Shown in pieces: positions 1 to 64,000 of a stretch of 64,000 bases of DNA. The translations under genes were made by a program, and so were the position numbers. The notes below the pieces were generated by a model, which saw only the letters and a program-made list of their open reading frames with translations, ran no database searches and had not been told where the DNA came from. Position 1 is the stretch's first letter; every line of letters starts with the position of its first letter. Source of the DNA: Photobacterium sp. DA100 (lineage in GTDB: Bacteria; Pseudomonadota; Gammaproteobacteria; Enterobacterales; Vibrionaceae); NCBI RefSeq assembly GCF_029223585.1, contig NZ_CP119423.1, forward strand, positions 3,596,001 to 3,660,000. Reading direction: 5' to 3'.

Positions 1-211
1 TCTTGACGAAGGCTGCACTGAGCGTGATGACGTGAACTTCCTGAAACACACACTGGCGTTCTACAACGGTGACGACGCACCTCGTATCGAGTACAGCGAC
101 GTAACAATCACCAAGTCTCAGCCAAAAGCCCGTCTATACGGTGCAGCGGCAGAAGAAGCGGCAGCGAAAGAAGCAGCCGAAGCGGCAGCGAAGAAAGGGG
201 AGCAGGCGTAA
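1..211 (+). CDS. frdA: Fumarate reductase flavoprotein subunit, C-terminal end (partial)
   Basis: This is the last 69 codons of a gene that begins before the window. The flavoprotein subunit carries covalent FAD and reduces fumarate to succinate on the cytoplasmic face of the membrane during anaerobic respiration. Only the C-terminal helical region and an Ala/Glu/Lys-rich tail are visible, so no catalytic residue can be checked. The identification rests on the tail and on frdB, frdC and frdD following in the usual order. The stop codon overlaps the frdB start (TAATG, sharing one base), which suggests translational coupling. The tail, about 25 residues of mostly Ala, Glu and Lys after a YGAAAEE motif, resembles the charged end of E. 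coli FrdA. Confidence 0.9.
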
Positions 212-951
212 TGTCAGACAATCGCATCCAAAAAGTAGAAATTCTGCGTTATGACCCAGCGAAAGATGCAGAACCTTACTTCGAAATGTTCGAAGTACCG
301 TTTAACGAAACCATGTCTGTGCTTGATGCACTGGGTTACATCAAGGACAACCTAGACAAAGATCTGGCTTACCGCTGGTCTTGCCGTATGGCAATCTGTG
401 GTTCTTGCGGCATGATGGTCAACAAGGTGCCAAAACTGGCCTGTAAGACCTTCCTGCGTGACTACCCGAACGGCCTGAAAATCGAAGCACTGTCTAACTT
501 TGCTATCGAAAAAGACCTGATTGTTGACATGACGCCGTTCATCGAGCGCCTAGAAGCAATCAAGCCATACATCATTGGCAACGATCGCAAGCCAGAAGAC
601 GGTCCAAACAACCAGACGCCAGAGCAAATGGCGAAGTACAAGCAGTTTGCAGGTTGTATCAACTGTGGCCTATGCTACGCAGCATGTCCTCAGTTCGGTC
701 TGAACCCTGAGTTCATCGGCCCTGCAGCACTAACCCTAGCGCACCGCTACAACCTAGACAGCCGTGATAACGGCGCTGATGAGCGTATGAAGCTGATCAA
801 CGGTGAAAACGGTGCATGGGGCTGTACGTTTGTTGGTTACTGTTCTGAAGTTTGTCCGAAGAGCGTAGATCCAGCAGCAGCGGTTAACCAAGGCAAAGTG
901 GAATCTTCTAAAGATTTCGTTATCGCCATGATGAAACCTCAGGAGGCATAA
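211..951 (+). CDS. frdB: Fumarate reductase iron-sulfur subunit
   Basis: FrdB passes electrons from menaquinol at the membrane anchor to the FAD of FrdA. The 246-residue product has the full set of cluster ligands. The plant-type [2Fe-2S] site is formed by C58, C63, C66 and C78 (motif [11 protein letters not shown]). A ferredoxin-like half follows with C149, C152, C155 and C159 ([12 protein letters not shown]) and C205, C211 and C215, which fits one [4Fe-4S] and one [3Fe-4S] cluster. Length matches the family. The start overlaps the frdA stop by one base, and frdC begins two bases after the frdB stop, so the four genes form one operon. Confidence 0.97.
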
Positions 952-953
952 GG

Positions 954-1337
954 ATGAGCAATCGTAAACCTTACGTTCGCGAAATGAAGCGCACTTGGTG
1001 GAAGGATCATCCTTTCTACCGCTTCTACATGGTTCGTGAAGCAACTGTACTACCACTGATCTTCTTCACTATCTGCCTGACTTTCGGTCTAGGTAGCCTA
1101 GTGAAAGGCCCTGAAGCATGGGCGGGCTGGCTTGAGTTCATGGCGAACCCAGTCGTTGTTATCCTGAACGTGCTGGCACTGTTGGGTAGCCTGTTCCACG
1201 CTCAGACTTTCTTCAGCATGATGCCTCAGGTTATGCCTATCAAACTGAAAGGCAAAACGCTGGACAAGAAAGTTGTTGTTCTATCTCAGTGGGCTGCGGT
1301 TGCTGCAATTTCACTGTTCGTACTAGTTCTAGTTTAA
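954..1337 (+). CDS. frdC: Fumarate reductase membrane anchor subunit C
   Basis: This is one of two small hydrophobic subunits that anchor FrdAB to the inner membrane and form the menaquinol site. The 127-residue protein has three predicted membrane helices (about residues 30-50, 63-85 and 105-127) and a conserved-looking [13 protein letters not shown] segment after the second. It starts with ATG two bases after frdB, with the ribosome binding site (AGGAGGCATAAGG) inside the end of frdB. FrdC/FrdD-type anchors, rather than a single cytochrome b, are typical of the enterobacterial and vibrio enzyme. Confidence 0.95.
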
Positions 1338-1347
1338 GGAGAGCCAC

Positions 1348-1710
1348 GTGGTTAATCTAAATCCTAAACGTTCTGACGAACCAGTATGGTGGGGTCTGTT
1401 CGGTGCTGGCGGTACTTGGTTTGCAATGCTAACACCTGTGACTGTACTGGTACTGGGTATCATGGTCCCACTAGGTATGCTAGACGCTGAAGCAATGAGC
1501 TACGAGCGCGTTTCTGGCTTCGTGACCAGTATCATCGGTGCTCTATTTACTATCGCGACCTTGGCTCTGCCAATGTGGCACGCGATGCACCGTCTGCACC
1601 ACGGTATGCATGACCTGAAATTCCACACTGGTGTGGCAGGTAAAGTAGCATGCTACGCAGCCGCATTCCTTGTATCTGCCCTAGCTGTTATTTTCGTCTT
1701 CATGATCTAA
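1348..1710 (+). CDS. frdD: Fumarate reductase membrane anchor subunit D
   Basis: This is the second membrane anchor of fumarate reductase. The 120-residue product opens with a [18 protein letters not shown] segment very like the E. coli FrdD N-terminus and has three hydrophobic helices. A histidine-rich loop ([14 protein letters not shown], about residues 75-88) precedes the last helix. The start codon is GTG, preceded by AAGGAGAGCC. It is the last gene of the frd operon, which ends in a strong terminator 20 bases downstream. Confidence 0.95.
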
Positions 1711-1730
1711 TCGTGATACGAAACGAAAAA

Positions 1731-1756
1731 AGCACCGCCTAGCGGTGCTTTTTTTA
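1731..1756. terminator. Bidirectional terminator between frdD and the SPFH gene
   Basis: A perfect 8-bp stem (AGCACCGC / GCGGTGCT) with a 3-base loop is followed by seven T on the plus strand and preceded by a run of A. It can therefore stop transcription from both convergent genes. Confidence 0.9.
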
Positions 1757-1769
1757 TACCTGCGGATTG

Positions 1770-3161
1770 CTACTCCTTGGCCTGGTTGGCCAGTTTCTCG
1801 TTCTGCTCCAAGATCCCCAAGGCACCAAAACCGGTGATCACATCGAGATTGGTCGTCATCTTGCCGCCCTCGCCGCCAAAGTAGTTCTTCGGCATCTCCA
1901 CTTGGAAGTTCTTCAGGTTATTGTACAAGGCAGTTGACACATCACGGTTCAACTCAGCCAGATAAACATCGCGGTTGGCACCATAGGCATCGTATTTGGC
2001 CTTGAGGATTTCCGCCTCAGCCCGCCCTTTGGCAAGAATGGCCTTGGCTTCATACTCAGCCGACAGGGCATTGGCTTTCTGGATTGCCAGGTTGGCCTCG
2101 GCAATCGCCAGCTCCTTTTCCTTATCGACTTCCGCCAGTCGCTTGTTCTTCTCGACCTCGACAATCTCACGCTCAGCGATCTGGCGTGCCACCTCGACCT
2201 CTTTCTGCTGGGCGATGATGGCCAGCTCCTTGTTGCGCTGGGCATCCTGCACTTCACGGGTGCGCTGGATTTCCTTGCGTAGCTGCTCGGTCTCCGCCTG
2301 GGCTTTCGAGGTTTCCTGCTCCTGGATAGCCCGGATGCGATCGGCTACCAGGCGCTTCTTGTCGGTCAGCAGCTTGTCCAGCTGCCCCTCGGGCTTGGGA
2401 TCACCGATAGTCACCTGGGTGACGGCGATACCGTACTGGCGCAGCGGATTGTCTTGCCGCTTCGGGTTGCCTTGTGCATCAAGCATCGGCACCGTCTTCC
2501 ATACCAGCTGCTGGGTGCGCTGGAGTTGGTTGGAGTTAGTCTGGTTGACCCCGACTGGTGCGAGATCGATCTGCTCCACCTCGACCTGGCGGCGCTCGGT
2601 CATGTAGATACCGTCACGCAGCTGATCGCCCAGCTTGGACTTGAACTGGTTCAAACCGCCCTGGAAGAACTCCTCACCGGTATACTGAGTGGCTGTTATC
2701 ACCGTGACGTTACGGGCGTTTTTCACCAGCAGGGCATCAATCAGGTTGCTGTTATTCCTGAACTCCCGGTGCATCTTGATAATCGACTCCGGATCTTGCG
2801 ACAACTTGAAGCGGAAAGTCACCGGGATTTCCCCGACATAGGTATCGGCAAAGCGTACTTGGATAGCCGGTAGGCGCTGGTAGAAGTCCTCGCCGGTGGT
2901 ATTGCCGTAGGAGACAGTGATCACCTGATCATACTTGGTGATTTTCGACAGGAACGGCATCCTAAAATGGATACCGGGCTGGTTGAATACATCCAGATCA
3001 CCGGTCAGGTTATTCTGATGTACGTAGGTATACCCTGCATCCGTCATAAGCACGGAATTATTGACCAGACCGAAGAGCGCTGCCGCGCCCAGGATCCCGC
3101 CGACAACGGGTAATGATACTTTGTTCTTGAGCGCTTGCTGCGCCTGGGGCTTAAAATCCAT
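1770..3161 (-). CDS. SPFH/Band 7 domain membrane protein of unknown role
   Basis: The 463-residue product has one N-terminal hydrophobic segment (about residues 16-36). An SPFH (stomatin/prohibitin/flotillin/HflK) fold follows, from about residue 40 to 260, with an early GIHFRMPF motif. Next comes a long charged coiled coil (about 265-400) rich in Glu, Lys, Ala and Gln. This is the architecture of proteins that oligomerise on the inner membrane and organise membrane microdomains or proteases. I do not recognise a specific named member, and no hflK or protease gene is adjacent. The start is supported by TTAGGGAAT just before the ATG. The gene is transcribed alone, convergent with frd and facing away from efp. 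Confidence 0.8.
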   Translation of the reverse strand: MDFKPQAQQALKNKVSLPVVGGILGAAALFGLVNNSVLMTDAGYTYVHQNNLTGDLDVFNQPGIHFRMPFLSKITKYDQVITVSYGNTTGEDFYQRLPAIQVRFADTYVGEIPVTFRFKLSQDPESIIKMHREFRNNSNLIDALLVKNARNVTVITATQYTGEEFFQGGLNQFKSKLGDQLRDGIYMTERRQVEVEQIDLAPVGVNQTNSNQLQRTQQLVWKTVPMLDAQGNPKRQDNPLRQYGIAVTQVTIGDPKPEGQLDKLLTDKKRLVADRIRAIQEQETSKAQAETEQLRKEIQRTREVQDAQRNKELAIIAQQKEVEVARQIAEREIVEVEKNKRLAEVDKEKELAIAEANLAIQKANALSAEYEAKAILAKGRAEAEILKAKYDAYGANRDVYLAELNRDVSTALYNNLKNFQVEMPKNYFGGEGGKMTTNLDVITGFGALGILEQNEKLANQAKE

Positions 3162-3311
3162 ATTCCCTAAACCAACGTTGTTATTATTCCATTGTATGAT
3201 TCAGGGTAATTAATAACAGATAGCAATAAAAGCAAAACATTGCCCCCATCATGCTAAATCCGGCACAGGTCAAAAAGTGTGACAAAATGAGTGAGAAGTG
3301 ATTGTTTAAAA

Positions 3312-3338
3312 ACAAAAAAGGCCGCCAATAGGCGACCT
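3312..3338 (-). terminator. Terminator of efp
   Basis: Read on the minus strand, an 8-bp stem (AGGTCGCC / GGCGGCCT, with one T-G pair) and a TATT loop lead into a run of T. It begins about 23 bases after the efp stop codon. Confidence 0.85.
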
Positions 3339-3360
3339 CTTTGTTACAACCGGAAGCGAA

Positions 3361-3927
3361 TTACTTCACACGGCCAACGTATTCAGCTGAACGGGTATCG
3401 ACCTTGATCACTTCACCGATAGCGATGAATAGAGGTACACGTACCACTGCGCCTGTTGATAGCGTTGCTGGCTTACCACCTGTACCCTGGGTATCGCCTT
3501 TCAGGCCTGGGTCTGTTTCAGTCACTTCAAGCTCTACGAAGTTCGGTGGAGTCACAGCGATTGGGTTGCCGTTCCAAAGTGTCAGCGTGCACGAGTCGTT
3601 TTCTACCAACCACTTCGCGTTGTCGCCTACCGCTTTCGCGTCTGCAGCGATCTGCTCGAACGTTTCGCTGTTCATGAAGTGGTAGAACTCACCGTCGTTG
3701 TATAGGTAATCAAGATCAGTATCGATTACGTCTGCAGCTTCAACGCTTTCACCAGACTTGAAAGTCTTCTCCAGTACCTTGCCTGAAAGCAGCTTACGGA
3801 TTTTAACGCGGTTGAACGCCTGGCCTTTGCCTGGCTTAACAAATTCGTTTTCGATAATGACACATGGTTCATTATCTAGCATAATTTTCATTCCGCCGCG
3901 GAATTCATTGGTGCTGAAAGACGCCAT
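3361..3927 (-). CDS. efp: Translation elongation factor P
   Basis: EF-P binds between the P and E sites of stalled ribosomes and promotes peptide bonds at polyproline stretches. The 188-residue product has the usual length and three beta-barrel domains. The conserved loop KPGKGQ places the modified lysine at K34, the residue that EpmA and EpmB beta-lysylate. The gene for EpmB is immediately upstream and divergent, 33 bases away, so substrate and modification enzyme share a promoter region. AGGAT sits upstream of the ATG. Confidence 0.97.
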
Positions 3928-3960
3928 TTTTATCCTCTTAACATCTTCGAGTTGTAGTTA

Positions 3961-4983
3961 ATGCCGCACATAATAACCCGAAACGCCTCATCTGTTGAGC
4001 AAAACTGGCTGAATGATCTTGCTAATGCGATTTCTGATCCGATTCAACTGCTAAATAGCCTGAAAATCGATCCCACCCCATGGGCAGAAGGCTTGGCGGC
4101 CCGGAAATTATTTGCGCTGCGTGTCCCTATGAGCTTTGTCGATAGAATGGAAGTTGGCAACCCCCACGACCCGTTATTGCGACAGGTTCTGCCTCTGGCG
4201 GAAGAGTTCGAGGTTCACCCCGGGTACTCGCAGGACCCACTCGACGAGCAGGACAACGCCATTCCCGGCCTGCTGCACAAGTACAAGAACCGGGCCCTGA
4301 TGATTGTCAAAGGCGGCTGCGCGGTCAATTGCCGCTATTGCTTCCGTCGTCACTTCCCCTACCAGAATAATCAGGGCGGCAAGCGCAACTGGCAGATCGC
4401 TCTGGACTATGTCGCCGACCAGCCAGAGATCAATGAAATCATCCTCTCAGGCGGCGATCCGCTGATGGCCAAGGACAGCGAGATGGCCTGGCTGATCGAC
4501 GCTATCGCGGCTATTCCGCATATCAAGCGGCTCCGCATCCACTCACGCTTGCCGGTGGTGCTACCCGCACGGATCACCCCGGAGCTGTGCCAGAGATTGG
4601 CAGAGACTCGCCTGCAAACCGTTTTAGTGACGCATATCAACCATGCCAATGAAATCAATGGTGAGTTGAAACAGGCGATGCAGGCACTTAAGCAGGCCAA
4701 TGTTACCCTGCTTAACCAGGGGGTGCTGCTCAAAGGTGTCAACGACACCGTCGAGGCCCAGACCAAGCTCAGCGAAGCGCTGTTTGATGCCGGTATCCTG
4801 CCCTACTACCTCCATGTATTGGACAGAGTCCAAGGCGCAGCGCACTTCATGGTCGACGACCACACCGCCCGCCAGCTGATGGCAGGCCTAATGGAGAATG
4901 TTTCCGGCTACTTAGTACCAAAGCTCACCCGCGAAATCGGCGGCCGCCGCAGCAAAACCCCGCTGGACTTGCACCTCGAGTAG
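3961..4983 (+). CDS. epmB: EF-P-(R)-beta-lysine synthesis enzyme (lysine 2,3-aminomutase family)
   Basis: EpmB is a radical SAM and PLP enzyme that converts L-lysine to (R)-beta-lysine for EF-P modification. The 340-residue protein carries the radical SAM cysteines C120, C124 and C127 in GGCAVNCRYCFRRHF. It is shorter than clostridial lysine aminomutases, as expected for the EpmB branch. The divergent position next to efp supports this assignment over a catabolic aminomutase. No clear Shine-Dalgarno sequence precedes the ATG, which lies only 33 bases from the efp start. Confidence 0.95.
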   Translation: MPHIITRNASSVEQNWLNDLANAISDPIQLLNSLKIDPTPWAEGLAARKLFALRVPMSFVDRMEVGNPHDPLLRQVLPLAEEFEVHPGYSQDPLDEQDNAIPGLLHKYKNRALMIVKGGCAVNCRYCFRRHFPYQNNQGGKRNWQIALDYVADQPEINEIILSGGDPLMAKDSEMAWLIDAIAAIPHIKRLRIHSRLPVVLPARITPELCQRLAETRLQTVLVTHINHANEINGELKQAMQALKQANVTLLNQGVLLKGVNDTVEAQTKLSEALFDAGILPYYLHVLDRVQGAAHFMVDDHTARQLMAGLMENVSGYLVPKLTREIGGRRSKTPLDLHLE

Positions 4984-5584
4984 CTCGTCCTGCACCGGAT
5001 TTCTTTCCTCTTCCCTCAGCTCTGCAGTGCAAATCGGCACTGCAGATAATCCTGCCAGCCTTACCTGTACAACAAAAAGCCAAGTTACCACCTTTTAGGT
5101 GAACAACCCCAAACATCAAATCAACACTGAACAACAGCAACATAAATAACTGTTTTTAAATGAATTTATTATGTGCAGCTTTTTAAGCTTTTTCACCAGC
5201 AAGCTCAGAGCAAGCCGAAAGGTAGATGTTTGCGGTCAACCACCCCAAAATGTTCAGCAAACCACCCTACGTACAGATAAAACCTGAACAAGCTTTTGAA
5301 TTATCATGTCACAATCAAAACAGTCGAGATAAGAAACTGATAATAAAGAGTTTATATGAGCGTGCAGCTTTTCAAGCTTTTCAGCAAGAAAACCCGAACC
5401 AGGCAAGACGCACATGATAGGCCATTTATTAAAAAACGAGCAAATTATTTGATGAACACAATCAAAAAAGATCATCGTCAAATCGCTCGCTTTTTAGACC
5501 AAGGAAGCGCATAGTCGCGCTCCGATCTGCAGGCGAGAAAGGCAGCCAAACTTCACGCCCTGCAGGCAATCCATCACCTTATTT
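4984..5584. other. Gene-free stretch between epmB and rimK
   Basis: About 600 bases hold no convincing gene. A perfect 10-bp inverted repeat without a T-run lies at 5021-5046 (TCTGCAGTGC, 6-base loop), 37 bases after epmB, and could be a weak terminator or processing hairpin. Two copies of the T-tract repeat family listed separately lie at about 5145-5206 and 5335-5385. The rest is AT-rich. Short open frames here cross the repeats and lack ribosome binding sites. Confidence 0.6.
5145..5385. repeat. T-tract repeat family, two copies upstream of rimK
   Basis: Two degenerate copies of a unit of about 55-60 bp share an AT-rich left part and a core of the form GTGCAGCTTTT-N2/3-GCTTTT. They lie at about 5145-5206 and 5335-5385. 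The first copy continues with CACCAGCAAGCTCA, which matches the end of copies downstream of mgtC. The function is unknown. Confidence 0.55.
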
Positions 5585-6502
5585 ATGAGTAACGCAATGA
5601 AAATTGGCATTCTCTCCCAGAACGAAAACCTGTACTCAACCCGCCGCCTGCGCGAAGCCATTGAGCAGCGCGGCCATGAAGCTGTAATCATCAACGCCTT
5701 GCGTTGCTATATGAATATCAACTCGGTCAAGCCATCGATTCACTTCGAAGGCCAGGATCTGACTGGCTTTGATGCCATTATTCCGCGCATTGGGGCGGAT
5801 ATTACATTTTACGGCTGCTCGGTACTGCGTCAGTTCGAAATGATGGATGTGTTCTCGGTGAACCAGTCCATTGCCATTTCACGTTCTCGGGACAAGCTGC
5901 GCTCGCTGCAGTTACTCAGCCGCAAAGGGGTTGGCATGCCTATTACCGGCTTTGCCAGCAAACCTGACGATGTGCCGGATCTGATCAAGATGGTGGGCGG
6001 TGCCCCGCTGGTGATCAAGCTGCTGGAAGGCACCCAGGGTATTGGGGTGGTACTGGCCGAAACCCAGAAGGCTGCCGAGAGCGTGATCGAAGCCTTCATG
6101 GGGCTTAAAGCCAACATCATGGTGCAAGAATTTATCGAGGAAGCCGGTGGTGCCGATATCCGTTGTTTTGTTATCGGCGACAAAGTGATTGCCGCGATGA
6201 AACGCCAGGGCGCAGAGGGCGAGTTCCGCTCCAACCTGCACCGCGGTGGCAGTGCATCATTAATCCGCATTACACCGGAAGAGCGAAAAACCGCCGTGGC
6301 GGCGGCCAAGGCCATGGGGCTGAGCGTTGCCGGTGTCGATTTACTGCGCTCCAAGCGCGGCCCTCTGGTCATGGAAGTGAACTCATCCCCGGGCCTAGAA
6401 GGGATTGAAGGGGCAACCGGCAAAGATATCGCCGGGATGATTGTCGAATACATCGAAAAGCATGCGGGCAAACGCAGCCGTCGCCGCAACTCGCACCAGT
6501 AG
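5585..6502 (+). CDS. rimK: Ribosomal protein S6 glutamate ligase, RimK family
   Basis: RimK is an ATP-grasp ligase that adds glutamate residues to the C-terminus of ribosomal protein S6. The product is 305 residues from the first ATG, or 301 from ATG 5597, where the sequence ([21 protein letters not shown]) aligns with the start of E. coli RimK. The later start is probably the true one, although neither has a clear Shine-Dalgarno sequence. The ATP-grasp region spans about residues 90-295, with the loop [14 protein letters not shown] near 150-165 and the metal-binding end [14 protein letters not shown] near 270-283. The C-terminal tail is basic ([10 protein letters not shown]). The gene stands alone, followed by its own terminator. 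Confidence 0.9.
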
Positions 6503-6547
6503 TGACGCCCTTCGCCTGCTTGGCCAGAAGACACATACAAGACAAGA

Positions 6548-6571
6548 AGCAGCCCCCGGGCTGCTTTTTTT
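6548..6571 (+). terminator. Terminator of rimK
   Basis: A GC-rich inverted repeat (AGCAGCCC / GGGCTGCT) with a very short loop is followed by a run of T, 45 bases after the rimK stop and just before the next gene's ribosome binding site. Confidence 0.85.
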
Positions 6572-6602
6572 CATCATCTTACAGAATCAAGGAGCAACAG
6601 CC

Positions 6603-7124
6603 ATGATATGGCTTGATATCACGCCTTTTGCCTGGCCGGCCCTTTTACAATGTGCCATCTGTGGCGCCGTTATCGGGGCAGAACGCCAAGTACGGGGAAA
6701 ACCGGTCGGGATCCGCACCTCAACCTTAATAATCATGGGAACCTACTTTTTCATTACCCTGGGTGAGACTTTATCAAGTAACAATGCCGACATTTCCCGG
6801 GTGATGGCACAAGTGATCACCGGCATCGGCTTTCTCGGCGCCGGGGTAATGATGACCCGGGACGGCCAAATCCATGGAGTCACTTCAGCGGCAGTCGTCT
6901 GGATGCTGGCCGCCCTCGGGATCACCATCGGTTTGGGCTATGGTCAAACTGCAGTGCTCATGACCGGTATCGTCGTCTCTATCTTATTAGGGGTCGACAA
7001 GCTGGAAAACAGTCTGCGCTTCTTACGCAAAGGTGTCCACGCCCACTTAAGCGACCGCCGCCAGCGGAAGAAGGTAAAGCGCCACCATCAGGAGGGGGAG
7101 GAAAAGCCTGATGAAGACAAATAA
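6603..7124 (+). CDS. MgtC/SapB family membrane protein
   Basis: The 173-residue product belongs to the MgtC/SapB family of small inner-membrane proteins, linked in other bacteria to growth at low magnesium and to F-ATPase control. It has four to five hydrophobic helices within residues 8-140 and the family's conserved segments GAVIGAERQ, GIRTSTLI, TGIGFLGAGVMM and VTSAAVVWMLAALG. After the last helix comes a very basic tail (about residues 145-173). It lacks the longer C-terminal domain of Salmonella MgtC, so it is closer to the short SapB-type proteins. I chose ATG 6603 because AAGGAG sits 7 bases upstream; longer frames would run back across the rimK terminator. Confidence 0.88.
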   Translation: MIWLDITPFAWPALLQCAICGAVIGAERQVRGKPVGIRTSTLIIMGTYFFITLGETLSSNNADISRVMAQVITGIGFLGAGVMMTRDGQIHGVTSAAVVWMLAALGITIGLGYGQTAVLMTGIVVSILLGVDKLENSLRFLRKGVHAHLSDRRQRKKVKRHHQEGEEKPDEDK

Positions 7125-7837
7125 CAATGGATAAAATGGACGAGTCCGTCGCAGAGGCAAATAACCGAGCGAGAACCTTTATCACACAACAAGGCGTCGC
7201 AGCCAATCAGAAGGTACAGCGTTCAGGCTTAAATACTGCTTTTTGGTGAGCAATTTGGCCACCTATATCTAAAACCTCCCACACCAATACTAAGACGCTG
7301 ATTTATAACAGATAAATAAGTGTTCAGCTTTTTCGGCTTTTTCCCTGACAAACTCAGTTCTGCTGGTTTAGCCATTTTCCGGCAGAAAGACGGGAAAAAG
7401 CCGCTTTTTCATGTACAGCTTTCAGTTGAAATAACAGCTAAAAACAGAGCAAGACCAGGCACCGGAAAAACCCGTCAAACAACACAGATAAGGCATTGAT
7501 ATAAAAAGACTTAATTAATGTGCAGCTTTTCTGGCTTTTTACCAGTTGAGCTTAGGCAGGATAATTGCTATGCCTTTTGGCATTAAACACTAACGCTCAA
7601 GTGGCCTCATCGCTTCCCCCTCCCCTCAGGCATGATGCGTTCAGCTTTTTCACCTTTAGGCACCAAAAAGCAGCACGCAATCAAGCCTATTCATCCAAGA
7701 CACCCCAAGCACCATTAAGTTGTTGATATAAAACAACATATGTTGCGTACAGCTTTCTGAGCTTTTTCCCTGGCAAGCTCATCATGGGAAAAATGCGTCC
7801 CTACAAGGTGATATTGCCTTTTCCCAGCTATAAAAAA
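7125..7837. other. Gene-free stretch between mgtC and the groEL terminator
   Basis: About 700 bases have no supported gene. The segment is dominated by copies of the same T-tract repeat family found upstream of rimK. No terminator clearly belonging to mgtC is visible. The only longer frame (from 7784) runs through the groEL terminator into the intron and is not a gene. Confidence 0.6.
7300..7780. repeat. T-tract repeat family, three good and two partial copies
   Basis: Good copies lie at about 7300-7353, 7496-7553 and 7722-7780, with partial cores near 7411 and 7638. The last two good copies share the left end TTGATATAAAA. All share a core CAGCTTT-N-GCTTTTT, and some continue as CCCTGGCAAGCTCA. 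The two T-tracts within each core lie about 9-10 bp apart, a spacing that favours DNA bending. Nothing similar in length was seen elsewhere in the window except a short resemblance near 34965. Confidence 0.6.
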
Positions 7838-7862
7838 ACGGAGGCTTTCGCCTCCGTTTTCA
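7838..7862 (-). terminator. Terminator of the groES-groEL operon, displaced by the intron
   Basis: Read on the minus strand, an 8-bp stem (ACGGAGGC / GCCTCCGT) with a 4-base loop leads into seven T (plus-strand A run at 7832-7838). It lies about 37 bases beyond the predicted 3' end of the group II intron. In the spliced transcript it would therefore sit at a normal distance from the groEL stop codon. Confidence 0.85.
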
Positions 7863-7937
7863 AATTTTACAGTTATCTCAGTGAGATAGGGGTTATGTCG
7901 GGTAGCAGCGACGCATTACTGCGCCACCGCCCCCTAA

Positions 7938-7971
7938 GAACCGTACGTGCGAGTTTCCCCGCATACGGCTC
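7938..7971 (-). ncRNA. Domain V of the groEL group II intron
   Basis: The 34-nt catalytic hairpin reads GAGCCGTATGCG, then GGGAAACTCGCAC, then GTACGGTTC on the minus strand. The helix, GAAA-type tetraloop and bulge fit the domain V consensus. Domain VI follows, ending at CGACAT. Confidence 0.9.
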
Positions 7972-7991
7972 AAGCCTTCATAAGCCTGCAC

Positions 7992-9668
7992 TTAAGTACA
8001 AGCCAGCAACGCACTATGTAATTGTCGATGACAATTAACGTGCAACACCATCAGGTTTTCATTTCTATCCGAGCCACCATCAACTCTGCGGATTATGTGG
8101 TGTACATCCCACTCTTCTTTCGAATTGAACTGCTGATGACATACAGCGCATTTGAAGTCTTGCCTTTCGACAAGTCTCCAGAGCTTCATGCTACCGACCA
8201 GAGACCTTTTCAGCCTCTGTACCTTCCGTTTCTCAAAATATTGTTCATCTTCAGGTAGATAACAGTTAGCTGTCGCCCGAATCTTCACATGTTTATCAAC
8301 TTTCACTTTTGCTGCACTTAGCAACCGATAGTGACCATCTTCCCCTATTGGCCGAGGAGCACTGAATACCCAGTTCCTATCACCTGCTTTCTTAAAGTAC
8401 TTACTTTTAATCCAGCGTTTACGGCGATTGAGGTGGATGCGCTTGCACCATTGCCAAAGCATTTTCCAAATTCTGTAGTCCACATACTTAAACGTCTCGC
8501 TAGCACATACCCAACGATGGTAATTACACCACCCTTTAATCATGGGATTCAGTTTGGCTATTACTGCTTTAGCCGGAACTGTTTTATGGCTGTTAAGGTA
8601 GTCACGTATGCTTTTCAGAAATACCTTCACGTTTCTTTTTGATGGCTTAATCAACATCTTGCCATCGTATTTACGCAAATTCTGTCCTAGAAAATCGAAC
8701 CCTTCATCAATGTGTGTAATTACAGTTTTCTCATTTGAAAGTTCCAGCCCTCGTTCGGCCATAAAGGCTTTCACAACAGGTAGAACGTCCTCTACCAGCA
8801 ACTCTTTAGAGATACCGGTAATAATGAAATCATCTGCGTAACGCACATAATTGACCTTGGTTTTATAGCTCGCTTTGGTGTTCTTCTTCCCGAAATGGGA
8901 TTCGAGCACCGCTTCCAAGCCATCCAACGCCATATTAGCCAGTACAGGAGAGATAATTCCTCCTTGTGGTGTACCAGCCTCTGTTGGATTTAACTTTCCA
9001 GACTGCATGAATCCAGATTTCAACCATTTCCTAAGTACAACCTTATCAATAGGAATGTTGGCAATAAGCCAATCATGGCTTATATGGTCGAAGCACCCTT
9101 TTATATCTCCCTCTAGCACCCACTGGGCGCTAGATTTTCGGCTGAGATTCACGAAGCATTGCTCGATAGCATCAGCGCATGAGCGATTAGGGCGAAAACC
9201 ATAACTATTACGATCCGCTGTTGTTTCCGATACAGGCTCAAGAGCTAACAAGTACAGAGCTTGCATTGCCCTATCAAGCATCGTCGGTATTCCTAACGGC
9301 CTTAGTTTGCCATTGGCTTTGGGTATATAGACTCTTTTGAGTGGTCTAGGCTTATAGCCTTTTCGCTCTAGTCTATCTATCGCGTTCCATTTGTCCTTTG
9401 GGTTACTCCATGTTTCTCCGTCAACTCCCGGGGTCGATTTACCACGGTTTTCAGTAACACGCCTTACGGCAAGTGCTTTGGCGGCAAATGATCGGGTTAA
9501 CATCCTTTGAAGCCGTTTGACCTTACGCCAATCAGACTTTTCCGTTGCTTTCGCGATTCGTACCTGTAGTCCTCTCACCGAACGGTGCATAAGCTCCCAG
9601 TTAATACTGTGCCATTGCTCCGCTTGATGGGAGGATGCAGATACTTTAACTTGCGCTAAAGTATGCAC
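7992..9668 (-). CDS. ltrA: Group II intron reverse transcriptase/maturase with HNH endonuclease
   Basis: This intron-encoded protein helps its intron splice and copies it into new DNA sites. I prefer the GTG start at 9668 because GGAGGAAAGCAAG precedes it; an ATG at 9689 gives seven extra residues but has no binding site. The 558-residue product has an N-terminal RT0 region, the fingers and palm (GVDGETW, IPKANGKLRPLGIP, SYGFRPNRS, GTPQGGIISPVLAN) and the catalytic YADD near residue 278. A maturase/thumb region (about 335-440, including PMIKGWCNYHRW) follows. The C-terminal HNH/zinc domain has a CAVC pair, a double histidine (DVHHI), an asparagine and a CHRQLH end. All expected motifs are intact, so the element may be mobile. 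It lies inside the intron, antisense to nothing. Confidence 0.92.
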   Translation of the reverse strand: MHTLAQVKVSASSHQAEQWHSINWELMHRSVRGLQVRIAKATEKSDWRKVKRLQRMLTRSFAAKALAVRRVTENRGKSTPGVDGETWSNPKDKWNAIDRLERKGYKPRPLKRVYIPKANGKLRPLGIPTMLDRAMQALYLLALEPVSETTADRNSYGFRPNRSCADAIEQCFVNLSRKSSAQWVLEGDIKGCFDHISHDWLIANIPIDKVVLRKWLKSGFMQSGKLNPTEAGTPQGGIISPVLANMALDGLEAVLESHFGKKNTKASYKTKVNYVRYADDFIITGISKELLVEDVLPVVKAFMAERGLELSNEKTVITHIDEGFDFLGQNLRKYDGKMLIKPSKRNVKVFLKSIRDYLNSHKTVPAKAVIAKLNPMIKGWCNYHRWVCASETFKYVDYRIWKMLWQWCKRIHLNRRKRWIKSKYFKKAGDRNWVFSAPRPIGEDGHYRLLSAAKVKVDKHVKIRATANCYLPEDEQYFEKRKVQRLKRSLVGSMKLWRLVERQDFKCAVCHQQFNSKEEWDVHHIIRRVDGGSDRNENLMVLHVNCHRQLHSALLACT

Positions 9669-10680
9669 CTTGCTTTCCTCCATAAACATCAGAAATGAAA
9701 CATCACAAGGTGCACTAAGCCCATAGGGCTTTGATTACCCTATGGTTTTCAATAACTCATACAACGTGAATTAAGAACTTACCTGCTTTCACGCGATTAA
9801 AGACCAAGCAGACGTCAGCACCGTTTCCGGTAGGAATACGTTGATTCCTTATCCAGCTCATTACAAGGTGGCGTTAGCTTTTTCTGCTCTCCTATTCCCA
9901 TACATCCAACAGCTCCCCTCACAGGTTACCTGCCTAAAAGGCGAAAATATGGGGTTTCCGAGTTCCGCTTTCATTACATAGGTTACTTAGGTTCTATCTA
10001 TCCACCGATGGCACAAATATCAGCGTATTCCCAGATGTAAGAGGAATAACTGGCCATACACCTTTTGGTCGAAGCGTTAGTCTCCAGTGCATTACCAAAG
10101 CACGTAGAGTCATCAATAGCCTTTCGCTCGTCGCGGCTGACGGTGTTTATCAATAGTTCACATACGTTAACCATATAACCTAGCCTAGCCCCTCTGCCGC
10201 CTGCTATTGGCCGCATTCCTGTCAGTTGCTTTACAGCACATGACAGCCACTGAAGTGGGGGTACATTGTCAGGAAGCTCCGCACACCGCGTTACCGCAGA
10301 TGCACTATCCCTAGGCTACTATTGGCTGAACAATAGGTCTTACTAACCCTTCGCTGTACCCGTCCGAGTTCAGTTAAGGCCAAGACAATAATGAAAACAG
10401 CTTTGCACCGAATAGGTGGCTCAAGCTTTTAAGACACGAATTTTCCCGTTACCTCACAACACCTAAGTGCTGCTTCAACGTATATCCGCAAAATGCAGGA
10501 TATAGGCTAAGACCTATACCGAATAATCAGACTCCCGTGAGGGAGACCGATATTCAGGCTTAAGCAAAGCCCGAATATCGGGTTTCAAAATGCTATTTCG
10601 GCGGGGGGTAGTAAGCACCATGTCAGTGCTTACTATGGACGTAGCCCGCTCGGCTAGCTACCTACGCGACTCTCGTCGCA

Positions 10681-12342
<1,662 letters not shown>

Positions 12343-12368
12343 TTAATTCTTTATTCGAGGTGAACGGA

Positions 12369-12659
12369 TTATTCAACGATTGCCATGATGTCGTTTTCAG
12401 ACATGATCAGGACTTCTTTACCGTCAATCTTTTCAGTCTTCGTGCCGTAGCCTTCAGCAAAGATCACAGTATCACCAACTTTAACGTCCAACGGCTGAAC
12501 CGTGCCGTTCTCTAGAATGCGGCCATTGCCTACAGCCAGTACTTTACCGCGAGTTGATTTTTCAGCAGCAGAGCCTGTTAGCACGATGCCACCAGCAGAC
12601 TTAGATTCAACTTCTTGGCGCTCAACGATAACTCGGTCATGTAAAGGACGAATGTTCAT
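12369..12659 (-). CDS. groS: Co-chaperonin GroES (Hsp10)
   Basis: GroES caps GroEL. The 96-residue product has the family length, the start [18 protein letters not shown], the mobile loop around residues 17-32 ([17 protein letters not shown]) and the roof hairpin near the middle. AGGAGAGACGACC precedes the ATG. Upstream lie a heat-shock-like promoter and an 11-bp leader hairpin, listed separately. It is the first gene of the groE operon. Confidence 0.98.
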
Positions 12660-12700
12660 CGGTCGTCTCTCCTGATTTTGGTAATATCCATACGATTAAC

Positions 12701-12727
12701 AAAGTAAATGGAAAGGCCATTTACTTT
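12701..12727 (-). promoter_or_regulatory. Perfect hairpin in the groES leader
   Basis: A perfect 11-bp inverted repeat (AAAGTAAATGG, 5-base loop) ends about 42 bases before the groES start codon and downstream of the putative heat-shock promoter. It would therefore be transcribed into the 5' leader. It has no following T-run. Confidence 0.5.
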
Positions 12728-12742
12728 TTCTGATACATAGAC

Positions 12743-12770
12743 ATGTTGGGTCTTTTTTTGAGAACCCAAG
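12743..12770 (-). promoter_or_regulatory. Putative sigma-32 (heat-shock) promoter of groES-groEL
   Basis: On the minus strand CTTGGGT is followed, after 13 bases, by CCCAACAT. The sigma-32 consensus is CTTGAAA and CCCCATNT with a 13-15 base spacer. The match is partial but the position, about 85 bases upstream of groES, is right. Confidence 0.45.
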
Positions 12771-12867
12771 CCCTGCGACGCTATTTTTTCAAAATTTTCT
12801 GACAGTTTTTTTGCCCGATCACACTCTTTGCATTAGGGTAGGCGGGCATTCTTTTCCCGAGACGACC

Positions 12868-14259
12868 ATGGCAGATCACAACAAGCCAGATATGACCAAG
12901 GCTGACGACAGCCGGCCGGATAAACACGGGCTGCTGTCCGAGCCTATCCCAGATGTACTTAAACGCCTGACAGTACCGATGATTTTCGGCATGGTGGCGA
13001 TTTTGATGTTCAATCTGGTCGATACCTTTTTTATATCCCTGCTCGGTACCGAGGCACTAGCGGCCGTCAGCTTCACCTTCCCGATCACCTTTGCCATCAA
13101 CTGCATTACCATGGGGATCAGTGTCGGGATTTCCACCAGCATCGGCCGCCTGCTCGGCAGCGGGGATGCCCGCAGTGCGGCCAGGCTCACCACCCACGGC
13201 CTGCTGCTGGCACTGCTCATGATGCTCTGCGCCTCGACCCTGGGCTTACTGACCATCGAGCCACTGTTTAGCTTAATCGGGGCGCGGGCCGACTTGCTGC
13301 CAATCATCAGCGACTACATGTCGATCTGGTATCTGGCCATTCCGCTGCTGGTGATCCCGATGGCAGGCAACAGTGCGATTCGGGCCACCGGCGATGCCAA
13401 AACCCCCGCTAAGATCATGATCCTCGCCGGCGCGATCAATGGTGCACTCGATCCCTTGTTGATCTTCGGCTTCGGCCCGTTTCCTGAGCTGGGTGTCAAA
13501 GGGGCGGCGATTGCCAGCGGGATCAGCTGGGGCTTTGCCCTAGTCGGTTCACTGTATGTGCTGATCCGGCGGGAGAAGCTGGTCGCACCGCCGCAAATGT
13601 CACGCCTTGCTGGTGATTGGCGCCAAATCCTGCAGATTGGTACCCCCGCGGGGCTATCCAATGCACTCAACCCGTTATCAGGGACGCTGCTGATGGCCTT
13701 GCTGGCTGTCCAAGGCACCGCATCGGTCGCCGCCTACGGTGCCGCGATGCGGATCGAGTCGATTCTCATCACCGTGATGATGGCGCTGGGATCGGCGTTG
13801 ATGCCGTTCATGGCTCAAAACCTCGGGGCCGATAAACCCCAGCGAGCATTTGCCGCTTTGTTTACCGCCATGCGCTTTGCCATCCTATTCCAGCTACTGA
13901 TATTCATTATGATGGTGCCGCTGAGCTGGCCATTGTCTTCGTTGTTCAGTCAAGACCCGGCGGTCCAGTCACAGCTCTGGCATTATTTGGTGGTTGTTCC
14001 GGCCAGTTATGGCCTGCAAGCGGTCTGTATGTTGCTGATCAGTGCCCTCAATGCCATGCACCGGCCGATGGATGCCTTGGTATGGAACTTGTTTCGCCTC
14101 TTTGCCCTGCTGCTGCCGATAGCTTGGCTGGGCAGCTACTTCCATGGTACCAAGGGGCTGTTTGCCGGCATCGCCGTGGCCAACGCCGCCAGTGGCTTGG
14201 CCGCTTATCTGTATGCGGTTAGGCTGCGGCGACGCTGGCAAGCCGTCTCCAAGGCCTAG
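12868..14259 (+). CDS. MATE family efflux transporter
   Basis: This is a 463-residue inner-membrane protein of the multidrug and toxic compound extrusion family, which exports cationic drugs or metabolites using sodium or proton gradients. Two MatE repeats are visible, at about residues 30-190 and 255-415, each of six helices, twelve in total. I chose ATG 12868 because a TTG-initiated extension would add 19 residues with no binding site. The hydrophilic N-terminus (about 30 residues) precedes the first helix. The substrate cannot be told from sequence. The gene diverges from groES, shares no operon and ends at a terminator shared with fxsA. Confidence 0.88.
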   Translation: MADHNKPDMTKADDSRPDKHGLLSEPIPDVLKRLTVPMIFGMVAILMFNLVDTFFISLLGTEALAAVSFTFPITFAINCITMGISVGISTSIGRLLGSGDARSAARLTTHGLLLALLMMLCASTLGLLTIEPLFSLIGARADLLPIISDYMSIWYLAIPLLVIPMAGNSAIRATGDAKTPAKIMILAGAINGALDPLLIFGFGPFPELGVKGAAIASGISWGFALVGSLYVLIRREKLVAPPQMSRLAGDWRQILQIGTPAGLSNALNPLSGTLLMALLAVQGTASVAAYGAAMRIESILITVMMALGSALMPFMAQNLGADKPQRAFAALFTAMRFAILFQLLIFIMMVPLSWPLSSLFSQDPAVQSQLWHYLVVVPASYGLQAVCMLLISALNAMHRPMDALVWNLFRLFALLLPIAWLGSYFHGTKGLFAGIAVANAASGLAAYLYAVRLRRRWQAVSKA

Positions 14260-14299
14260 CGTTCACACCCCGCCCCAAATATGAACAGCATTAACAAAA

Positions 14300-14324
14300 A
14301 AAGACAGCCGCGGCTGTCTTTTCT
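14300..14324. terminator. Bidirectional terminator between the MATE gene and fxsA
   Basis: A 20-base perfect palindrome (AAGACAGCCG CGGCTGTCTT) has A on its left and T on its right, between two convergent genes. Confidence 0.8.
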
Positions 14325-14352
14325 ATGTCTATAGTTTCATTTGGTTGTGCAC

Positions 14353-14907
14353 TTAATGCAGTCGCGGCGAATCGTCGTCATTTTTGTTGTCATCTTTGCG
14401 TTCGAACTCACCATCAAACACATCTCCCCCCTGCTGGCGTTCTTGCCCACTGCCAGCAAATGGGTCACGCTGCTGGTTAAACGGGTCATGCTGCTCGAAC
14501 CCCTGGCCCGGACCAAACCCCGCACTGAACCCCGCTCCGGATGACACCCCGTGAACCTTGACCCTGCTCATCAATTGCTTGGCCAGCCACGCACGAGGGC
14601 CCGGTAGCAACACCGCCATACCCATTGCGTCGGTCATGAAGCCCGGGGTAAGCAGCAACACGCCTGATACCGCCAGCATCACCCCTTCGACGATCTGCTG
14701 CGCCGGTAACTCCCCTTGCTGCAAGCGGTTTTGCACCGACATCAGCGTTGCGATGCCCTGGCTGCGGACCAACGAAGCACCCACTACTGCCGTAACCAAC
14801 ACCAGCCCCATTGTCGGCCACAAACCGAGGAAACCACCAACCTGAATAAACAGCGCTATTTCGACAATCGGCACAACGATAAACAAAAACAGTAAAATCG
14901 GAAACAC
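14353..14907 (-). CDS. fxsA: FxsA family membrane protein
   Basis: FxsA is a small inner-membrane protein; in E. coli it suppresses F-plasmid exclusion of phage T7, and its normal role is unclear. I chose the GTG at 14907 because AAGGGG lies 6 bases upstream and the protein then opens with the family's hydrophobic start (FPILLFLFIVVPIVEIALFI). The product is 184 residues with helices at about 2-22, 26-45 and 75-97, the motif PGFMTDAMGMAVLLPG, and a polar tail rich in Gly, Gln and Asp. It lies between groE and aspA as in E. coli. Confidence 0.88.
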   Translation of the reverse strand: MFPILLFLFIVVPIVEIALFIQVGGFLGLWPTMGLVLVTAVVGASLVRSQGIATLMSVQNRLQQGELPAQQIVEGVMLAVSGVLLLTPGFMTDAMGMAVLLPGPRAWLAKQLMSRVKVHGVSSGAGFSAGFGPGQGFEQHDPFNQQRDPFAGSGQERQQGGDVFDGEFERKDDNKNDDDSPRLH

Positions 14908-15366
14908 GGTTTTCCCCTTGCTGGTGAGCAGTAATGAGAGCTCATCTGTGACACATAGTTGCCACACTACAAAATCTCTCTGGCTTATAACTAATATTGG
15001 GAGCAGGCAGGCATTTTTCAACTCTTTTCTATAGGGCGTCAATGTAACGATTGATTACAATAAGACTACTGCGGTTAATCCAACACCAATTTCACATTTT
15101 GTCATATTTGGTCATCTTTGATCATAAAGCACGGAATAGTCATTAACAGTATTTGTGAGCAAGATCTCATTCCTGTGCAAATGTTTTCAGTCCATTTAAA
15201 AAAGTGATCTGGGTTATGTTTTTACCCCTAAAGGGGAGTATTATCGGCAGCAGACAATAGGTGTCAGGTACGATCATCTAGCCAAACTCTCTGCGGAATG
15301 GATTCTAAAGTTTCAGAATTGGCTCAATATTTGAATTTAATTAGCAGATTCCACTAAGGCTACGTC
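14908..15366. promoter_or_regulatory. fxsA-aspA intergenic region with a possible CRP site
   Basis: About 460 bases separate divergent fxsA and aspA. The site TGTGA-N6-TCTCA at 15154-15169 resembles the CRP consensus TGTGA-N6-TCACA, which fits carbon and anaerobic control of aspA in relatives. AT-rich sequence around 15085-15125 contains several TCAT and TGAT words that could be FNR or ArcA half-sites, but none is convincing. I see no gene here. Confidence 0.35.
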
Positions 15367-16830
15367 ATGTCTCAGATGATTGATCTAGAAAAAAATGAAG
15401 CAATGGTAAACAACGTTGCAACTCGTATCGAAGAAGATCTACTCGGTGAACGCCAAGTTCCAGCTGACGCTTACTGGGGTATCCACACCCTACGTGCAGT
15501 AGAAAACTTCAATATCTCTAACACGACTATCTCTGACGTTCCAGAGTTCGTTCGCGGCATGGTTTTCACCAAAAAAGCAGCGGCAATGGCGAACAAAGAG
15601 CTGGGCGTTATCCCATCAGAAGTTGGCGAATACATCATCAAAGCGTGTGATGTGATCCTTGAAACAGGTAAGTGCATGGATCAGTTCCCGTCAGATGTAT
15701 ACCAGGGCGGTGCCGGTACTTCTGTAAACATGAACACCAACGAAGTTATTGCAAACCTTGCTCTTGAGCTAATGGGCAAAGAGAAAGGCGAATATGACAT
15801 CGTTAACCCGAACGACCACGTTAACAAGTCTCAGTCTACTAACTGTGCTTACCCTACAGGTTTCCGTGTAGCGGTATACAACAGCATCATGACTATGCTT
15901 GAAGCACTTGAGTACCTAAAAGGTGCTTTCGATGCGAAAGACAAAGAGTTCGCTAATGTACTGAAAATGGGCCGTACCCAGCTTCAGGACGCAGTACCAA
16001 TGACTGTTGGTCAGGAATTCCACGCGTTCGGCGTACTTATCAAAGAAGAAATCAAGAACCTTCAGTACACTGCTCAGTTGCTTCTAGAAGTTAACCTAGG
16101 TGCAACGGCTATCGGTACTGGCCTTAACGCAGCGACAGGTTACCAGGAGCTTGCAGTTCAGCGTCTAGCTGAAGTAACAGGCCTACCATGTGTACCTGCA
16201 GAAGACCTAATCGAAGCAACCTCTGACTGTGGTGCTTACGTAATGGTTCACGGTGCCCTTAAGCGTACCGCGGTTAAGCTGTCTAAGATCTGTAACGACC
16301 TGCGCCTTCTTTCTTCAGGTCCTCGTGCTGGTCTTAACGAAATTAACCTACCAGAAATGCAAGCTGGCTCTTCTATCATGCCAGCAAAAGTAAACCCAGT
16401 AGTACCAGAAGTGGTAAACCAGGTTTGCTTCAAAGTCATCGGTAACGATACAACCATCACTTTCGCAGCCGAAGCCGGTCAGCTACAGCTGAACGTTATG
16501 GAGCCAGTGATCGGTCAGGCACTGTTCGAGTCTATCGACATCCTGAAGAATGCGTGTATCAACCTACGTGACAAGTGTATCGACGGCATCACAGTGAACA
16601 AAGAAGTTTGTGAAAGCTTCGTGTTCAACTCTATCGGTATCGTAACTTACCTAAACCCATTCATTGGCCACCACGAAGGTGACATCGTAGGTAAGATCTG
16701 TGCTGAAACCGGTAAGAGCGTCCGTGAAGTGGTTCTAGAGCGTGGTCTTCTAACTGAAGAGCAGCTAGACGACATCTTCTCGGTACAGAACCTGATGCAC
16801 CCAGAATACAAGGCTAAGCGTTACAACTAA
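15367..16830 (+). CDS. aspA: Aspartate ammonia-lyase
   Basis: AspA converts L-aspartate to fumarate and ammonia, supplying fumarate for the reductase encoded at the left end. The 487-residue protein belongs to the aspartase/fumarase superfamily, with the signature [11 protein letters not shown] at about residues 334-344 and the [11 protein letters not shown] and [17 protein letters not shown] segments near 160 and 200. It is about ten residues longer at the N-terminus than E. coli AspA, with extra residues before the [19 protein letters not shown] motif. It is followed by its own terminator and then by dcuA, as in E. coli. Confidence 0.97.
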
Positions 16831-16851
16831 GTCGTAACTAATAAACAGCCC

Positions 16852-16884
16852 GGCGGATTTTCAGGATGAGGATCCGCCTTTTTT
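16852..16884 (+). terminator. Terminator of aspA
   Basis: A 7-bp stem (GGCGGAT / ATCCGCC) with a 13-base loop is followed by six T. It lies between aspA and dcuA and may allow partial readthrough. Confidence 0.75.
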
Positions 16885-16933
16885 GCTACAGATTTCCCCC
16901 TTTTATTTTTAAACTTTAAGACAGGACAATCAT

Positions 16934-18241
16934 ATGGTTGGTGTAGAACTATTAGTCGTTCTCGCGTTCATTTTCTTGGGCGCCCGAATTGGTGGTATTG
17001 GTATTGGTCTGGCGGGTGGCGCCGGTGTTATCGTGCTTTCCCTGCTGTTGGGGATGCCAACAAGCCAAAGCTATATCCCAATTGACGTAATCCTTATCAT
17101 CATGTCTGTTATCACTGCGATCGCTGCTATGCAGGTTGCCGGTGGTATGGATTGGCTGGTTGAACTAGCCGAAAACTTCCTGCGTAAGAACCCTAAGCGT
17201 ATTACTTTCTACGCACCTATCGTGACTTACCTGATGACCCTCATGGCAGGTACTGGTCACACGGCGTTCTCAACGCTTCCAGTTATCGCTGAAGTAGCTA
17301 AAGAGCAAGGTATCCGTCCTTCACGTCCGCTATCTATCGCTGTTGTTGCTTCTCAAATCGCGATCACCGCATCGCCTATCTCCGCAGCGGTTGTTTTCTT
17401 CTCTGGCATTCTTGAACCGCTCGGAGTGGGCTACCTAACCCTGCTGGCTATCTGTATCCCAACAACCTTCATTGCTTGTATGGTTGGTGCATTCGTCGCT
17501 AACTTCCTAGGCTGTGAGCTAAAAGATGACGTTGTTTACCAAGAGCGTCTGGAAAAAGGCCTTATCAAGCTACAGGGTTCAACCAAGCGTGAAATCCCAG
17601 CGTCAGCGAAGAAAGCAACCTTCATCTTCTTGGGTGCAATTCTAATCGTTGTTGCTTACGCAGCGGCTATCTCAGGCTCTGTTGGCCTGATCGAGAACCC
17701 AGCGCTTGGTCGTAACGAAGCGATCATGACCTTCATGCTAGCGGCAGCAGCGGCTATCGTGTTCACTACTGGTATCGATGCAGCGAAAATCCCAGCGGCA
17801 CCAACATTCCGCTCTGGTATGACTGCATGTGTGTGTGTTCTGGGTGTGGCATGGCTTGGTTCTACGTTCGTTAACGGCCACGTTGACGGCATCAAAGAAG
17901 TGGCAGGCTCTCTACTGAGCGACTACCCATGGATGCTAGCACTGGTTCTGTTCTTTGCTTCTATGCTGCTTTACTCTCAGGGCGCAACCACTACCGCGCT
18001 AATGCCTGCTGCATTGGCTATCGGTGTTGCTCCGCTGACCGCTATCGCTTCTTTCGCGGCAGTAAGTGCGCTATTCGTACTACCAACTTACCCAACGCTA
18101 CTTGCAGCCGTTGAGATGGATGACACAGGCTCTACCCGTATCGGTAACCTAGTCTTCAACCACCCATTCTTTATCCCGGGTGTGGTTACTATCGCAACGT
18201 CGGTGGCGCTAGGCTTCGTATTCGGTGGCATCATCCTGTAA
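16934..18241 (+). CDS. dcuA: Anaerobic C4-dicarboxylate transporter DcuA
   Basis: Dcu transporters exchange fumarate, aspartate or malate for succinate across the inner membrane. The 435-residue product starts MVGVELLVVLAFIFLGARIGG, has about ten to twelve hydrophobic helices and has the family length. Position directly after aspA favours DcuA over DcuB. AGGAC lies 8 bases before the ATG. Together with aspA and frd, this gives a route from external aspartate through fumarate to succinate under anaerobic conditions. Confidence 0.95.
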   Translation: MVGVELLVVLAFIFLGARIGGIGIGLAGGAGVIVLSLLLGMPTSQSYIPIDVILIIMSVITAIAAMQVAGGMDWLVELAENFLRKNPKRITFYAPIVTYLMTLMAGTGHTAFSTLPVIAEVAKEQGIRPSRPLSIAVVASQIAITASPISAAVVFFSGILEPLGVGYLTLLAICIPTTFIACMVGAFVANFLGCELKDDVVYQERLEKGLIKLQGSTKREIPASAKKATFIFLGAILIVVAYAAAISGSVGLIENPALGRNEAIMTFMLAAAAAIVFTTGIDAAKIPAAPTFRSGMTACVCVLGVAWLGSTFVNGHVDGIKEVAGSLLSDYPWMLALVLFFASMLLYSQGATTTALMPAALAIGVAPLTAIASFAAVSALFVLPTYPTLLAAVEMDDTGSTRIGNLVFNHPFFIPGVVTIATSVALGFVFGGIIL

Positions 18242-18263
18242 TTAAGGATAATTGCTCCCTATC

Positions 18264-18289
18264 AAGGTCGCCTACGGGCGGCCTTTTTT
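18264..18289 (+). terminator. Terminator of dcuA
   Basis: A 9-bp stem with one wobble pair (AAGGTCGCC / GGCGGCCTT) and a TACG loop precedes six T, 22 bases after the dcuA stop. Confidence 0.85.
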
Positions 18290-18292
18290 ATT

Positions 18293-18376
18293 GGCTTGAG
18301 GCTTGAGGCTTGAGGCTTGAGGCTTGAGGCTTGAGGCTTGAGGCTTGAGGCTTGAGGCTTGAGGCTTGAGGCTTGA
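18293..18376. repeat. Tandem repeat, 12 perfect copies of GGCTTGA
   Basis: Twelve uninterrupted, identical 7-bp units (84 bp) start 4 bases after the T-run of the dcuA terminator. There are no spacers, so it is a simple VNTR-type repeat and not a CRISPR array. It is not inside a gene and starts 417 bases before lysR. Confidence 0.97.
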
Positions 18377-18709
18377 GCAAGAAAACGACATGACATTGCT
18401 CGGCAATACAACAGGATTATCTGCGACTAAGACAGAATAAGTCACAATAAGATACGGTTTGGAAAACTTGGTTCAGGGTTTGAACCGAGAAGAAAGGTTA
18501 GAATGGTAATTAATGTCTCCGCCCCGTCCTAGGGCGAAGACTGAGAGCAGATACGGATTCCCGACGTATTTGCTCATTCCGGTGGTGATGTCAATCCCAA
18601 CATCCCGACCGGATTCATGTCTCATTTTGCTACAGAGCAGGCCAAGACAGGAAAGCCTGCCCGCTAATAGTAGCCATTGAGGCCACTTGGTGATAGAGGT
18701 AAAAGTGTT
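18377..18709. other. Intergenic region before the LysR gene
   Basis: About 330 bases hold no gene I can support. A short open frame of about 56 codons from 18513 overlaps the LysR leader and has no clear relative or strong binding site. The region presumably carries the LysR promoter, but no clear -10/-35 pair stood out. Confidence 0.4.
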
Positions 18710-19636
18710 ATGCAGCGATGCAAAAATGGTATGAAGTTAGATGACCTGCGCACCCTGATAGCGATTGCCCAACACGGAAGTTTCAGAGCAGCCGCCAGTG
18801 CATTAGATGTTCCCCCCACCACCCTGAGCCGGCGGCTCCAGCGGCTGGAAGATACCCTCGGCAGCCAACTGGTGATCCGAGACAGCCGCAATGTTTCCCT
18901 GACGCCACTCGGCAGGAGTTATTTCGAACGCTGCCACCCCCTGCTGGCGCAGCTCGAAGCGGCGACCACGGAGCTGCTCGACAGCAGCCAAAACGAACCG
19001 CAGGGCGCGTTGCGCATTTCCGCGCCGGTTGGCCTGCTCACGTACCGGCTAATGCCGCTGTTTAACCAGTTTCTGGCCCAGTACCCAGCGATCACCCTGT
19101 CGCTGACCCACCTGTCCAACCAGCACCATGACTACAGCCCCGAGCAGTACGACGTGGTCTTCCGGGTCGGCCAGCAACCGGACTCCAGTTTCGCCGCGGC
19201 CAATATTGGTGAATCCCAACGGGTTCTGGTCGCCAGCCCAGCCTACCTCGCCAGCCATGGCGCACCGGCCCATCCCGACGAGCTCAACGAGCACGCCCGC
19301 TTGGCCAGCGTGCCTGAGTTTGAGTGGGCACTAACCAACAAGCAGAACAACCAAGATACCATCTGGATAAACTCGCCGGTCAAAATGGCGATTGCGGATC
19401 TCAACAGTATCAAGCAAGCGGCTATCCAGGGACTGGGGATTGCGTGCTTACCCAACTATGTAGTGGCCGATGCCCTTGCCTCCGGACAGCTCTCGACCAT
19501 GATGGATAACTGGTACTCGCCACCGCGCCCGATATACATGCTCTACCAGCGCTTGGGCTATGTCCCTGCCCATATCCAGATCTTCACCGATTTCATGCGT
19601 GATGCACTCAACAACAGTCAGCTAGCAACCAAATGA
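18710..19636 (+). CDS. LysR family transcriptional regulator
   Basis: This is a 308-residue DNA-binding regulator. The winged helix-turn-helix is at about residues 8-67 (LDDLRTLIAIAQHGSFRAAASAL, then TTLSRRLQRLE) and the substrate-binding domain at about 95-295. I chose ATG 18710 because AGAGGT lies 10 bases upstream; ATG 18731 is an alternative, and a TTG frame from 18677 is less likely. The sequence fits the large group of LysR proteins related to DsdC/AaeR-like regulators, but no effector or target can be named. It lies between dcuA and dsbD on the same strand, a place where E. coli has cutA. Confidence 0.88.
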   Translation: MQRCKNGMKLDDLRTLIAIAQHGSFRAAASALDVPPTTLSRRLQRLEDTLGSQLVIRDSRNVSLTPLGRSYFERCHPLLAQLEAATTELLDSSQNEPQGALRISAPVGLLTYRLMPLFNQFLAQYPAITLSLTHLSNQHHDYSPEQYDVVFRVGQQPDSSFAAANIGESQRVLVASPAYLASHGAPAHPDELNEHARLASVPEFEWALTNKQNNQDTIWINSPVKMAIADLNSIKQAAIQGLGIACLPNYVVADALASGQLSTMMDNWYSPPRPIYMLYQRLGYVPAHIQIFTDFMRDALNNSQLATK

Positions 19637-19818
19637 AACCAAACACTGATTAACTCGGTCTGACAGAGTATAGTTAGTTCATGGCGCACGATGTTACCGG
19701 CCGAAGCCGAGGCTATTGCCTGCAACCTATCACAAGGTTACCCAACAGTGGCGCCAAACTTGCTGTTCTTTCCCGGCCAACCCGCTTGGCTGGGCAACTC
19801 ATAGACGAGCCAGAACCA

Positions 19819-21678
19819 ATGACATTATTACAACGAATCCATTGCGCGGCAGGCCGGTTAGCTTCAGCCCGGAGCCTATCTCTACTTGCCTTGCTCAGCC
19901 TGCTGGTGATAAGCCTCCCCGCCTCGGCACTGAAGCTGCCGGGCTTTGACACTACCCCCAACACCTTTGTGACCGTCGATGAAGCCTTCCGCTTCAACTT
20001 CACCCAGCAGGGCGACCGGGTCTACCTCGACTGGCAGATCAAACCCGGTTACTACCTCTACCAGCACCAGCTCTCGGTGAGCTCGGACGCGGCCACGATC
20101 GGCAGCATCGACATCCCAGCCGGCAAGCCCTACCACGATGAGTTCTTCGGTGAAGTCAACATCTACACCGAGCCGCTCACCCTGACCGTACCGATACAAC
20201 AAGCCAACAACGATGACATTCTAACCGTTCGCTATCAGGGCTGTGCCGAAGCCGGCTTCTGCTACCCGCCGGAAATCCGCCAAGTGCCGCTCAGCGCTGT
20301 CGCAACAGGCGCGAGTACCACCCGGCAGGATCCCGTGAACCCGCCGATTGCATCGGTAACGAATGAAAATAAAGTAAGTGCCTACTCCCCCCCAGCAACC
20401 AGTGCTCCAGCGTCAACGCAAGACAGGCTAGCCAGCGATCTGGCCGAGCAGTGGTGGACCCCGCTGGTGTTTCTGGCGCTGGGGATCGGCCTGGCCTTTA
20501 CCCCCTGTGTGCTGCCGATGTATCCGATCCTGAGCGGTATCGTTCTCGGTAACGGCCAGCTCAGCCACGGCCGTGCCTTCCGCCTTGCTTTTATCTACGT
20601 CCAGGGAATGGCGCTGACCTATACCCTGCTCGGGCTGGTGGTTGCCTCTGCCGGTATGCAGTTCCAGGCCGCCCTGCAGCATCCGTATATCCTAATTGGC
20701 CTTAGTGTGCTATTCGTCGCGCTGGCGATGTCGATGTTCGGCATGTATACCCTGCAATTGCCGAGCAGCGTCCAGACCTGGCTCAACGGCCTGAGCAACA
20801 AGCAGCAAGGCGGACGCAGTGGCGGGGTATTTGCCATGGGGGCGATATCCGGGTTGGTATGCTCCCCATGCACCACCGCGCCGCTTTCCGGAGCGCTGAT
20901 CTACGTCGCCCAGAGCGGCGACTTGCTAACCGGGGCCGTGGCGCTCTATGCCTTGGCAATCGGCATGGGGATCCCGCTCATTCTTGCCGCGATGTTCGGC
21001 AACAAGCTACTACCAAAAGCGGGCAACTGGATGAACCACGTTAAGGCGTTTTTCGGTTTTGTCCTGCTGGCGGTACCGCTATTCCTGCTCGAGCGCATCC
21101 TGCCGAGTTACCTGATGCCCTACCTGTGGTCGCTGCTCGGCATTGCCGCCTTTGGCTGGCTCTACCATGTCAAAAATACCCTGGCGGTATCGTGGCGCAG
21201 CAGCACCCTGGCGGTCGTGGCGATTGTCGGCTTGTTTATCTCGGTCCAGCCGCTCTACCTCATGCTAACAGGCTCCACGGCGCGCATGGCCACGGAGCAG
21301 GCCGTCAGCGTCGAATTCAAGCGCATCAGCAACATCGATGACCTGACCCTAGCCCTCGAGGAAGCCAAGGCCCAACAACGCCCGGTCATGCTGGATTTTT
21401 ACGCCGACTGGTGTGTGGCTTGCAAGGAGTTTGAGAAATACACCTTCCATGATCCGGCGGTTGCCAAACAGCTTGGTAACTTCATCCTGCTCCAGGCCGA
21501 TGTCACCCAGAGCTCTGCGGCAGATTTCGAATTGCTGCAGGCGATGGATGTGCTCGGCCTGCCAACCTTGGATTTCTGGGATAGCAATGGCAACCGGATG
21601 GAAGGCGCACGCCTGACCGGCTTTATGAAAGCCGAACCCTTCCTCGCTCATTTGGCCAGCCACCAGCTGACCCGTTAG
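19819..21678 (+). CDS. dsbD: Thiol:disulfide interchange protein DsbD
   Basis: DsbD carries electrons from cytoplasmic thioredoxin to periplasmic DsbC and related proteins. From ATG 19819 the protein is 619 residues. It has a signal peptide (about 1-38, ending PASA), the N-terminal alpha domain with C142 and C148 ([12 protein letters not shown]), eight membrane helices with C230 (TPCVLPMYP) and C348/C351 ([12 protein letters not shown]), and a C-terminal thioredoxin domain with C532-V-A-C535. All redox pairs are present. A frame extending upstream to 19681 would put 46 polar residues before the signal peptide and is unlikely. The gene lies after dcuA as in E. coli, with lysR between. Confidence 0.95.
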
Positions 21679-21905
21679 GCATTCACCCCACGCGGCGCGG
21701 GTTTTCCTCCGATGGAACTCGCGCGCCGGTTCTCCTTGATCCCGCTTCATTAGCCGTACTTTCGCGCCCCGATCTCCCGCATTACACCGCCGAATTACAC
21801 CGCACCGACACGCAGGTCTGATCCAGTTCAGATCTTGAGTGTTAACAAATTGATCTACTCCAGAACCAGTGATAGCGTTATTAAAAACAACAAGATGTGA
21901 TTGCC

Positions 21906-22541
21906 ATGGACGCCCAGTACACAATCGTGATTGCCGATGACCACCCGCTGTTCCGTAATGCACTGTTTCAATCGGTGCATATGGCGATCAGCGGTGCCAA
22001 CCTGCTCGAAGCCGATTCACTCGACAGCCTGCTCACCCTGCTCGACAAAGAGGACGATGTCGACCTGCTCCTGCTCGATCTCAAGATGCCCGGTGCCAAC
22101 GGGATGTCAGGACTGATCCAGCTCCGCAGCCAATATCCCGATCTGCCGATTGTGGTCATTTCCGCCAGCGAAGAAGCCAGCGTGATCCGCCAGGTGCGCA
22201 GCCACGGGGCATTTGGCTTTATCCCCAAGTCCAGTGATATGCGGGCGCTGATCAGCTCGCTCAACCAAGTGCTCGATGGCGAGCCGGTATTTCCCGAAGG
22301 GCTGGGCGAAGACAACGAAGAGCTGACCGAGCTGACGGATAAAATCGCCGCCCTCACCCCACAACAATACAAGGTACTGGGGATGCTCTCCGACGGCCTG
22401 CTCAACAAGCAGATCGCCTATGAGCTCAATGTCTCAGAAGCCACGATCAAGGCCCATATGACCGCCATATTCCGCAAGCTCGGGGTAAAGAACCGTACCC
22501 AGGCGGTCATTTTGCTGCAGCAGATGGATATCAACCCATAA
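21906..22541 (+). CDS. crbR: LuxR-type response regulator, probably CrbR
   Basis: This is a two-component response regulator with an N-terminal receiver (D11 and D12 acidic pocket, phosphoacceptor D58 in LLLLDLKMPG, conserved lysine in FIPKSS) and a C-terminal LuxR/NarL helix-turn-helix (about residues 145-205, LTPQQYKVLGMLSDGLLNKQIA). The length is 211 residues from ATG 21906; a GTG three codons upstream is possible. The setting next to a transporter-kinase and acs matches the CrbS/CrbR system that activates acs in Vibrio (the acetate switch). The pairing is inferred from context and domain type. Confidence 0.78.
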   Translation: MDAQYTIVIADDHPLFRNALFQSVHMAISGANLLEADSLDSLLTLLDKEDDVDLLLLDLKMPGANGMSGLIQLRSQYPDLPIVVISASEEASVIRQVRSHGAFGFIPKSSDMRALISSLNQVLDGEPVFPEGLGEDNEELTELTDKIAALTPQQYKVLGMLSDGLLNKQIAYELNVSEATIKAHMTAIFRKLGVKNRTQAVILLQQMDINP

Positions 22542-22750
22542 TTTTTTCACTGCCCCGTTAGACTTTCGGCTAACGCAACATTTTTACAACATCCTCAATT
22601 TCCGCCTGAGTTCACAAAATCGCTGCCAAGTCAGCGATTTTGCCGTTTTTCCCTCGACTAAAGTTGCACTGTTTCCTTGACCATTCATTGCTATTGTCAA
22701 TGCGTAACATTTCATTAACGTGATTTATGACGACGTGAAAGGAGAAGGCA

Positions 22751-23017
22751 ATGGCGTTCGAATCAACAGAACATGCTCAAGCCTACTGGAAGGAAAACTT
22801 GGGAATTATGGGCACACTGCTGGCCATCTGGTTTGTGGTGTCTTATGGCGCGGGGATCTTATTTGTCGATGCCCTCAACACCATTCAACTGGGTGGTTTC
22901 AAACTTGGGTTTTGGTTTGCCCAACAAGGGTCGATATACACCTTTGTTGCCCTGATATTTGTCTACGTAGCGCGAATGAATGCGCTCGACAAGAAATACA
23001 ACGTACAGGAAGACTAG
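22751..23017 (+). CDS. DUF4212 small subunit of a sodium:solute symporter
   Basis: This 88-residue membrane protein has two hydrophobic helices (about residues 19-40 and 55-77) and the family's ending ARMNALDKKYNV. Proteins of this type are encoded just before an SSS-family permease and are thought to be its small subunit. AAGGAG lies 8 bases before the ATG, and the large subunit starts 11 bases after its stop, so the two are co-transcribed. Confidence 0.88.
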   Translation: MAFESTEHAQAYWKENLGIMGTLLAIWFVVSYGAGILFVDALNTIQLGGFKLGFWFAQQGSIYTFVALIFVYVARMNALDKKYNVQED

Positions 23018-23028
23018 GGGTTTAGAAC

Positions 23029-24732
23029 ATGGATATTCAAACTTGGACGTTTATTCTCGTCGGCATCACATTCGCTCTCTACATCGGTATCGCGGTCTGG
23101 GCCCGCGCCGGGTCAACCAGTGAGTTCTACGTCGCCGGTGGCGGTGTCCACCCAGTGGCAAACGGCATGGCCACTGCGGCTGACTGGATGTCGGCGGCCT
23201 CATTCATCTCGATGGCCGGTATTATCTCCTTTGTCGGTTACGACGGTGCGGTATACCTGATGGGCTGGACCGGGGGATACGTGCTACTGGCACTCTGCCT
23301 GGCACCTTACCTACGCAAATTTGGCCAGTTCACCGTGCCTGATTTCATCGGTGAGCGCTACTACTCCAAAACCGCGCGTATGGTGGCGGTCTTCTGTGCC
23401 ATCTTCGTTTCTTTTACCTATGTCGCAGGCCAGATGCGTGGCGTGGGCGTGGTGTTCTCCCGCTTCCTCGAGGTGGATATCAACCTGGGCATCATCATCG
23501 GTATGGGGATTGTGTTCTTCTACGCTGTACTGGGTGGCATGAAAGGCATCACTTATACGCAGGTGGCTCAATTCTGTGTGCTCATTTTCGCCTTCCTTGT
23601 CCCGGCTATCTTCACCTCGATCATGATGACCGGCAACCCGTTCCCACAGATTGGTATGGGGTCAACGATCTCGGGCACCGATGTCTATCTGTTGGATAAA
23701 CTGGACGGCTTGACCGAAGAACTCGGGTTTACCGCCTATACCGAAGGCAACAAGAGCATGGTGGATGTGTTCTTCATCTGTGCCGCCCTGATGGTCGGTA
23801 CCGCAGGCCTGCCACACGTTATCATCCGTTTCTTCACGGTACCGAAAGTCCGCGATGCGCGCATCTCGGCTGGCTGGGCATTGCTGTTCATCTCATTGCT
23901 GTACACTACCGCACCAGGTGTTGCCGCCTTTGCCCGTGTCAACATGATTGAAACCATCAACGGACCTGACATGCAGGGTGTTGCCGCCGCAGATGCACCA
24001 AGCTGGTACAAAAACTGGGAAAGCACTGGCCTGGTAAGCTGGGAAGACAAGAACGGCGACGGCAAGATGTTCTACTCGGGCGATGAGCGCAACGAAATGA
24101 CTATCAACCGAGACATCATCGTACTGGCATCTCCTGAGCTGGCGAAATTGCCAAACTGGGTAGTGGCATTACTGGCAGCGGGTGGCCTAGCAGCCGCGCT
24201 ATCAACCGCAGCCGGTCTACTGCTGGTGATCTCGACCTCGATATCCCATGACTTACTGAAGAAAGGCTTCAAGCCCAATATGACCGACAAGCAGGAGCTG
24301 CTCGCCGCACGTGTCGCAGCCATTGTCGCCATCGTGGGTGCGGGTTACCTGGGTATCAATCCGCCGGGCTTCGTGGCACAGGTTGTCGCCTTCGCCTTCG
24401 GCTTGGCCGCTGCCTCCTTCTTCCCGGCGATCATCCTTGGTATCTTCTACAAGAAGATGAACAAGGAAGGGGCCATTGCCGGTATGCTGACAGGTATCGC
24501 CTTCACAGCCAGCTACATCATCTACTTCAAGTTCATCAACCCAGCGGCAAGCACCCCGGAAAACTGGTGGTTCGGTATCAGCCCTGAGGGGATCGGTACA
24601 CTGGGTATGTGTGTGAACTTCGTGGTCTCGATTGTAGTGAACAAGTTCACGGCTGAAGTACCAAACGAAGTACAGGATATGGTGGAGTCCATCCGTTACC
24701 CGAAAGGTGCCGGTGCCGCCCACGACCACTAA
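23029..24732 (+). CDS. Sodium:solute symporter, large subunit (VC_2705-like, probable acetate or other monocarboxylate carrier)
   Basis: This is a 567-residue member of the SSS (SLC5) family with about thirteen membrane helices. Characteristic segments include GGVHPVANGMATAADWMSAASFISMAG near residues 38-65 and GLAAALSTAAGLLLVISTSISHDL near 375-400. A hydrophilic loop (about residues 300-345) with EDKNGDGKMFYSGDE is typical of the branch that pairs with DUF4212. E. coli ActP pairs instead with DUF485, so I do not use that symbol. Position in an acetate-switch cluster suggests acetate or a related acid as substrate; this is inference. Confidence 0.85.
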   Translation: MDIQTWTFILVGITFALYIGIAVWARAGSTSEFYVAGGGVHPVANGMATAADWMSAASFISMAGIISFVGYDGAVYLMGWTGGYVLLALCLAPYLRKFGQFTVPDFIGERYYSKTARMVAVFCAIFVSFTYVAGQMRGVGVVFSRFLEVDINLGIIIGMGIVFFYAVLGGMKGITYTQVAQFCVLIFAFLVPAIFTSIMMTGNPFPQIGMGSTISGTDVYLLDKLDGLTEELGFTAYTEGNKSMVDVFFICAALMVGTAGLPHVIIRFFTVPKVRDARISAGWALLFISLLYTTAPGVAAFARVNMIETINGPDMQGVAAADAPSWYKNWESTGLVSWEDKNGDGKMFYSGDERNEMTINRDIIVLASPELAKLPNWVVALLAAGGLAAALSTAAGLLLVISTSISHDLLKKGFKPNMTDKQELLAARVAAIVAIVGAGYLGINPPGFVAQVVAFAFGLAAASFFPAIILGIFYKKMNKEGAIAGMLTGIAFTASYIIYFKFINPAASTPENWWFGISPEGIGTLGMCVNFVVSIVVNKFTAEVPNEVQDMVESIRYPKGAGAAHDH

Positions 24733-24757
24733 TCAAACAGACTGAAAAATAGATGAA

Positions 24758-24786
24758 AACGGAGCCTATACGGCTCCGTTTTTTTC
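24758..24786 (+). terminator. Terminator of the symporter operon
   Basis: A 9-bp stem (AACGGAGCC / GGCTCCGTT) with a 5-base loop is followed by a run of T, 25 bases after the symporter stop. The A run on its left could also serve the convergent crbS, but crbS ends about 240 bases further on. Confidence 0.88.
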
Positions 24787-25029
24787 GAACATAAAAGGCA
24801 TGCCAAAGAGTGATAATTTCAAAAATACATAAAGACATCCCTGTCGCTCCGGCCTGGAATGCCAGCCCAGTGCCTACCTGCAGATAGGTTTTGAAATCCC
24901 CCCCTCTATGTTGTTTCTTGATTTAGAGCCACTAGATCTTCAAAACAATGCCTTGTCTATAAGCTTATAAATTCTCGCTGAACCTGCCTCTTGAAGTAGC
25001 TTGGGTATAACATGCAATTAAGACTACAT

Positions 25030-28000
25030 CTAATAAGCACGCGCTTTTTGGTGCTGGTTGAGCAGCGCCCGCAGCTTGAGCGGCTTGACCGGCTTGCTGA
25101 TGAAACTAAAGCCGTGCCCCTCAATCATCGCCTTGGTCTCCTCGGTTCGGTCCGCACTGATCACCGCGCCGCGGAAACACTTCCCGAGCTTCAGGGTGCA
25201 TTGCTGCAAGACCTGCAGGCCGGTTTCACCGCCGGTGAGATGGTAATCACTCAAGATGAAATCGGGCTGCCAGCCATCGCCAAGCTGCTGCATGGCCACG
25301 GTCACCGTTTCGGCCAAGCGGATCTCGCAGCCCCAGCGGGCCAGCAAGGTTTCCATCCCCAGCAGGATATCCGGTTCGTTATCCACGCACAGCACCTTGA
25401 GGCCGGCCAATGGTGCCTGCGGCTTGGCTGCTGCCTCTGGTTTCTCTGGTACGGAGGCCAATATCCCCCGACGCACCCCAAGTGAAAACACCGTGCCCTT
25501 GCCCGGCCATGAGCGCAGCGACAAGGAATGGTCCAGCACCCGGCTGATCCCGCGGGCAATGGCAAGGCCCAACCCCAAACCGTGATCGACACCGCTGCGC
25601 TCGATCCGGGTAAATTCATCAAAGATATGGGCCTGCTTTTCCTCGGGAATGCCAGGCCCGTTATCCCACACCTCGACTTGCAGGTGGCTACCACGGCGGC
25701 GCACCCCCAACACCACCTTGCCCTTCGGGTTATAACGAAACGCATTGGTGAGAAAGTTCTGCAACGCCCGGCGCAGCAATTTAGGGTCCGAATGGATCAC
25801 CGCATTGCAGGGAACGACTTCGAAGATGATCCCCTGCTCGCGGGCCAAAGCACCGAACTCGGCACTCAGGGTATCGAGTACCTCGCTGATCCGAAAGGCA
25901 TAGACATTGACCTGCAGTTTGCCGGACTCCAGTCGGGACACATCCAGCAAATCGCCAATCAAATCTTCCGCCGCGCCGAGAGCGCTTTCGATATGGCGGG
26001 CCAGCTTGGCTGCTTCCGACTCTTTGGCCACTTCCGCCAGCGAGGACGAGAACAGCCGGGCGGCATTGAGCGGCTGCATCAAGTCATGGCTGACCGCGGC
26101 CAGAAACCGTCCCTTGGAATGGGCCTGCAGTTCAGCTTGCTGGGTTGCACTGACCAGTTGGCGGTTGAGGCGCTCGAGCTCACTGGTTCGCTGACGGACT
26201 CGTTCTTCCAGGGTTTCATTAGCTTCCTGCAGGGCTTTCTCGGCATTCCGGAACTCGGTGATATCGGTAAAGCTCATGACAAACCCGCCGCCGGGCATCG
26301 GGTTGCCTTGCACTTCAATCACCTGACCATCAGGACGGATGCGCGACGAGGTATGTGCCGTGCCGCGCTGTAGGTGCTCGACCCGCTTGGCGACGTGGCT
26401 CTCAGGATCACCCGGACCGCATAATCCTAATTCAGCGTTGTGGCGGATCACATCGGCAATCGGCCTGCCGACCTGAATGAGGCCGGGCGGAAAAGTAAAC
26501 AATTCCAGGTAGCGCTGGTTCCATGCCACCAGCCGCAGCTGCTTGTCGACCACCGCAATTCCCTGACTGATATGCTCAATTGCCCCCTGCAGCAGGCCGC
26601 GGCTGAAATCAAACAGCTCCGATGCCTCGTCGACAATGGTTGCCACTTCCTCCAGCTGCATTTTGCGCCCTTGTAGGGCCGAAGTCAGCACCAGGCGAGC
26701 GGAAGAGGCACCGAAGACCCCTGCCAATACCCGTTCGGTATGGCGGATCAGGGTCGCAGATGCCTGCTGCTGTGGCAGCAGGGCTTCATGGCGCTGTTCG
26801 CCAAACTGGCGGAAGGCATGGCGGATACGCTTGCGGCCGACAAACCTCGCCGCCAGCATTTCCAGCTCAGCAACGGTAACCCGGGTCTGGTACAGGCTGC
26901 TGTCACCACTCTCCGGCAGCGGCGCGCCAACAAATGAGGCCGCTTGCAGTCTTTCTGTCAGGCTAGAGCGAGAAAGTAAGGACACACTAACATAAAGACC
27001 GATATTAACCAGCAGGCTCAGCAGCATGCCCCAGTCAACACTAGACAGGTCTCCGAGCAACGGCCAATCCGGTGGCGTGAGCAGCCATAGCAGGATATTG
27101 GTTTGCGCCGTACCGGCCAGCATATTGGTCTGCCCCATCATGGTCACGCCCCATACCGCAACCCCGCCCAGCAATCCGGCATAAACACCGTTGCGGTTAC
27201 CTTCCCGCCAGTAGATCCCGCCCAAGAGTGCTGGGGCGAACTGGGCAATGGCGGCAAAGGACAGCAAGCCGATCGCAGACAGCGAGGGGATCTCACCGAG
27301 CGCCTGGTAAAAACCCCAGGCGGCCAGCAGCAGCAGCAAGATCAGCCCCCGGCGAATATTGAGCAGGATCCCCGAAAAGGCATGGTAGTTACGGCCGGAG
27401 ATGCGCATACGGCGCAGCAGCAACGGCAACACCAAGTCATTAGAGACCATGATGGCCAGAGCGATAGTCGATACGATCACCATCCCGCTGGCGGCCGAGG
27501 TTCCGCCCAGAAATGCCAGCAGGGCAATACCTTCCGCACCATGCAGCAGCGGCAAATTGATCACATAAGTATCAGCGGCGATATGAGGCAGCCACACCTG
27601 GCCGGCCAGCGCCAGCGGAATGACAAAAATCCCCATCAGCAGCAGGTAGCCCGGGAACACCCAACGCGCCCGATGCAGATCCTGTGCCCTTTCGTTCTCG
27701 ACTACCGTGGTATGGAACTGGCGCGGCAAGCAGATGATCGCTGCCATAGTGAACAAGGTGTGGATCAGCAAACTGCCGACATGGGGGGTGGCAGGCTGGA
27801 GTAACTCGCGGCTGGCCGCTGGCAGATCGGGAATATCAAACAGCAAAGCCACGGCAAACACCCCGACGACCAAGAACGCCACCAGCTTGATAATGGATTC
27901 GAACGCTACTGCCATCATCATGCCGCGGTGGTGCTCGGTACTGTCGATATGGCGGGTACCAAACAGCACGGTAAAAACAGCCAAGGCCACCGTCACCACC

Positions 28001-28494
28001 CAAGCGGTATCGACCGTGCTTTTCCCCTCGGGGTGCGCCATGTCCTGGCCCAATCCCGGAGCAACCAGCTCCAGCCCCATGGTGATCCCGCGCAGCTGCA
28101 GGGCGATATACGGCAATATACCGACCACGGCAATCAGCGTGACCAGTACAGCGAGCCCCTGCGACTTCCCGTAACGGGCCGCAATAAAGTCGGCAATGGA
28201 GGTAATGTGTTCACGCTTGGCGATCAGGATCAACCTGGCGAGCACCCGCCAGAAGAAAGTGAACACCAAAATCGGCGCGATGTAGATAGGAAGGAAGGAC
28301 CAGATATTCTGGCTGGCTTGGCCAACCGTGCCGTAAAAGGTCCAGGAGGTGCAGTATACGGCAATCGACAGGCAGTAAATCCACGGCCGCCAACGTGACA
28401 TCCACTGTTTTTTTCGGTCTCCGTACCAGGCTATCCAGAACAACAGTCCCAGATAGGCCAATGTGACCGGCACGACAATCCATCCCTGTGCCAT
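25030..28494 (-). CDS. crbS: Hybrid sensor histidine kinase with SSS transporter domain, probably CrbS
   Basis: This 1,154-residue protein fuses a PutP-like sodium:solute symporter domain of about thirteen helices (about residues 1-520) to signalling modules. These are a linker, a PAS domain (about 640-755), a short coiled coil, the HisKA domain with H803 (VSHDLMQPLNAARLF), the HATPase domain (N box and GLGLGLAI near 940-950) and a C-terminal receiver with D1083 (FILSDYHL). This matches CrbS, the sensor that with CrbR controls acs in Vibrio. The gene lies on the minus strand, 115 bases downstream of an MFS gene. Whether the membrane part transports or only senses a solute is open. Confidence 0.85.
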   Translation of the reverse strand: MAQGWIVVPVTLAYLGLLFWIAWYGDRKKQWMSRWRPWIYCLSIAVYCTSWTFYGTVGQASQNIWSFLPIYIAPILVFTFFWRVLARLILIAKREHITSIADFIAARYGKSQGLAVLVTLIAVVGILPYIALQLRGITMGLELVAPGLGQDMAHPEGKSTVDTAWVVTVALAVFTVLFGTRHIDSTEHHRGMMMAVAFESIIKLVAFLVVGVFAVALLFDIPDLPAASRELLQPATPHVGSLLIHTLFTMAAIICLPRQFHTTVVENERAQDLHRARWVFPGYLLLMGIFVIPLALAGQVWLPHIAADTYVINLPLLHGAEGIALLAFLGGTSAASGMVIVSTIALAIMVSNDLVLPLLLRRMRISGRNYHAFSGILLNIRRGLILLLLLAAWGFYQALGEIPSLSAIGLLSFAAIAQFAPALLGGIYWREGNRNGVYAGLLGGVAVWGVTMMGQTNMLAGTAQTNILLWLLTPPDWPLLGDLSSVDWGMLLSLLVNIGLYVSVSLLSRSSLTERLQAASFVGAPLPESGDSSLYQTRVTVAELEMLAARFVGRKRIRHAFRQFGEQRHEALLPQQQASATLIRHTERVLAGVFGASSARLVLTSALQGRKMQLEEVATIVDEASELFDFSRGLLQGAIEHISQGIAVVDKQLRLVAWNQRYLELFTFPPGLIQVGRPIADVIRHNAELGLCGPGDPESHVAKRVEHLQRGTAHTSSRIRPDGQVIEVQGNPMPGGGFVMSFTDITEFRNAEKALQEANETLEERVRQRTSELERLNRQLVSATQQAELQAHSKGRFLAAVSHDLMQPLNAARLFSSSLAEVAKESEAAKLARHIESALGAAEDLIGDLLDVSRLESGKLQVNVYAFRISEVLDTLSAEFGALAREQGIIFEVVPCNAVIHSDPKLLRRALQNFLTNAFRYNPKGKVVLGVRRRGSHLQVEVWDNGPGIPEEKQAHIFDEFTRIERSGVDHGLGLGLAIARGISRVLDHSLSLRSWPGKGTVFSLGVRRGILASVPEKPEAAAKPQAPLAGLKVLCVDNEPDILLGMETLLARWGCEIRLAETVTVAMQQLGDGWQPDFILSDYHLTGGETGLQVLQQCTLKLGKCFRGAVISADRTEETKAMIEGHGFSFISKPVKPLKLRALLNQHQKARAY

Positions 28495-28609
28495 GTATTA
28501 TCCCCAACTAATTGAATATATTATGAGCACCAGTGTAACCAAACCACTGGCACTCACCAATCAGCAGGATCACAGTTCTTGGCTGCAGCGTGCTACAACC
28601 AAGACTGAA

Positions 28610-29794
28610 TTACTGGTTGTCGGCCACTTCACTCGCTTGGGCAAACTGGCGTCGTGCCTTCGGCTCGACTTTCATCAGCAGCGCCGGGATCCCCATCGCG
28701 GCCATCAACCAGAAGATGTTGGCTCCCCACAAACCGTACAGCCAACCACTCAAGGCAGTCATCAATGCCATGAAAGCCCCCATCGGCAGGGCGTTATACA
28801 ACGCCTGCAAGGCGACCATCTGGTTGCTCTGTGCTTTCTGGATATAACGGATAGTTGCCAGATGGCAAGCGGCGAACGTCACACCGTGCAGAGCCTGAGC
28901 TGCGATCAGCAAAGGCAATTCGGTCATACTGGCGGTGATCCCCCAGCGGATCAGCACGCCGACAGCGGCCAGGCGGAACATCCCCACCACTGACCAACCG
29001 GCAAAAAGGCGCTTGCTCATGGCAAACACCGCCACTTCCGCCACCACCGAGAAGCTCCACAGATAACCGATCACATCTTCGCTGAAACCCACTTCTTTCC
29101 AGTAGATCGCACTGAAGCTGTAATAAGCGGCATGACTGCCCTGCAACAAGGCGATGATGGTCAGAAAGCGAAGGACCGCAGGGTCACGCAGTAACTGCAT
29201 CAGGGCAGGACGCGGCTGATCGTGGCTGCCCGGATCGGATACCGGCAGGATGGTTGGCTGGCGCATGCCCAGCAGTAGAGACCCGACCAAACCTGCGGCC
29301 GCCACCCAAGGGATCACATCCGGGCTGTACTGCGCCGCCAGCAAACCCACCACGGTAGAGCCTGCAATAAAAGCAATCGAGCCCCACAGGCGGGTTCGAC
29401 CATAGTCGAGGTGGCCTTCTTTGGCGTAGTGGTTGGCCAAGGCGTCCGAGAGCGGCACGATCGGCCCCACCATCATGTTATAAATCACCGTTATGATGGT
29501 AAGTGCCCACAAACTTCCGCCACAATAGATATAGGCAATACAGCTGATCAACGCCGCCAAACCAAAGCCGCGCAGGGCAGGAATAAGATGCTCGACTTTA
29601 TGGATACGCGGGGTAAGCACCAGATTGGCCAGGCAGCGGACACCAAAGCCCAGCCCCAGCAACAAACCGATATTGGAGGCACTCACCCCCAGATGCGCTA
29701 GCCACAGCGCCCAGAACGGCAGATACACACCATAATTAAAGAAAAACCCCAGCAGGTACTGCGAGGTCCAACCGTAAGGGCTACTACGAAACAT
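28610..29794 (-). CDS. MFS permease, HcaT/3-phenylpropionate transporter-like
   Basis: This is a 394-residue major facilitator with twelve predicted helices. The start MFRSSPYGWTSQYLLGFFFNYG and the segments ARYLPPxx-like loop equivalents (GRTRLWGSIAFI near residue 130) resemble the nucleoside:H+ symporter/HcaT branch. I chose the ATG at 29794, with AGGACAAGGC before it; an open frame extending to 30013 would overlap the divergent gene and add polar sequence. The substrate is unknown. It is on the same strand as crbS and may be co-transcribed with it. Confidence 0.8.
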   Translation of the reverse strand: MFRSSPYGWTSQYLLGFFFNYGVYLPFWALWLAHLGVSASNIGLLLGLGFGVRCLANLVLTPRIHKVEHLIPALRGFGLAALISCIAYIYCGGSLWALTIITVIYNMMVGPIVPLSDALANHYAKEGHLDYGRTRLWGSIAFIAGSTVVGLLAAQYSPDVIPWVAAAGLVGSLLLGMRQPTILPVSDPGSHDQPRPALMQLLRDPAVLRFLTIIALLQGSHAAYYSFSAIYWKEVGFSEDVIGYLWSFSVVAEVAVFAMSKRLFAGWSVVGMFRLAAVGVLIRWGITASMTELPLLIAAQALHGVTFAACHLATIRYIQKAQSNQMVALQALYNALPMGAFMALMTALSGWLYGLWGANIFWLMAAMGIPALLMKVEPKARRQFAQASEVADNQ

Positions 29795-30011
29795 GCCTTG
29801 TCCTATCGTACTGAAAAAAACCTGGCCGCTATTATGCCTCCAATGGAACATAGCCCCAATGAAATTATCCGCTCTTTTTCCTTCCCCATTTCGCCTTCTT
29901 ACCTGACCCTGCTGGGCAACCTTTTCGGCCGATAGTAGACTAAAGTCGTCTGGAGCTTTTGCGCCATCGGGCAGACACTGCATACAGTGCCAATCGATCC
30001 GGAGAGCCGCC

Positions 30012-31814
30012 ATGTCCGACAGCTTTGATACCTCCCTGCCCCCCTTTGACCGCCTGAGTAACGAGCAGCAACAACGCCTGGTCGACTCGCTGGATGTAGC
30101 CTATTACCGCCACGGGGATATCCTGATCGAAGCCGGCAAACCGAGCGAGCAGCTTTACATCATCATCAAGGGCAGCGTCGAGGAAAGTGCCGCTGACGGC
30201 AGTGAAATCTATGCCCACTACACCAGCGATGATCTGTTCGACGTTCGCTCCCAGCTCGAATCAACCTGCCGCCACCGCTATACCGCACTGGAAGATACCC
30301 TGTGCTACCTGGTTCCGAAATCGCTGTTTCTCGATCTCTACCGCAGCAACAGCCAGTTCGCGACCTACTTCGATACCAGCCTTGCCCGCCGCCAGCAGTT
30401 GCTGGAAGAAGCCCAGCGCCAGCAGAACTTGGCCGAGTTCATCCTGACCCGGGTCGATAGCAGCAATATCCAGCCCTGTCTGATCCTGCCACGAAGCTGC
30501 GACTTGTACGCCGCGACCGTGCAGTTGCAGCAGCAGGGCATGGATGCCGCCTTGGTCGAAGCCGGAGACAACCAACCTTACGGCATCATAACCCGCACCA
30601 ATTTGCTCCATGCCGTCATGCTCGACGATCTGCCCGCCGCCACCGCCATTGGTGACGTCGCTACGAGCCCGGTGATCAGCGTCAGTAAAGGCGACTACCT
30701 GTTCAATGCCATGCTGGCGATGACCCGGCACAAGGTCAAGCGAGTGTCGGTCACCGACGGTACCGAGTTGGTCGGGATGCTGGATCTGACCCAGGTACTG
30801 AGCCTGTTCTCCACCCACTCCCATGTCCTGACCCTGAGAATCGCCCGCGCCACCACCGTCGAGGAACTGTCGCTAGCGGCCAGCAGCCAGTCCCGGCTGG
30901 TGGCGACCCTGTTCAACAACGGCATCCATACCCGTTTCGTGATGGAGCTGATCGCTGCGGTCAATGAGCAAATCATCGAAAAAGCCTTTCGCCTGGTGGT
31001 TCCGCAGGCAATGCAGAACCACTGTTGCCTGATCGTGATGGGCTCGGAAGGCCGGGGGGAACAAATTCTCAAAACCGATCAGGACAATGCCCTGATCATC
31101 GAAGACGGTGTCGAATGGCCGGGGCTGAGCGAGACCATGGACACCCTGACCCACACCCTGCACCAACTGGGCTACCCGCTCTGCCCAGGCAAGGTGATGG
31201 TCAACAATCCCAAATGGGTCAAGCACCAGAGTGAGTGGTTACACACCCTGAAGGAGTTTGCCCGCAAAGGCACCGAGAACGAAATGATGGATTTGGCGAT
31301 CCTCGCCGACAGCTATGCCGTCGCCGGTAATCCAGGCCTGCTGGCCCCTATCAAGCAACAGCTGCATCGTCAGATGGCCGAGCAAGAGCTACTGCTGACC
31401 ACCTTCACCCGTCCGGCTTTGCGTTTTAGTGTTCCGTTGTCATTGTTTGGCAAGCTGAAGGCCGGCAAGGATGGGCTGGATATCAAGCGCGGCGGGATCT
31501 TCCCTATTGTGCACGGCGTCAGGGCACTGGCGCTAGAGCATAGTATCGAGGCCAACAATACATTCATCCGGCTGGAGCAATTGGCACAGCACAAGGTGCT
31601 GGAAACCGAGACCGCCTCCAACCTCAGCGAAGCATTGAAGCTGTTTATCAAACTGCGGCTGCGCCAGCAACTGGATATTCCTGCTGGTGGGTTACAGCAG
31701 CATCTCGATGTCGAGCGGCTCAACCGTGCCGACCGTGACTTGCTGCGTCACAGCCTGCATGTGGTGAAAAAGTTTAAGGAATGGCTCGGGTATCACTACC
31801 AGATCCGTGACTAG
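30012..31814 (+). CDS. cNMP-binding/CBS/DUF294 nucleotidyltransferase-like signalling protein
   Basis: This is a 600-residue cytoplasmic protein with a cyclic-nucleotide-binding fold (about 10-125), a CBS pair (about 155-270), and a DUF294 nucleotidyltransferase-like domain (about 300-435) with GSEGRGEQILKTDQDNAL. A helical C-terminal domain (about 450-595) follows. The GS...D.D motif is like that of GlnD/kanamycin nucleotidyltransferases, but no activity is established. Such proteins are regularly found beside a DnaQ-like exonuclease and acs, as here: the next gene starts 18 bases later. A role in the acetate regulon is inferred from that conservation. Confidence 0.85.
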   Translation: MSDSFDTSLPPFDRLSNEQQQRLVDSLDVAYYRHGDILIEAGKPSEQLYIIIKGSVEESAADGSEIYAHYTSDDLFDVRSQLESTCRHRYTALEDTLCYLVPKSLFLDLYRSNSQFATYFDTSLARRQQLLEEAQRQQNLAEFILTRVDSSNIQPCLILPRSCDLYAATVQLQQQGMDAALVEAGDNQPYGIITRTNLLHAVMLDDLPAATAIGDVATSPVISVSKGDYLFNAMLAMTRHKVKRVSVTDGTELVGMLDLTQVLSLFSTHSHVLTLRIARATTVEELSLAASSQSRLVATLFNNGIHTRFVMELIAAVNEQIIEKAFRLVVPQAMQNHCCLIVMGSEGRGEQILKTDQDNALIIEDGVEWPGLSETMDTLTHTLHQLGYPLCPGKVMVNNPKWVKHQSEWLHTLKEFARKGTENEMMDLAILADSYAVAGNPGLLAPIKQQLHRQMAEQELLLTTFTRPALRFSVPLSLFGKLKAGKDGLDIKRGGIFPIVHGVRALALEHSIEANNTFIRLEQLAQHKVLETETASNLSEALKLFIKLRLRQQLDIPAGGLQQHLDVERLNRADRDLLRHSLHVVKKFKEWLGYHYQIRD

Positions 31815-31832
31815 CACCGGCCAAGGAGCAGA

Positions 31833-32468
31833 ATGATGATCAATACCCTTAAACGCTGGTGGTATCGCCACAAATTCAAACATAGCGAGTTCGAGCCGCT
31901 GTTTTCCCGCTATCGCGGCACAGAGCTGGTCTCGCTCGACTGCGAGACCACCAGCCTGGATCCGCACAGTGCCGAGCTAGTGACCATTGCCGCGACCCGG
32001 ATCCTGGATAACCGTATCCTGACCAGCCAGTCTATCCACCTGACCCTGCGGGCTCCGGCCAGCCTCGATGCCGGCTCAGTCGCCATCCACCGCATCCGTC
32101 ACCAGGATCTCAACCAGGGACTGGAAGAAGGACTGGCACTGGACAAACTACTGGCGTTTATCGGCAACCGGCCCCTGGTTGGCTACCATATCCGTTATGA
32201 CAAGACGATCCTCGACCGCTACTTCCGCCGCCACTTCGGCTTCCCGCTGCCCAATAAGACCATCGAGGTCAGCCATCTCTACCACGAGCAGCTCGAACGC
32301 CAGTTGCCTAATGCCTATTTCGATCTCAGCCTCGAGGCGATCAGCCGCCACCTCGACCTGCCGGTACCGCCGCGCCACGACGCCCTCCAGGATGCGATTG
32401 CCGCCGCGATGATCTACGTTCGGCTAAAACACGGCGACCTGCCTCATCCTGTCGCCAGACAAGCGTGA
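31833..32468 (+). CDS. DnaQ-like 3'-5' exonuclease (DNA polymerase III epsilon family)
   Basis: This is a 211-residue DEDDh-type exonuclease. The metal-binding residues are visible: D36 and E38 (SLDCETT), D123 (IRYDKTILDRY), and H182 with D187 (RHDALQDA). It is not the replicative epsilon subunit: it lacks the C-terminal polymerase-binding tail and starts with a basic N-terminus (RWWYRHKFKH). Two ATGs lie in tandem; the second, at 31836, has the better spacing to AAGGAG. It probably forms a two-gene operon with the DUF294 gene. What it degrades is unknown. Confidence 0.85.
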   Translation: MMINTLKRWWYRHKFKHSEFEPLFSRYRGTELVSLDCETTSLDPHSAELVTIAATRILDNRILTSQSIHLTLRAPASLDAGSVAIHRIRHQDLNQGLEEGLALDKLLAFIGNRPLVGYHIRYDKTILDRYFRRHFGFPLPNKTIEVSHLYHEQLERQLPNAYFDLSLEAISRHLDLPVPPRHDALQDAIAAAMIYVRLKHGDLPHPVARQA

Positions 32469-32723
32469 TCGCCAACCAAAGAAAGCCTACCAATCAACAC
32501 CTTACATGGAACACGATGGCGCTTTATCCGCGATAAAGCGCAAATTTTTGACTGCAACGGCACTGCAAAACCGGCCATTTCCCCGCATTTCGCCCGCTCT
32601 CATCCTAAAGTCTAATTGAGACCTGCGGCGATCTGTCGGAAGTTATTAATCACGCAAGCTAAAAACCTGCATACAGAATAATCCGGTCCAGAACGGACAT
32701 TAACGGAACACAAGGAGAAAAGA

Positions 32724-34673
<1,950 letters not shown>

Positions 34674-34692
34674 GTCCTCTGTAAATGAATCA

Positions 34693-34728
34693 AAGCCGCC
34701 CAAGCTTCGCTTGCAGGCGGCTTTTTTG
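34693..34728 (+). terminator. Terminator of acs
   Basis: A long stem of two parts (AAGCCGCC / GGCGGCTT outside, CAAGC / GCTTG inside) is followed by six T, 20 bases after the acs stop. Confidence 0.9.
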
Positions 34729-34883
34729 ATCCAGTGCCAAAAGTTACACTTCTATCGCAACTAGCTATTGTCACTTGCCCGTGGGTCACGCATAGTGCTA
34801 ACTGCTAGATTTTCCATTCCCCCCCTCGAACGCCAAATAGCGTACACATGTACAAATTAAAATGTGGTGATTAGACCAGTATT

Positions 34884-34914
34884 TTGCTGCGATTTGCGGT
34901 GAATTCTCTATAAT
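34884..34914 (+). promoter_or_regulatory. Possible promoter of aroQ-accB-accC
   Basis: A perfect -10 hexamer TATAAT (34909-34914) lies 19 bases after TTGCTG, in a gene-free stretch of 350 bases between acs and aroQ. The spacer is long and the -35 weak, so the start site is uncertain. Nothing else in the stretch apart from the acs terminator stood out. Confidence 0.35.
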
Positions 34915-35024
34915 TGCTCATCAAGCATGTTTTGGCAGATAACATCGGAACACAGGGAAGCAATTTTGCAGCTTTTTGCACGTTGCTAGAGTAAAACCTC
35001 AAATACAAGTGATATAACGTCAAG

Positions 35025-35480
35025 ATGTCGACCGTTCAACGAATTTTACTGATCAATGGCCCGAACCTGAACCTGCTGGGTTTACGCGAACCGGGACATT
35101 ACGGCCAGCAATCACTGGCACAGATCGTAACGCACTTAACTGCCAAAGCTACCGAGTTAGGCGTGACGCTAGACCATATCCAATCGAACGCGGAACACGA
35201 GATTATCGATGCGATCCACCAAGCCCACGGCACGGTCGATTTTATCCTGATCAATCCGGCTGCCTTTACCCACACCAGTGTCGCGATCCGTGATGCGCTG
35301 TTGGGCGTCAGCATCCCGTTCATTGAAATACACCTGTCTAATGTTCATGCCCGGGAACCATTCCGCCACCACTCCTACCTGTCAGACAAGGCTATCGGGG
35401 TGATCTGCGGCCTGGGCCCAGATGGTTATGAATTCGCCCTGCAAGCTGCGGTCCGCCGCCTGCAAGCAGACGCCAACTGA
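35025..35480 (+). CDS. aroQ: 3-dehydroquinate dehydratase, type II
   Basis: AroQ catalyses the third step of the shikimate pathway. The 151-residue product has the type II signature [21 protein letters not shown] at residues 7-27, including the catalytic tyrosine Y26, and the [16 protein letters not shown] and [17 protein letters not shown] segments. It belongs to the small dodecameric class and is unrelated to AroD. It is the first gene of an aroQ-accB-accC operon, with accB starting 19 bases later. Confidence 0.97.
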
Positions 35481-35499
35481 ACATAAAAGAGAAAGATAA

Positions 35500-35955
35500 A
35501 TGGATATTCGTAAAATCAAAAAACTGATTGAGCTAGTAGAAGAATCTGGTATTGCCGAACTGGAAATCTCTGAAGGTGAAGAGTCGGTACGCATCAGCCG
35601 TGCTACTGCCCCAGTAGCGGCGCCTGCTCAGGTGATTGCCGCTCCTGCACCAGTTGCAGCACCAGCCGCTCCGGCAGCCGCACCAGCTGCAGAAGCTCCA
35701 GCCGCCGCTGCCGCGCCAGCTGGCCATCAGGTTCTATCGCCAATGGTAGGTAGCTTCTACCGCGCGCCTAGCCCAGATGCGAAACCATTTGTTGAAGTCG
35801 GCCAGACTGTCAATGTCGGTGATACCCTATGTATCGTCGAAGCAATGAAGATGATGAACCAGATCGAAGCTGACAAAGCCGGTACTGTAGTAGCTATCTT
35901 GGCAGAAGACGGCGACGCCGTTGAGTTCGACCAGCCGCTAGTTATCATCGAGTAA
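35500..35955 (+). CDS. accB: Biotin carboxyl carrier protein of acetyl-CoA carboxylase
   Basis: AccB carries the biotin that shuttles CO2 from AccC to the carboxyltransferase in fatty acid synthesis. The 151-residue protein has an N-terminal helix region (1-34), an Ala/Pro-rich flexible linker (about 37-75), and the C-terminal biotinyl domain with biotinylation site K117 in EAMKMM. AGAGAAAGA precedes the ATG. It is co-transcribed with accC, which starts 12 bases downstream. Confidence 0.98.
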
Positions 35956-35967
35956 CCGGGGCCTTTT

Positions 35968-37311
35968 ATGCTAGATAAAATTGTAATTGCCAACCGAGGC
36001 GAGATTGCGCTGCGTATCCTGCGCGCATGTAAAGAGCTCGGTATCAAGACGGTTGCGGTGCATTCTACTGCCGACCGCGATCTCAAGCATGTGCTATTGG
36101 CTGACGAAGCGATCTGTATTGGTCCGGCAAAAAGTACCGAGAGCTACCTGAACATCCCACGCATCATCAGTGCGGCTGAAATCACTGGCGCGGTGGCAAT
36201 CCACCCAGGCTATGGCTTCCTGTCTGAAAACGCAGACTTTGCCGAGCAGGTAGAGCGCTCTGGCTTTATTTTCGTTGGCCCGAAAGCCGAGACCATCCGC
36301 CTAATGGGTGACAAGGTTTCTGCGATCACCTCGATGAAAAAAGCCGGCGTTCCTTGTGTACCAGGCTCTGACGGTCCACTGGATAACGATGAAGCCAAGA
36401 ACAAAGCCTTTGCCAAGCGCATCGGCTACCCGGTGATCATCAAGGCATCAGGCGGCGGCGGTGGCCGTGGTATGCGTGTGGTACGCAGCGAAGCTGAGCT
36501 GATCGAAGCTATCCAGATGACCCGTGCCGAAGCCAAAGCAGCTTTCAACAACGATATGGTTTACATGGAGAAATTCCTGGAAAACCCACGCCATATCGAA
36601 GTTCAGGTACTGGCTGACGGCCAGGGCGGTGCCATCCACCTGGGTGAGCGTGACTGTTCAATGCAGCGTCGCCACCAGAAAGTGGTAGAAGAAGCCCCGG
36701 CTCCGGGCATCACCGAGGAAATGCGTAAGTACATCGGTGAGCGCTGTACCCGCGCCTGTATCGAAATCGGCTACCGCGGTGCCGGTACCTTCGAGTTCCT
36801 GTACGAGAACGGTGAATTCTACTTCATCGAAATGAACACCCGTATCCAGGTTGAGCACCCAGTGACCGAGATGGTCACCGGCGTTGACCTGATCAAAGAG
36901 CAGCTGCGCATCGCCGCGGGTCAGCCACTGTCATACACCCAGGATGACATCAAGATCAAAGGCCACGCGGTTGAGTGCCGTATCAACGCCGAAGATCCTG
37001 AGCGCTTCCTGCCTTGCCCAGGCAAAATCGAACGTTTCCACGCGCCTGGCGGCATGGGCGTACGCTGGGAGTCGCACATCTACACCGGCTACAGTGTACC
37101 GCCATTCTACGATTCAATGATCGGTAAACTGATCACCTTCGGTGAGAACCGTGACGTGGCGATTGCCCGCATGAAGAATGCGCTTGGCGAGATGATCATC
37201 GACGGTATCAAGACCAATGTTCCTCTTCAGCAGGAAATCATGGCAGACGAGAACTTCCAGCACGGTGGAGCCAATATCCACTATCTCGAGAAGAAACTCG
37301 GCCTGCAGTAA
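35968..37311 (+). CDS. accC: Biotin carboxylase subunit of acetyl-CoA carboxylase
   Basis: AccC carboxylates the biotin of AccB using ATP and bicarbonate. The 447-residue protein has the family length and the biotin carboxylase N domain ([20 protein letters not shown]). The ATP-grasp domain contains the glycine-rich loop [11 protein letters not shown] near residue 163 and the catalytic region [18 protein letters not shown] near 288-305. A C-terminal domain follows. It is the last gene of the operon, with a terminator 17 bases after the stop. Confidence 0.98.
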
Positions 37312-37327
37312 GGTTGACATCCTCAGT

Positions 37328-37353
37328 AAAAAGCTGCTTCGGCAGCTTTTTTT
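37328..37353 (+). terminator. Terminator of aroQ-accBC
   Basis: A 9-bp stem (AAAAGCTGC / GCAGCTTTT) closed by a TTCG tetraloop is followed by T-rich sequence. Confidence 0.9.
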
Positions 37354-37496
37354 ATCTCTTTGTATCGCATTTTCGCTCGCTTCCTAGCGCTCCCTGCTAA
37401 CTTTTGCCACAATAGCCTCCTTAAATTTGTATGAAGAATGAGCAAAGGCGCACCTTCACGCTGCCCCTTCGCTGCCCATCAACCGGAAAAAACACC

Positions 37497-37778
37497 ATGA
37501 AAACGCTGTCTGCGCGCTATCGCCAGGCCCACAAAGAAGCCAAATGGGCTGTCGGCCTCGCTCTGGCCTACTTCGCCTGGTGGTATTTCTCGGCCTATGC
37601 TTTTGCCCCTAACGGCATAGACGAAAGCCTGCCTACCCTATACTGGGGATTCCCGCTGTGGTTCCTGCTGGCCTGTATTATCGGCCCTGTCCTGTTCACC
37701 GTGCTCTGCGGCCTGATGGTGAAGTATATCTACCGCGACATGTCGCTCGAAATCGAGCAGGAGGCAGATGATGAATAG
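37497..37778 (+). CDS. yhdT: YhdT family membrane protein
   Basis: This 93-residue protein has two membrane helices (about residues 19-38 and 55-80) and the family ending MVKYIYRDMSLEIE. I chose ATG 37497 because MKTLSARYRQAHKEAKWAVG aligns with the start of E. coli YhdT; a longer frame from 37431 adds polar residues and lacks a binding site. Its end overlaps the start of panF by 8-11 bases, as in E. coli, and it may assist or couple to PanF. Its function is unknown. Confidence 0.85.
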   Translation: MKTLSARYRQAHKEAKWAVGLALAYFAWWYFSAYAFAPNGIDESLPTLYWGFPLWFLLACIIGPVLFTVLCGLMVKYIYRDMSLEIEQEADDE

Positions 37779-39228
37779 CCAACTGCTGATCCCACTGGTT
37801 CTTTACCTGATGGCCGTGTTCGGCCTTGCCATTTACACCCGCCGCCACCGCGACAGTGGCAGCGGCTTTCTCAATGAATATCTGGTCGGCAACCGCAGCA
37901 TGGGGGGCTTTGTCCTGGCCATGACGCTGGCCGCCACCTATGCCAGTGCCAGCTCGTTCATCGGTGGGCCGGGCGCCGCCTACAAAATGGGCCTCGGCTG
38001 GGTACTGCTGGCCATGATCCAGCTGCCGGCCGCCTGGCTGACCCTCGGGGTGCTAGGCAAAAAATTTGCCATCGAGGCTCGCCGGCACAACGCCCTGACG
38101 CTGAACGATATTCTCTATGCCCGCTATAAAAACCGCGCGGTGGTGATCTTCGCTTCGCTGGCGCTGCTGCTGGCCTTTTTCGGCACTATGGTGGTGCAGT
38201 TTGTCGGCGGCGCACGCCTGCTGCAAACCGTCACCGGCCTGTCCTACCACCACGGGTTGATCCTGTTTGCCGCCACAGTCGGCCTCTACACCACTATCGG
38301 CGGCTTCCGCGCCGTGGTCATGACCGACACCGTACAGGGGATCATGATGATCATCGGCACCATTGCCCTACTGGTTGGCATTGTCCACGCTGGCGGCAGC
38401 ATTGGTGAGATGATGGGGGAACTACACCGTATCGACCCGGCACTGATCACCCCATTCGGCCCTGACAACTTCCTCAGCCAACCTTTCATGCTCAGTTTCT
38501 GGGTGCTGGTATGTTTCGGGGTCATCGGCCTACCCCATGCTGCGGTGCGCTGCATGTCCTATAAATCGACAGCCTCTTTGCACAAGGGCATGGTGATCAG
38601 CACCGCCATGGTCGCATTCCTGATGCTCGGCATGCACCTAGCCGGTGCGCTGGGCCGAGCCATCGTGCCGGATATTGCCAGCCCAGATCAGATCATGCCG
38701 ACATTGATGATAACGGTGCTGCCGCCTGTGGTTGCAGGCGTATTCCTTGCCGGGCCAATGGCCGCCATCATGTCGACCATCGACTCCCAGCTGATCCAGG
38801 CCTCGGCCACCCTGCTCAAGGATCTGTACCTGAACTACATCAACCCAAATGCGGCCCTGGGGCCGGAGGCGGAAAGCCGACTGCCAAAGCTGTCGCTGTG
38901 GGTCACCGGGATCTTCTCGCTGTTGGTCTTTGTCGCGGCCACCAACCCGCCGGATATGATCATCTGGCTCAACCTGCTGGCTTTTGGCGGCATGCAAGCC
39001 GTGTTCCTGTGGCCGCTAGTCCTAGGCCTGTACTGGAAAAGGGCATCGGCGACCGGCGCTTTCGCTTCCATGGTCAGCGGGCTGGCCTGCTATATCGCTC
39101 TATCCATGCTCAAGCCCGATTTGGGCGGTATCCATGCCATCGTACCCACCTTGGCGATTAGCCTTGTCACCTTCGTTTTAGGGAGCCTAGCAAGGCCAGT
39201 TCCGCAGCAGACCCTACAACAGGTTTAA
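37771..39228 (+). CDS. panF: Sodium/pantothenate symporter
   Basis: PanF imports pantothenate, the precursor of coenzyme A, with sodium. The 485-residue SSS-family protein has about thirteen helices and typical segments (YLVGNRSMGGFVLAMTLAATYASASSFIGGPGAAYKMGLGW). AGGAGG (37759-37764) is better spaced for ATG 37771 than for the ATG at 37768. The assignment rests on similarity and on the conserved accC-yhdT-panF-prmA order. It ends at a strong terminator. Confidence 0.92.
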   Translation: MNSQLLIPLVLYLMAVFGLAIYTRRHRDSGSGFLNEYLVGNRSMGGFVLAMTLAATYASASSFIGGPGAAYKMGLGWVLLAMIQLPAAWLTLGVLGKKFAIEARRHNALTLNDILYARYKNRAVVIFASLALLLAFFGTMVVQFVGGARLLQTVTGLSYHHGLILFAATVGLYTTIGGFRAVVMTDTVQGIMMIIGTIALLVGIVHAGGSIGEMMGELHRIDPALITPFGPDNFLSQPFMLSFWVLVCFGVIGLPHAAVRCMSYKSTASLHKGMVISTAMVAFLMLGMHLAGALGRAIVPDIASPDQIMPTLMITVLPPVVAGVFLAGPMAAIMSTIDSQLIQASATLLKDLYLNYINPNAALGPEAESRLPKLSLWVTGIFSLLVFVAATNPPDMIIWLNLLAFGGMQAVFLWPLVLGLYWKRASATGAFASMVSGLACYIALSMLKPDLGGIHAIVPTLAISLVTFVLGSLARPVPQQTLQQV

Positions 39229-39238
39229 AACAACCTTC

Positions 39239-39270
39239 AGATAGCACCTTCGGGTGCTATCTTTTTTTTA
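39239..39270 (+). terminator. Terminator of yhdT-panF
   Basis: A perfect 10-bp stem (AGATAGCACC / GGTGCTATCT) with a TTCG tetraloop precedes eight T. Confidence 0.95.
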
Positions 39271-39334
39271 ACTGGCTAAAAATCATGCTAGACTCCGCAT
39301 CCTTGAATTTAGCTAACCAAAAAGCGAAATAACC

Positions 39335-40219
39335 ATGCCTTGGATTCAAATCAAACTGAACGCGACGGCTGAGAATGCTGAAGCTATCGGCGACATGCTG
39401 ATGGAAGAGACGGGCGCAGTCTCGGTAACCTTCCTTGATGCCCAGGACACGCCGGTATTCGAACCTCTGCCGGGTGAAACCCGCTTGTGGGGCGATACCG
39501 ATGTGGTCGGCCTGTACGATGCAGAAACGGATATGAACTTTGTCCTGGAGATGCTCAAGAACAGCCCGCTGATTGCCGACGATTTTGCCCATAAGATCGA
39601 GCAGTTGGAAGACAAGGACTGGGAACGCGAATGGATGGACAACTTCCACCCAATGCGCTTTGGCCGCCGCCTGTGGATTTGCCCTAGCTGGCGTGAGGTC
39701 CCTGAACCTGACGCAGTAAACGTGATGCTGGATCCGGGCCTGGCGTTCGGGACCGGTACCCACCCGACCACCTCGCTTTGCCTTGAGTGGCTGGACGGCC
39801 AGGATCTGGCCGGCAAAACCATTATCGACTTCGGCTGTGGCTCGGGCATCCTGGCGATTGCCGCTCTGAAGCTGGGTGCCAAGAAGGTGATCGGTATCGA
39901 TATCGACCCTCAGGCGATCCAAGCCTCCCGTGACAACGCCGAGCGCAATGGCGTTGCCGACAACCTCGAGCTGTACCTGCCACAGGATCAGCCAGAAGGG
40001 ATCCAGGCAGACGTCGTGGTGGCCAACATTCTAGCGGGCCCACTGCGCGAGCTATCGCCGGTGATCAAGAGCCTGGTCAAGGACGGTGGCCTACTGGCTA
40101 TCTCGGGGGTACTGGAGAGCCAGGCAGAGGATGTCGCAACCTACTACAGCGACGAACTTAAGCTTGACCCAATTGCGGCCCGTGAAGAGTGGTGCCGCAT
40201 TTCAGGCCACAAAGCATAA
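39335..40219 (+). CDS. prmA: Ribosomal protein L11 methyltransferase
   Basis: PrmA trimethylates several amino groups of ribosomal protein L11. The 294-residue product has the N-terminal L11-recognition domain ([16 protein letters not shown], about 1-55), a linker, and a class I SAM-dependent fold with motif [16 protein letters not shown] at about residues 163-177 and [10 protein letters not shown] near 228. The family's [12 protein letters not shown] segment is present. It is transcribed alone ahead of dusB-fis. Confidence 0.96.
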
Positions 40220-40323
40220 TCGACTTTTTCCTCTTCGATAAACAGTCAATTGATTGAAAAAAGTACAGTTTTGAAATTCAAAACCTAAATGCTCAATTAT
40301 TGGCCTTTTCAGAAGGGGAAAAA

Positions 40324-41334
40324 ATGCGTAAAATGCGCGCCCTTACTGGCATAGTCAGGAATAGACGTTTGAAGATCGGTCCTTATCAACTTAACAACCA
40401 GCTGATAGTCGCCCCAATGGCAGGTGTGACCGATCGGCCTTTCCGCGAATTGTGCCTGCGCTACGGTGCAGGAATGGCAGTGAGCGAAATGATGTCGTCT
40501 AACCCAGACCTGTGGAAAACGTCCAAGTCCCAGAACCGCATGGTACATGAAGGCGAATCAGGGATCCGCTCGGTGCAAATCGCCGGTGCCGATCCTAAAT
40601 TGATGGCCGAAGCGGCTCAGTTCAGCGTTGAAAACGGTGCGCAAATCATCGATATCAACATGGGCTGCCCCGCCAAAAAGGTCAACAAGCGCCTAGCAGG
40701 CTCAGCCCTGCTGCAGTACCCCGAGCTGATCGAAGATATCCTTCGCACAGTGGTCGAGGCAGTCGATGTCCCGGTTACGCTCAAAACCCGTACCGGCTGG
40801 GATCTTGAAAACCGAAACTGTGTCGATATTGCCAAACGTGCCGAACAGTGTGGCATTCAGGCGCTGGCTCTTCATGGCCGGACCAAAGCCTGCATGTACA
40901 AAGGCGAGGCAGAATACGATTACATCAAGTCAGTGAAAGAAGCGATCTCGATTCCGGTGATTGCGAACGGTGATATCGACTCACCGGAGAAGGCACGCTT
41001 TGTACTGGATTACACCGGTGCCGATGGCTTGATGATTGGCCGCCCTGCCCAAGGTCGGCCGTGGATTTTCCAGGAAATCCACCATTACTTAACAACTGGC
41101 GAACACCTGCCGGCTCCATCATTCGATGAAGTTGGTAGCATTATGCTGGGCCATGTTCAGGAACTCCACCGCTTCTACGGCGAGTACCTGGGCTTGCGTA
41201 TCGCGCGCAAGCACGTGGGCTGGTATTTGAAAGAGCATGCCCCAGCAGGTGATTTCCGCCGGACCTTCAACGCAATCGAGGATGCCCAACAGCAACTCGA
41301 TGCGCTGCAAGGCTACTTCGACAACGTTGCATAA
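40324..41334 (+). CDS. dusB: tRNA-dihydrouridine synthase B
   Basis: DusB is an FMN enzyme that reduces uridines in the tRNA D-loop. The product is 336 residues from ATG 40324, which has AAGGGGA 4 bases upstream; relatives often start about 16 residues later at the KIGPYQL segment. Visible motifs are [12 protein letters not shown], the catalytic cysteine in [20 protein letters not shown], and [18 protein letters not shown]. It is the first gene of the conserved dusB-fis operon; fis starts 22 bases after its stop. Confidence 0.95.
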
Positions 41335-41356
41335 ATACGAGAAGAGCTTACAGAAT

Positions 41357-41653
41357 ATGTTCGAACAAAATCTGACTTCCGAAGCATTGACAGTAACCAC
41401 TGTTACTTCACAGGACCAAATCACACAGAAGCCACTTCGTGACTCTGTTAAGGCGTCACTGAAAAACTACCTGGCTCAACTAAACGGTCAGGAAGTCGAT
41501 GATCTGTACGAGCTAGTGCTTGCTGAAGTTGAGCAGCCACTGCTGGACACCATCATGCAGTACACCCGCGGTAACCAAACCCGCGCGGCAACTATGATGG
41601 GTATCAACCGCGGTACTCTTCGCAAGAAACTGAAAAAATACGGCATGAACTAA
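41357..41653 (+). CDS. fis: DNA-binding protein Fis
   Basis: Fis is an abundant growth-phase nucleoid protein that bends DNA and activates rRNA promoters. The 98-residue product has exactly the family length and ends with the helix-turn-helix [20 protein letters not shown] (residues about 73-92), nearly identical to E. coli. The N-terminal beta-hairpin arms are conserved ([18 protein letters not shown]). The true start is ATG 41357; a frame running upstream into dusB is not coding for Fis. Its expression depends on the dusB promoter. Confidence 0.98.
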
Positions 41654-41676
41654 GCCGCTTTCGGTTCTCTGATTGA

Positions 41677-41715
41677 AAAAAGCCCAATCCAGTCATCTGG
41701 ATTGGGCTTTTTCTT
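41677..41715 (+). terminator. Terminator of dusB-fis
   Basis: A very strong stem (AAAAGCCCAATCCAG / CTGGATTGGGCTTTT) with a 4-base loop ends in T-rich sequence, 24 bases after fis. Confidence 0.95.
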
Positions 41716-41855
41716 TATTCATCATATTAATAATCACCAGCTTGGCCGCGCCATCTCCCGCAGTCTCGAAAATAAGACCTACCACTTTGTTGGGTGAACC
41801 ATACTGCTTGCTTGTACGTTATATGCTCGATGACAATCACAATGAGGCTGCAGCA

Positions 41856-42368
41856 ATGAATCACATACTCCGTATCTTCAACCGCTCTTTAATTGTTTTT
41901 GCTCTTTGTTTTACCGGTCTGGCCTTGGCCGAGCACCATGAAGCCAGCGAGGTGGAAAAGAACCTAGTTCAGGTCGCGGCCAGCAATGACGATTTCCAAA
42001 CCTTAGTGATGGCTATCAAAGCCGCCGATTTGGTGGGGACATTGGAAGGAAAAGGCCCGTTTACGGTATTGGCGCCAACCGATGATGCCTTTGCCAAACT
42101 GCCCGAAGGCACGCTAGCAGAGCTGCTTGAACCGGATAACAAAGAAAAACTACAGGCCGTGCTGACCTACCATGTCTTACCGGGCGCCATTTCTTCGGCG
42201 GAGGTGGCCAAGCTAAAATTGCCGGAAACGGTCCAAGGCGGAACGGTGGCCATCGAAACCGATGACGAGGGTAAGGTCACCATCAACGGCGCCAGTGTCA
42301 TTACGGCGGATATACCAGCCAGCAACGGGGTGATCCATGTCATCGACACGGTGCTTATCCCAGAATAA
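41856..42368 (+). CDS. Secreted fasciclin (FAS1) domain protein
   Basis: This 170-residue protein has a signal peptide (about residues 1-26, hydrophobic core SLIVFALCFTGLALA, cleavage after ALA). A single FAS1 domain follows, with the family motifs GPFTVLAPTDDAF (about 64-76), YHVLPG (about 105-110) and NGVIHVIDTVLIPE at the end. FAS1 domains mediate adhesion or ligand binding in the periplasm or outside the cell; the ligand is unknown. I chose ATG 41856 because the signal peptide then starts properly, with GAGG upstream. The gene is monocistronic. Confidence 0.87.
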   Translation: MNHILRIFNRSLIVFALCFTGLALAEHHEASEVEKNLVQVAASNDDFQTLVMAIKAADLVGTLEGKGPFTVLAPTDDAFAKLPEGTLAELLEPDNKEKLQAVLTYHVLPGAISSAEVAKLKLPETVQGGTVAIETDDEGKVTINGASVITADIPASNGVIHVIDTVLIPE

Positions 42369-42412
42369 AACCAACATGCAATGACGGCGCCACAGGCGGC
42401 GCCTGAAAGGGC

Positions 42413-42440
42413 AGCGCTTCACCTCGGTGAAGCGCTTTTG
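42413..42440. terminator. Bidirectional terminator between the fasciclin gene and ppnP
   Basis: A perfect 11-bp stem (AGCGCTTCACC / GGTGAAGCGCT) with a 2-base loop is followed by T on the plus strand. It lies between convergent genes, close to the ppnP stop. Confidence 0.7.
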
Positions 42441-42441
42441 A

Positions 42442-42723
42442 TCAGAGGTAATCACACAGGTAGGCGGTCGGCTCGGAAACCTTCACCTCAAACGAAGAGT
42501 CACCCGGCACTTCAAAGTCATCACCGGCATAATAAGTTTCCCACTCAATATGGCCCGGCAGCTTCACCGTCAGGGCCCCCTTAACCACCGTCATGCGCTC
42601 CGGAGCTGCAGTACCAAAGGTGTATTCACCCGCTGCCATTACCCCGACACTGGCACGCTCGCCAGACGTTTCAAATCCCAGGGACTTAACCTGGCCATCA
42701 AAATACTCATTCACTTTCAACAT
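42442..42723 (-). CDS. ppnP: Pyrimidine/purine nucleoside phosphorylase (DUF1255)
   Basis: PpnP is a small cupin-fold enzyme that phosphorolyses several nucleosides. The 93-residue product aligns with E. coli PpnP from end to end, with [34 protein letters not shown] and [12 protein letters not shown] chose the ATG at 42723, with AGGGAAAGTC upstream; a frame starting seven codons earlier is less likely. It is transcribed alone toward the fasciclin gene. Confidence 0.93.
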
Positions 42724-42817
42724 GACTTTCCCTATCAATAACAAGGCGATACTTTGACGCTACCACAACTTCACCGCCCGCCCAATATAATTTGTCTGAT
42801 TTAGCGCCATTTTCAGG

Positions 42818-43249
42818 CTAATGCTCGGTACAGCGGCCCTCCAACTCTTCTTCCCCCAACGCTTCGAGGATAGAGCAATGGCTGGCATCATCATCGACAT
42901 GGCCACAACAGGCATCGTTGATTTTCTTCAGGGCCTTGCGGATCCGTGACAGCTCCGCCATCTTGCGATCGACCTCGTCCAGCTTGGCCTGGGTGATCGC
43001 CTTGACCTCGGCACAGCTGTGCTGGCTAGCCTCGAGCCGGATATCGAGCAGCTCCCTAATTTCATCTAGGCTCAGGCCGATCGCCTTGGCCCGAAGGATG
43101 AAACGGATACGCGACAGGTCATCTTCGCTATAGAGCCGGTAGCCACTCTCGCTGCGCCCGGCCGGTACCAGCAAGCCATTCTTCTCGTAAAACCGCAACG
43201 TATCACTGCTAACACCACAGTGCTTAGCCAATTGGCCAATCAAATACAT
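42818..43249 (-). CDS. zntR: MerR family zinc-responsive regulator ZntR
   Basis: ZntR activates zinc exporter genes by twisting promoters with long spacers. From ATG 43249 the protein is 143 residues. It has the MerR helix-turn-helix (MYLIGQLAKHCGVSSDTLRFYEKNGLL), a dimerisation helix (about 80-112), and the metal ligands C79, C114, C115 and C125 in the same arrangement as E. coli ZntR. No zntA exporter is next to it. The promoter must lie in the 200 bases shared with divergent purH. Confidence 0.9.
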   Translation of the reverse strand: MYLIGQLAKHCGVSSDTLRFYEKNGLLVPAGRSESGYRLYSEDDLSRIRFILRAKAIGLSLDEIRELLDIRLEASQHSCAEVKAITQAKLDEVDRKMAELSRIRKALKKINDACCGHVDDDASHCSILEALGEEELEGRCTEH

Positions 43250-43283
43250 ACCGCCCAACCTTCAGAGATAAGCAAACAACAAA

Positions 43284-43299
43284 AAGCAAACGTTTGCGT
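43284..43299. promoter_or_regulatory. PurR operator (PUR box) upstream of purH
   Basis: The 16-base site AAGCAAACGTTTGCGT differs from the consensus palindrome ACGCAAACGTTTTCGT family at one or two positions. It lies about 160 bases upstream of purH, and close to the start of divergent zntR. PurR with hypoxanthine or guanine would repress purH here. Confidence 0.78.
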
Positions 43300-43390
43300 A
43301 GTGATGGAATTAATGTAAAATATGCCACGTTGATCACAACATCCCAACGACAGCACAGTGTGTATCTTCGATTCTAGCCGAGGGTATTTA

Positions 43391-43424
43391 CCAAAATCCA
43401 GCCTCCATGCCCGCTGGGTTTTGG
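43391..43424 (+). promoter_or_regulatory. Hairpin in the purH leader
   Basis: A 12-bp stem (CCAAAATCCAGC / GCTGGGTTTTGG, one wobble pair) with a 10-base loop lies 37 bases before the purH start codon and is not followed by a T-run. It might affect translation or RNA stability. Confidence 0.5.
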
Positions 43425-43460
43425 CAAATAGTCCTCCGTGTTTACAAAGAGATGGTTGCA

Positions 43461-45053
43461 ATGGAAAACGCTCGTCCTATCCGCCGTGCGCTAATTAGCG
43501 TGTCAGACAAAACTGGTATTGTTGAGTTCGCCCAGGCGCTTGCCGATCGTGGTGTCGACATCCTGTCCACAGGTGGCACAGCCCGCCTGCTTGCCGAGCA
43601 GGGTATCAAGGTGACTGAAGTTTCCGATCACACAGGCTTCCCTGAAATGATGGACGGTCGTGTCAAGACCCTACACCCGAAAATCCACGGTGGGGTACTG
43701 GGCCGTCGCGGTACTGACGATGCAGTGATGAACGAGCATGGCATTGCCCCGATCGACATGGTTGTGGTCAACCTCTACCCGTTCGCCGCCACGGTTGCCA
43801 ACCCAAACTGCACCCTGGAAGATGCGGTTGAAAACATCGATATCGGTGGCCCGACGATGGTTCGCTCTGCTGCGAAGAACCACAAAGACGTGACCATTAT
43901 CGTCAATGCCCACGACTACGATCGTGTCCTGACTGAAATGGCGACCAACGACGGTTCACTGACCCATGCCACCCGTTTCGACCTAGCTATTGCGGCTTTC
44001 GAGCACACTGCCGCTTACGACGGTATGATCGCCAACTACTTCGGTACCATGGTGCCATCATACGGTGACAACAAGGAAGGCGACGAGGAGTCTAAATTCC
44101 CACGTACTTTCAACCAGCAGTTCGAGAAAAAGCAGGACATGCGCTACGGCGAAAACAGCCACCAGGCTGCCGCCTTCTACGTTGAGAGCAACCCGGAAGA
44201 AGCATCGGTTGCGACGGCTCGCCAGATCCAAGGCAAAGCGCTGTCTTACAACAACATCGCGGATACCGATGCGGCACTTGAATGTGTCAAAGAGTTCGAC
44301 CAACCGGCCTGTGTCATCGTTAAACACGCCAACCCTTGCGGTGTAGCGCTAGGTGACAACATCCTTGAAGCTTACGACCGTGCTTACAAAACCGACCCTA
44401 CATCTGCGTTCGGCGGCATCATTGCCTTCAACAAAGAGCTAGATGCAGCTACTGCACAAACCATTGTCGACCGCCAGTTCGTCGAAGTGATCATCGCACC
44501 AAGCGTATCTGCCGAAGCGGTTGAGGTGGTAGCGGCCAAGAAAAACGTTCGCTTGCTCGAGTGTGGCGAATGGAGCAGCAAGACTACTGGCTTCGACGTT
44601 AAGCGCGTCAACGGTGGCCTGCTGGTTCAAGACCGTGACCAGGGCATGGTATCGGCAGCTGACCTTAAAGTTGTCTCTAAGCGCCAACCAACAGAAGAAG
44701 AGCTAACCGATGCTCTATTCTGCTGGAAAGTCGCTAAATACGTTAAATCTAACGCAATTGTTTACGCTAAAGGCAATATGACTATCGGTGTGGGTGCGGG
44801 CCAGATGAGCCGTGTTTACTCCGCGAAAATCGCCGGTATCAAAGCCGCAGACGAGAATTTGGAAGTGGCAGGTAGCGTCATGGCGTCTGATGCCTTCTTC
44901 CCGTTCCGTGACGGTATCGATGCAGCCGCTGAAGCAGGTATCAAGTGTGTGATCCAGCCAGGTGGCTCAATGCGCGACCAGGAAGTGATTGACGCCGCCG
45001 ACGAGCACGGCATGGCGATGATCTTTACGGGCATGCGCCACTTCCGCCACTAA
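43461..45053 (+). CDS. purH: Bifunctional AICAR formyltransferase / IMP cyclohydrolase
   Basis: PurH performs the last two steps of IMP synthesis. From ATG 43461 the product is 530 residues, the family length. It has the N-terminal MGS-like cyclohydrolase domain (about 10-145, [33 protein letters not shown]). The formyltransferase domain (about 150-530) includes [21 protein letters not shown] and the C-terminal [24 protein letters not shown] frame starting at 43407 is open but would cross the leader hairpin. A PUR box lies upstream, and purD follows after its own promoter-sized gap. Confidence 0.97.
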
Positions 45054-45060
45054 TCACATA

Positions 45061-45085
45061 AGCCTAGGGTTTACCCTAGGCTTTA
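45061..45085 (+). terminator. Likely terminator of purH
   Basis: A 9-bp perfect stem (AGCCTAGGG / CCCTAGGCT) lies 8 bases after the purH stop, but only a short T-rich tail follows. Readthrough into purD is therefore plausible. Confidence 0.65.
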
Positions 45086-45254
45086 TCATATTTAGGTTTA
45101 GCCTTGACTCATCAAACGATATGACTAAAGGCTTTCATGATTTTAATGCAAAGCCATTTTTCAGAGGTCAAGGAAAGCACGCGGAGTTTATAGGTATAAA
45201 TGAGCATGCTTGACACAGAAATCAGGAAAATGGCACAGCAGTAAGGGGTTAAAG

Positions 45255-46547
45255 ATGAATGTATTGATTATTGGCGCTGGCGGCCGCGAGCACGCGCTAG
45301 GCTGGAAAGCCGCACAAAACCCAAATGTTGAGACCGTTTTCGTTGCCCCGGGCAACGCAGGTACTGCGCTTGAACCTAAACTGGAAAATGTTGCTATTGG
45401 CGTTGAAGACATTGCAGGTCTGGTTGCCTTTGCCACAGAAAAAGCCATTGAGCTGACCATTGTTGGCCCCGAAGCACCATTGGTGATCGGCGTAGTGGAT
45501 GCTTTCCGCGCCGCAGGCCTACCAATCTTCGGCCCAACCGAAGCAGCTGCCCAGCTGGAAGGCTCTAAGGCCTTCACCAAGGACTTCCTGGCCCGCCACC
45601 AGATCCCAACCGGTGCCTACGCGAACTTCACTGAGATTGAACCTGCCTTGGCGTACGTGCGCGAACAAGGTGCACCGATTGTGGTCAAGGCTGACGGTTT
45701 GGCTGCCGGTAAAGGGGTTATCGTCGCAATGACCCTCGAAGAAGCCGAAGAGGCCATCAAAGACATGCTGGCAGGCAACGCTTTCGGCGCAGCTGGCAGC
45801 CGTGTGGTTATCGAAGAATTCCTTGAAGGCGAGGAAGCGAGCTTCATCGTGATGGTTGATGGCGAGAATGTCTTGCCGATGGCCACCAGCCAAGACCACA
45901 AGCGGGTCGGCGACAAAGACACCGGACCGAATACCGGTGGTATGGGTGCCTACTCGCCTGCACCAGTGGTTACCCCAGAGATCCACAACCGCATCATGGA
46001 AGAAGTGATCTACCCTACCGTACGCGGTATGGCGGCTGAAGGCCACCCTTATACTGGCTTCCTGTATGCCGGCCTAATGATTGCTGCTGACGGTACGCCG
46101 AAAGTTATCGAGTACAACTGCCGCTTCGGCGATCCTGAGACCCAGCCGATCATGATGCGTATGGAATCGGATCTGGTTGAGCTGTGCCTGATGGCGATTG
46201 ACGAGAAGCTGGATCAAGCTGAGTCGAAATGGGACCCACGCGCTTCGATCGGTGTGGTCCTGGCCGCTGGCGGCTACCCGGCGAGCTACGCCAAAGGCGA
46301 TGTGATCAGCCTGCCTGGCGCAGACGTTGAGGGCCAGAAGATCTTCCACGCCGGAACGGCGACCAACGCCGAAGGCGCTATCGTCACCAATGGCGGCCGC
46401 GTACTTTGTGCCACGGCACTGGGTAACTCAGTTTCTGAAGCCCAGCAGCGAGCCTATGCACTGACCAAGCAGGTAAGCTGGAACGGCATGTTCCACCGCA
46501 ACGATATCGGCTACCGTGCCGTTGCCCGCGAGCAGCAAGAGGCCTAA
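45255..46547 (+). CDS. purD: Phosphoribosylamine--glycine ligase
   Basis: PurD makes glycinamide ribonucleotide in the second step of purine synthesis. From ATG 45255 (AAGGGG six bases upstream) the product is 430 residues. It has the nucleotide-binding start MNVLIIGAGGREHALGWKAA, the ATP-grasp domain (about 105-290) and the family signature RVGDKDTGPNTGGMGAYSPAP near residues 216-236. The purH-purD order is as in E. coli, but about 200 bases separate the genes here. Confidence 0.97.
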   Translation: MNVLIIGAGGREHALGWKAAQNPNVETVFVAPGNAGTALEPKLENVAIGVEDIAGLVAFATEKAIELTIVGPEAPLVIGVVDAFRAAGLPIFGPTEAAAQLEGSKAFTKDFLARHQIPTGAYANFTEIEPALAYVREQGAPIVVKADGLAAGKGVIVAMTLEEAEEAIKDMLAGNAFGAAGSRVVIEEFLEGEEASFIVMVDGENVLPMATSQDHKRVGDKDTGPNTGGMGAYSPAPVVTPEIHNRIMEEVIYPTVRGMAAEGHPYTGFLYAGLMIAADGTPKVIEYNCRFGDPETQPIMMRMESDLVELCLMAIDEKLDQAESKWDPRASIGVVLAAGGYPASYAKGDVISLPGADVEGQKIFHAGTATNAEGAIVTNGGRVLCATALGNSVSEAQQRAYALTKQVSWNGMFHRNDIGYRAVAREQQEA

Positions 46548-46578
46548 TCGCAGCACGGCAAACTGGCTGAAAACCAAA

Positions 46579-46604
46579 AAACGCGCCCAAAGGCGCGTTT
46601 TTCG
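46579..46604. terminator. Bidirectional terminator between purD and the DUF1481 gene
   Basis: A 9-bp stem (AAACGCGCC / GGCGCGTTT) with a 4-base loop has A on the left and T on the right, between convergent genes. Confidence 0.9.
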
Positions 46605-46630
46605 TTTCCTGCACCACCCTTGCGGCGCTA

Positions 46631-47332
46631 TCAGTTCGTCAGCAGTACCGGTGCTGCCAGACAGGTGGGCTGGTTATCGTTGAGCAGCAGCAGTGCCGCG
46701 GCCGTCAAGGTACCGCGACGGATCTGGCCAATGACCGCCATATAGCCGTCCTGCTGATGCTCCAACAGTTGCTGCTGCACATAATCGGGCAGCTCAGGGG
46801 AGAAGTTGACCTTCAACGGACGCTGATCAGCACAGCGATAGAACTGCCCCTGCTTCCAAAAACCTTGCACCAAGGACTGATCATCCTTGCGCTGCTGCTT
46901 GACCACATCGGTACCGTGCTTAGCTTCCTGGACCAACTGCTGCAGCTGATCGCTGCTCAGCGGGATCAGCTCATCTCCCAGGGTATAGCGCTGGAATACC
47001 GCATTGCCCAAAGTATCGTAGCGAACATGGAGAGAGAAGGGCTTGATCTGCTGCTCATCAAACTGCTTGCCTTCGCGTTTTATTTCTCTCAGTTTGCCAT
47101 CGCGCCAGCGGTAATCGGTACGATAGTCACCATAGTCACTGGCCATCACCCGATCAGCTAAACTTACAGGGCGGTTTTGCTGTGAGGTAAACCAATAGAT
47201 TGACGCGCTATCACCGAGGGTCTGGCCACCGGTATGGGTCAACACTGGCGTAATATTATTTTCAGGGACTGTGGGATTGGAGGCGCATCCCGCCAATAGC
47301 GAGAGGGTAAGAAAAGTCAGTAGTCGCTTCAT
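46631..47332 (-). CDS. yjaH: DUF1481 lipoprotein (YjaH family)
   Basis: This 233-residue protein has a lipoprotein signal peptide (MKRLLTFLTLSLLAGCASN, lipobox LAGC with C16), so it should be anchored in a membrane and face the periplasm. The rest is a soluble domain found next to hupA in many relatives. Its function is unknown. The ribosome binding site (GGAG, 7 bases before the ATG) sits inside the 3' arm of the hupA terminator hairpin, listed separately. The alternative name is simply DUF1481 protein. Confidence 0.85.
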   Translation of the reverse strand: MKRLLTFLTLSLLAGCASNPTVPENNITPVLTHTGGQTLGDSASIYWFTSQQNRPVSLADRVMASDYGDYRTDYRWRDGKLREIKREGKQFDEQQIKPFSLHVRYDTLGNAVFQRYTLGDELIPLSSDQLQQLVQEAKHGTDVVKQQRKDDQSLVQGFWKQGQFYRCADQRPLKVNFSPELPDYVQQQLLEHQQDGYMAVIGQIRRGTLTAAALLLLNDNQPTCLAAPVLLTN

Positions 47333-47334
47333 GG

Positions 47335-47366
47335 AAAAACTCCGCCAGATAGATACCTGGCGGAGT
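47335..47366 (-). terminator. hupA terminator that contains the next gene's ribosome binding site
   Basis: On the minus strand a 10-bp perfect stem (ACTCCGCCAG / CTGGCGGAGT) with an 8-base loop leads into five T. The 3' arm includes GGAG at 47343-47340, the best ribosome binding site for the DUF1481 gene, whose ATG starts at 47332. Confidence 0.85.
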
Positions 47367-47371
47367 ATAGA

Positions 47372-47644
47372 TTATTTCACTGAGTCTTTCAGTGCTTTAC
47401 CTGCAACGAAAGCAGGTACGTTTGCTGCTGCGATCTGGATTTCCTGACCCGTTTGTGGGTTACGGCCAGTACGCGCTGCACGGTGGTTAACTTTGAAAGT
47501 ACCAAAGCCGATTAGTTGAACCTGGTCACCTTCTTTAAGCGCATCAGTGATACCGTCTAGCGTAGACTCTAGAGCAGCTTTAGCTTGAGCTTTAGAAAGA
47601 TCTGCTTTTTCAGCGATCAGGTCAATCAGTTGGGTCTTGTTCAT
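47372..47644 (-). CDS. hupA: DNA-binding protein HU-alpha
   Basis: HU is a small nucleoid protein that bends and wraps DNA. The 90-residue product has the family length and the arm motif [21 protein letters not shown] (residues about 46-66), with the C-terminal [11 protein letters not shown]. Similarity and the neighbouring DUF1481 gene favour HU-alpha over HU-beta. AAGGGAAACC precedes the ATG. It diverges from the CNNM gene. Confidence 0.97.
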
Positions 47645-47871
47645 TAGGTTTCCCTTCTAAGGTTTTTTCTTAAGACGCATCAACTCTAATTCAAAAGAAG
47701 CCCGTGTGGCAAAGGTTTGTCAGCTCTGATGTGGTTAGGTGCGGGCTCTTTAACCATAAACTGAGCGCAAGTTCACAAAATGTTACTAATATGAAGACTG
47801 AAATAGTTGTATTTATTCGCTTCAACACCGATTAATATAGGCGTTATCCGTTATTTTTTACCAAGGTAAGC

Positions 47872-48927
47872 ATGATACTCCTTACGATTTACATCGCTGT
47901 TGCGATTGGTGTTTCGTTTATTTGTTCAGTCCTGGAAGCTGTTTTGCTCAGCATCTCCCCTAGCTATATCGGTACTCTGCGTCAGCAAGGGCACCCTGCC
48001 GCCGATCGCCTAGCGGCCCTGAAAGACAATATCGACCGCCCACTGGCTTCGATCCTGACCCTCAATACCATTGCCCACACTATTGGTGCGGCCACCGCCG
48101 GCGCGCAAGCCGCAGTGGTATTCGGAAGCCAATGGCTAGGTGTATTCTCCGGCGTGCTGACGATTGGTATTTTGCTATTCTCAGAAATTATCCCGAAGAC
48201 CATCGGTGCCACCTACTGGCGCCAGCTGGCACCCGCCTCTGCCTCAACCCTGCGCTGGATGGTCTGGGCCCTGACACCATTCGTATGGGTGTCAGAACAA
48301 ATCACACGCCGCCTGTCCCGTGGCCATGAAGCCCCTAAGTTGCGTGACGAACTGTCGGCGATGGCAATGCTTGCCCAAGAGTCGGGCGAGCTGGCTGAAG
48401 GCGAGTCGAAAATCATGACCAACCTGCTGCAATTCCGTGAGGTCAGCGTCACCAAGATCATGACACCGCGCCCGGTACTGTTCCGTGTCGATGCCGAGCA
48501 ACCGATCAACGAGTTCCTGTCGCAGCACAAAGACAGCCCGTTCTCGCGCCCGCTGGTCTACAGCGAGCAAAAAGACAATATCCTTGGCTTCGTCCATCGC
48601 CTTGAGCTGTTTGCCGAAAGCCAGGCTGGCCGAGGCCAGAAGGAGCTTGGTACCCTGATGCGCCCGCTGCCGGTCATCATGAACAACGCCAGCGTACCGA
48701 AGGCCTTCGAGCAGCTGATGAAAGAGCGTTCCCAGCTGGTACTGGTGGTCGATGAATACGGCACCGTCCAAGGGCTAGTCACCATGGAAGACATCTTCGA
48801 ACACCTGGTGGGCGAGGAAATTGTCGATGAAGCGGACAAGAACACCGACATGCAGCAGCTGGCCTACCAGCGCTGGGAAAAGTGGAAGAAAACCCACGGC
48901 GTAATCGAAAGTAAAGACGACGAGTAA
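47872..48927 (+). CDS. CNNM/CBS-domain membrane protein (hemolysin-related, putative ion transporter)
   Basis: This 351-residue protein has an N-terminal CNNM (DUF21) membrane domain with about four helices (about 1-150) and a cytoplasmic CBS pair (about 195-330, motifs VSVTKIMTPRPVLF and LVLVVDEYGTVQGLVTMEDIFEHLVGEEIVDE). Unlike CorC/YfjD-type relatives, it lacks the C-terminal CorC_HlyC domain. Such proteins are linked to magnesium or sodium homeostasis, but the ion is not known here. The annotation hemolysin, often seen, is historical. AAGGT lies upstream of the ATG. Confidence 0.87.
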   Translation: MILLTIYIAVAIGVSFICSVLEAVLLSISPSYIGTLRQQGHPAADRLAALKDNIDRPLASILTLNTIAHTIGAATAGAQAAVVFGSQWLGVFSGVLTIGILLFSEIIPKTIGATYWRQLAPASASTLRWMVWALTPFVWVSEQITRRLSRGHEAPKLRDELSAMAMLAQESGELAEGESKIMTNLLQFREVSVTKIMTPRPVLFRVDAEQPINEFLSQHKDSPFSRPLVYSEQKDNILGFVHRLELFAESQAGRGQKELGTLMRPLPVIMNNASVPKAFEQLMKERSQLVLVVDEYGTVQGLVTMEDIFEHLVGEEIVDEADKNTDMQQLAYQRWEKWKKTHGVIESKDDE

Positions 48928-48961
48928 CTGTGTCTATTTCTTACACTAGATAACCGCACTA

Positions 48962-48997
48962 AAAAACAAAGGGGGCCTGCTGGCCCCCTTTGTTTTT
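48962..48997. terminator. Bidirectional terminator between the CNNM gene and brnQ
   Basis: A 16-bp perfect stem (AAAAACAAAGGGGGCC and its complement) with a TGCT loop lies between convergent genes. Confidence 0.95.
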
Positions 48998-49018
48998 ATC
49001 ATTGAGTCACCTTTCGGC

Positions 49019-50320
49019 TCAAGACTGTGCAGCCACCACTGGGCGCGCCACCCAACTGCCGACAACCCCCATCGCCACCACCAGCAAGCTTGGTACCACC
49101 CAACCGGCATAATCGCTATAGAGCGGCAGGTGCTGCGCCAACCAGCTATCCATCCCAGCCGGCATCTTGCCCAGGATATGCAGGGCATCCACGCCACCAA
49201 AACCCAGTGCGGTCGTCACCGCGGCCATTACCGCCGGTGTCGCTAAGCGGCGGCGCAACGGAGCAATCACCAACAGAGCAATGGCAACCGGGTGCAAGGC
49301 CACAACTACCGGCAGGGTGATTGCCAATAGCTGTTCCAAGCCAAGGTTCGCTACCAGCCCAGCCACTATCATCGTTACCCACACACTGCGCGGATAGGTG
49401 ACCGGCTGGAATGTACGGCTGTAGAACTCACTGCCTGCGGTAGTAACGCCAATTGCCGTGGTCAAACAGGCCAAAATCATCACCATACCAAGCAAGACGC
49501 TGCCCGAGGTGCCAAAATGGCTCAAGGTGAACGCTGTCAGGATCTCACCACCATTGCCGAATGCCGAACCCAGGCTGGCACTGGTTGAGCCGATATAGGC
49601 CAACGACAGGTATACCAAGGCCATCGCCACGGCATACATCACTGCCGCCATCAGGGTGTATTTGGCGGTTGCTTTCGGACACTCCACCCCCATTTCTCGG
49701 ATCGCACGGAAAATGATCCAGCCAAAGCCAATCGAGCCCAGAGCATCCATGGTCATGTAGCCTTGAGTCAGCCCCTCGGCAAACGCTTTGTCCTGATAGG
49801 GCCCCACGGCGGCCAATGCATCGCCGGCCGGAGACATAAAGGCAGTGACGGCCAGCACGGACAAGATCACCACCAGCATCGGAGTCAGCCACTTGCCAAG
49901 CGTATCGACCAGTTTACCTGGGTAGAGTGCAAACACGATGGTTGCCAGACAGAACACCACAGTGAAAGGCAACAGGGCCGCCTCACCGACAAAGGGGGCA
50001 AAGCTAAACTGGTAGGCGACGGTAATGGCCCGTGGGATCACGAAGGCTGGGCCTATCACAATAAAGACCATCACCCAGAATCCCGTTGCAACCGGTTTGG
50101 GCAGGGCCGCTGTCAGGTTATCGGAGCCATTGACCAGCGCCACCATCACCAGAGCCAATGCCGGCAGGCCCACCCCTGTCAACAGGAACCCAGCCATGCC
50201 GGAAGCAAAGTGTTCACCGGCCTGCTGGCCAAGAAACGGGGGAAAGATCAGGTTGCCAGCACCAAGGTACATGGCGAAAGTCATAAAGCCCAAGGCGGCG
50301 ATGTTGCGTGCACTTAACAT
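49019..50320 (-). CDS. brnQ: Branched-chain amino acid carrier BrnQ (LIVCS family)
   Basis: BrnQ imports leucine, isoleucine and valine with sodium. The 433-residue protein has twelve predicted helices and the family start (FMTFAMYLGAGNLIFPPFLGQQAG). AGAGGATAACT precedes the ATG. A 260-base leader upstream contains a leucine-rich peptide gene and alternative hairpins, listed separately, which suggests that leucine supply controls expression. The gene is transcribed alone. Confidence 0.93.
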   Translation of the reverse strand: MLSARNIAALGFMTFAMYLGAGNLIFPPFLGQQAGEHFASGMAGFLLTGVGLPALALVMVALVNGSDNLTAALPKPVATGFWVMVFIVIGPAFVIPRAITVAYQFSFAPFVGEAALLPFTVVFCLATIVFALYPGKLVDTLGKWLTPMLVVILSVLAVTAFMSPAGDALAAVGPYQDKAFAEGLTQGYMTMDALGSIGFGWIIFRAIREMGVECPKATAKYTLMAAVMYAVAMALVYLSLAYIGSTSASLGSAFGNGGEILTAFTLSHFGTSGSVLLGMVMILACLTTAIGVTTAGSEFYSRTFQPVTYPRSVWVTMIVAGLVANLGLEQLLAITLPVVVALHPVAIALLVIAPLRRRLATPAVMAAVTTALGFGGVDALHILGKMPAGMDSWLAQHLPLYSDYAGWVVPSLLVVAMGVVGSWVARPVVAAQS

Positions 50321-50380
50321 AGTTATCCTCTACCGCGTCGGCTTGAAGGAAACTAAGGAGAATTCGGGTGGGAATATTGA

Positions 50381-50548
50381 CCTGTCAGCTTCGCTTCAAG
50401 CTGACAGGAAAATTGAGATACGGCCTGTCAGCCCCGGATAAGACCCAGAGAGAGCAGGAGGAGCAGGTTAGCCGCAACGGCATTGCAACCATTGCAGTGA
50501 GCAGCAGTGTTGATAGCTGATACTGGCATAACTCGTCCTAGCTGACAG
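50381..50548 (-). promoter_or_regulatory. Attenuator-like leader of brnQ with four alternately pairing segments
   Basis: Four segments carry the same 8-9 base word in alternating sense. In transcript order they are A CTGTCAGCT (50548-50540), B GCTGACAGG (50432-50424), C CCTGTCAGCTT (50408-50398) and D AAGCTGACAGG (50391-50381). A can pair with B, B with C, and C with D (11 bp, 6-base loop). A lies beside the leader peptide's ribosome binding site and B overlaps its stop codon. C:D is not followed by a T-run, so the output may be Rho-dependent or translational. Confidence 0.75.
50428..50529 (-). CDS. Leucine-rich leader peptide upstream of brnQ
   Basis: This is a 33-residue open frame starting at ATG 50529 behind TAGGACGAGTT. 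Residues 22-30 read LLLLLSLGL, seven leucines in nine codons (CTG, CTC, CTC, CTG, CTC, then CTG and CTT), followed by Ile-Arg-Gly and stop. This is the hallmark of leader peptides whose translation senses charged tRNA, as in leu and ilv operons. The gene was not annotated by similarity but by composition, position and the surrounding alternative hairpins. The peptide is unlikely to have a role of its own. Confidence 0.78.
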   Translation of the reverse strand: MPVSAINTAAHCNGCNAVAANLLLLLSLGLIRG

Positions 50549-50587
50549 ATAAAAAACAGAAAACAATGCGTTTTCCGCGACACCTTT

Positions 50588-50617
50588 GTTATAAACGGCG
50601 ACAGCTGAACAATACAA
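50588..50617 (-). promoter_or_regulatory. Possible promoter of the brnQ leader transcript
   Basis: On the minus strand TTGTAT (50617-50612) is followed after 18 bases by TATAAC (50593-50588). Transcription would start near 50580, giving a leader of about 260 nt before brnQ with all four pairing segments inside. Confidence 0.4.
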
Positions 50618-50784
50618 GCAGAAAAATAAAATAAGTGGAATGGATTAGCGAACACACCAAAAGCAGCGAAAAACTCCAGCCAGTACACTCATTGTCAAGA
50701 TTTAAAACTTCACAATACCGTTACATCCACACAGGTAGCCGTTTTGTCTCTACCTCCGCCGGGAAAAGCGAAGAACATCAAAGA

Positions 50785-50808
50785 TAAAAAAAGGGCCCCG
50801 GGGCCCTT
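50785..50808 (-). terminator. Terminator of yjaG
   Basis: An 18-base GC-rich palindrome (AAGGGCCCC GGGGCCCTT) leads, on the minus strand, into a run of T (plus-strand A run at 50785-50792). It begins 20 bases after the yjaG stop. Confidence 0.85.
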
Positions 50809-50828
50809 CTCTTCTCAAGGTAGGTCGC

Positions 50829-51416
50829 TTACAGCTCGATACCAATATTGCTGACCGGCTCTTCGCGCAGCTCCTGGCGCAGACCTTTGATCAGTTCGAT
50901 ATCACGGCGCTCAGCTTCTTTCAGCGCACGGAAAATCGCCCATTGCATGTCCCACTCGGCACATACCGCTTCATTTTCTTTCTGGTTTTCGTTAGTGATT
51001 TCAACACCGGTCTGGGCAAACTCGAGGTCCGCCACCGTTTCGGCCGATAGCGAACTCAACTTTGCCAGTGTTTCCAACATCAGGTCGCGGTCCAACATCG
51101 CATGCAGCAAATCGGCCAGCGCCGCACAGGCATCAATCGCAGGGTTCACCGCATAAAGATCGAACTCTTCGGCATTTGGCACTAGCTCTTCGAGTTTCTC
51201 CAGCTGCTTCTCGAAATTAATCTTGGCCGTTTTGACGGTCAGCACTTCCCAGATGCTGTCCAGAATAGAACGATATTTCTGCTCGTCCGCGAACTCCGTT
51301 TGCTGACAGAAGAACGCATAGTTGGGATACATTCGTTCACACAGTGACACCATAAAGGTAATGTGTTGCCATGGTTCTAATTTTTCTAAACGGAGCTGAA
51401 CTGGATTCTTTAGCAT
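50829..51416 (-). CDS. yjaG: DUF416 family protein YjaG
   Basis: This 195-residue, all-helical, acidic cytoplasmic protein belongs to the DUF416 family, whose function is unknown. The start MLKNPVQLRLEKLEPWQHITFM and the central DLYAVNPAIDACAALADLLHAML segment are typical. In E. coli the gene lies between nfi-hemE and hupA; here hemE is also nearby, though separated by two genes and an intron. It diverges from the dehydrogenase gene. Confidence 0.9.
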   Translation of the reverse strand: MLKNPVQLRLEKLEPWQHITFMVSLCERMYPNYAFFCQQTEFADEQKYRSILDSIWEVLTVKTAKINFEKQLEKLEELVPNAEEFDLYAVNPAIDACAALADLLHAMLDRDLMLETLAKLSSLSAETVADLEFAQTGVEITNENQKENEAVCAEWDMQWAIFRALKEAERRDIELIKGLRQELREEPVSNIGIEL

Positions 51417-51519
51417 GGGATAATCCGCAATTGTGATTTGCCCCGGATCTTACTTGTATCCCCCTGCTACTGCAATACATGGACGACGGATAACCCCGTA
51501 CTGCCACCAAGGAGCTGAC

Positions 51520-52431
51520 ATGCATAAACTGATGATTGTTTCCCGCCAGCAAAAAGCCTATGAAGCCATGCTGGCCGAGCAGCCGCTGGCGGGGGTGATA
51601 TTGACCCAGCAGCCGGAAGAGGCCACGATTTTACTGGCTGATCCGCCTACAGTAGCCCCGCAGATCGGGCAGTTCTCAGCCCTTGAGTGGATCCAGTCCA
51701 CCTTTGCCGGTATCGATGCCCTGACACAGCCCGGTTTGCGCCGAGACTACACCCTGACCAATATCCGCGGCTGCTTCGGCCAGCTGATCAGCGAATACGT
51801 GCTGGGGCTGACTATCGCCCACCAGCGCCATTTCGCTACCTATCAGAACCAGCAACAAGCCCGCCATTGGCACCCCCGTCCTTATAACACCATCGCTGGC
51901 AAGACGATGGTAATACTGGGTACCGGCAGCATCGGCAGCCACTTGGCACGTGCGGCCCAGGCACTCGGGTTCAACGTCATCGGGGTCAACCGCTGCGGCG
52001 TTACCGACGAGCCTGCCTTCAGCGCTGTTCTCCCCCTAGCCCAGTTAGAGACGGCACTGGCACAGGCCAATGTGCTGGTTTCAACCCTGCCGGCCACATC
52101 GGCAAGCGATGATTTACTCAATACGGAGAGCCTGAGCCACTGCCGTCAGACCCTGCTGTTTAATGTCGGGCGTGGCAATGCCGTCTGCGAAACCGGTTTG
52201 CTCCGAGCACTCGATACCGGAGCTATCCAGCATGCCTTCCTTGACGTCTTCAAGCTGGAGCCTCTGCCGAGTAACCACCCCTTCTGGCTGCATCCGGCTA
52301 TCACCGTGACCCCGCACATTGCCGCTGAAAGCTTCCCCCACCAGGTGATGGCTATTTTCCGCGACAATGCACAGCGCTGGCTCAACCACCAGCCATTACG
52401 CTATACCGTTGACTTTCAACGGGGCTACTAA
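51520..52431 (+). CDS. D-2-hydroxyacid dehydrogenase family protein
   Basis: This 303-residue NAD(P)-dependent oxidoreductase has the Rossmann motif GTGSIGSHLARAAQALGF at about residues 133-150 and the catalytic triad positions in NVGRGNAV (Arg near 228), the Glu region in KLEPLP, and PHIAAESFP (His near 274). It resembles glyoxylate/hydroxypyruvate reductase A-type enzymes, but the substrate is not certain. I chose ATG 51520 because AAGGAG lies 5 bases upstream; a frame from 51433 is longer but would overlap the yjaG promoter. The next gene begins 28 bases after its stop. Confidence 0.87.
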   Translation: MHKLMIVSRQQKAYEAMLAEQPLAGVILTQQPEEATILLADPPTVAPQIGQFSALEWIQSTFAGIDALTQPGLRRDYTLTNIRGCFGQLISEYVLGLTIAHQRHFATYQNQQQARHWHPRPYNTIAGKTMVILGTGSIGSHLARAAQALGFNVIGVNRCGVTDEPAFSAVLPLAQLETALAQANVLVSTLPATSASDDLLNTESLSHCRQTLLFNVGRGNAVCETGLLRALDTGAIQHAFLDVFKLEPLPSNHPFWLHPAITVTPHIAAESFPHQVMAIFRDNAQRWLNHQPLRYTVDFQRGY

Positions 52432-52459
52432 TTCACCCCGGAGTCAGGGAGCGCGAACT

Positions 52460-53074
52460 ATGAGTCCAAACAACGACCAGCAACATCTTGATAACCTGCT
52501 CGATCAAATCCGGCGCTGCACGATCTGCCGTGATCACCTGCCGCTTGGACCGCGACCGGTCATTCAAGCCGCCAGCAGCGCCCGCTTGATGATCGTTGGT
52601 CAGGCACCCGGTACCAAGGTGCATCAGACTGGGATCCCCTGGAATGATCCGAGTGGCGATCGTCTCCGCCGTTGGCTGGATCTCGACCGCGACACCTTCT
52701 ACAACCCAGAGCACATCGCCATTATGCCGATGGGGCTATGCTACCCCGGCCGCGGCAAGTCCGGCGATCTGCCTCCCCGTCCTGAATGTGCCCCGCAATG
52801 GCACCCCCTGGTATGGCCGCTGCTGCCCAATATCGGCATGACGCTGCTGGTCGGCCAGTACGCCCAACAGCGCTACCTCAAGGACAAACCGAAAACCCTG
52901 ACCGACACTGTCAAGGCATGGCGCACCTGGGCTCCCCAGTACATCCCCATGCCCCACCCTTCGCCGCGCAATACCCTGTGGCTAAAGAAAAACCCGTGGT
53001 TTGAAGAGGAGGTGGTGCCGTATATCAGGGACTATGTCCACCAGCATCTCGAGAAGCGAGATCCTAGTTCCTAG
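52460..53074 (+). CDS. Uracil-DNA glycosylase family protein
   Basis: This 204-residue protein belongs to the uracil-DNA glycosylase superfamily. It has an N-terminal CTICRDHLPLG segment (cysteines near residues 20 and 23), the motif IVGQAPGTKVHQTGIPWNDPSG near 45-66 and a histidine motif MPHPSPRN near 172-179. The branch is usually annotated as uracil-DNA glycosylase family, and activity is not proven. The last codons and the TAG stop lie inside a heptad-like repeat (CCTAGTT CCTAG), so the C-terminus may have been altered. It is probably co-transcribed with the dehydrogenase gene. Confidence 0.85.
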   Translation: MSPNNDQQHLDNLLDQIRRCTICRDHLPLGPRPVIQAASSARLMIVGQAPGTKVHQTGIPWNDPSGDRLRRWLDLDRDTFYNPEHIAIMPMGLCYPGRGKSGDLPPRPECAPQWHPLVWPLLPNIGMTLLVGQYAQQRYLKDKPKTLTDTVKAWRTWAPQYIPMPHPSPRNTLWLKKNPWFEEEVVPYIRDYVHQHLEKRDPSS

Positions 53075-53157
53075 AGGCGGGTTCCTGGGTTCTAAACACC
53101 ATATCGCTGTTTCAAGCTCTTTTCCTCTAAATCTTTTCCTAGGAACTAGGAACAGCT
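53069..53157. repeat. Heptad-like CTAGGAA / TTCCTAG repeats after the glycosylase gene
   Basis: The word CCTAGTTCCTAG at 53069-53080 and its exact complement CTAGGAACTAGG near 53145-53156 form a 12-bp inverted repeat. Around them are degenerate 7-base units. Related units (CCTAGGG, CCTAGCA) lie at about 55109-55135 on the other side of the intron, in the hemE 3' region. Confidence 0.5.
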
Positions 53158-53208
53158 TTTCCTTGAACCCTCAATCGAGTAGGAGGAGGCCTCGCGGCCT
53201 CCGTCCTC

Positions 53209-54522
53209 TCACACCACCGTACAAGCGTGGGTCGCATACGGCGGTTCCGAATATATTTTCAGTGACTCGTACCCATCTCGCAATGAGTACATGCCCATCT
53301 CCTTGAACCGTTTCGTTGGCATGGCCTGATTGAGCTGTGGCGATAAAGCCAAGTGCCACCATCCTTTCTCTGACATCGCTAGCTTCCACGCATTGCGTTC
53401 GCTTACGCCCTCTTGGCGTAACCATGACGCTATACTGTGTCTGCGTTTGCGCTGCTTGAGTCGATAGCACCGTAGGCGCCGCCTTATCCATTCATCTAAG
53501 CGCTGCATCGCGCTTTTCCGTATGGCAAGCTTGAAGTAGTGTTGCCATCCTCTTAGGTATTGAGTGAGTTCGACTATTACTGTCTTCAACTCTCGCCCTC
53601 GATTCCGCTTCGTTATTTGACGCACTCGCTTCTTCATATGAGTTTGTGCTCTCTTCGAGATATGGATAATTCCACCTCGTTGGAAGCGATGGCCTAGGTA
53701 AGTCCGCTCTGTCACTCTTGTTGCCGCACTTTTCTCACGGTTGACCGTGAGTTTCAGTTTCTGCTCCAAGAACTCCGTTATTGAGGCTTTTACTCGGTTC
53801 GCGGCTTCCTCACTGCCCACGTAGATTTGGCAGTCATCTGCATATCGGCAGAACTTATGCCCTCTTCGCTCAAGCTCTTTATCCAACTCATCTAATACGA
53901 TATTTGATAGCAGCGGAGATAATGGTCCACCCTGTGGTGTCCCTCGTTGCCTCTGCTCGGCTAACCCGTTTCGCATTATGCCTGCCTGTAGGTATGACCT
54001 GACCAGCTTCAGTACCCGTTTGTCCGTGATATCCTCCGATAGCCTGTGCATCAGTCTATCGTGGTTCACGGTATCGAAGTATTTCGCTAGGTCAATGTCG
54101 ACTACATAACCCCGCCCCTCCCTGATGTAGTGGCTTGCTGCCGCCAATGCATGGTGGGCACTACGGTTGGGCCTGAACCCGTAACTACTGTGGGAGAACT
54201 TCGGTTCATAGATATCTGTCAGTACTGAGGTGATAGCCTGTTGGACTATCCTATCAAGTACTGTTGGGATACCTAGTTGCCTAACTCCCCCGCTAGGTTT
54301 AGGGATTTCTACACCCAGAACAGGTTGGGGTTGATAGCTCCCATCCAGAAGGCTCTGGCGGAGCGCTTGCCCATTTGAAGACTGCCGAAGCATCGAGATA
54401 GTCGCTGTTATATCGAGTTTATCGACACCAGCACACCCTTTGTTCTTCTTCACTCTTCTCAGGGCTTGGTTCAGATTCGTTGATGAACAGATCTGCTCCA
54501 TCAACTGAGTTGAGGTCACCAA
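53209..54522 (-). CDS. ltrA: Group IIC intron reverse transcriptase/maturase
   Basis: This 437-residue intron-encoded protein has the RT motifs GVEIPKPSGGVRQLGIPTVLDR, SYGFRPNRSAHHAL, VVDIDLAKYFDTVNHDRLM, GTPQGGPLSPLL and the catalytic YADD at 227-230. A maturase/thumb region includes RGWQHYF near 325-331. No HNH domain follows. The start is TTG (or GTG one codon later) behind AGGAGGA. The C-terminus (EPPYATHACTVV) is translated from the intron's own domain V, so the stop codon lies within the catalytic RNA hairpin. All motifs look intact. Confidence 0.9.
   Translation of the reverse strand: MVTSTQLMEQICSSTNLNQALRRVKKNKGCAGVDKLDITATISMLRQSSNGQALRQSLLDGSYQPQPVLGVEIPKPSGGVRQLGIPTVLDRIVQQAITSVLTDIYEPKFSHSSYGFRPNRSAHHALAAASHYIREGRGYVVDIDLAKYFDTVNHDRLMHRLSEDITDKRVLKLVRSYLQAGIMRNGLAEQRQRGTPQGGPLSPLLSNIVLDELDKELERRGHKFCRYADDCQIYVGSEEAANRVKASITEFLEQKLKLTVNREKSAATRVTERTYLGHRFQRGGIIHISKRAQTHMKKRVRQITKRNRGRELKTVIVELTQYLRGWQHYFKLAIRKSAMQRLDEWIRRRLRCYRLKQRKRRHSIASWLRQEGVSERNAWKLAMSEKGWWHLALSPQLNQAMPTKRFKEMGMYSLRDGYESLKIYSEPPYATHACTVV
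53210..53247 (-). ncRNA. Domain V of the hemE-proximal group IIC intron
   Basis: On the minus strand the segment begins GAACCGCCGTATGCG and ends TTGTACGGTGGTGTG, the catalytic hairpin of class C introns. A domain VI hairpin (GGAGGCCGCGAGGCCTCC) follows at once. It overlaps the last codons of the reverse transcriptase gene. Confidence 0.85.
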
Positions 54523-55062
54523 GACTCGTCCTCCTGTCTACGCCGATCATGCTTGTCATTCTTCGTGGCCATGAGCGTCACTTGCGGTGTTGCCCATTGG
54601 TACGTAGAGATTTTGATCATCTTGCTATGACTCCACATGATTGAGTGTCTAGTGACTGCTTCTTGATATATTCAGTTCCGGCCTTCCCTTGGGTTGTACT
54701 TCCCCAAGGTACTATGCCTTCTGCTGACTTCTTATTTCCCATCACACAGCATCACTGCTGCATTAGTCTCGCCCGAGACAGGTAATAAGATCTCCCGAGG
54801 TAAGACGTTGTTCTTTCCCTTGGCTGTGCCTGATTTACCCGTACACACTTCCCGTCGAGGCATTGGGCTATTCTATATGTTGCTAGGTTACCCAAGTTGT
54901 ACTGGCCTACTATCAGATTTCTGTTCGTCACGGCCAAGTTTTGCCATTTGCTTCCTTCAGATCCCGCCTCACGGTGGGCACCCTTGCATAGGCTAACGGT
55001 TCTCGCTCGACTGAGCCCGTAGAGGACTTTCACCTCCTAGAACAACGCCATGCTCGGCGCAC

Positions 55063-55095
55063 AACAAAAAGCCCACACAGCAAGCTGTATGGGCT
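55063..55095 (-). terminator. Terminator of hemE
   Basis: On the minus strand an 11-bp stem (AGCCCATACAG / CTGTGTGGGCT, one wobble) with a CTTG loop is followed by TTTTTGTT. The group IIC intron begins at the next base. Confidence 0.88.
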
Positions 55096-55144
55096 CTTAA
55101 TGCTTTTTCCTAGGGCCTAGCAACCTAGCACCCAGGATCCGCTT

Positions 55145-56212
55145 TTATTTGTGGTATGGCTTTGACAGCTCATGCACCGCATCCACGAACACACCAGCGT
55201 TCTCAGGCGGCACGTCCAGGTGGATACCGTGGCCAAGGTTGAACACGTGGCCAGTGCCTTCGTTGCCGTAACCTTCCAGGATCGTCGCCACTTCCTGGCG
55301 GATACGCTCCGGCTGGGCATACAGAATAGAAGGATCCATATTGCCTTGAAGCGCGACCTTGTCGCCCACACGGCGCTTGGCATCAGCAATGTTGATGGTC
55401 CAATCCAGGCCGACTGCATCACAACCAGTTGCTGCAATTTGCTCCAGCCACATACCGCCGTTTTTGGTAAACAAGGTCACCGGTACGCGACGACCTTCGT
55501 TTTCACGGATCAGGCCATCGACAATCTTGTGCATGTAGCGCAGCGAAAACTCATTGTAGTCACGCGGTGTCAATACCCCACCCCAGGTATCGAAGACCAT
55601 GACCGACTGGGCACCCGCTTTGATTTGCGCGTTCAGGTACTCAACCACGCTGTCTGCCAGTTTATCCAGCAATAGGTGCAGCGTTTGTGGCTCGGCATAC
55701 ATCATCTTCTTGATCTTGGTGAACGCCTTCGAGCTCCCCCCTTCAACCATGTAAGTGGCCAGTGTCCAAGGGCTACCCGAGAAACCGATCAGCGGTACTT
55801 CGCCTTGCAAGTCTTTGCGGATCTGGCGTACGGCGTTCATCACGTACTGCAGTTCGCCTTCCGGATCCGGCAAACCAATTTTATCGACATCAGCCTTGCA
55901 GGTGATTGGACGTTCGAACTTTGGTCCTTCACCAGCTTCAAAGTACAGTCCCAAGCCCATCGCATCAGGGATAGTCAGGATATCTGAGAACAAGATTGCC
56001 GCATCAAGCGGGAAGCGGCGTAGAGGCTGTAGTGTCACCTCACTGGCAAGCTCAGCATTTTTACATAGCGACATGAAGTCACCGGCTACACTGCGAGTTG
56101 CACGATATTCAGGTAGGTAACGCCCTGCCTGACGCATCATCCATACCGGGGTGCAATCGACTGGCTGCTTCAATAAAGCGCGAAGGTAGCGGTCATTCTT
56201 TAGTTCGCTCAT
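55145..56212 (-). CDS. hemE: Uroporphyrinogen decarboxylase
   Basis: HemE converts uroporphyrinogen III to coproporphyrinogen III in heme synthesis. From ATG 56212 the protein is 355 residues, the family length. It opens with [19 protein letters not shown], followed by the signature [16 protein letters not shown] (about residues 21-36) and [16 protein letters not shown] (about 130-145). GGAG lies 10 bases upstream; a frame starting 13 codons earlier is unlikely. The terminator and a class C intron follow. Confidence 0.97.
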
Positions 56213-56409
56213 TTGGGACTCCATGGTTTTATTATGCGCGTATTGTATCACTCCGAGCTGTCAACAAAAGAGGCCATTTGTTAACCGGATCAAGTTTATA
56301 GTAACAATTTGCTCACCGGATTTGCGACACTCCGGGCTCTCATGGTACAAAATCTGCGCGCTAGCAATAATAACAATGACTTTGCTCGTAGAAGGCAAAA
56401 TAACTGCAC

Positions 56410-56436
56410 CTTACCCCTCCTCACGGAGGGTTTTTT
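56410..56436 (+). terminator. Orphan plus-strand terminator between hemE and nudC
   Basis: A 6-bp stem (CCCTCC / GGAGGG) with a TCAC tetraloop is followed by seven T on the plus strand. Both flanking genes are on the minus strand, so no known plus-strand gene ends here. Confidence 0.65.
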
Positions 56437-56457
56437 TATTCTCTTTTTCCCTAACCA

Positions 56458-57240
56458 TCAGCTCTGCTCCATTAAGCCCAACGTGTGGTCAATCAACGCC
56501 CTGGCAATCGTGCCCGAAGGGGCAAGCTCGGGCAGCGTGTTCGTCGATGCCCAGAGGGCATCGGTCAGCTCGGCGTAGTCCGGCTTCAACTCGCCACTGT
56601 GGTAATCCGCCAGGAACCCCATCATCAGGTTAGACGGAAACGCCCAGGGCTGGCTGCCGAAATAGCGGATGTTGGTCACGTTTACCCCTGTTTCTTCATA
56701 CACTTCTCTGGCAACACACTGCTCCAGCGTCTCTCCAGCCTCGACAAAGCCGGCAATCACCGTATACATCCCGGTTTTATGTCTCGGGTGCTGCGCCAGC
56801 AAGATTTTGTCCTGCTTACGCACTGCCACAATGACACATGGTGACAGGCGGGGATAATGGTGGCTATGACAGCCTTGGCAGGCCATAGCAAGCTCGGTAT
56901 GGACCAACTGACATTCGCTTCCACATTGCGAACAGAAGCGCTGAGAGTGCAGCATATGCGACAGCTGGATAGCGCGCCCAGCCAAATTGAACAGTTCGCT
57001 ATCGCTGCCTAATAAAGTCCTCAGGCTGGCAAACCCGGCCTCATCACTGTGCTCTGGGGCTTCTGCCCAGTAGACGGGGATGCCTTGGTACCGACCGATC
57101 TCCACCACGTCTTCGAGCTCAGCCTCTACCTCGCCCGGCTCTTTGAGGGGAAGTTGTTGATCCTCTAGGTAGAGCTTGCGATCTTTGACTATGCACCAAT
57201 AGCTTTTTTCTTGTTTTTTTAACATTAACGTCACATCCAT
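56458..57240 (-). CDS. nudC: NAD+ diphosphatase / RNA decapping enzyme NudC
   Basis: NudC hydrolyses NADH and removes NAD caps from RNA. The 260-residue product has a zinc ribbon (CSQCGSE and CQGCHS, about residues 99-122) and the Nudix box GFVEAGETLEQCVAREVYEETGV (about 164-186) with its glutamates. The SQPWAFPSNLMMGF motif of NADH pyrophosphatases follows it. It diverges from rsd, with the usual local order hemE, nudC, rsd, rpoC. Confidence 0.95.
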   Translation of the reverse strand: MDVTLMLKKQEKSYWCIVKDRKLYLEDQQLPLKEPGEVEAELEDVVEIGRYQGIPVYWAEAPEHSDEAGFASLRTLLGSDSELFNLAGRAIQLSHMLHSQRFCSQCGSECQLVHTELAMACQGCHSHHYPRLSPCVIVAVRKQDKILLAQHPRHKTGMYTVIAGFVEAGETLEQCVAREVYEETGVNVTNIRYFGSQPWAFPSNLMMGFLADYHSGELKPDYAELTDALWASTNTLPELAPSGTIARALIDHTLGLMEQS

Positions 57241-57380
57241 CCTTGCAGGGTATCGTTTTTACTGGCAATCTGTAGTTAATACGGAAAAGGATCCGTAATT
57301 CAAGGTTATCTTTTTTAAGAGATTAACAGGTATTGTTTCCAGTACCCGGTCTCGGTACTGTAGATCATGAGGGCATGGTC

Positions 57381-57863
57381 ATGTTAAGTAAATTCGAGCA
57401 AGTACAAAAACAATGGGGCGGCACCAGTGATGTTATCGACCACTGGCTGATGTCTCGGCAACAATTGCTGATCGATTACTGCAAGTTAGCTGGACTTCCC
57501 CCGTTTGAAAGTAATAGCCGCCAACTTCCGACAACATCCCAACTCCAACTGTTCAGCCAAGAGCTGGTCGACTATATCTCCGAAGGACACTTTAAAATCT
57601 ACGATATGGTCATGGAGCGCTGGAACGCAACAGGGTACTCCCCCACTGAAGAAATCTCCCAGCTGTACGCTCAAATCACCCAAACCACCGATCCTATGCT
57701 GAACTTCAGTGATAAATATACCGACATAGATGAAGATGACGAGTTGCCAGACTTCGACAGCGATCTCTCTGATATCGGCGAGCTGATAGAAATCCGCTTT
57801 GCCCTCGAGGATAAGTTAATCGAATTGATCAGCGAGAGCCTAGCCTGCCCACCGGGCGCCTAG
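57381..57863 (+). CDS. rsd: Regulator of sigma D (anti-sigma-70 factor)
   Basis: Rsd binds sigma-70 in stationary phase and frees core RNA polymerase. The product is 160 residues from ATG 57381, which has GAGGG upstream; an upstream frame from 57333 is less likely. It is a helical, acidic protein with MLSKFEQVQKQWGGTSDVIDHWLMSRQQLLIDYCKLAGL at its start, typical of Rsd/AlgQ. A stretch rich in Asp and Glu lies near residues 120-145. It is convergent with rpoC. Confidence 0.94.
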   Translation: MLSKFEQVQKQWGGTSDVIDHWLMSRQQLLIDYCKLAGLPPFESNSRQLPTTSQLQLFSQELVDYISEGHFKIYDMVMERWNATGYSPTEEISQLYAQITQTTDPMLNFSDKYTDIDEDDELPDFDSDLSDIGELIEIRFALEDKLIELISESLACPPGA

Positions 57864-58052
57864 GCCTTCTGCACACCTGTCCTCATCTGCCACTAGCCTG
57901 ATACCTTATCGGGCTGGTCATCCTTTTATACGCTTTAATCCTACCGCCTGCAAAGACGATACCACTCAAACCACTCGATATCGGCGGCTAAGCACCCCAT
58001 ACTCACGCCCCTGCATAGCAAGCAGAGCCTGCTTCGGCCTGTAAACAGGCAA

Positions 58053-58082
58053 TAAAAAAGGGCACCCGAAGGTACCCTTTTA
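58053..58082 (-). terminator. Terminator of the rpoBC operon
   Basis: On the minus strand a 7-bp stem (GGGTACC / GGTGCCC, one wobble) with a TTCG loop is followed by six T. It lies about 30 bases after the rpoC stop and might also act on rsd transcripts. Confidence 0.85.
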
Positions 58083-58108
58083 TTCAGTGCATTTTAACTA
58101 GCTGACGA

Positions 58109-61100
58109 TTAGTTTTCGTCGCTTAGGCCGGCATTCAGTAGCGCAGCAAGGTCTTGCGACGCCTGCTCTGCATCTACCTGAGGTGCAACTGGCTCTAGCT
58201 CTGCATCACGCTGGCGCTGGCGGTTCTGGTGGTAAGCAAAACCGGTACCCGCAGGGATCAGACGACCAACGATTACGTTCTCTTTCAGGCCACGTAGCTC
58301 ATCACGCTTACCAGAAACTGCAGCTTCTGTTAGTACGCGAGTCGTTTCCTGGAACGATGCAGCCGAGATGAACGACTCAGTTGCAAGCGATGCTTTGGTG
58401 ATACCCAGTAGGTCACGCTCAAACGTTGCTGGCAGCTTGCCTTCAGCTTCAAGCTTACGGTTCGCAATCATGATGCGAGAGTACTCAACCTGCTCACCAG
58501 GTAGGAACTCAGAATCACCAGCAGACATGATCGTTGCCTTACGAAGCATCTGACGAACGATAGTCTCGATGTGCTTATCGTTAATCTTAACGCCCTGTAG
58601 ACGGTAGACTTCCTGAACCTCGTTCACGATGTACTCTGCAACGGCGTGAACGCCACGCAGACGTAGGATATCGTGTGGAGCCTCTGGACCATCGGCGATC
58701 ACATCACCCTTCTCAACCTTCTCACCTTCGAATACGTTCAGCTGGCGCCACTTAGGAACCATTTCTTCGTACACGTTGCCTTCCGCAGGCGTGATGATCA
58801 GACGACGCTTGCCTTTGGTCTCTTTACCGAACGATACGGTACCAGTGATTTCAGCAAGGATCGCAGGCTCTTTCGGCTTACGTGCTTCGAATAGGTCAGC
58901 AACTCGTGGTAGACCACCGGTGATATCTTTCGTACCGCCAGATGCCTGTGGGATACGTGCTAGCGTATCACCGATACCAACCATTGCGCCGTCTTCTAGC
59001 TGGATGATTGCTTTACCCGGTAGGAAGTACTGAGCAGGCATTTCAGTGCCGGCGATCATTACATCGTTACCGTTTTCGTCAACCAACTTAACGGTTGGAC
59101 GCATGTCTTTACCTGCACCGGTACGCTCTGCAGCGTCTAGTACGGTAATCATAGACAGACCCGTTAGCTCATCAGTCTGACGAGAAACAGTCACGCCATC
59201 AATCAGGTCAACGAACTGGATACGACCAGCTACTTCCGTGATGATTGGCATTGTATGCGGGTCCCAGTTAGCAACAACTTCACCAGCTGCTACTTCTGCG
59301 CCTTCACCCTTAGTCAGGTGAGAACCGTATGGTAGTTTGTAGTTCTCTTTAGTACGGCCGAACTCATCGATGATGGTCATTTCAGACGCACGAGACGTGA
59401 TAACTAGCTTGCCTTCGTTGTTGGTAACGAACTTGGCATTCTGAAGCTTCACAGAACCGCTGTTCTTAACCTGGATGCTGTTCTCAGCTGCTGCCGCAGA
59501 TGCCGCACCACCGATGTGGAACGTACGCATCGTAAGCTGTGTACCCGGCTCACCGATTGACTGTGCTGCAACAACACCAACCGCTTCACCCTGGTTCACT
59601 AGGTGACCACGAGCTAGGTCACGACCGTAACAGTACTTACAACAACCGAAGTCATTCTGACAGGTTACCACCGAGCGTACTTTCACCTGGTCAACAGAGT
59701 TCGCTTCCAAGATGTCACACCACTTCTCATCAAGTAGGGTGTTACGCGGAGCAAGAACTTCTTCTGTACCCGGCTTGATAACGTCTTCCGCTACCACACG
59801 ACCTAGAACACGCTCGCGTAGTGGTTCTTTAACATCACCACCTTCGATCAGAGGCATCATGGTGATACCTTCGTGCGTGCCACAGTCGTCAGACGTAATT
59901 ACTACGTCCTGAGCAACGTCTACTAGACGACGCGTTAGGTAACCGGAGTTCGCAGTCTTAAGTGCGGTATCGGCTAGACCCTTACGAGCACCGTGGGTTG
60001 AGATGAAGTACTGAAGTACGTTCAGACCTTCACGGAAGTTCGCCGTGATCGGTGTTTCGATGATCGAGCCATCCGGCTTGGCCATCAGGCCACGCATACC
60101 CGCTAGCTGACGAATCTGTGCAGCAGAACCACGAGCACCTGAGTCGGCCATCATGTATACGCTGTTGAACGATTTCTGCTGTTCTTCTTCGCCGTCACGG
60201 TTGATAACTGTGTCGTAAGACAGGTTATCCATCATCGCCTTAGCAACCTGCTCGTTGGCAGTTGCCCAGATATCGATAACTTTGTTGTAACGCTCGCCCG
60301 CGGTAACCAGACCTGACTGGAACTGCTCCTGGATTTCAGCAACTTCTGCTTCTGCTTCTGCGATCTTGGTGTATTTCGCTTCTGGTACAACCATGTCGTC
60401 GATACCAACAGATACACCAGATAGTGCCGCGTAAGCAAAACCTGTGTACATGATCTGGTCAGCAAAGATAACAGTATCTTTCATGCCCAGCTCACGGTAA
60501 CAGGTGTTAAGCAGTTTCGAGATCTGCTTCTTACCTAGAGCTTCGGTGTTTACAAGGCTGTATGGCAGACCTTTCGGTACGATTGTCCATAGCATTGCAC
60601 GACCAACAGTCGTATCAATTAGCTTAGTTTCAGCCGTCAGGTTGCCCTGCTCGTCTTTGCTGTGCTCAGTGATACGAACTTTAACGCGAGCGTGTAGCTC
60701 AGCATTACCTGTACGGTAAGCTTTTTCAGCTTCAGCAGGACCTTCAAGGTACATGCCTTCGCCTTTCGCGTTGATCTTTTCACGAGTCATGTAGTAAAGA
60801 CCCAATACAACGTCCTGAGAAGGTACGATGATCGGATCACCAGATGCTGGTGAAAGGATGTTGTTGGTAGACATCATCAGTGCACGCGCTTCTAGCTGTG
60901 CTTCCAGCGTTAGAGGTACGTGTACCGCCATCTGGTCACCATCGAAGTCGGCGTTATATGCCGCACACACTAGTGGGTGAAGCTGGATCGCTTTACCTTC
61001 GATTAGTACTGGTTCGAATGCCTGGATACCCAAACGGTGCAGTGTTGGTGCACGGTTAAGCATAACTGGGTGTTCGCGGATCACTTCGTCTAGGATATCC

Positions 61101-62326
61101 CAAACAACAGCTTCTTCGCGCTCTACCATCTTCTTAGCAGCTTTGATCGTTGTCGCCAGACCACGAGTCTCTAGCTTGCCGTAGATAAATGGTTTGAATA
61201 GCTCAAGTGCCATCTTCTTAGGAAGACCACACTGGTGCAGGCGTAGGTATGGACCTACGGTGATAACAGAACGACCTGAGTAGTCTACACGCTTACCAAG
61301 TAGGTTCTGACGGAAACGACCCTGCTTACCTTTGATCATATCAGCCAAAGATTTCAGAGGACGCTTGTTCGAACCTGTGATAGCGCGGCCACGGCGACCG
61401 TTATCAAGCAATGCATCAACAGACTCCTGAAGCATACGCTTTTCGTTGCGTACGATAATGTCAGGGGCTGCTAGGTCCAGTAGACGCTTCAGACGGTTGT
61501 TACGGTTGATAACGCGACGGTACAGATCGTTCAGATCTGAAGTTGCGAAACGACCACCATCTAGCGGTACCAACGGACGTAGATCCGGCGGCAGTACTGG
61601 CAGTACAGACAGGATCATCCACTCTGGGTTGTTGCCTGACTGTAGGAATGCTTCTACCAGCTTAAGACGCTTGGTTAGCTTCTTACGCTTGGTTTCAGAG
61701 TTAGTTTCTTCTAGCTCTTCGCGCATTAGCTCGATTTCGGCATTCAGGTCCATGTTGCCCAAAAGTGCCTGAACGGCTTCAGCACCCATCTTCGCGTCGA
61801 ACTCGTCGCCCCACTCTTCAAGTGCATCCAGGTACTGTTCTTCAGACAGCAGCTGGCTACGCTCAAGGTTGGTCATACCAGGTTCGATAACCACGTAAGA
61901 TTCGAAGTAAAGTACACGCTCGATATCACGCAGCGGCATGTCCATTAACAGACCGATACGAGATGGCAGTGACTTAAGGAACCAGATGTGGGCTACAGGA
62001 GAAGCAAGCTCAATGTGACCCATGCGCTCACGACGCACTTTAGTCTGAGTTACTTCTACGCCACATTTTTCACAGATAACACCACGGTGCTTCAGGCGCT
62101 TGTACTTGCCACAAAGACACTCGTAGTCTTTTACCGGGCCAAAGATACGTGCACAGAAAAGACCGTCACGCTCAGGCTTAAAAGTACGGTAGTTGATGGT
62201 TTCTGGTTTTTTCACTTCACCAAAAGACCATGAACGGATCATGTCTGGTGAAGCAAGACCGATTTTGATTGCATCAAATTCTTCAGTCTTGTGTTGTGCT
62301 TTCAGAAACTTAAGTAAGTCTTTCAC
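58109..62326 (-). CDS. rpoC: DNA-directed RNA polymerase subunit beta'
   Basis: This is the largest subunit of RNA polymerase. The 1,405-residue protein shows the N-terminal zinc ribbon ([20 protein letters not shown], about residues 70-88), the catalytic magnesium loop [14 protein letters not shown] (Asp residues near 460-464), the bridge/trigger region ([11 protein letters not shown] near 930) and the second zinc site [19 protein letters not shown] (about 814-832). Length fits gammaproteobacteria. GGAGCC lies upstream of the ATG. It follows rpoB after 99 bases that contain a perfect hairpin. Confidence 0.99.
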
Positions 62327-62355
62327 ATTCGGCTCCTGTGAGGAGTTGACCCATA

Positions 62356-62379
62356 AAGGCGCCAGTCTGCTGGCGCCTT
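62356..62379 (-). other. Perfect hairpin between rpoB and rpoC
   Basis: A 10-bp perfect stem (AAGGCGCCAG / CTGGCGCCTT) with a 4-base loop lies in the rpoB-rpoC spacer. No adequate T-run follows, so it is more likely an RNA processing or stability element than a terminator. Confidence 0.5.
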
Positions 62380-62425
62380 CATATTTATACCGGAGTAACT
62401 AATAAATCTTGGTAGATACCGAGGC

Positions 62426-64000
62426 TTATTCGTCTTCCAGCTCGATGTTGATACCCAACGAGCGGATTTCTTTCAACAATACGTTGAACGATTCCGGCAT
62501 ACCAGGTTCCATACGATGGTCGCCATCGACGATGTTCTTGTACATCTTCGTACGGCCGTTAACGTCATCCGACTTAACAGTTAGCATTTCCTGTAGGGTG
62601 TATGCGGCACCATATGCTTCTAGTGCCCACACTTCCATCTCACCGAAACGCTGACCACCGAACTGAGCTTTACCACCCAGCGGCTGCTGAGTAACAAGGC
62701 TGTAAGAACCGGTAGAACGGGCATGCATCTTGTCATCAACCAAGTGGTTCAGTTTCAGCATGTACATGTAACCAACGGTTACAGGACGCTCAAACTTGTC
62801 ACCAGTACGGCCGTCAAACAGAGTCAGCTGACCAGACTCTGGCAGATCACCCAATTTCAGAAGCTCTTTGATAGAGGATTCTGGCGCACCGTCGAAGACA
62901 GGTGTCGCGATTGGAAGACCTTTACGCAGGTTCTGAACCAGAGTGCGTACTTCGTCGTCACTTAGGGCGGCAATGTCTACTTTCTGGCGCGTGTCGCCCA
63001 GATCGTACACTTTCTGCAGGAAGTTACGGAACTGATGTAGTTCCTGCTGCTGCTTAAGCATCTCGTTGATCTTGTCACCGATACCTTTCGCTGCAAGACC
63101 CAAGTGAGTCTCCAGGATCTGACCGATGTTCATACGAGACGGTACACCCAGCGGGTTAAGTACGATGTCTACTGTCTGACCTTTTTCGTCGTACGGCATA
63201 TCTTCAACAGGACAAATCTTCGAGATTACACCCTTGTTACCGTGACGACCCGCCATCTTATCACCAGGCTGAATACGACGCTTAACAGCTAGGTATACCT
63301 TAACAATCTTAAGGACACCTGGCGCTAGGTCATCACCCTGAGTGATCTTACGGCGCTTGGTTTCAAATTTCTTATCGAACTCAGCTTTCAGCTCGTCGTA
63401 CTGCTCGGCTAGCTGCTCAAGCTGATTCTGCTGTGCTTCGTCATCAAGAGTCTGCGCGAACAGCTTCTCGCGGTCCATCGAAGCCAGTTTGTCTTCGCTG
63501 TAACCCGCGGCAAGAAGAAGCGTGCGAACACGTGCAAGAAGACCACCCTCAAGGATCTGGAATTCTTCAGTGATGTCTTTCTTCGCTTCTTTCAGCTGCA
63601 TCTCTTCGATTTCTAGCGCACGCTTGTCTTTCTCAACGCCGTCGCGGGTAAATACCTGAACGTCGATGATAGTACCAGACACAGAGTTAGGTACGCGTAG
63701 AGAAGAGTCTTTCACGTCAGACGCTTTCTCACCGAAGATAGCACGTAGTAGCTTCTCTTCAGGAGTCAACTGAGTTTCACCCTTAGGTGTCACCTTACCA
63801 ACTAGGATGTCGCCACCCTTAACTTCAGCACCGATGTAAACGATACCTGACTCATCCAGCTTAGATAGCGCTGCTTCACCCACGTTAGGGATATCAGCAG
63901 TGATTTCTTCCGCACCAAGCTTAGTATCACGCGCCACACAAGATAGCTCTTGGATGTGGATTGTTGTCAGGCGGTCTTCCTGTACAACACGCTCAGAAAC
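62426..64000 (-). CDS. rpoB: DNA-directed RNA polymerase subunit beta, C-terminal part (partial)
   Basis: The last 524 residues of the beta subunit are present; the gene continues beyond the window. Visible segments include [19 protein letters not shown] and the ending [51 protein letters not shown] in separate blocks, followed by [13 protein letters not shown]. These belong to the region contacting the active site and beta'. The rifampicin region is outside the window. A GTG within the frame at 63937 is internal, not a start. No frameshift or stop was seen. Confidence 0.97.

Follow-up and report, generated by a model that had tools for sequence, protein, structure and literature searches.

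The groEL gene of Photobacterium sp. DA100 lies on the minus strand of the 64,000-nt stretch of contig NZ_CP119423.1 that was analysed (the window), in an operon with an upstream ORF that we take from its sequence to be groES-like. A group II intron is inserted in its stop codon (Table 1). The 3' end of groEL reads GGT ATG ATG TA|GTGCGAC on the minus strand, and the intron opens with the G at 10681. The gene was matched in 52 of the 52 genomes of the window's genus. An earlier sequence-only reading of the window had the groEL frame ending in TAG with the G opening GTGCGAC, and this 5' junction is exact. The 3' exon begins at 7896 (minus strand) and contains, when read by eye, a terminator-like hairpin, which was not among the matches of a consensus scan. 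Further 3' of groEL, between 7240 and 7790 of the window, motifs like GTTCAGCTTTTTCGGCTTTTT were seen by eye to recur several times.

Table 1. The groEL stop codon and its group II intron, in window coordinates.
Feature	Position	Strand	Basis or remark
Presumed groES-like ORF, 96 aa	12369..12659	minus	groEL's operon, upstream of groEL
groEL, 548 aa	12327..10681	minus	ORF list and translation
IBS1 GATGTA, end of the last Met codon plus TA of the stop	10687..10682	minus	sequence
groEL stop codon TAG	10683..10681	minus	TA from the 5' exon, G from the intron
Group II intron, 2785 nt, GTGCGAC...CCCGAC	10681..7897	minus	corrected boundaries
5'-terminal hairpin GCGAC-GAGA-GTCGC	10666..10679	minus	sequence
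Domain I segment, RF02012 group-II-D1D4-7	10337-10189	minus	Rfam, 97.1 bits
EBS1 TACATC, domain I hairpin loop	10039..10034	minus	conserved-loop comparison
IEP, 565 aa: RT (YADD), maturase, HNH	9689..7992	minus	Pfam, NCBIfam
Domains V and VI, RF00029	7973-7897	minus	Rfam, 67 bits
Presumed branch-point A of DVI	7903	minus	fold of the 3' end
Terminator-like hairpin, then T's	7832..7857	minus	in the 3' exon, read by eye

The ends of the intron (GTGCG...AC) agree with the GUGYG start and AY end given as the group II consensus in PMC4424553. Both Rfam matches exceed the gathering score, and DV/DVI folds with a z of -5.5. The ORF of the encoded protein (IEP) contains RVT_N, RVT_1, GIIM and HNH, all above the Pfam cut-offs, and scores 385.5 against the NCBIfam group II RT/maturase cut-off of 300. 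Among related introns the IEP is under constraint, with a dN of 0.092 and a dS of 1.13 between L005 and L010. Judged by these features, the element is an apparently intact, probably mobile group II intron made up of a ribozyme and an RT/maturase/HNH protein. The genome holds a single copy of this IEP; 17 further RT matches are of a different type with a 442-aa frame. An intron of that other type (Rfam D1D4-3 and D1D4-1) is found in the window itself, at 54680-54978 on the minus strand.

The position of the 3' end had to be corrected. It had been read as CGACAT|AA at 7895, two bases off the true end, which is CCCGAC|AT at 7897; the GUGYG...AY consensus by itself is compatible with both. The RF00029 match stops at 7897, and folding of the 3' end puts the bulged A of DVI at the seventh base from the CCCGAC end. 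For comparison, 55 loci with an ATGATGT(A/G) junction were collected, whole-genome loci included, 50 of them TA|G and five TG|A; one of these, L028, has just a short groEL-like end in other surroundings. The 3' end was readable in 45 loci, including the window, and the last three intron bases are GAC in 42, GCC in two and GAT in one. In 44 of them an A follows, and in the tandem L026 a G. Since GAC followed by A predominates, the window intron is taken to end at 7897. The intron-free Photobacterium G137 reads ATGATG-TAATACCCCTATCTCACTGAGATAG, and the window with the intron removed reads ATGATG-TA|ATAACCCCTATCTCACTGAGATAA; GAC|AT alone restores the TAAT of the relatives, while a one-base indel persists against G137. 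The RF00029 end, the DVI fold, the 45 compared ends and the intron-free relative rule out the CGACAT|AA boundary. The spliced stop is TAA under either boundary, so the central point of the sequence-only reading is unaffected at the sequence level.

The reading had also expected intron-free relatives to show groEL joined to the downstream sequence. They do, but the join is 10682 to 7896, not to 7894. In P. marinum (L005 against the empty site of G076) the comparison, starting at the stop codon, shows identity at all 62 bases, and in P. angustum (L009 against G117) at 33. One mismatch in 30 was found between G007 and G052, and 19 identical bases between P. halotolerans L004 and G032. The identity runs for 14 bases between L169 and G155 and for five between the window and G137, in each case followed by a one-base indel.

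Recognition of the site can be read from the exon- and intron-binding sequences. In the window EBS1 (TACATC) forms six Watson-Crick pairs with IBS1 (GATGTA), the last six bases of the exon. The loop TTACAT(C/T) was found in all 53 of the 53 introns checked, in 51 within the first 1000 nt and in L009 and L165 further in, two of the 55 loci (L167 and L185) having been excluded as truncated; in L012 the loop ends in T, not C. Another EBS1 candidate at intron positions 39-44 was displaced by this fully conserved loop, and one at 378-383 was dropped because it is located in a stem that varies between introns. A search for EBS2 and EBS3 identified neither, EBS2 giving many weak candidates. As a control, 15 outgroup introns inserted elsewhere were used, and six of them (L038, L039, L063, L067, L070, and L079) carry in a hairpin loop an exact complement of the last six bases of their own exon. 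Such a complement was absent in the other nine of the 15, and when introns and exons were mismatched it was found in 2 of 210 pairings. L023, an ectopic copy within an ORF read as a transposase, retains TACATC and fits its exon at five of six positions. In a Nevskia soli MAG the outgroup intron L038 is found directly 3' of ...GACATGTAA and has a matching TTACAT loop; this is a possible stop-codon insertion in another gene.

An intron at this site is known from Azotobacter. The title of Ferat, Le Gouar and Michel (2003) places it within the groEL termination codon, which is the report that the sequence-only reading had referred to, and the title of Adamidi, Fedorova and Pyle (2003) reports autocatalysis and thermostability. 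It has been named Avi.groEL or A.v.I1 (PMC8283771). According to PMC4465626, A. vinelandii has a type II intron close to the groEL 3' end, one of a subset that carries a large 5' insertion (Michel 2007 is cited for this), and in A. chroococcum the orthologous intron does not sit exactly at the termination codon. In the window intron 344 nt precede the D1D4-7 match, a length that would fit such an insertion. Bacterial introns are found mostly outside housekeeping genes, according to PMC4424553. Literature on groEL-stop introns outside Azotobacter, or on variants starting with A, was not recognised, a weak result as the key 2003 and 2007 papers were not covered; PMC8919778 does not mention groEL. 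As both the site and the stop-codon trick are already in print for Azotobacter, the window intron is a further member, with a marine Photobacterium as its host.

The same relationship is seen when the elements themselves are compared. The intron of the Azotobacter-like genome G992 has the start GTGCGACGAGAGTCGC, the end CCCGAC|A and the EBS1 TACATC in common with that of the window, while the IEPs are 67% and the intron DNAs 62.8% identical. The comparison with Azotobacter proposed earlier was made with Azotobacter-like introns, which share start, boundaries, EBS1 and clade with the window intron. In P. rosenbergii the intron (L001) occupies the same site and is 98.4% identical over 2783 aligned bases, although it is about 554 nt longer (3339 vs 2785). 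Enterobacterial plasmid introns with HNH-type IEPs belong to the same RT/maturase family; their top-ranked match is 60.7% identical to the window IEP, and the lowest value for a groEL-site IEP among the best 80 of 419 relatives is 63%. Of 1501 plasmid records, 28 are within a 60-80% IEP identity band. A plasmid vehicle was looked for among the best 40 plasmid matches listed, which include one of these 28, and nothing close was found.

A scan of GTDB species contigs gave 419 relatives of the IEP, of which the best 80 were kept. groEL is directly upstream in 31 of the 80, the last of which, L021, has a partial frame at the edge of the locus. IEP trees of 60 and 66 rows were made by a quick method with SH-aLRT as the only support, and in them the groEL-site introns fall into a single clade, of 50 rows in the first and 51 in the second, with an SH-aLRT of 99. 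In the 66-row tree the clade comprises 47 groEL-site rows and four (L018, L023, L028, and L031) that lie elsewhere than groEL or whose site could not be assigned, against 15 outgroup rows. A single IEP clade with a fixed EBS1 supports the dedicated insertion site suggested by the sequence-only reading. The hosts span about 11 gammaproteobacterial families, which by label are Vibrionaceae, Pseudoalteromonadaceae, Shewanellaceae, Colwelliaceae, Alteromonadaceae, Halomonadaceae, Oceanospirillaceae, Saccharospirillaceae, Spongiibacteraceae, and Alcanivoracaceae, together with f162, which was taken for Pseudomonadaceae from one marker. In f162 an IEP relative at E <= 1e-150 is present in 39 of 248 genomes, and the groEL-stop junction in five of the 20 loci read. 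The Azotobacter-like introns L209-L212 are found inside the groEL clade (SH-aLRT 99), the Azotobacter identity of G992 and G969 being inferred, and all 21 Vibrionaceae rows form one branch.

The junction pattern occurs in 19 of 247 Vibrionaceae genomes, including 10 of 52 from the window's genus, and in 18 of 227 from the genus of G232, a count that overlaps that of the family. In families f205 and f188 it was found in 7 of 75 and 3 of 152 genomes, and in f192 in none of 24. Variants such as the Alcanivorax start are missed by these surveys because the pattern requires a near-canonical sequence. A class survey found the 18-nt pattern in 3 of 369 genomes, two of them lacking a recognisable intron, and an order survey found the pattern in 4 of 295, with G806 intron-free by eye.

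Several loci have an unusual organization. In L184 (G913) and L026 a first intron ends in CCCGAC and a second starts immediately, with ATGCGAC and GTGCGAC, respectively; the stop-codon site has therefore been hit twice. In L183 (G906) the 5' RNA groups with the window intron and the IEP with that of Nitrincola, which suggests a mosaic intron. The intron of Marinomonas flavescens (L028, around 2876) follows a 17-nt groEL-like end, ATGGGCGGCATGATGTA, with groEL not upstream, and another copy of a similar groEL-like tail is found further up. In Halomonas socia (L021, 530-6145) the intron is 5615 nt, about 2.2-2.8 kb above most, with extra DNA before the IEP. L031, a short contig of a Lysobacterales MAG (1-3460), starts and ends with an intron 3' end and represents either tandem copies or an assembly artefact.

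Two alternative accounts of the distribution fit poorly with the comparisons. Unrelated group II introns might have hit the groEL stop separately in Azotobacter and Vibrionaceae, an option that the sequence-only reading had left standing. Several other bacterial introns are located near start or stop codons, and the outgroup copy L038 sits after ...ATGTAA. Nevertheless, such convergence is scarcely credible, because the Azotobacter-like introns L209 and L211 have the same start, boundaries and EBS1, and with 67% IEP identity fall within the groEL clade. Purely vertical descent with many losses since an early gammaproteobacterial ancestor is somewhat less far-fetched, as the IEPs group partly by family, with the Vibrionaceae rows in one branch, but it too is very improbable. 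Presence is patchy, as the Vibrionaceae count shows, and across genera the introns are closer than the groEL genes. In Salinivibrio, V. mimicus, V. penaeicida, and P. halotolerans the introns are 88.5-91.8% identical and groEL 79.4-83.1%, and the introns L248 and L169 are 99.8% identical over 826 nt in hosts whose groEL genes are 88.1% identical over 1500 nt. Judged from such pairs, the groEL-stop intron has moved horizontally between bacteria in at least some cases, in line with the recurrent transfer that had been proposed, and recent movement from host to host implies that relatives of the window intron are mobile. The groEL of the window is 93.8% identical to that of P. rosenbergii, less than the introns are, while against P. 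marinum the intron is 74.6% and groEL 86.9% identical. Within Vibrionaceae many marine intron pairs likewise diverge more than their groEL, and recent transfer is therefore shown for some pairs only.

We are highly confident of the mechanism as a whole, that of a dedicated, probably mobile groEL-stop intron spreading between species. The lineage would have a single target, the point between the second and third bases of the groEL stop codon, and its EBS1 loop would pair with GAUGUA both in RNA, during splicing, and in DNA, during retrohoming. In the unspliced mRNA the first G of the intron would complete TAG, and in the spliced mRNA the A of the 3' exon would complete TAA. On the sequence, groEL is predicted to end at TAG (or TGA) before and at TAA (or TGA) after splicing, at the same codon position as the sequence-only reading had it. 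Because GroEL would end identically in both forms, the essential gene should tolerate slow splicing or even a dead intron, and as nearly all relatives keep the same groEL end, the intron could pass from one species to another and enter each at that site. In this account splicing and retrohoming are predictions from the sequence, as is the translation of unspliced mRNA. In L167 only 297 nt of intron can be aligned (to L168), no DV motif was found across 4056 nt, and groEL still ends in TAG; the persistence of this truncated copy at the same stop fits tolerance in an essential gene. L172 and L183 have broken IEPs. These three copies are as would be expected if the unspliced message suffices, which is not the same as proof.

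It might instead be that the intron regulates groEL, for instance by heat-dependent splicing that alters the 3' end of the message. The location in a heat-shock operon, the terminator-like hairpin seen by eye after the intron and the thermostability in the title of Adamidi et al. (2003) would fit this, but we consider it improbable, given that the occurrence is patchy, that sister species lack the intron and that both RNA forms give the same protein.

The dedicated intron also has a variant that starts with A. Among 39 surveyed genomes the bases at exon -1 and intron +1 are TA|G in 33, TG|A in five, TA|A in one, and TG|G in none. The surveys allowed A or G at both positions, chance matches being removed, and the pattern is able to see G but is blind to C or T at intron +1. 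In 38 of the 39 the alignment with reference introns continues beyond the junction; the exception, L103 (G074), aligns with L168. One TGA copy, L179/L185 (G922, GA), has no match to full introns at E 1e-3 and cannot be counted as a secure intron, resting on 15 first bases identical to L003 and L175 and a weak 30-nt match. TGA ends 5 of the 42 intron-free groEL genes in the window's genus. The association of the first base with TGA has a Fisher p of 1e-5, or 7e-5 when L185 is removed, both ignoring relatedness. In an RNA tree made without L185 and L167 four changes are required for the A start and four for the G at -1, and four of four independent contrasts agree but reach only p = 0.125. Insertion of a G-start intron in a TGA host would replace TG|A by TGG, so that ribosomes would run on into the intron, while with an A-start intron the unspliced TGA would still stop.

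The A start occurs outside TGA hosts too, as L169 has a TGA host and its near-identical relative L248 a TAA host. This weakens the view of the A start purely as in-place compensation. The second intron of the tandem L184 is also an A-start intron, following a G-start one. The 3' end GAC is kept in L003, L005 and L169, so the penultimate intron base did not change with the first. A cut giving exon TGA| and an intron U...ACA would yield an identical spliced product and is indistinguishable by sequence; A is nevertheless preferred as the first base, since one substitution would suffice and the EBS1 register would be kept.

It is possible, though doubtful, that the A-start copies in TGA hosts are dead introns that could change their first base freely. 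The GUGYG consensus begins with G (PMC4424553), and L185 is a remnant. However, the IEPs of L003, L005 and L169 are still full length (561-569 aa), the dN between L003 and L005 is 0.078 at a dS of 1.06, and one A-start intron is present in two hosts (L169 and L248). Drift would in addition yield TG|G, TG|C and TG|T, of which the survey could see only the first. We lean slightly towards selection on the stop of the unspliced RNA shaping the first intron base, with the A-start introns being functional, mobile and recurrent, and fitting both TAA and TGA hosts. The few events, the one remnant and the one-base ambiguity of the cut make this reading weaker.

The A-start intron in TGA hosts is the newer result. 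If the reading is true, protection of the unspliced message would take precedence over the first base that group II introns almost universally share, and the A-start copies would be group II introns that function although they lack the canonical G at the start. What was a case from one genus is widened to one intron lineage at one site in many hosts, with alleles that are intact, tandem, truncated or empty, and this makes it possible to test how a selfish RNA persists in an essential gene.
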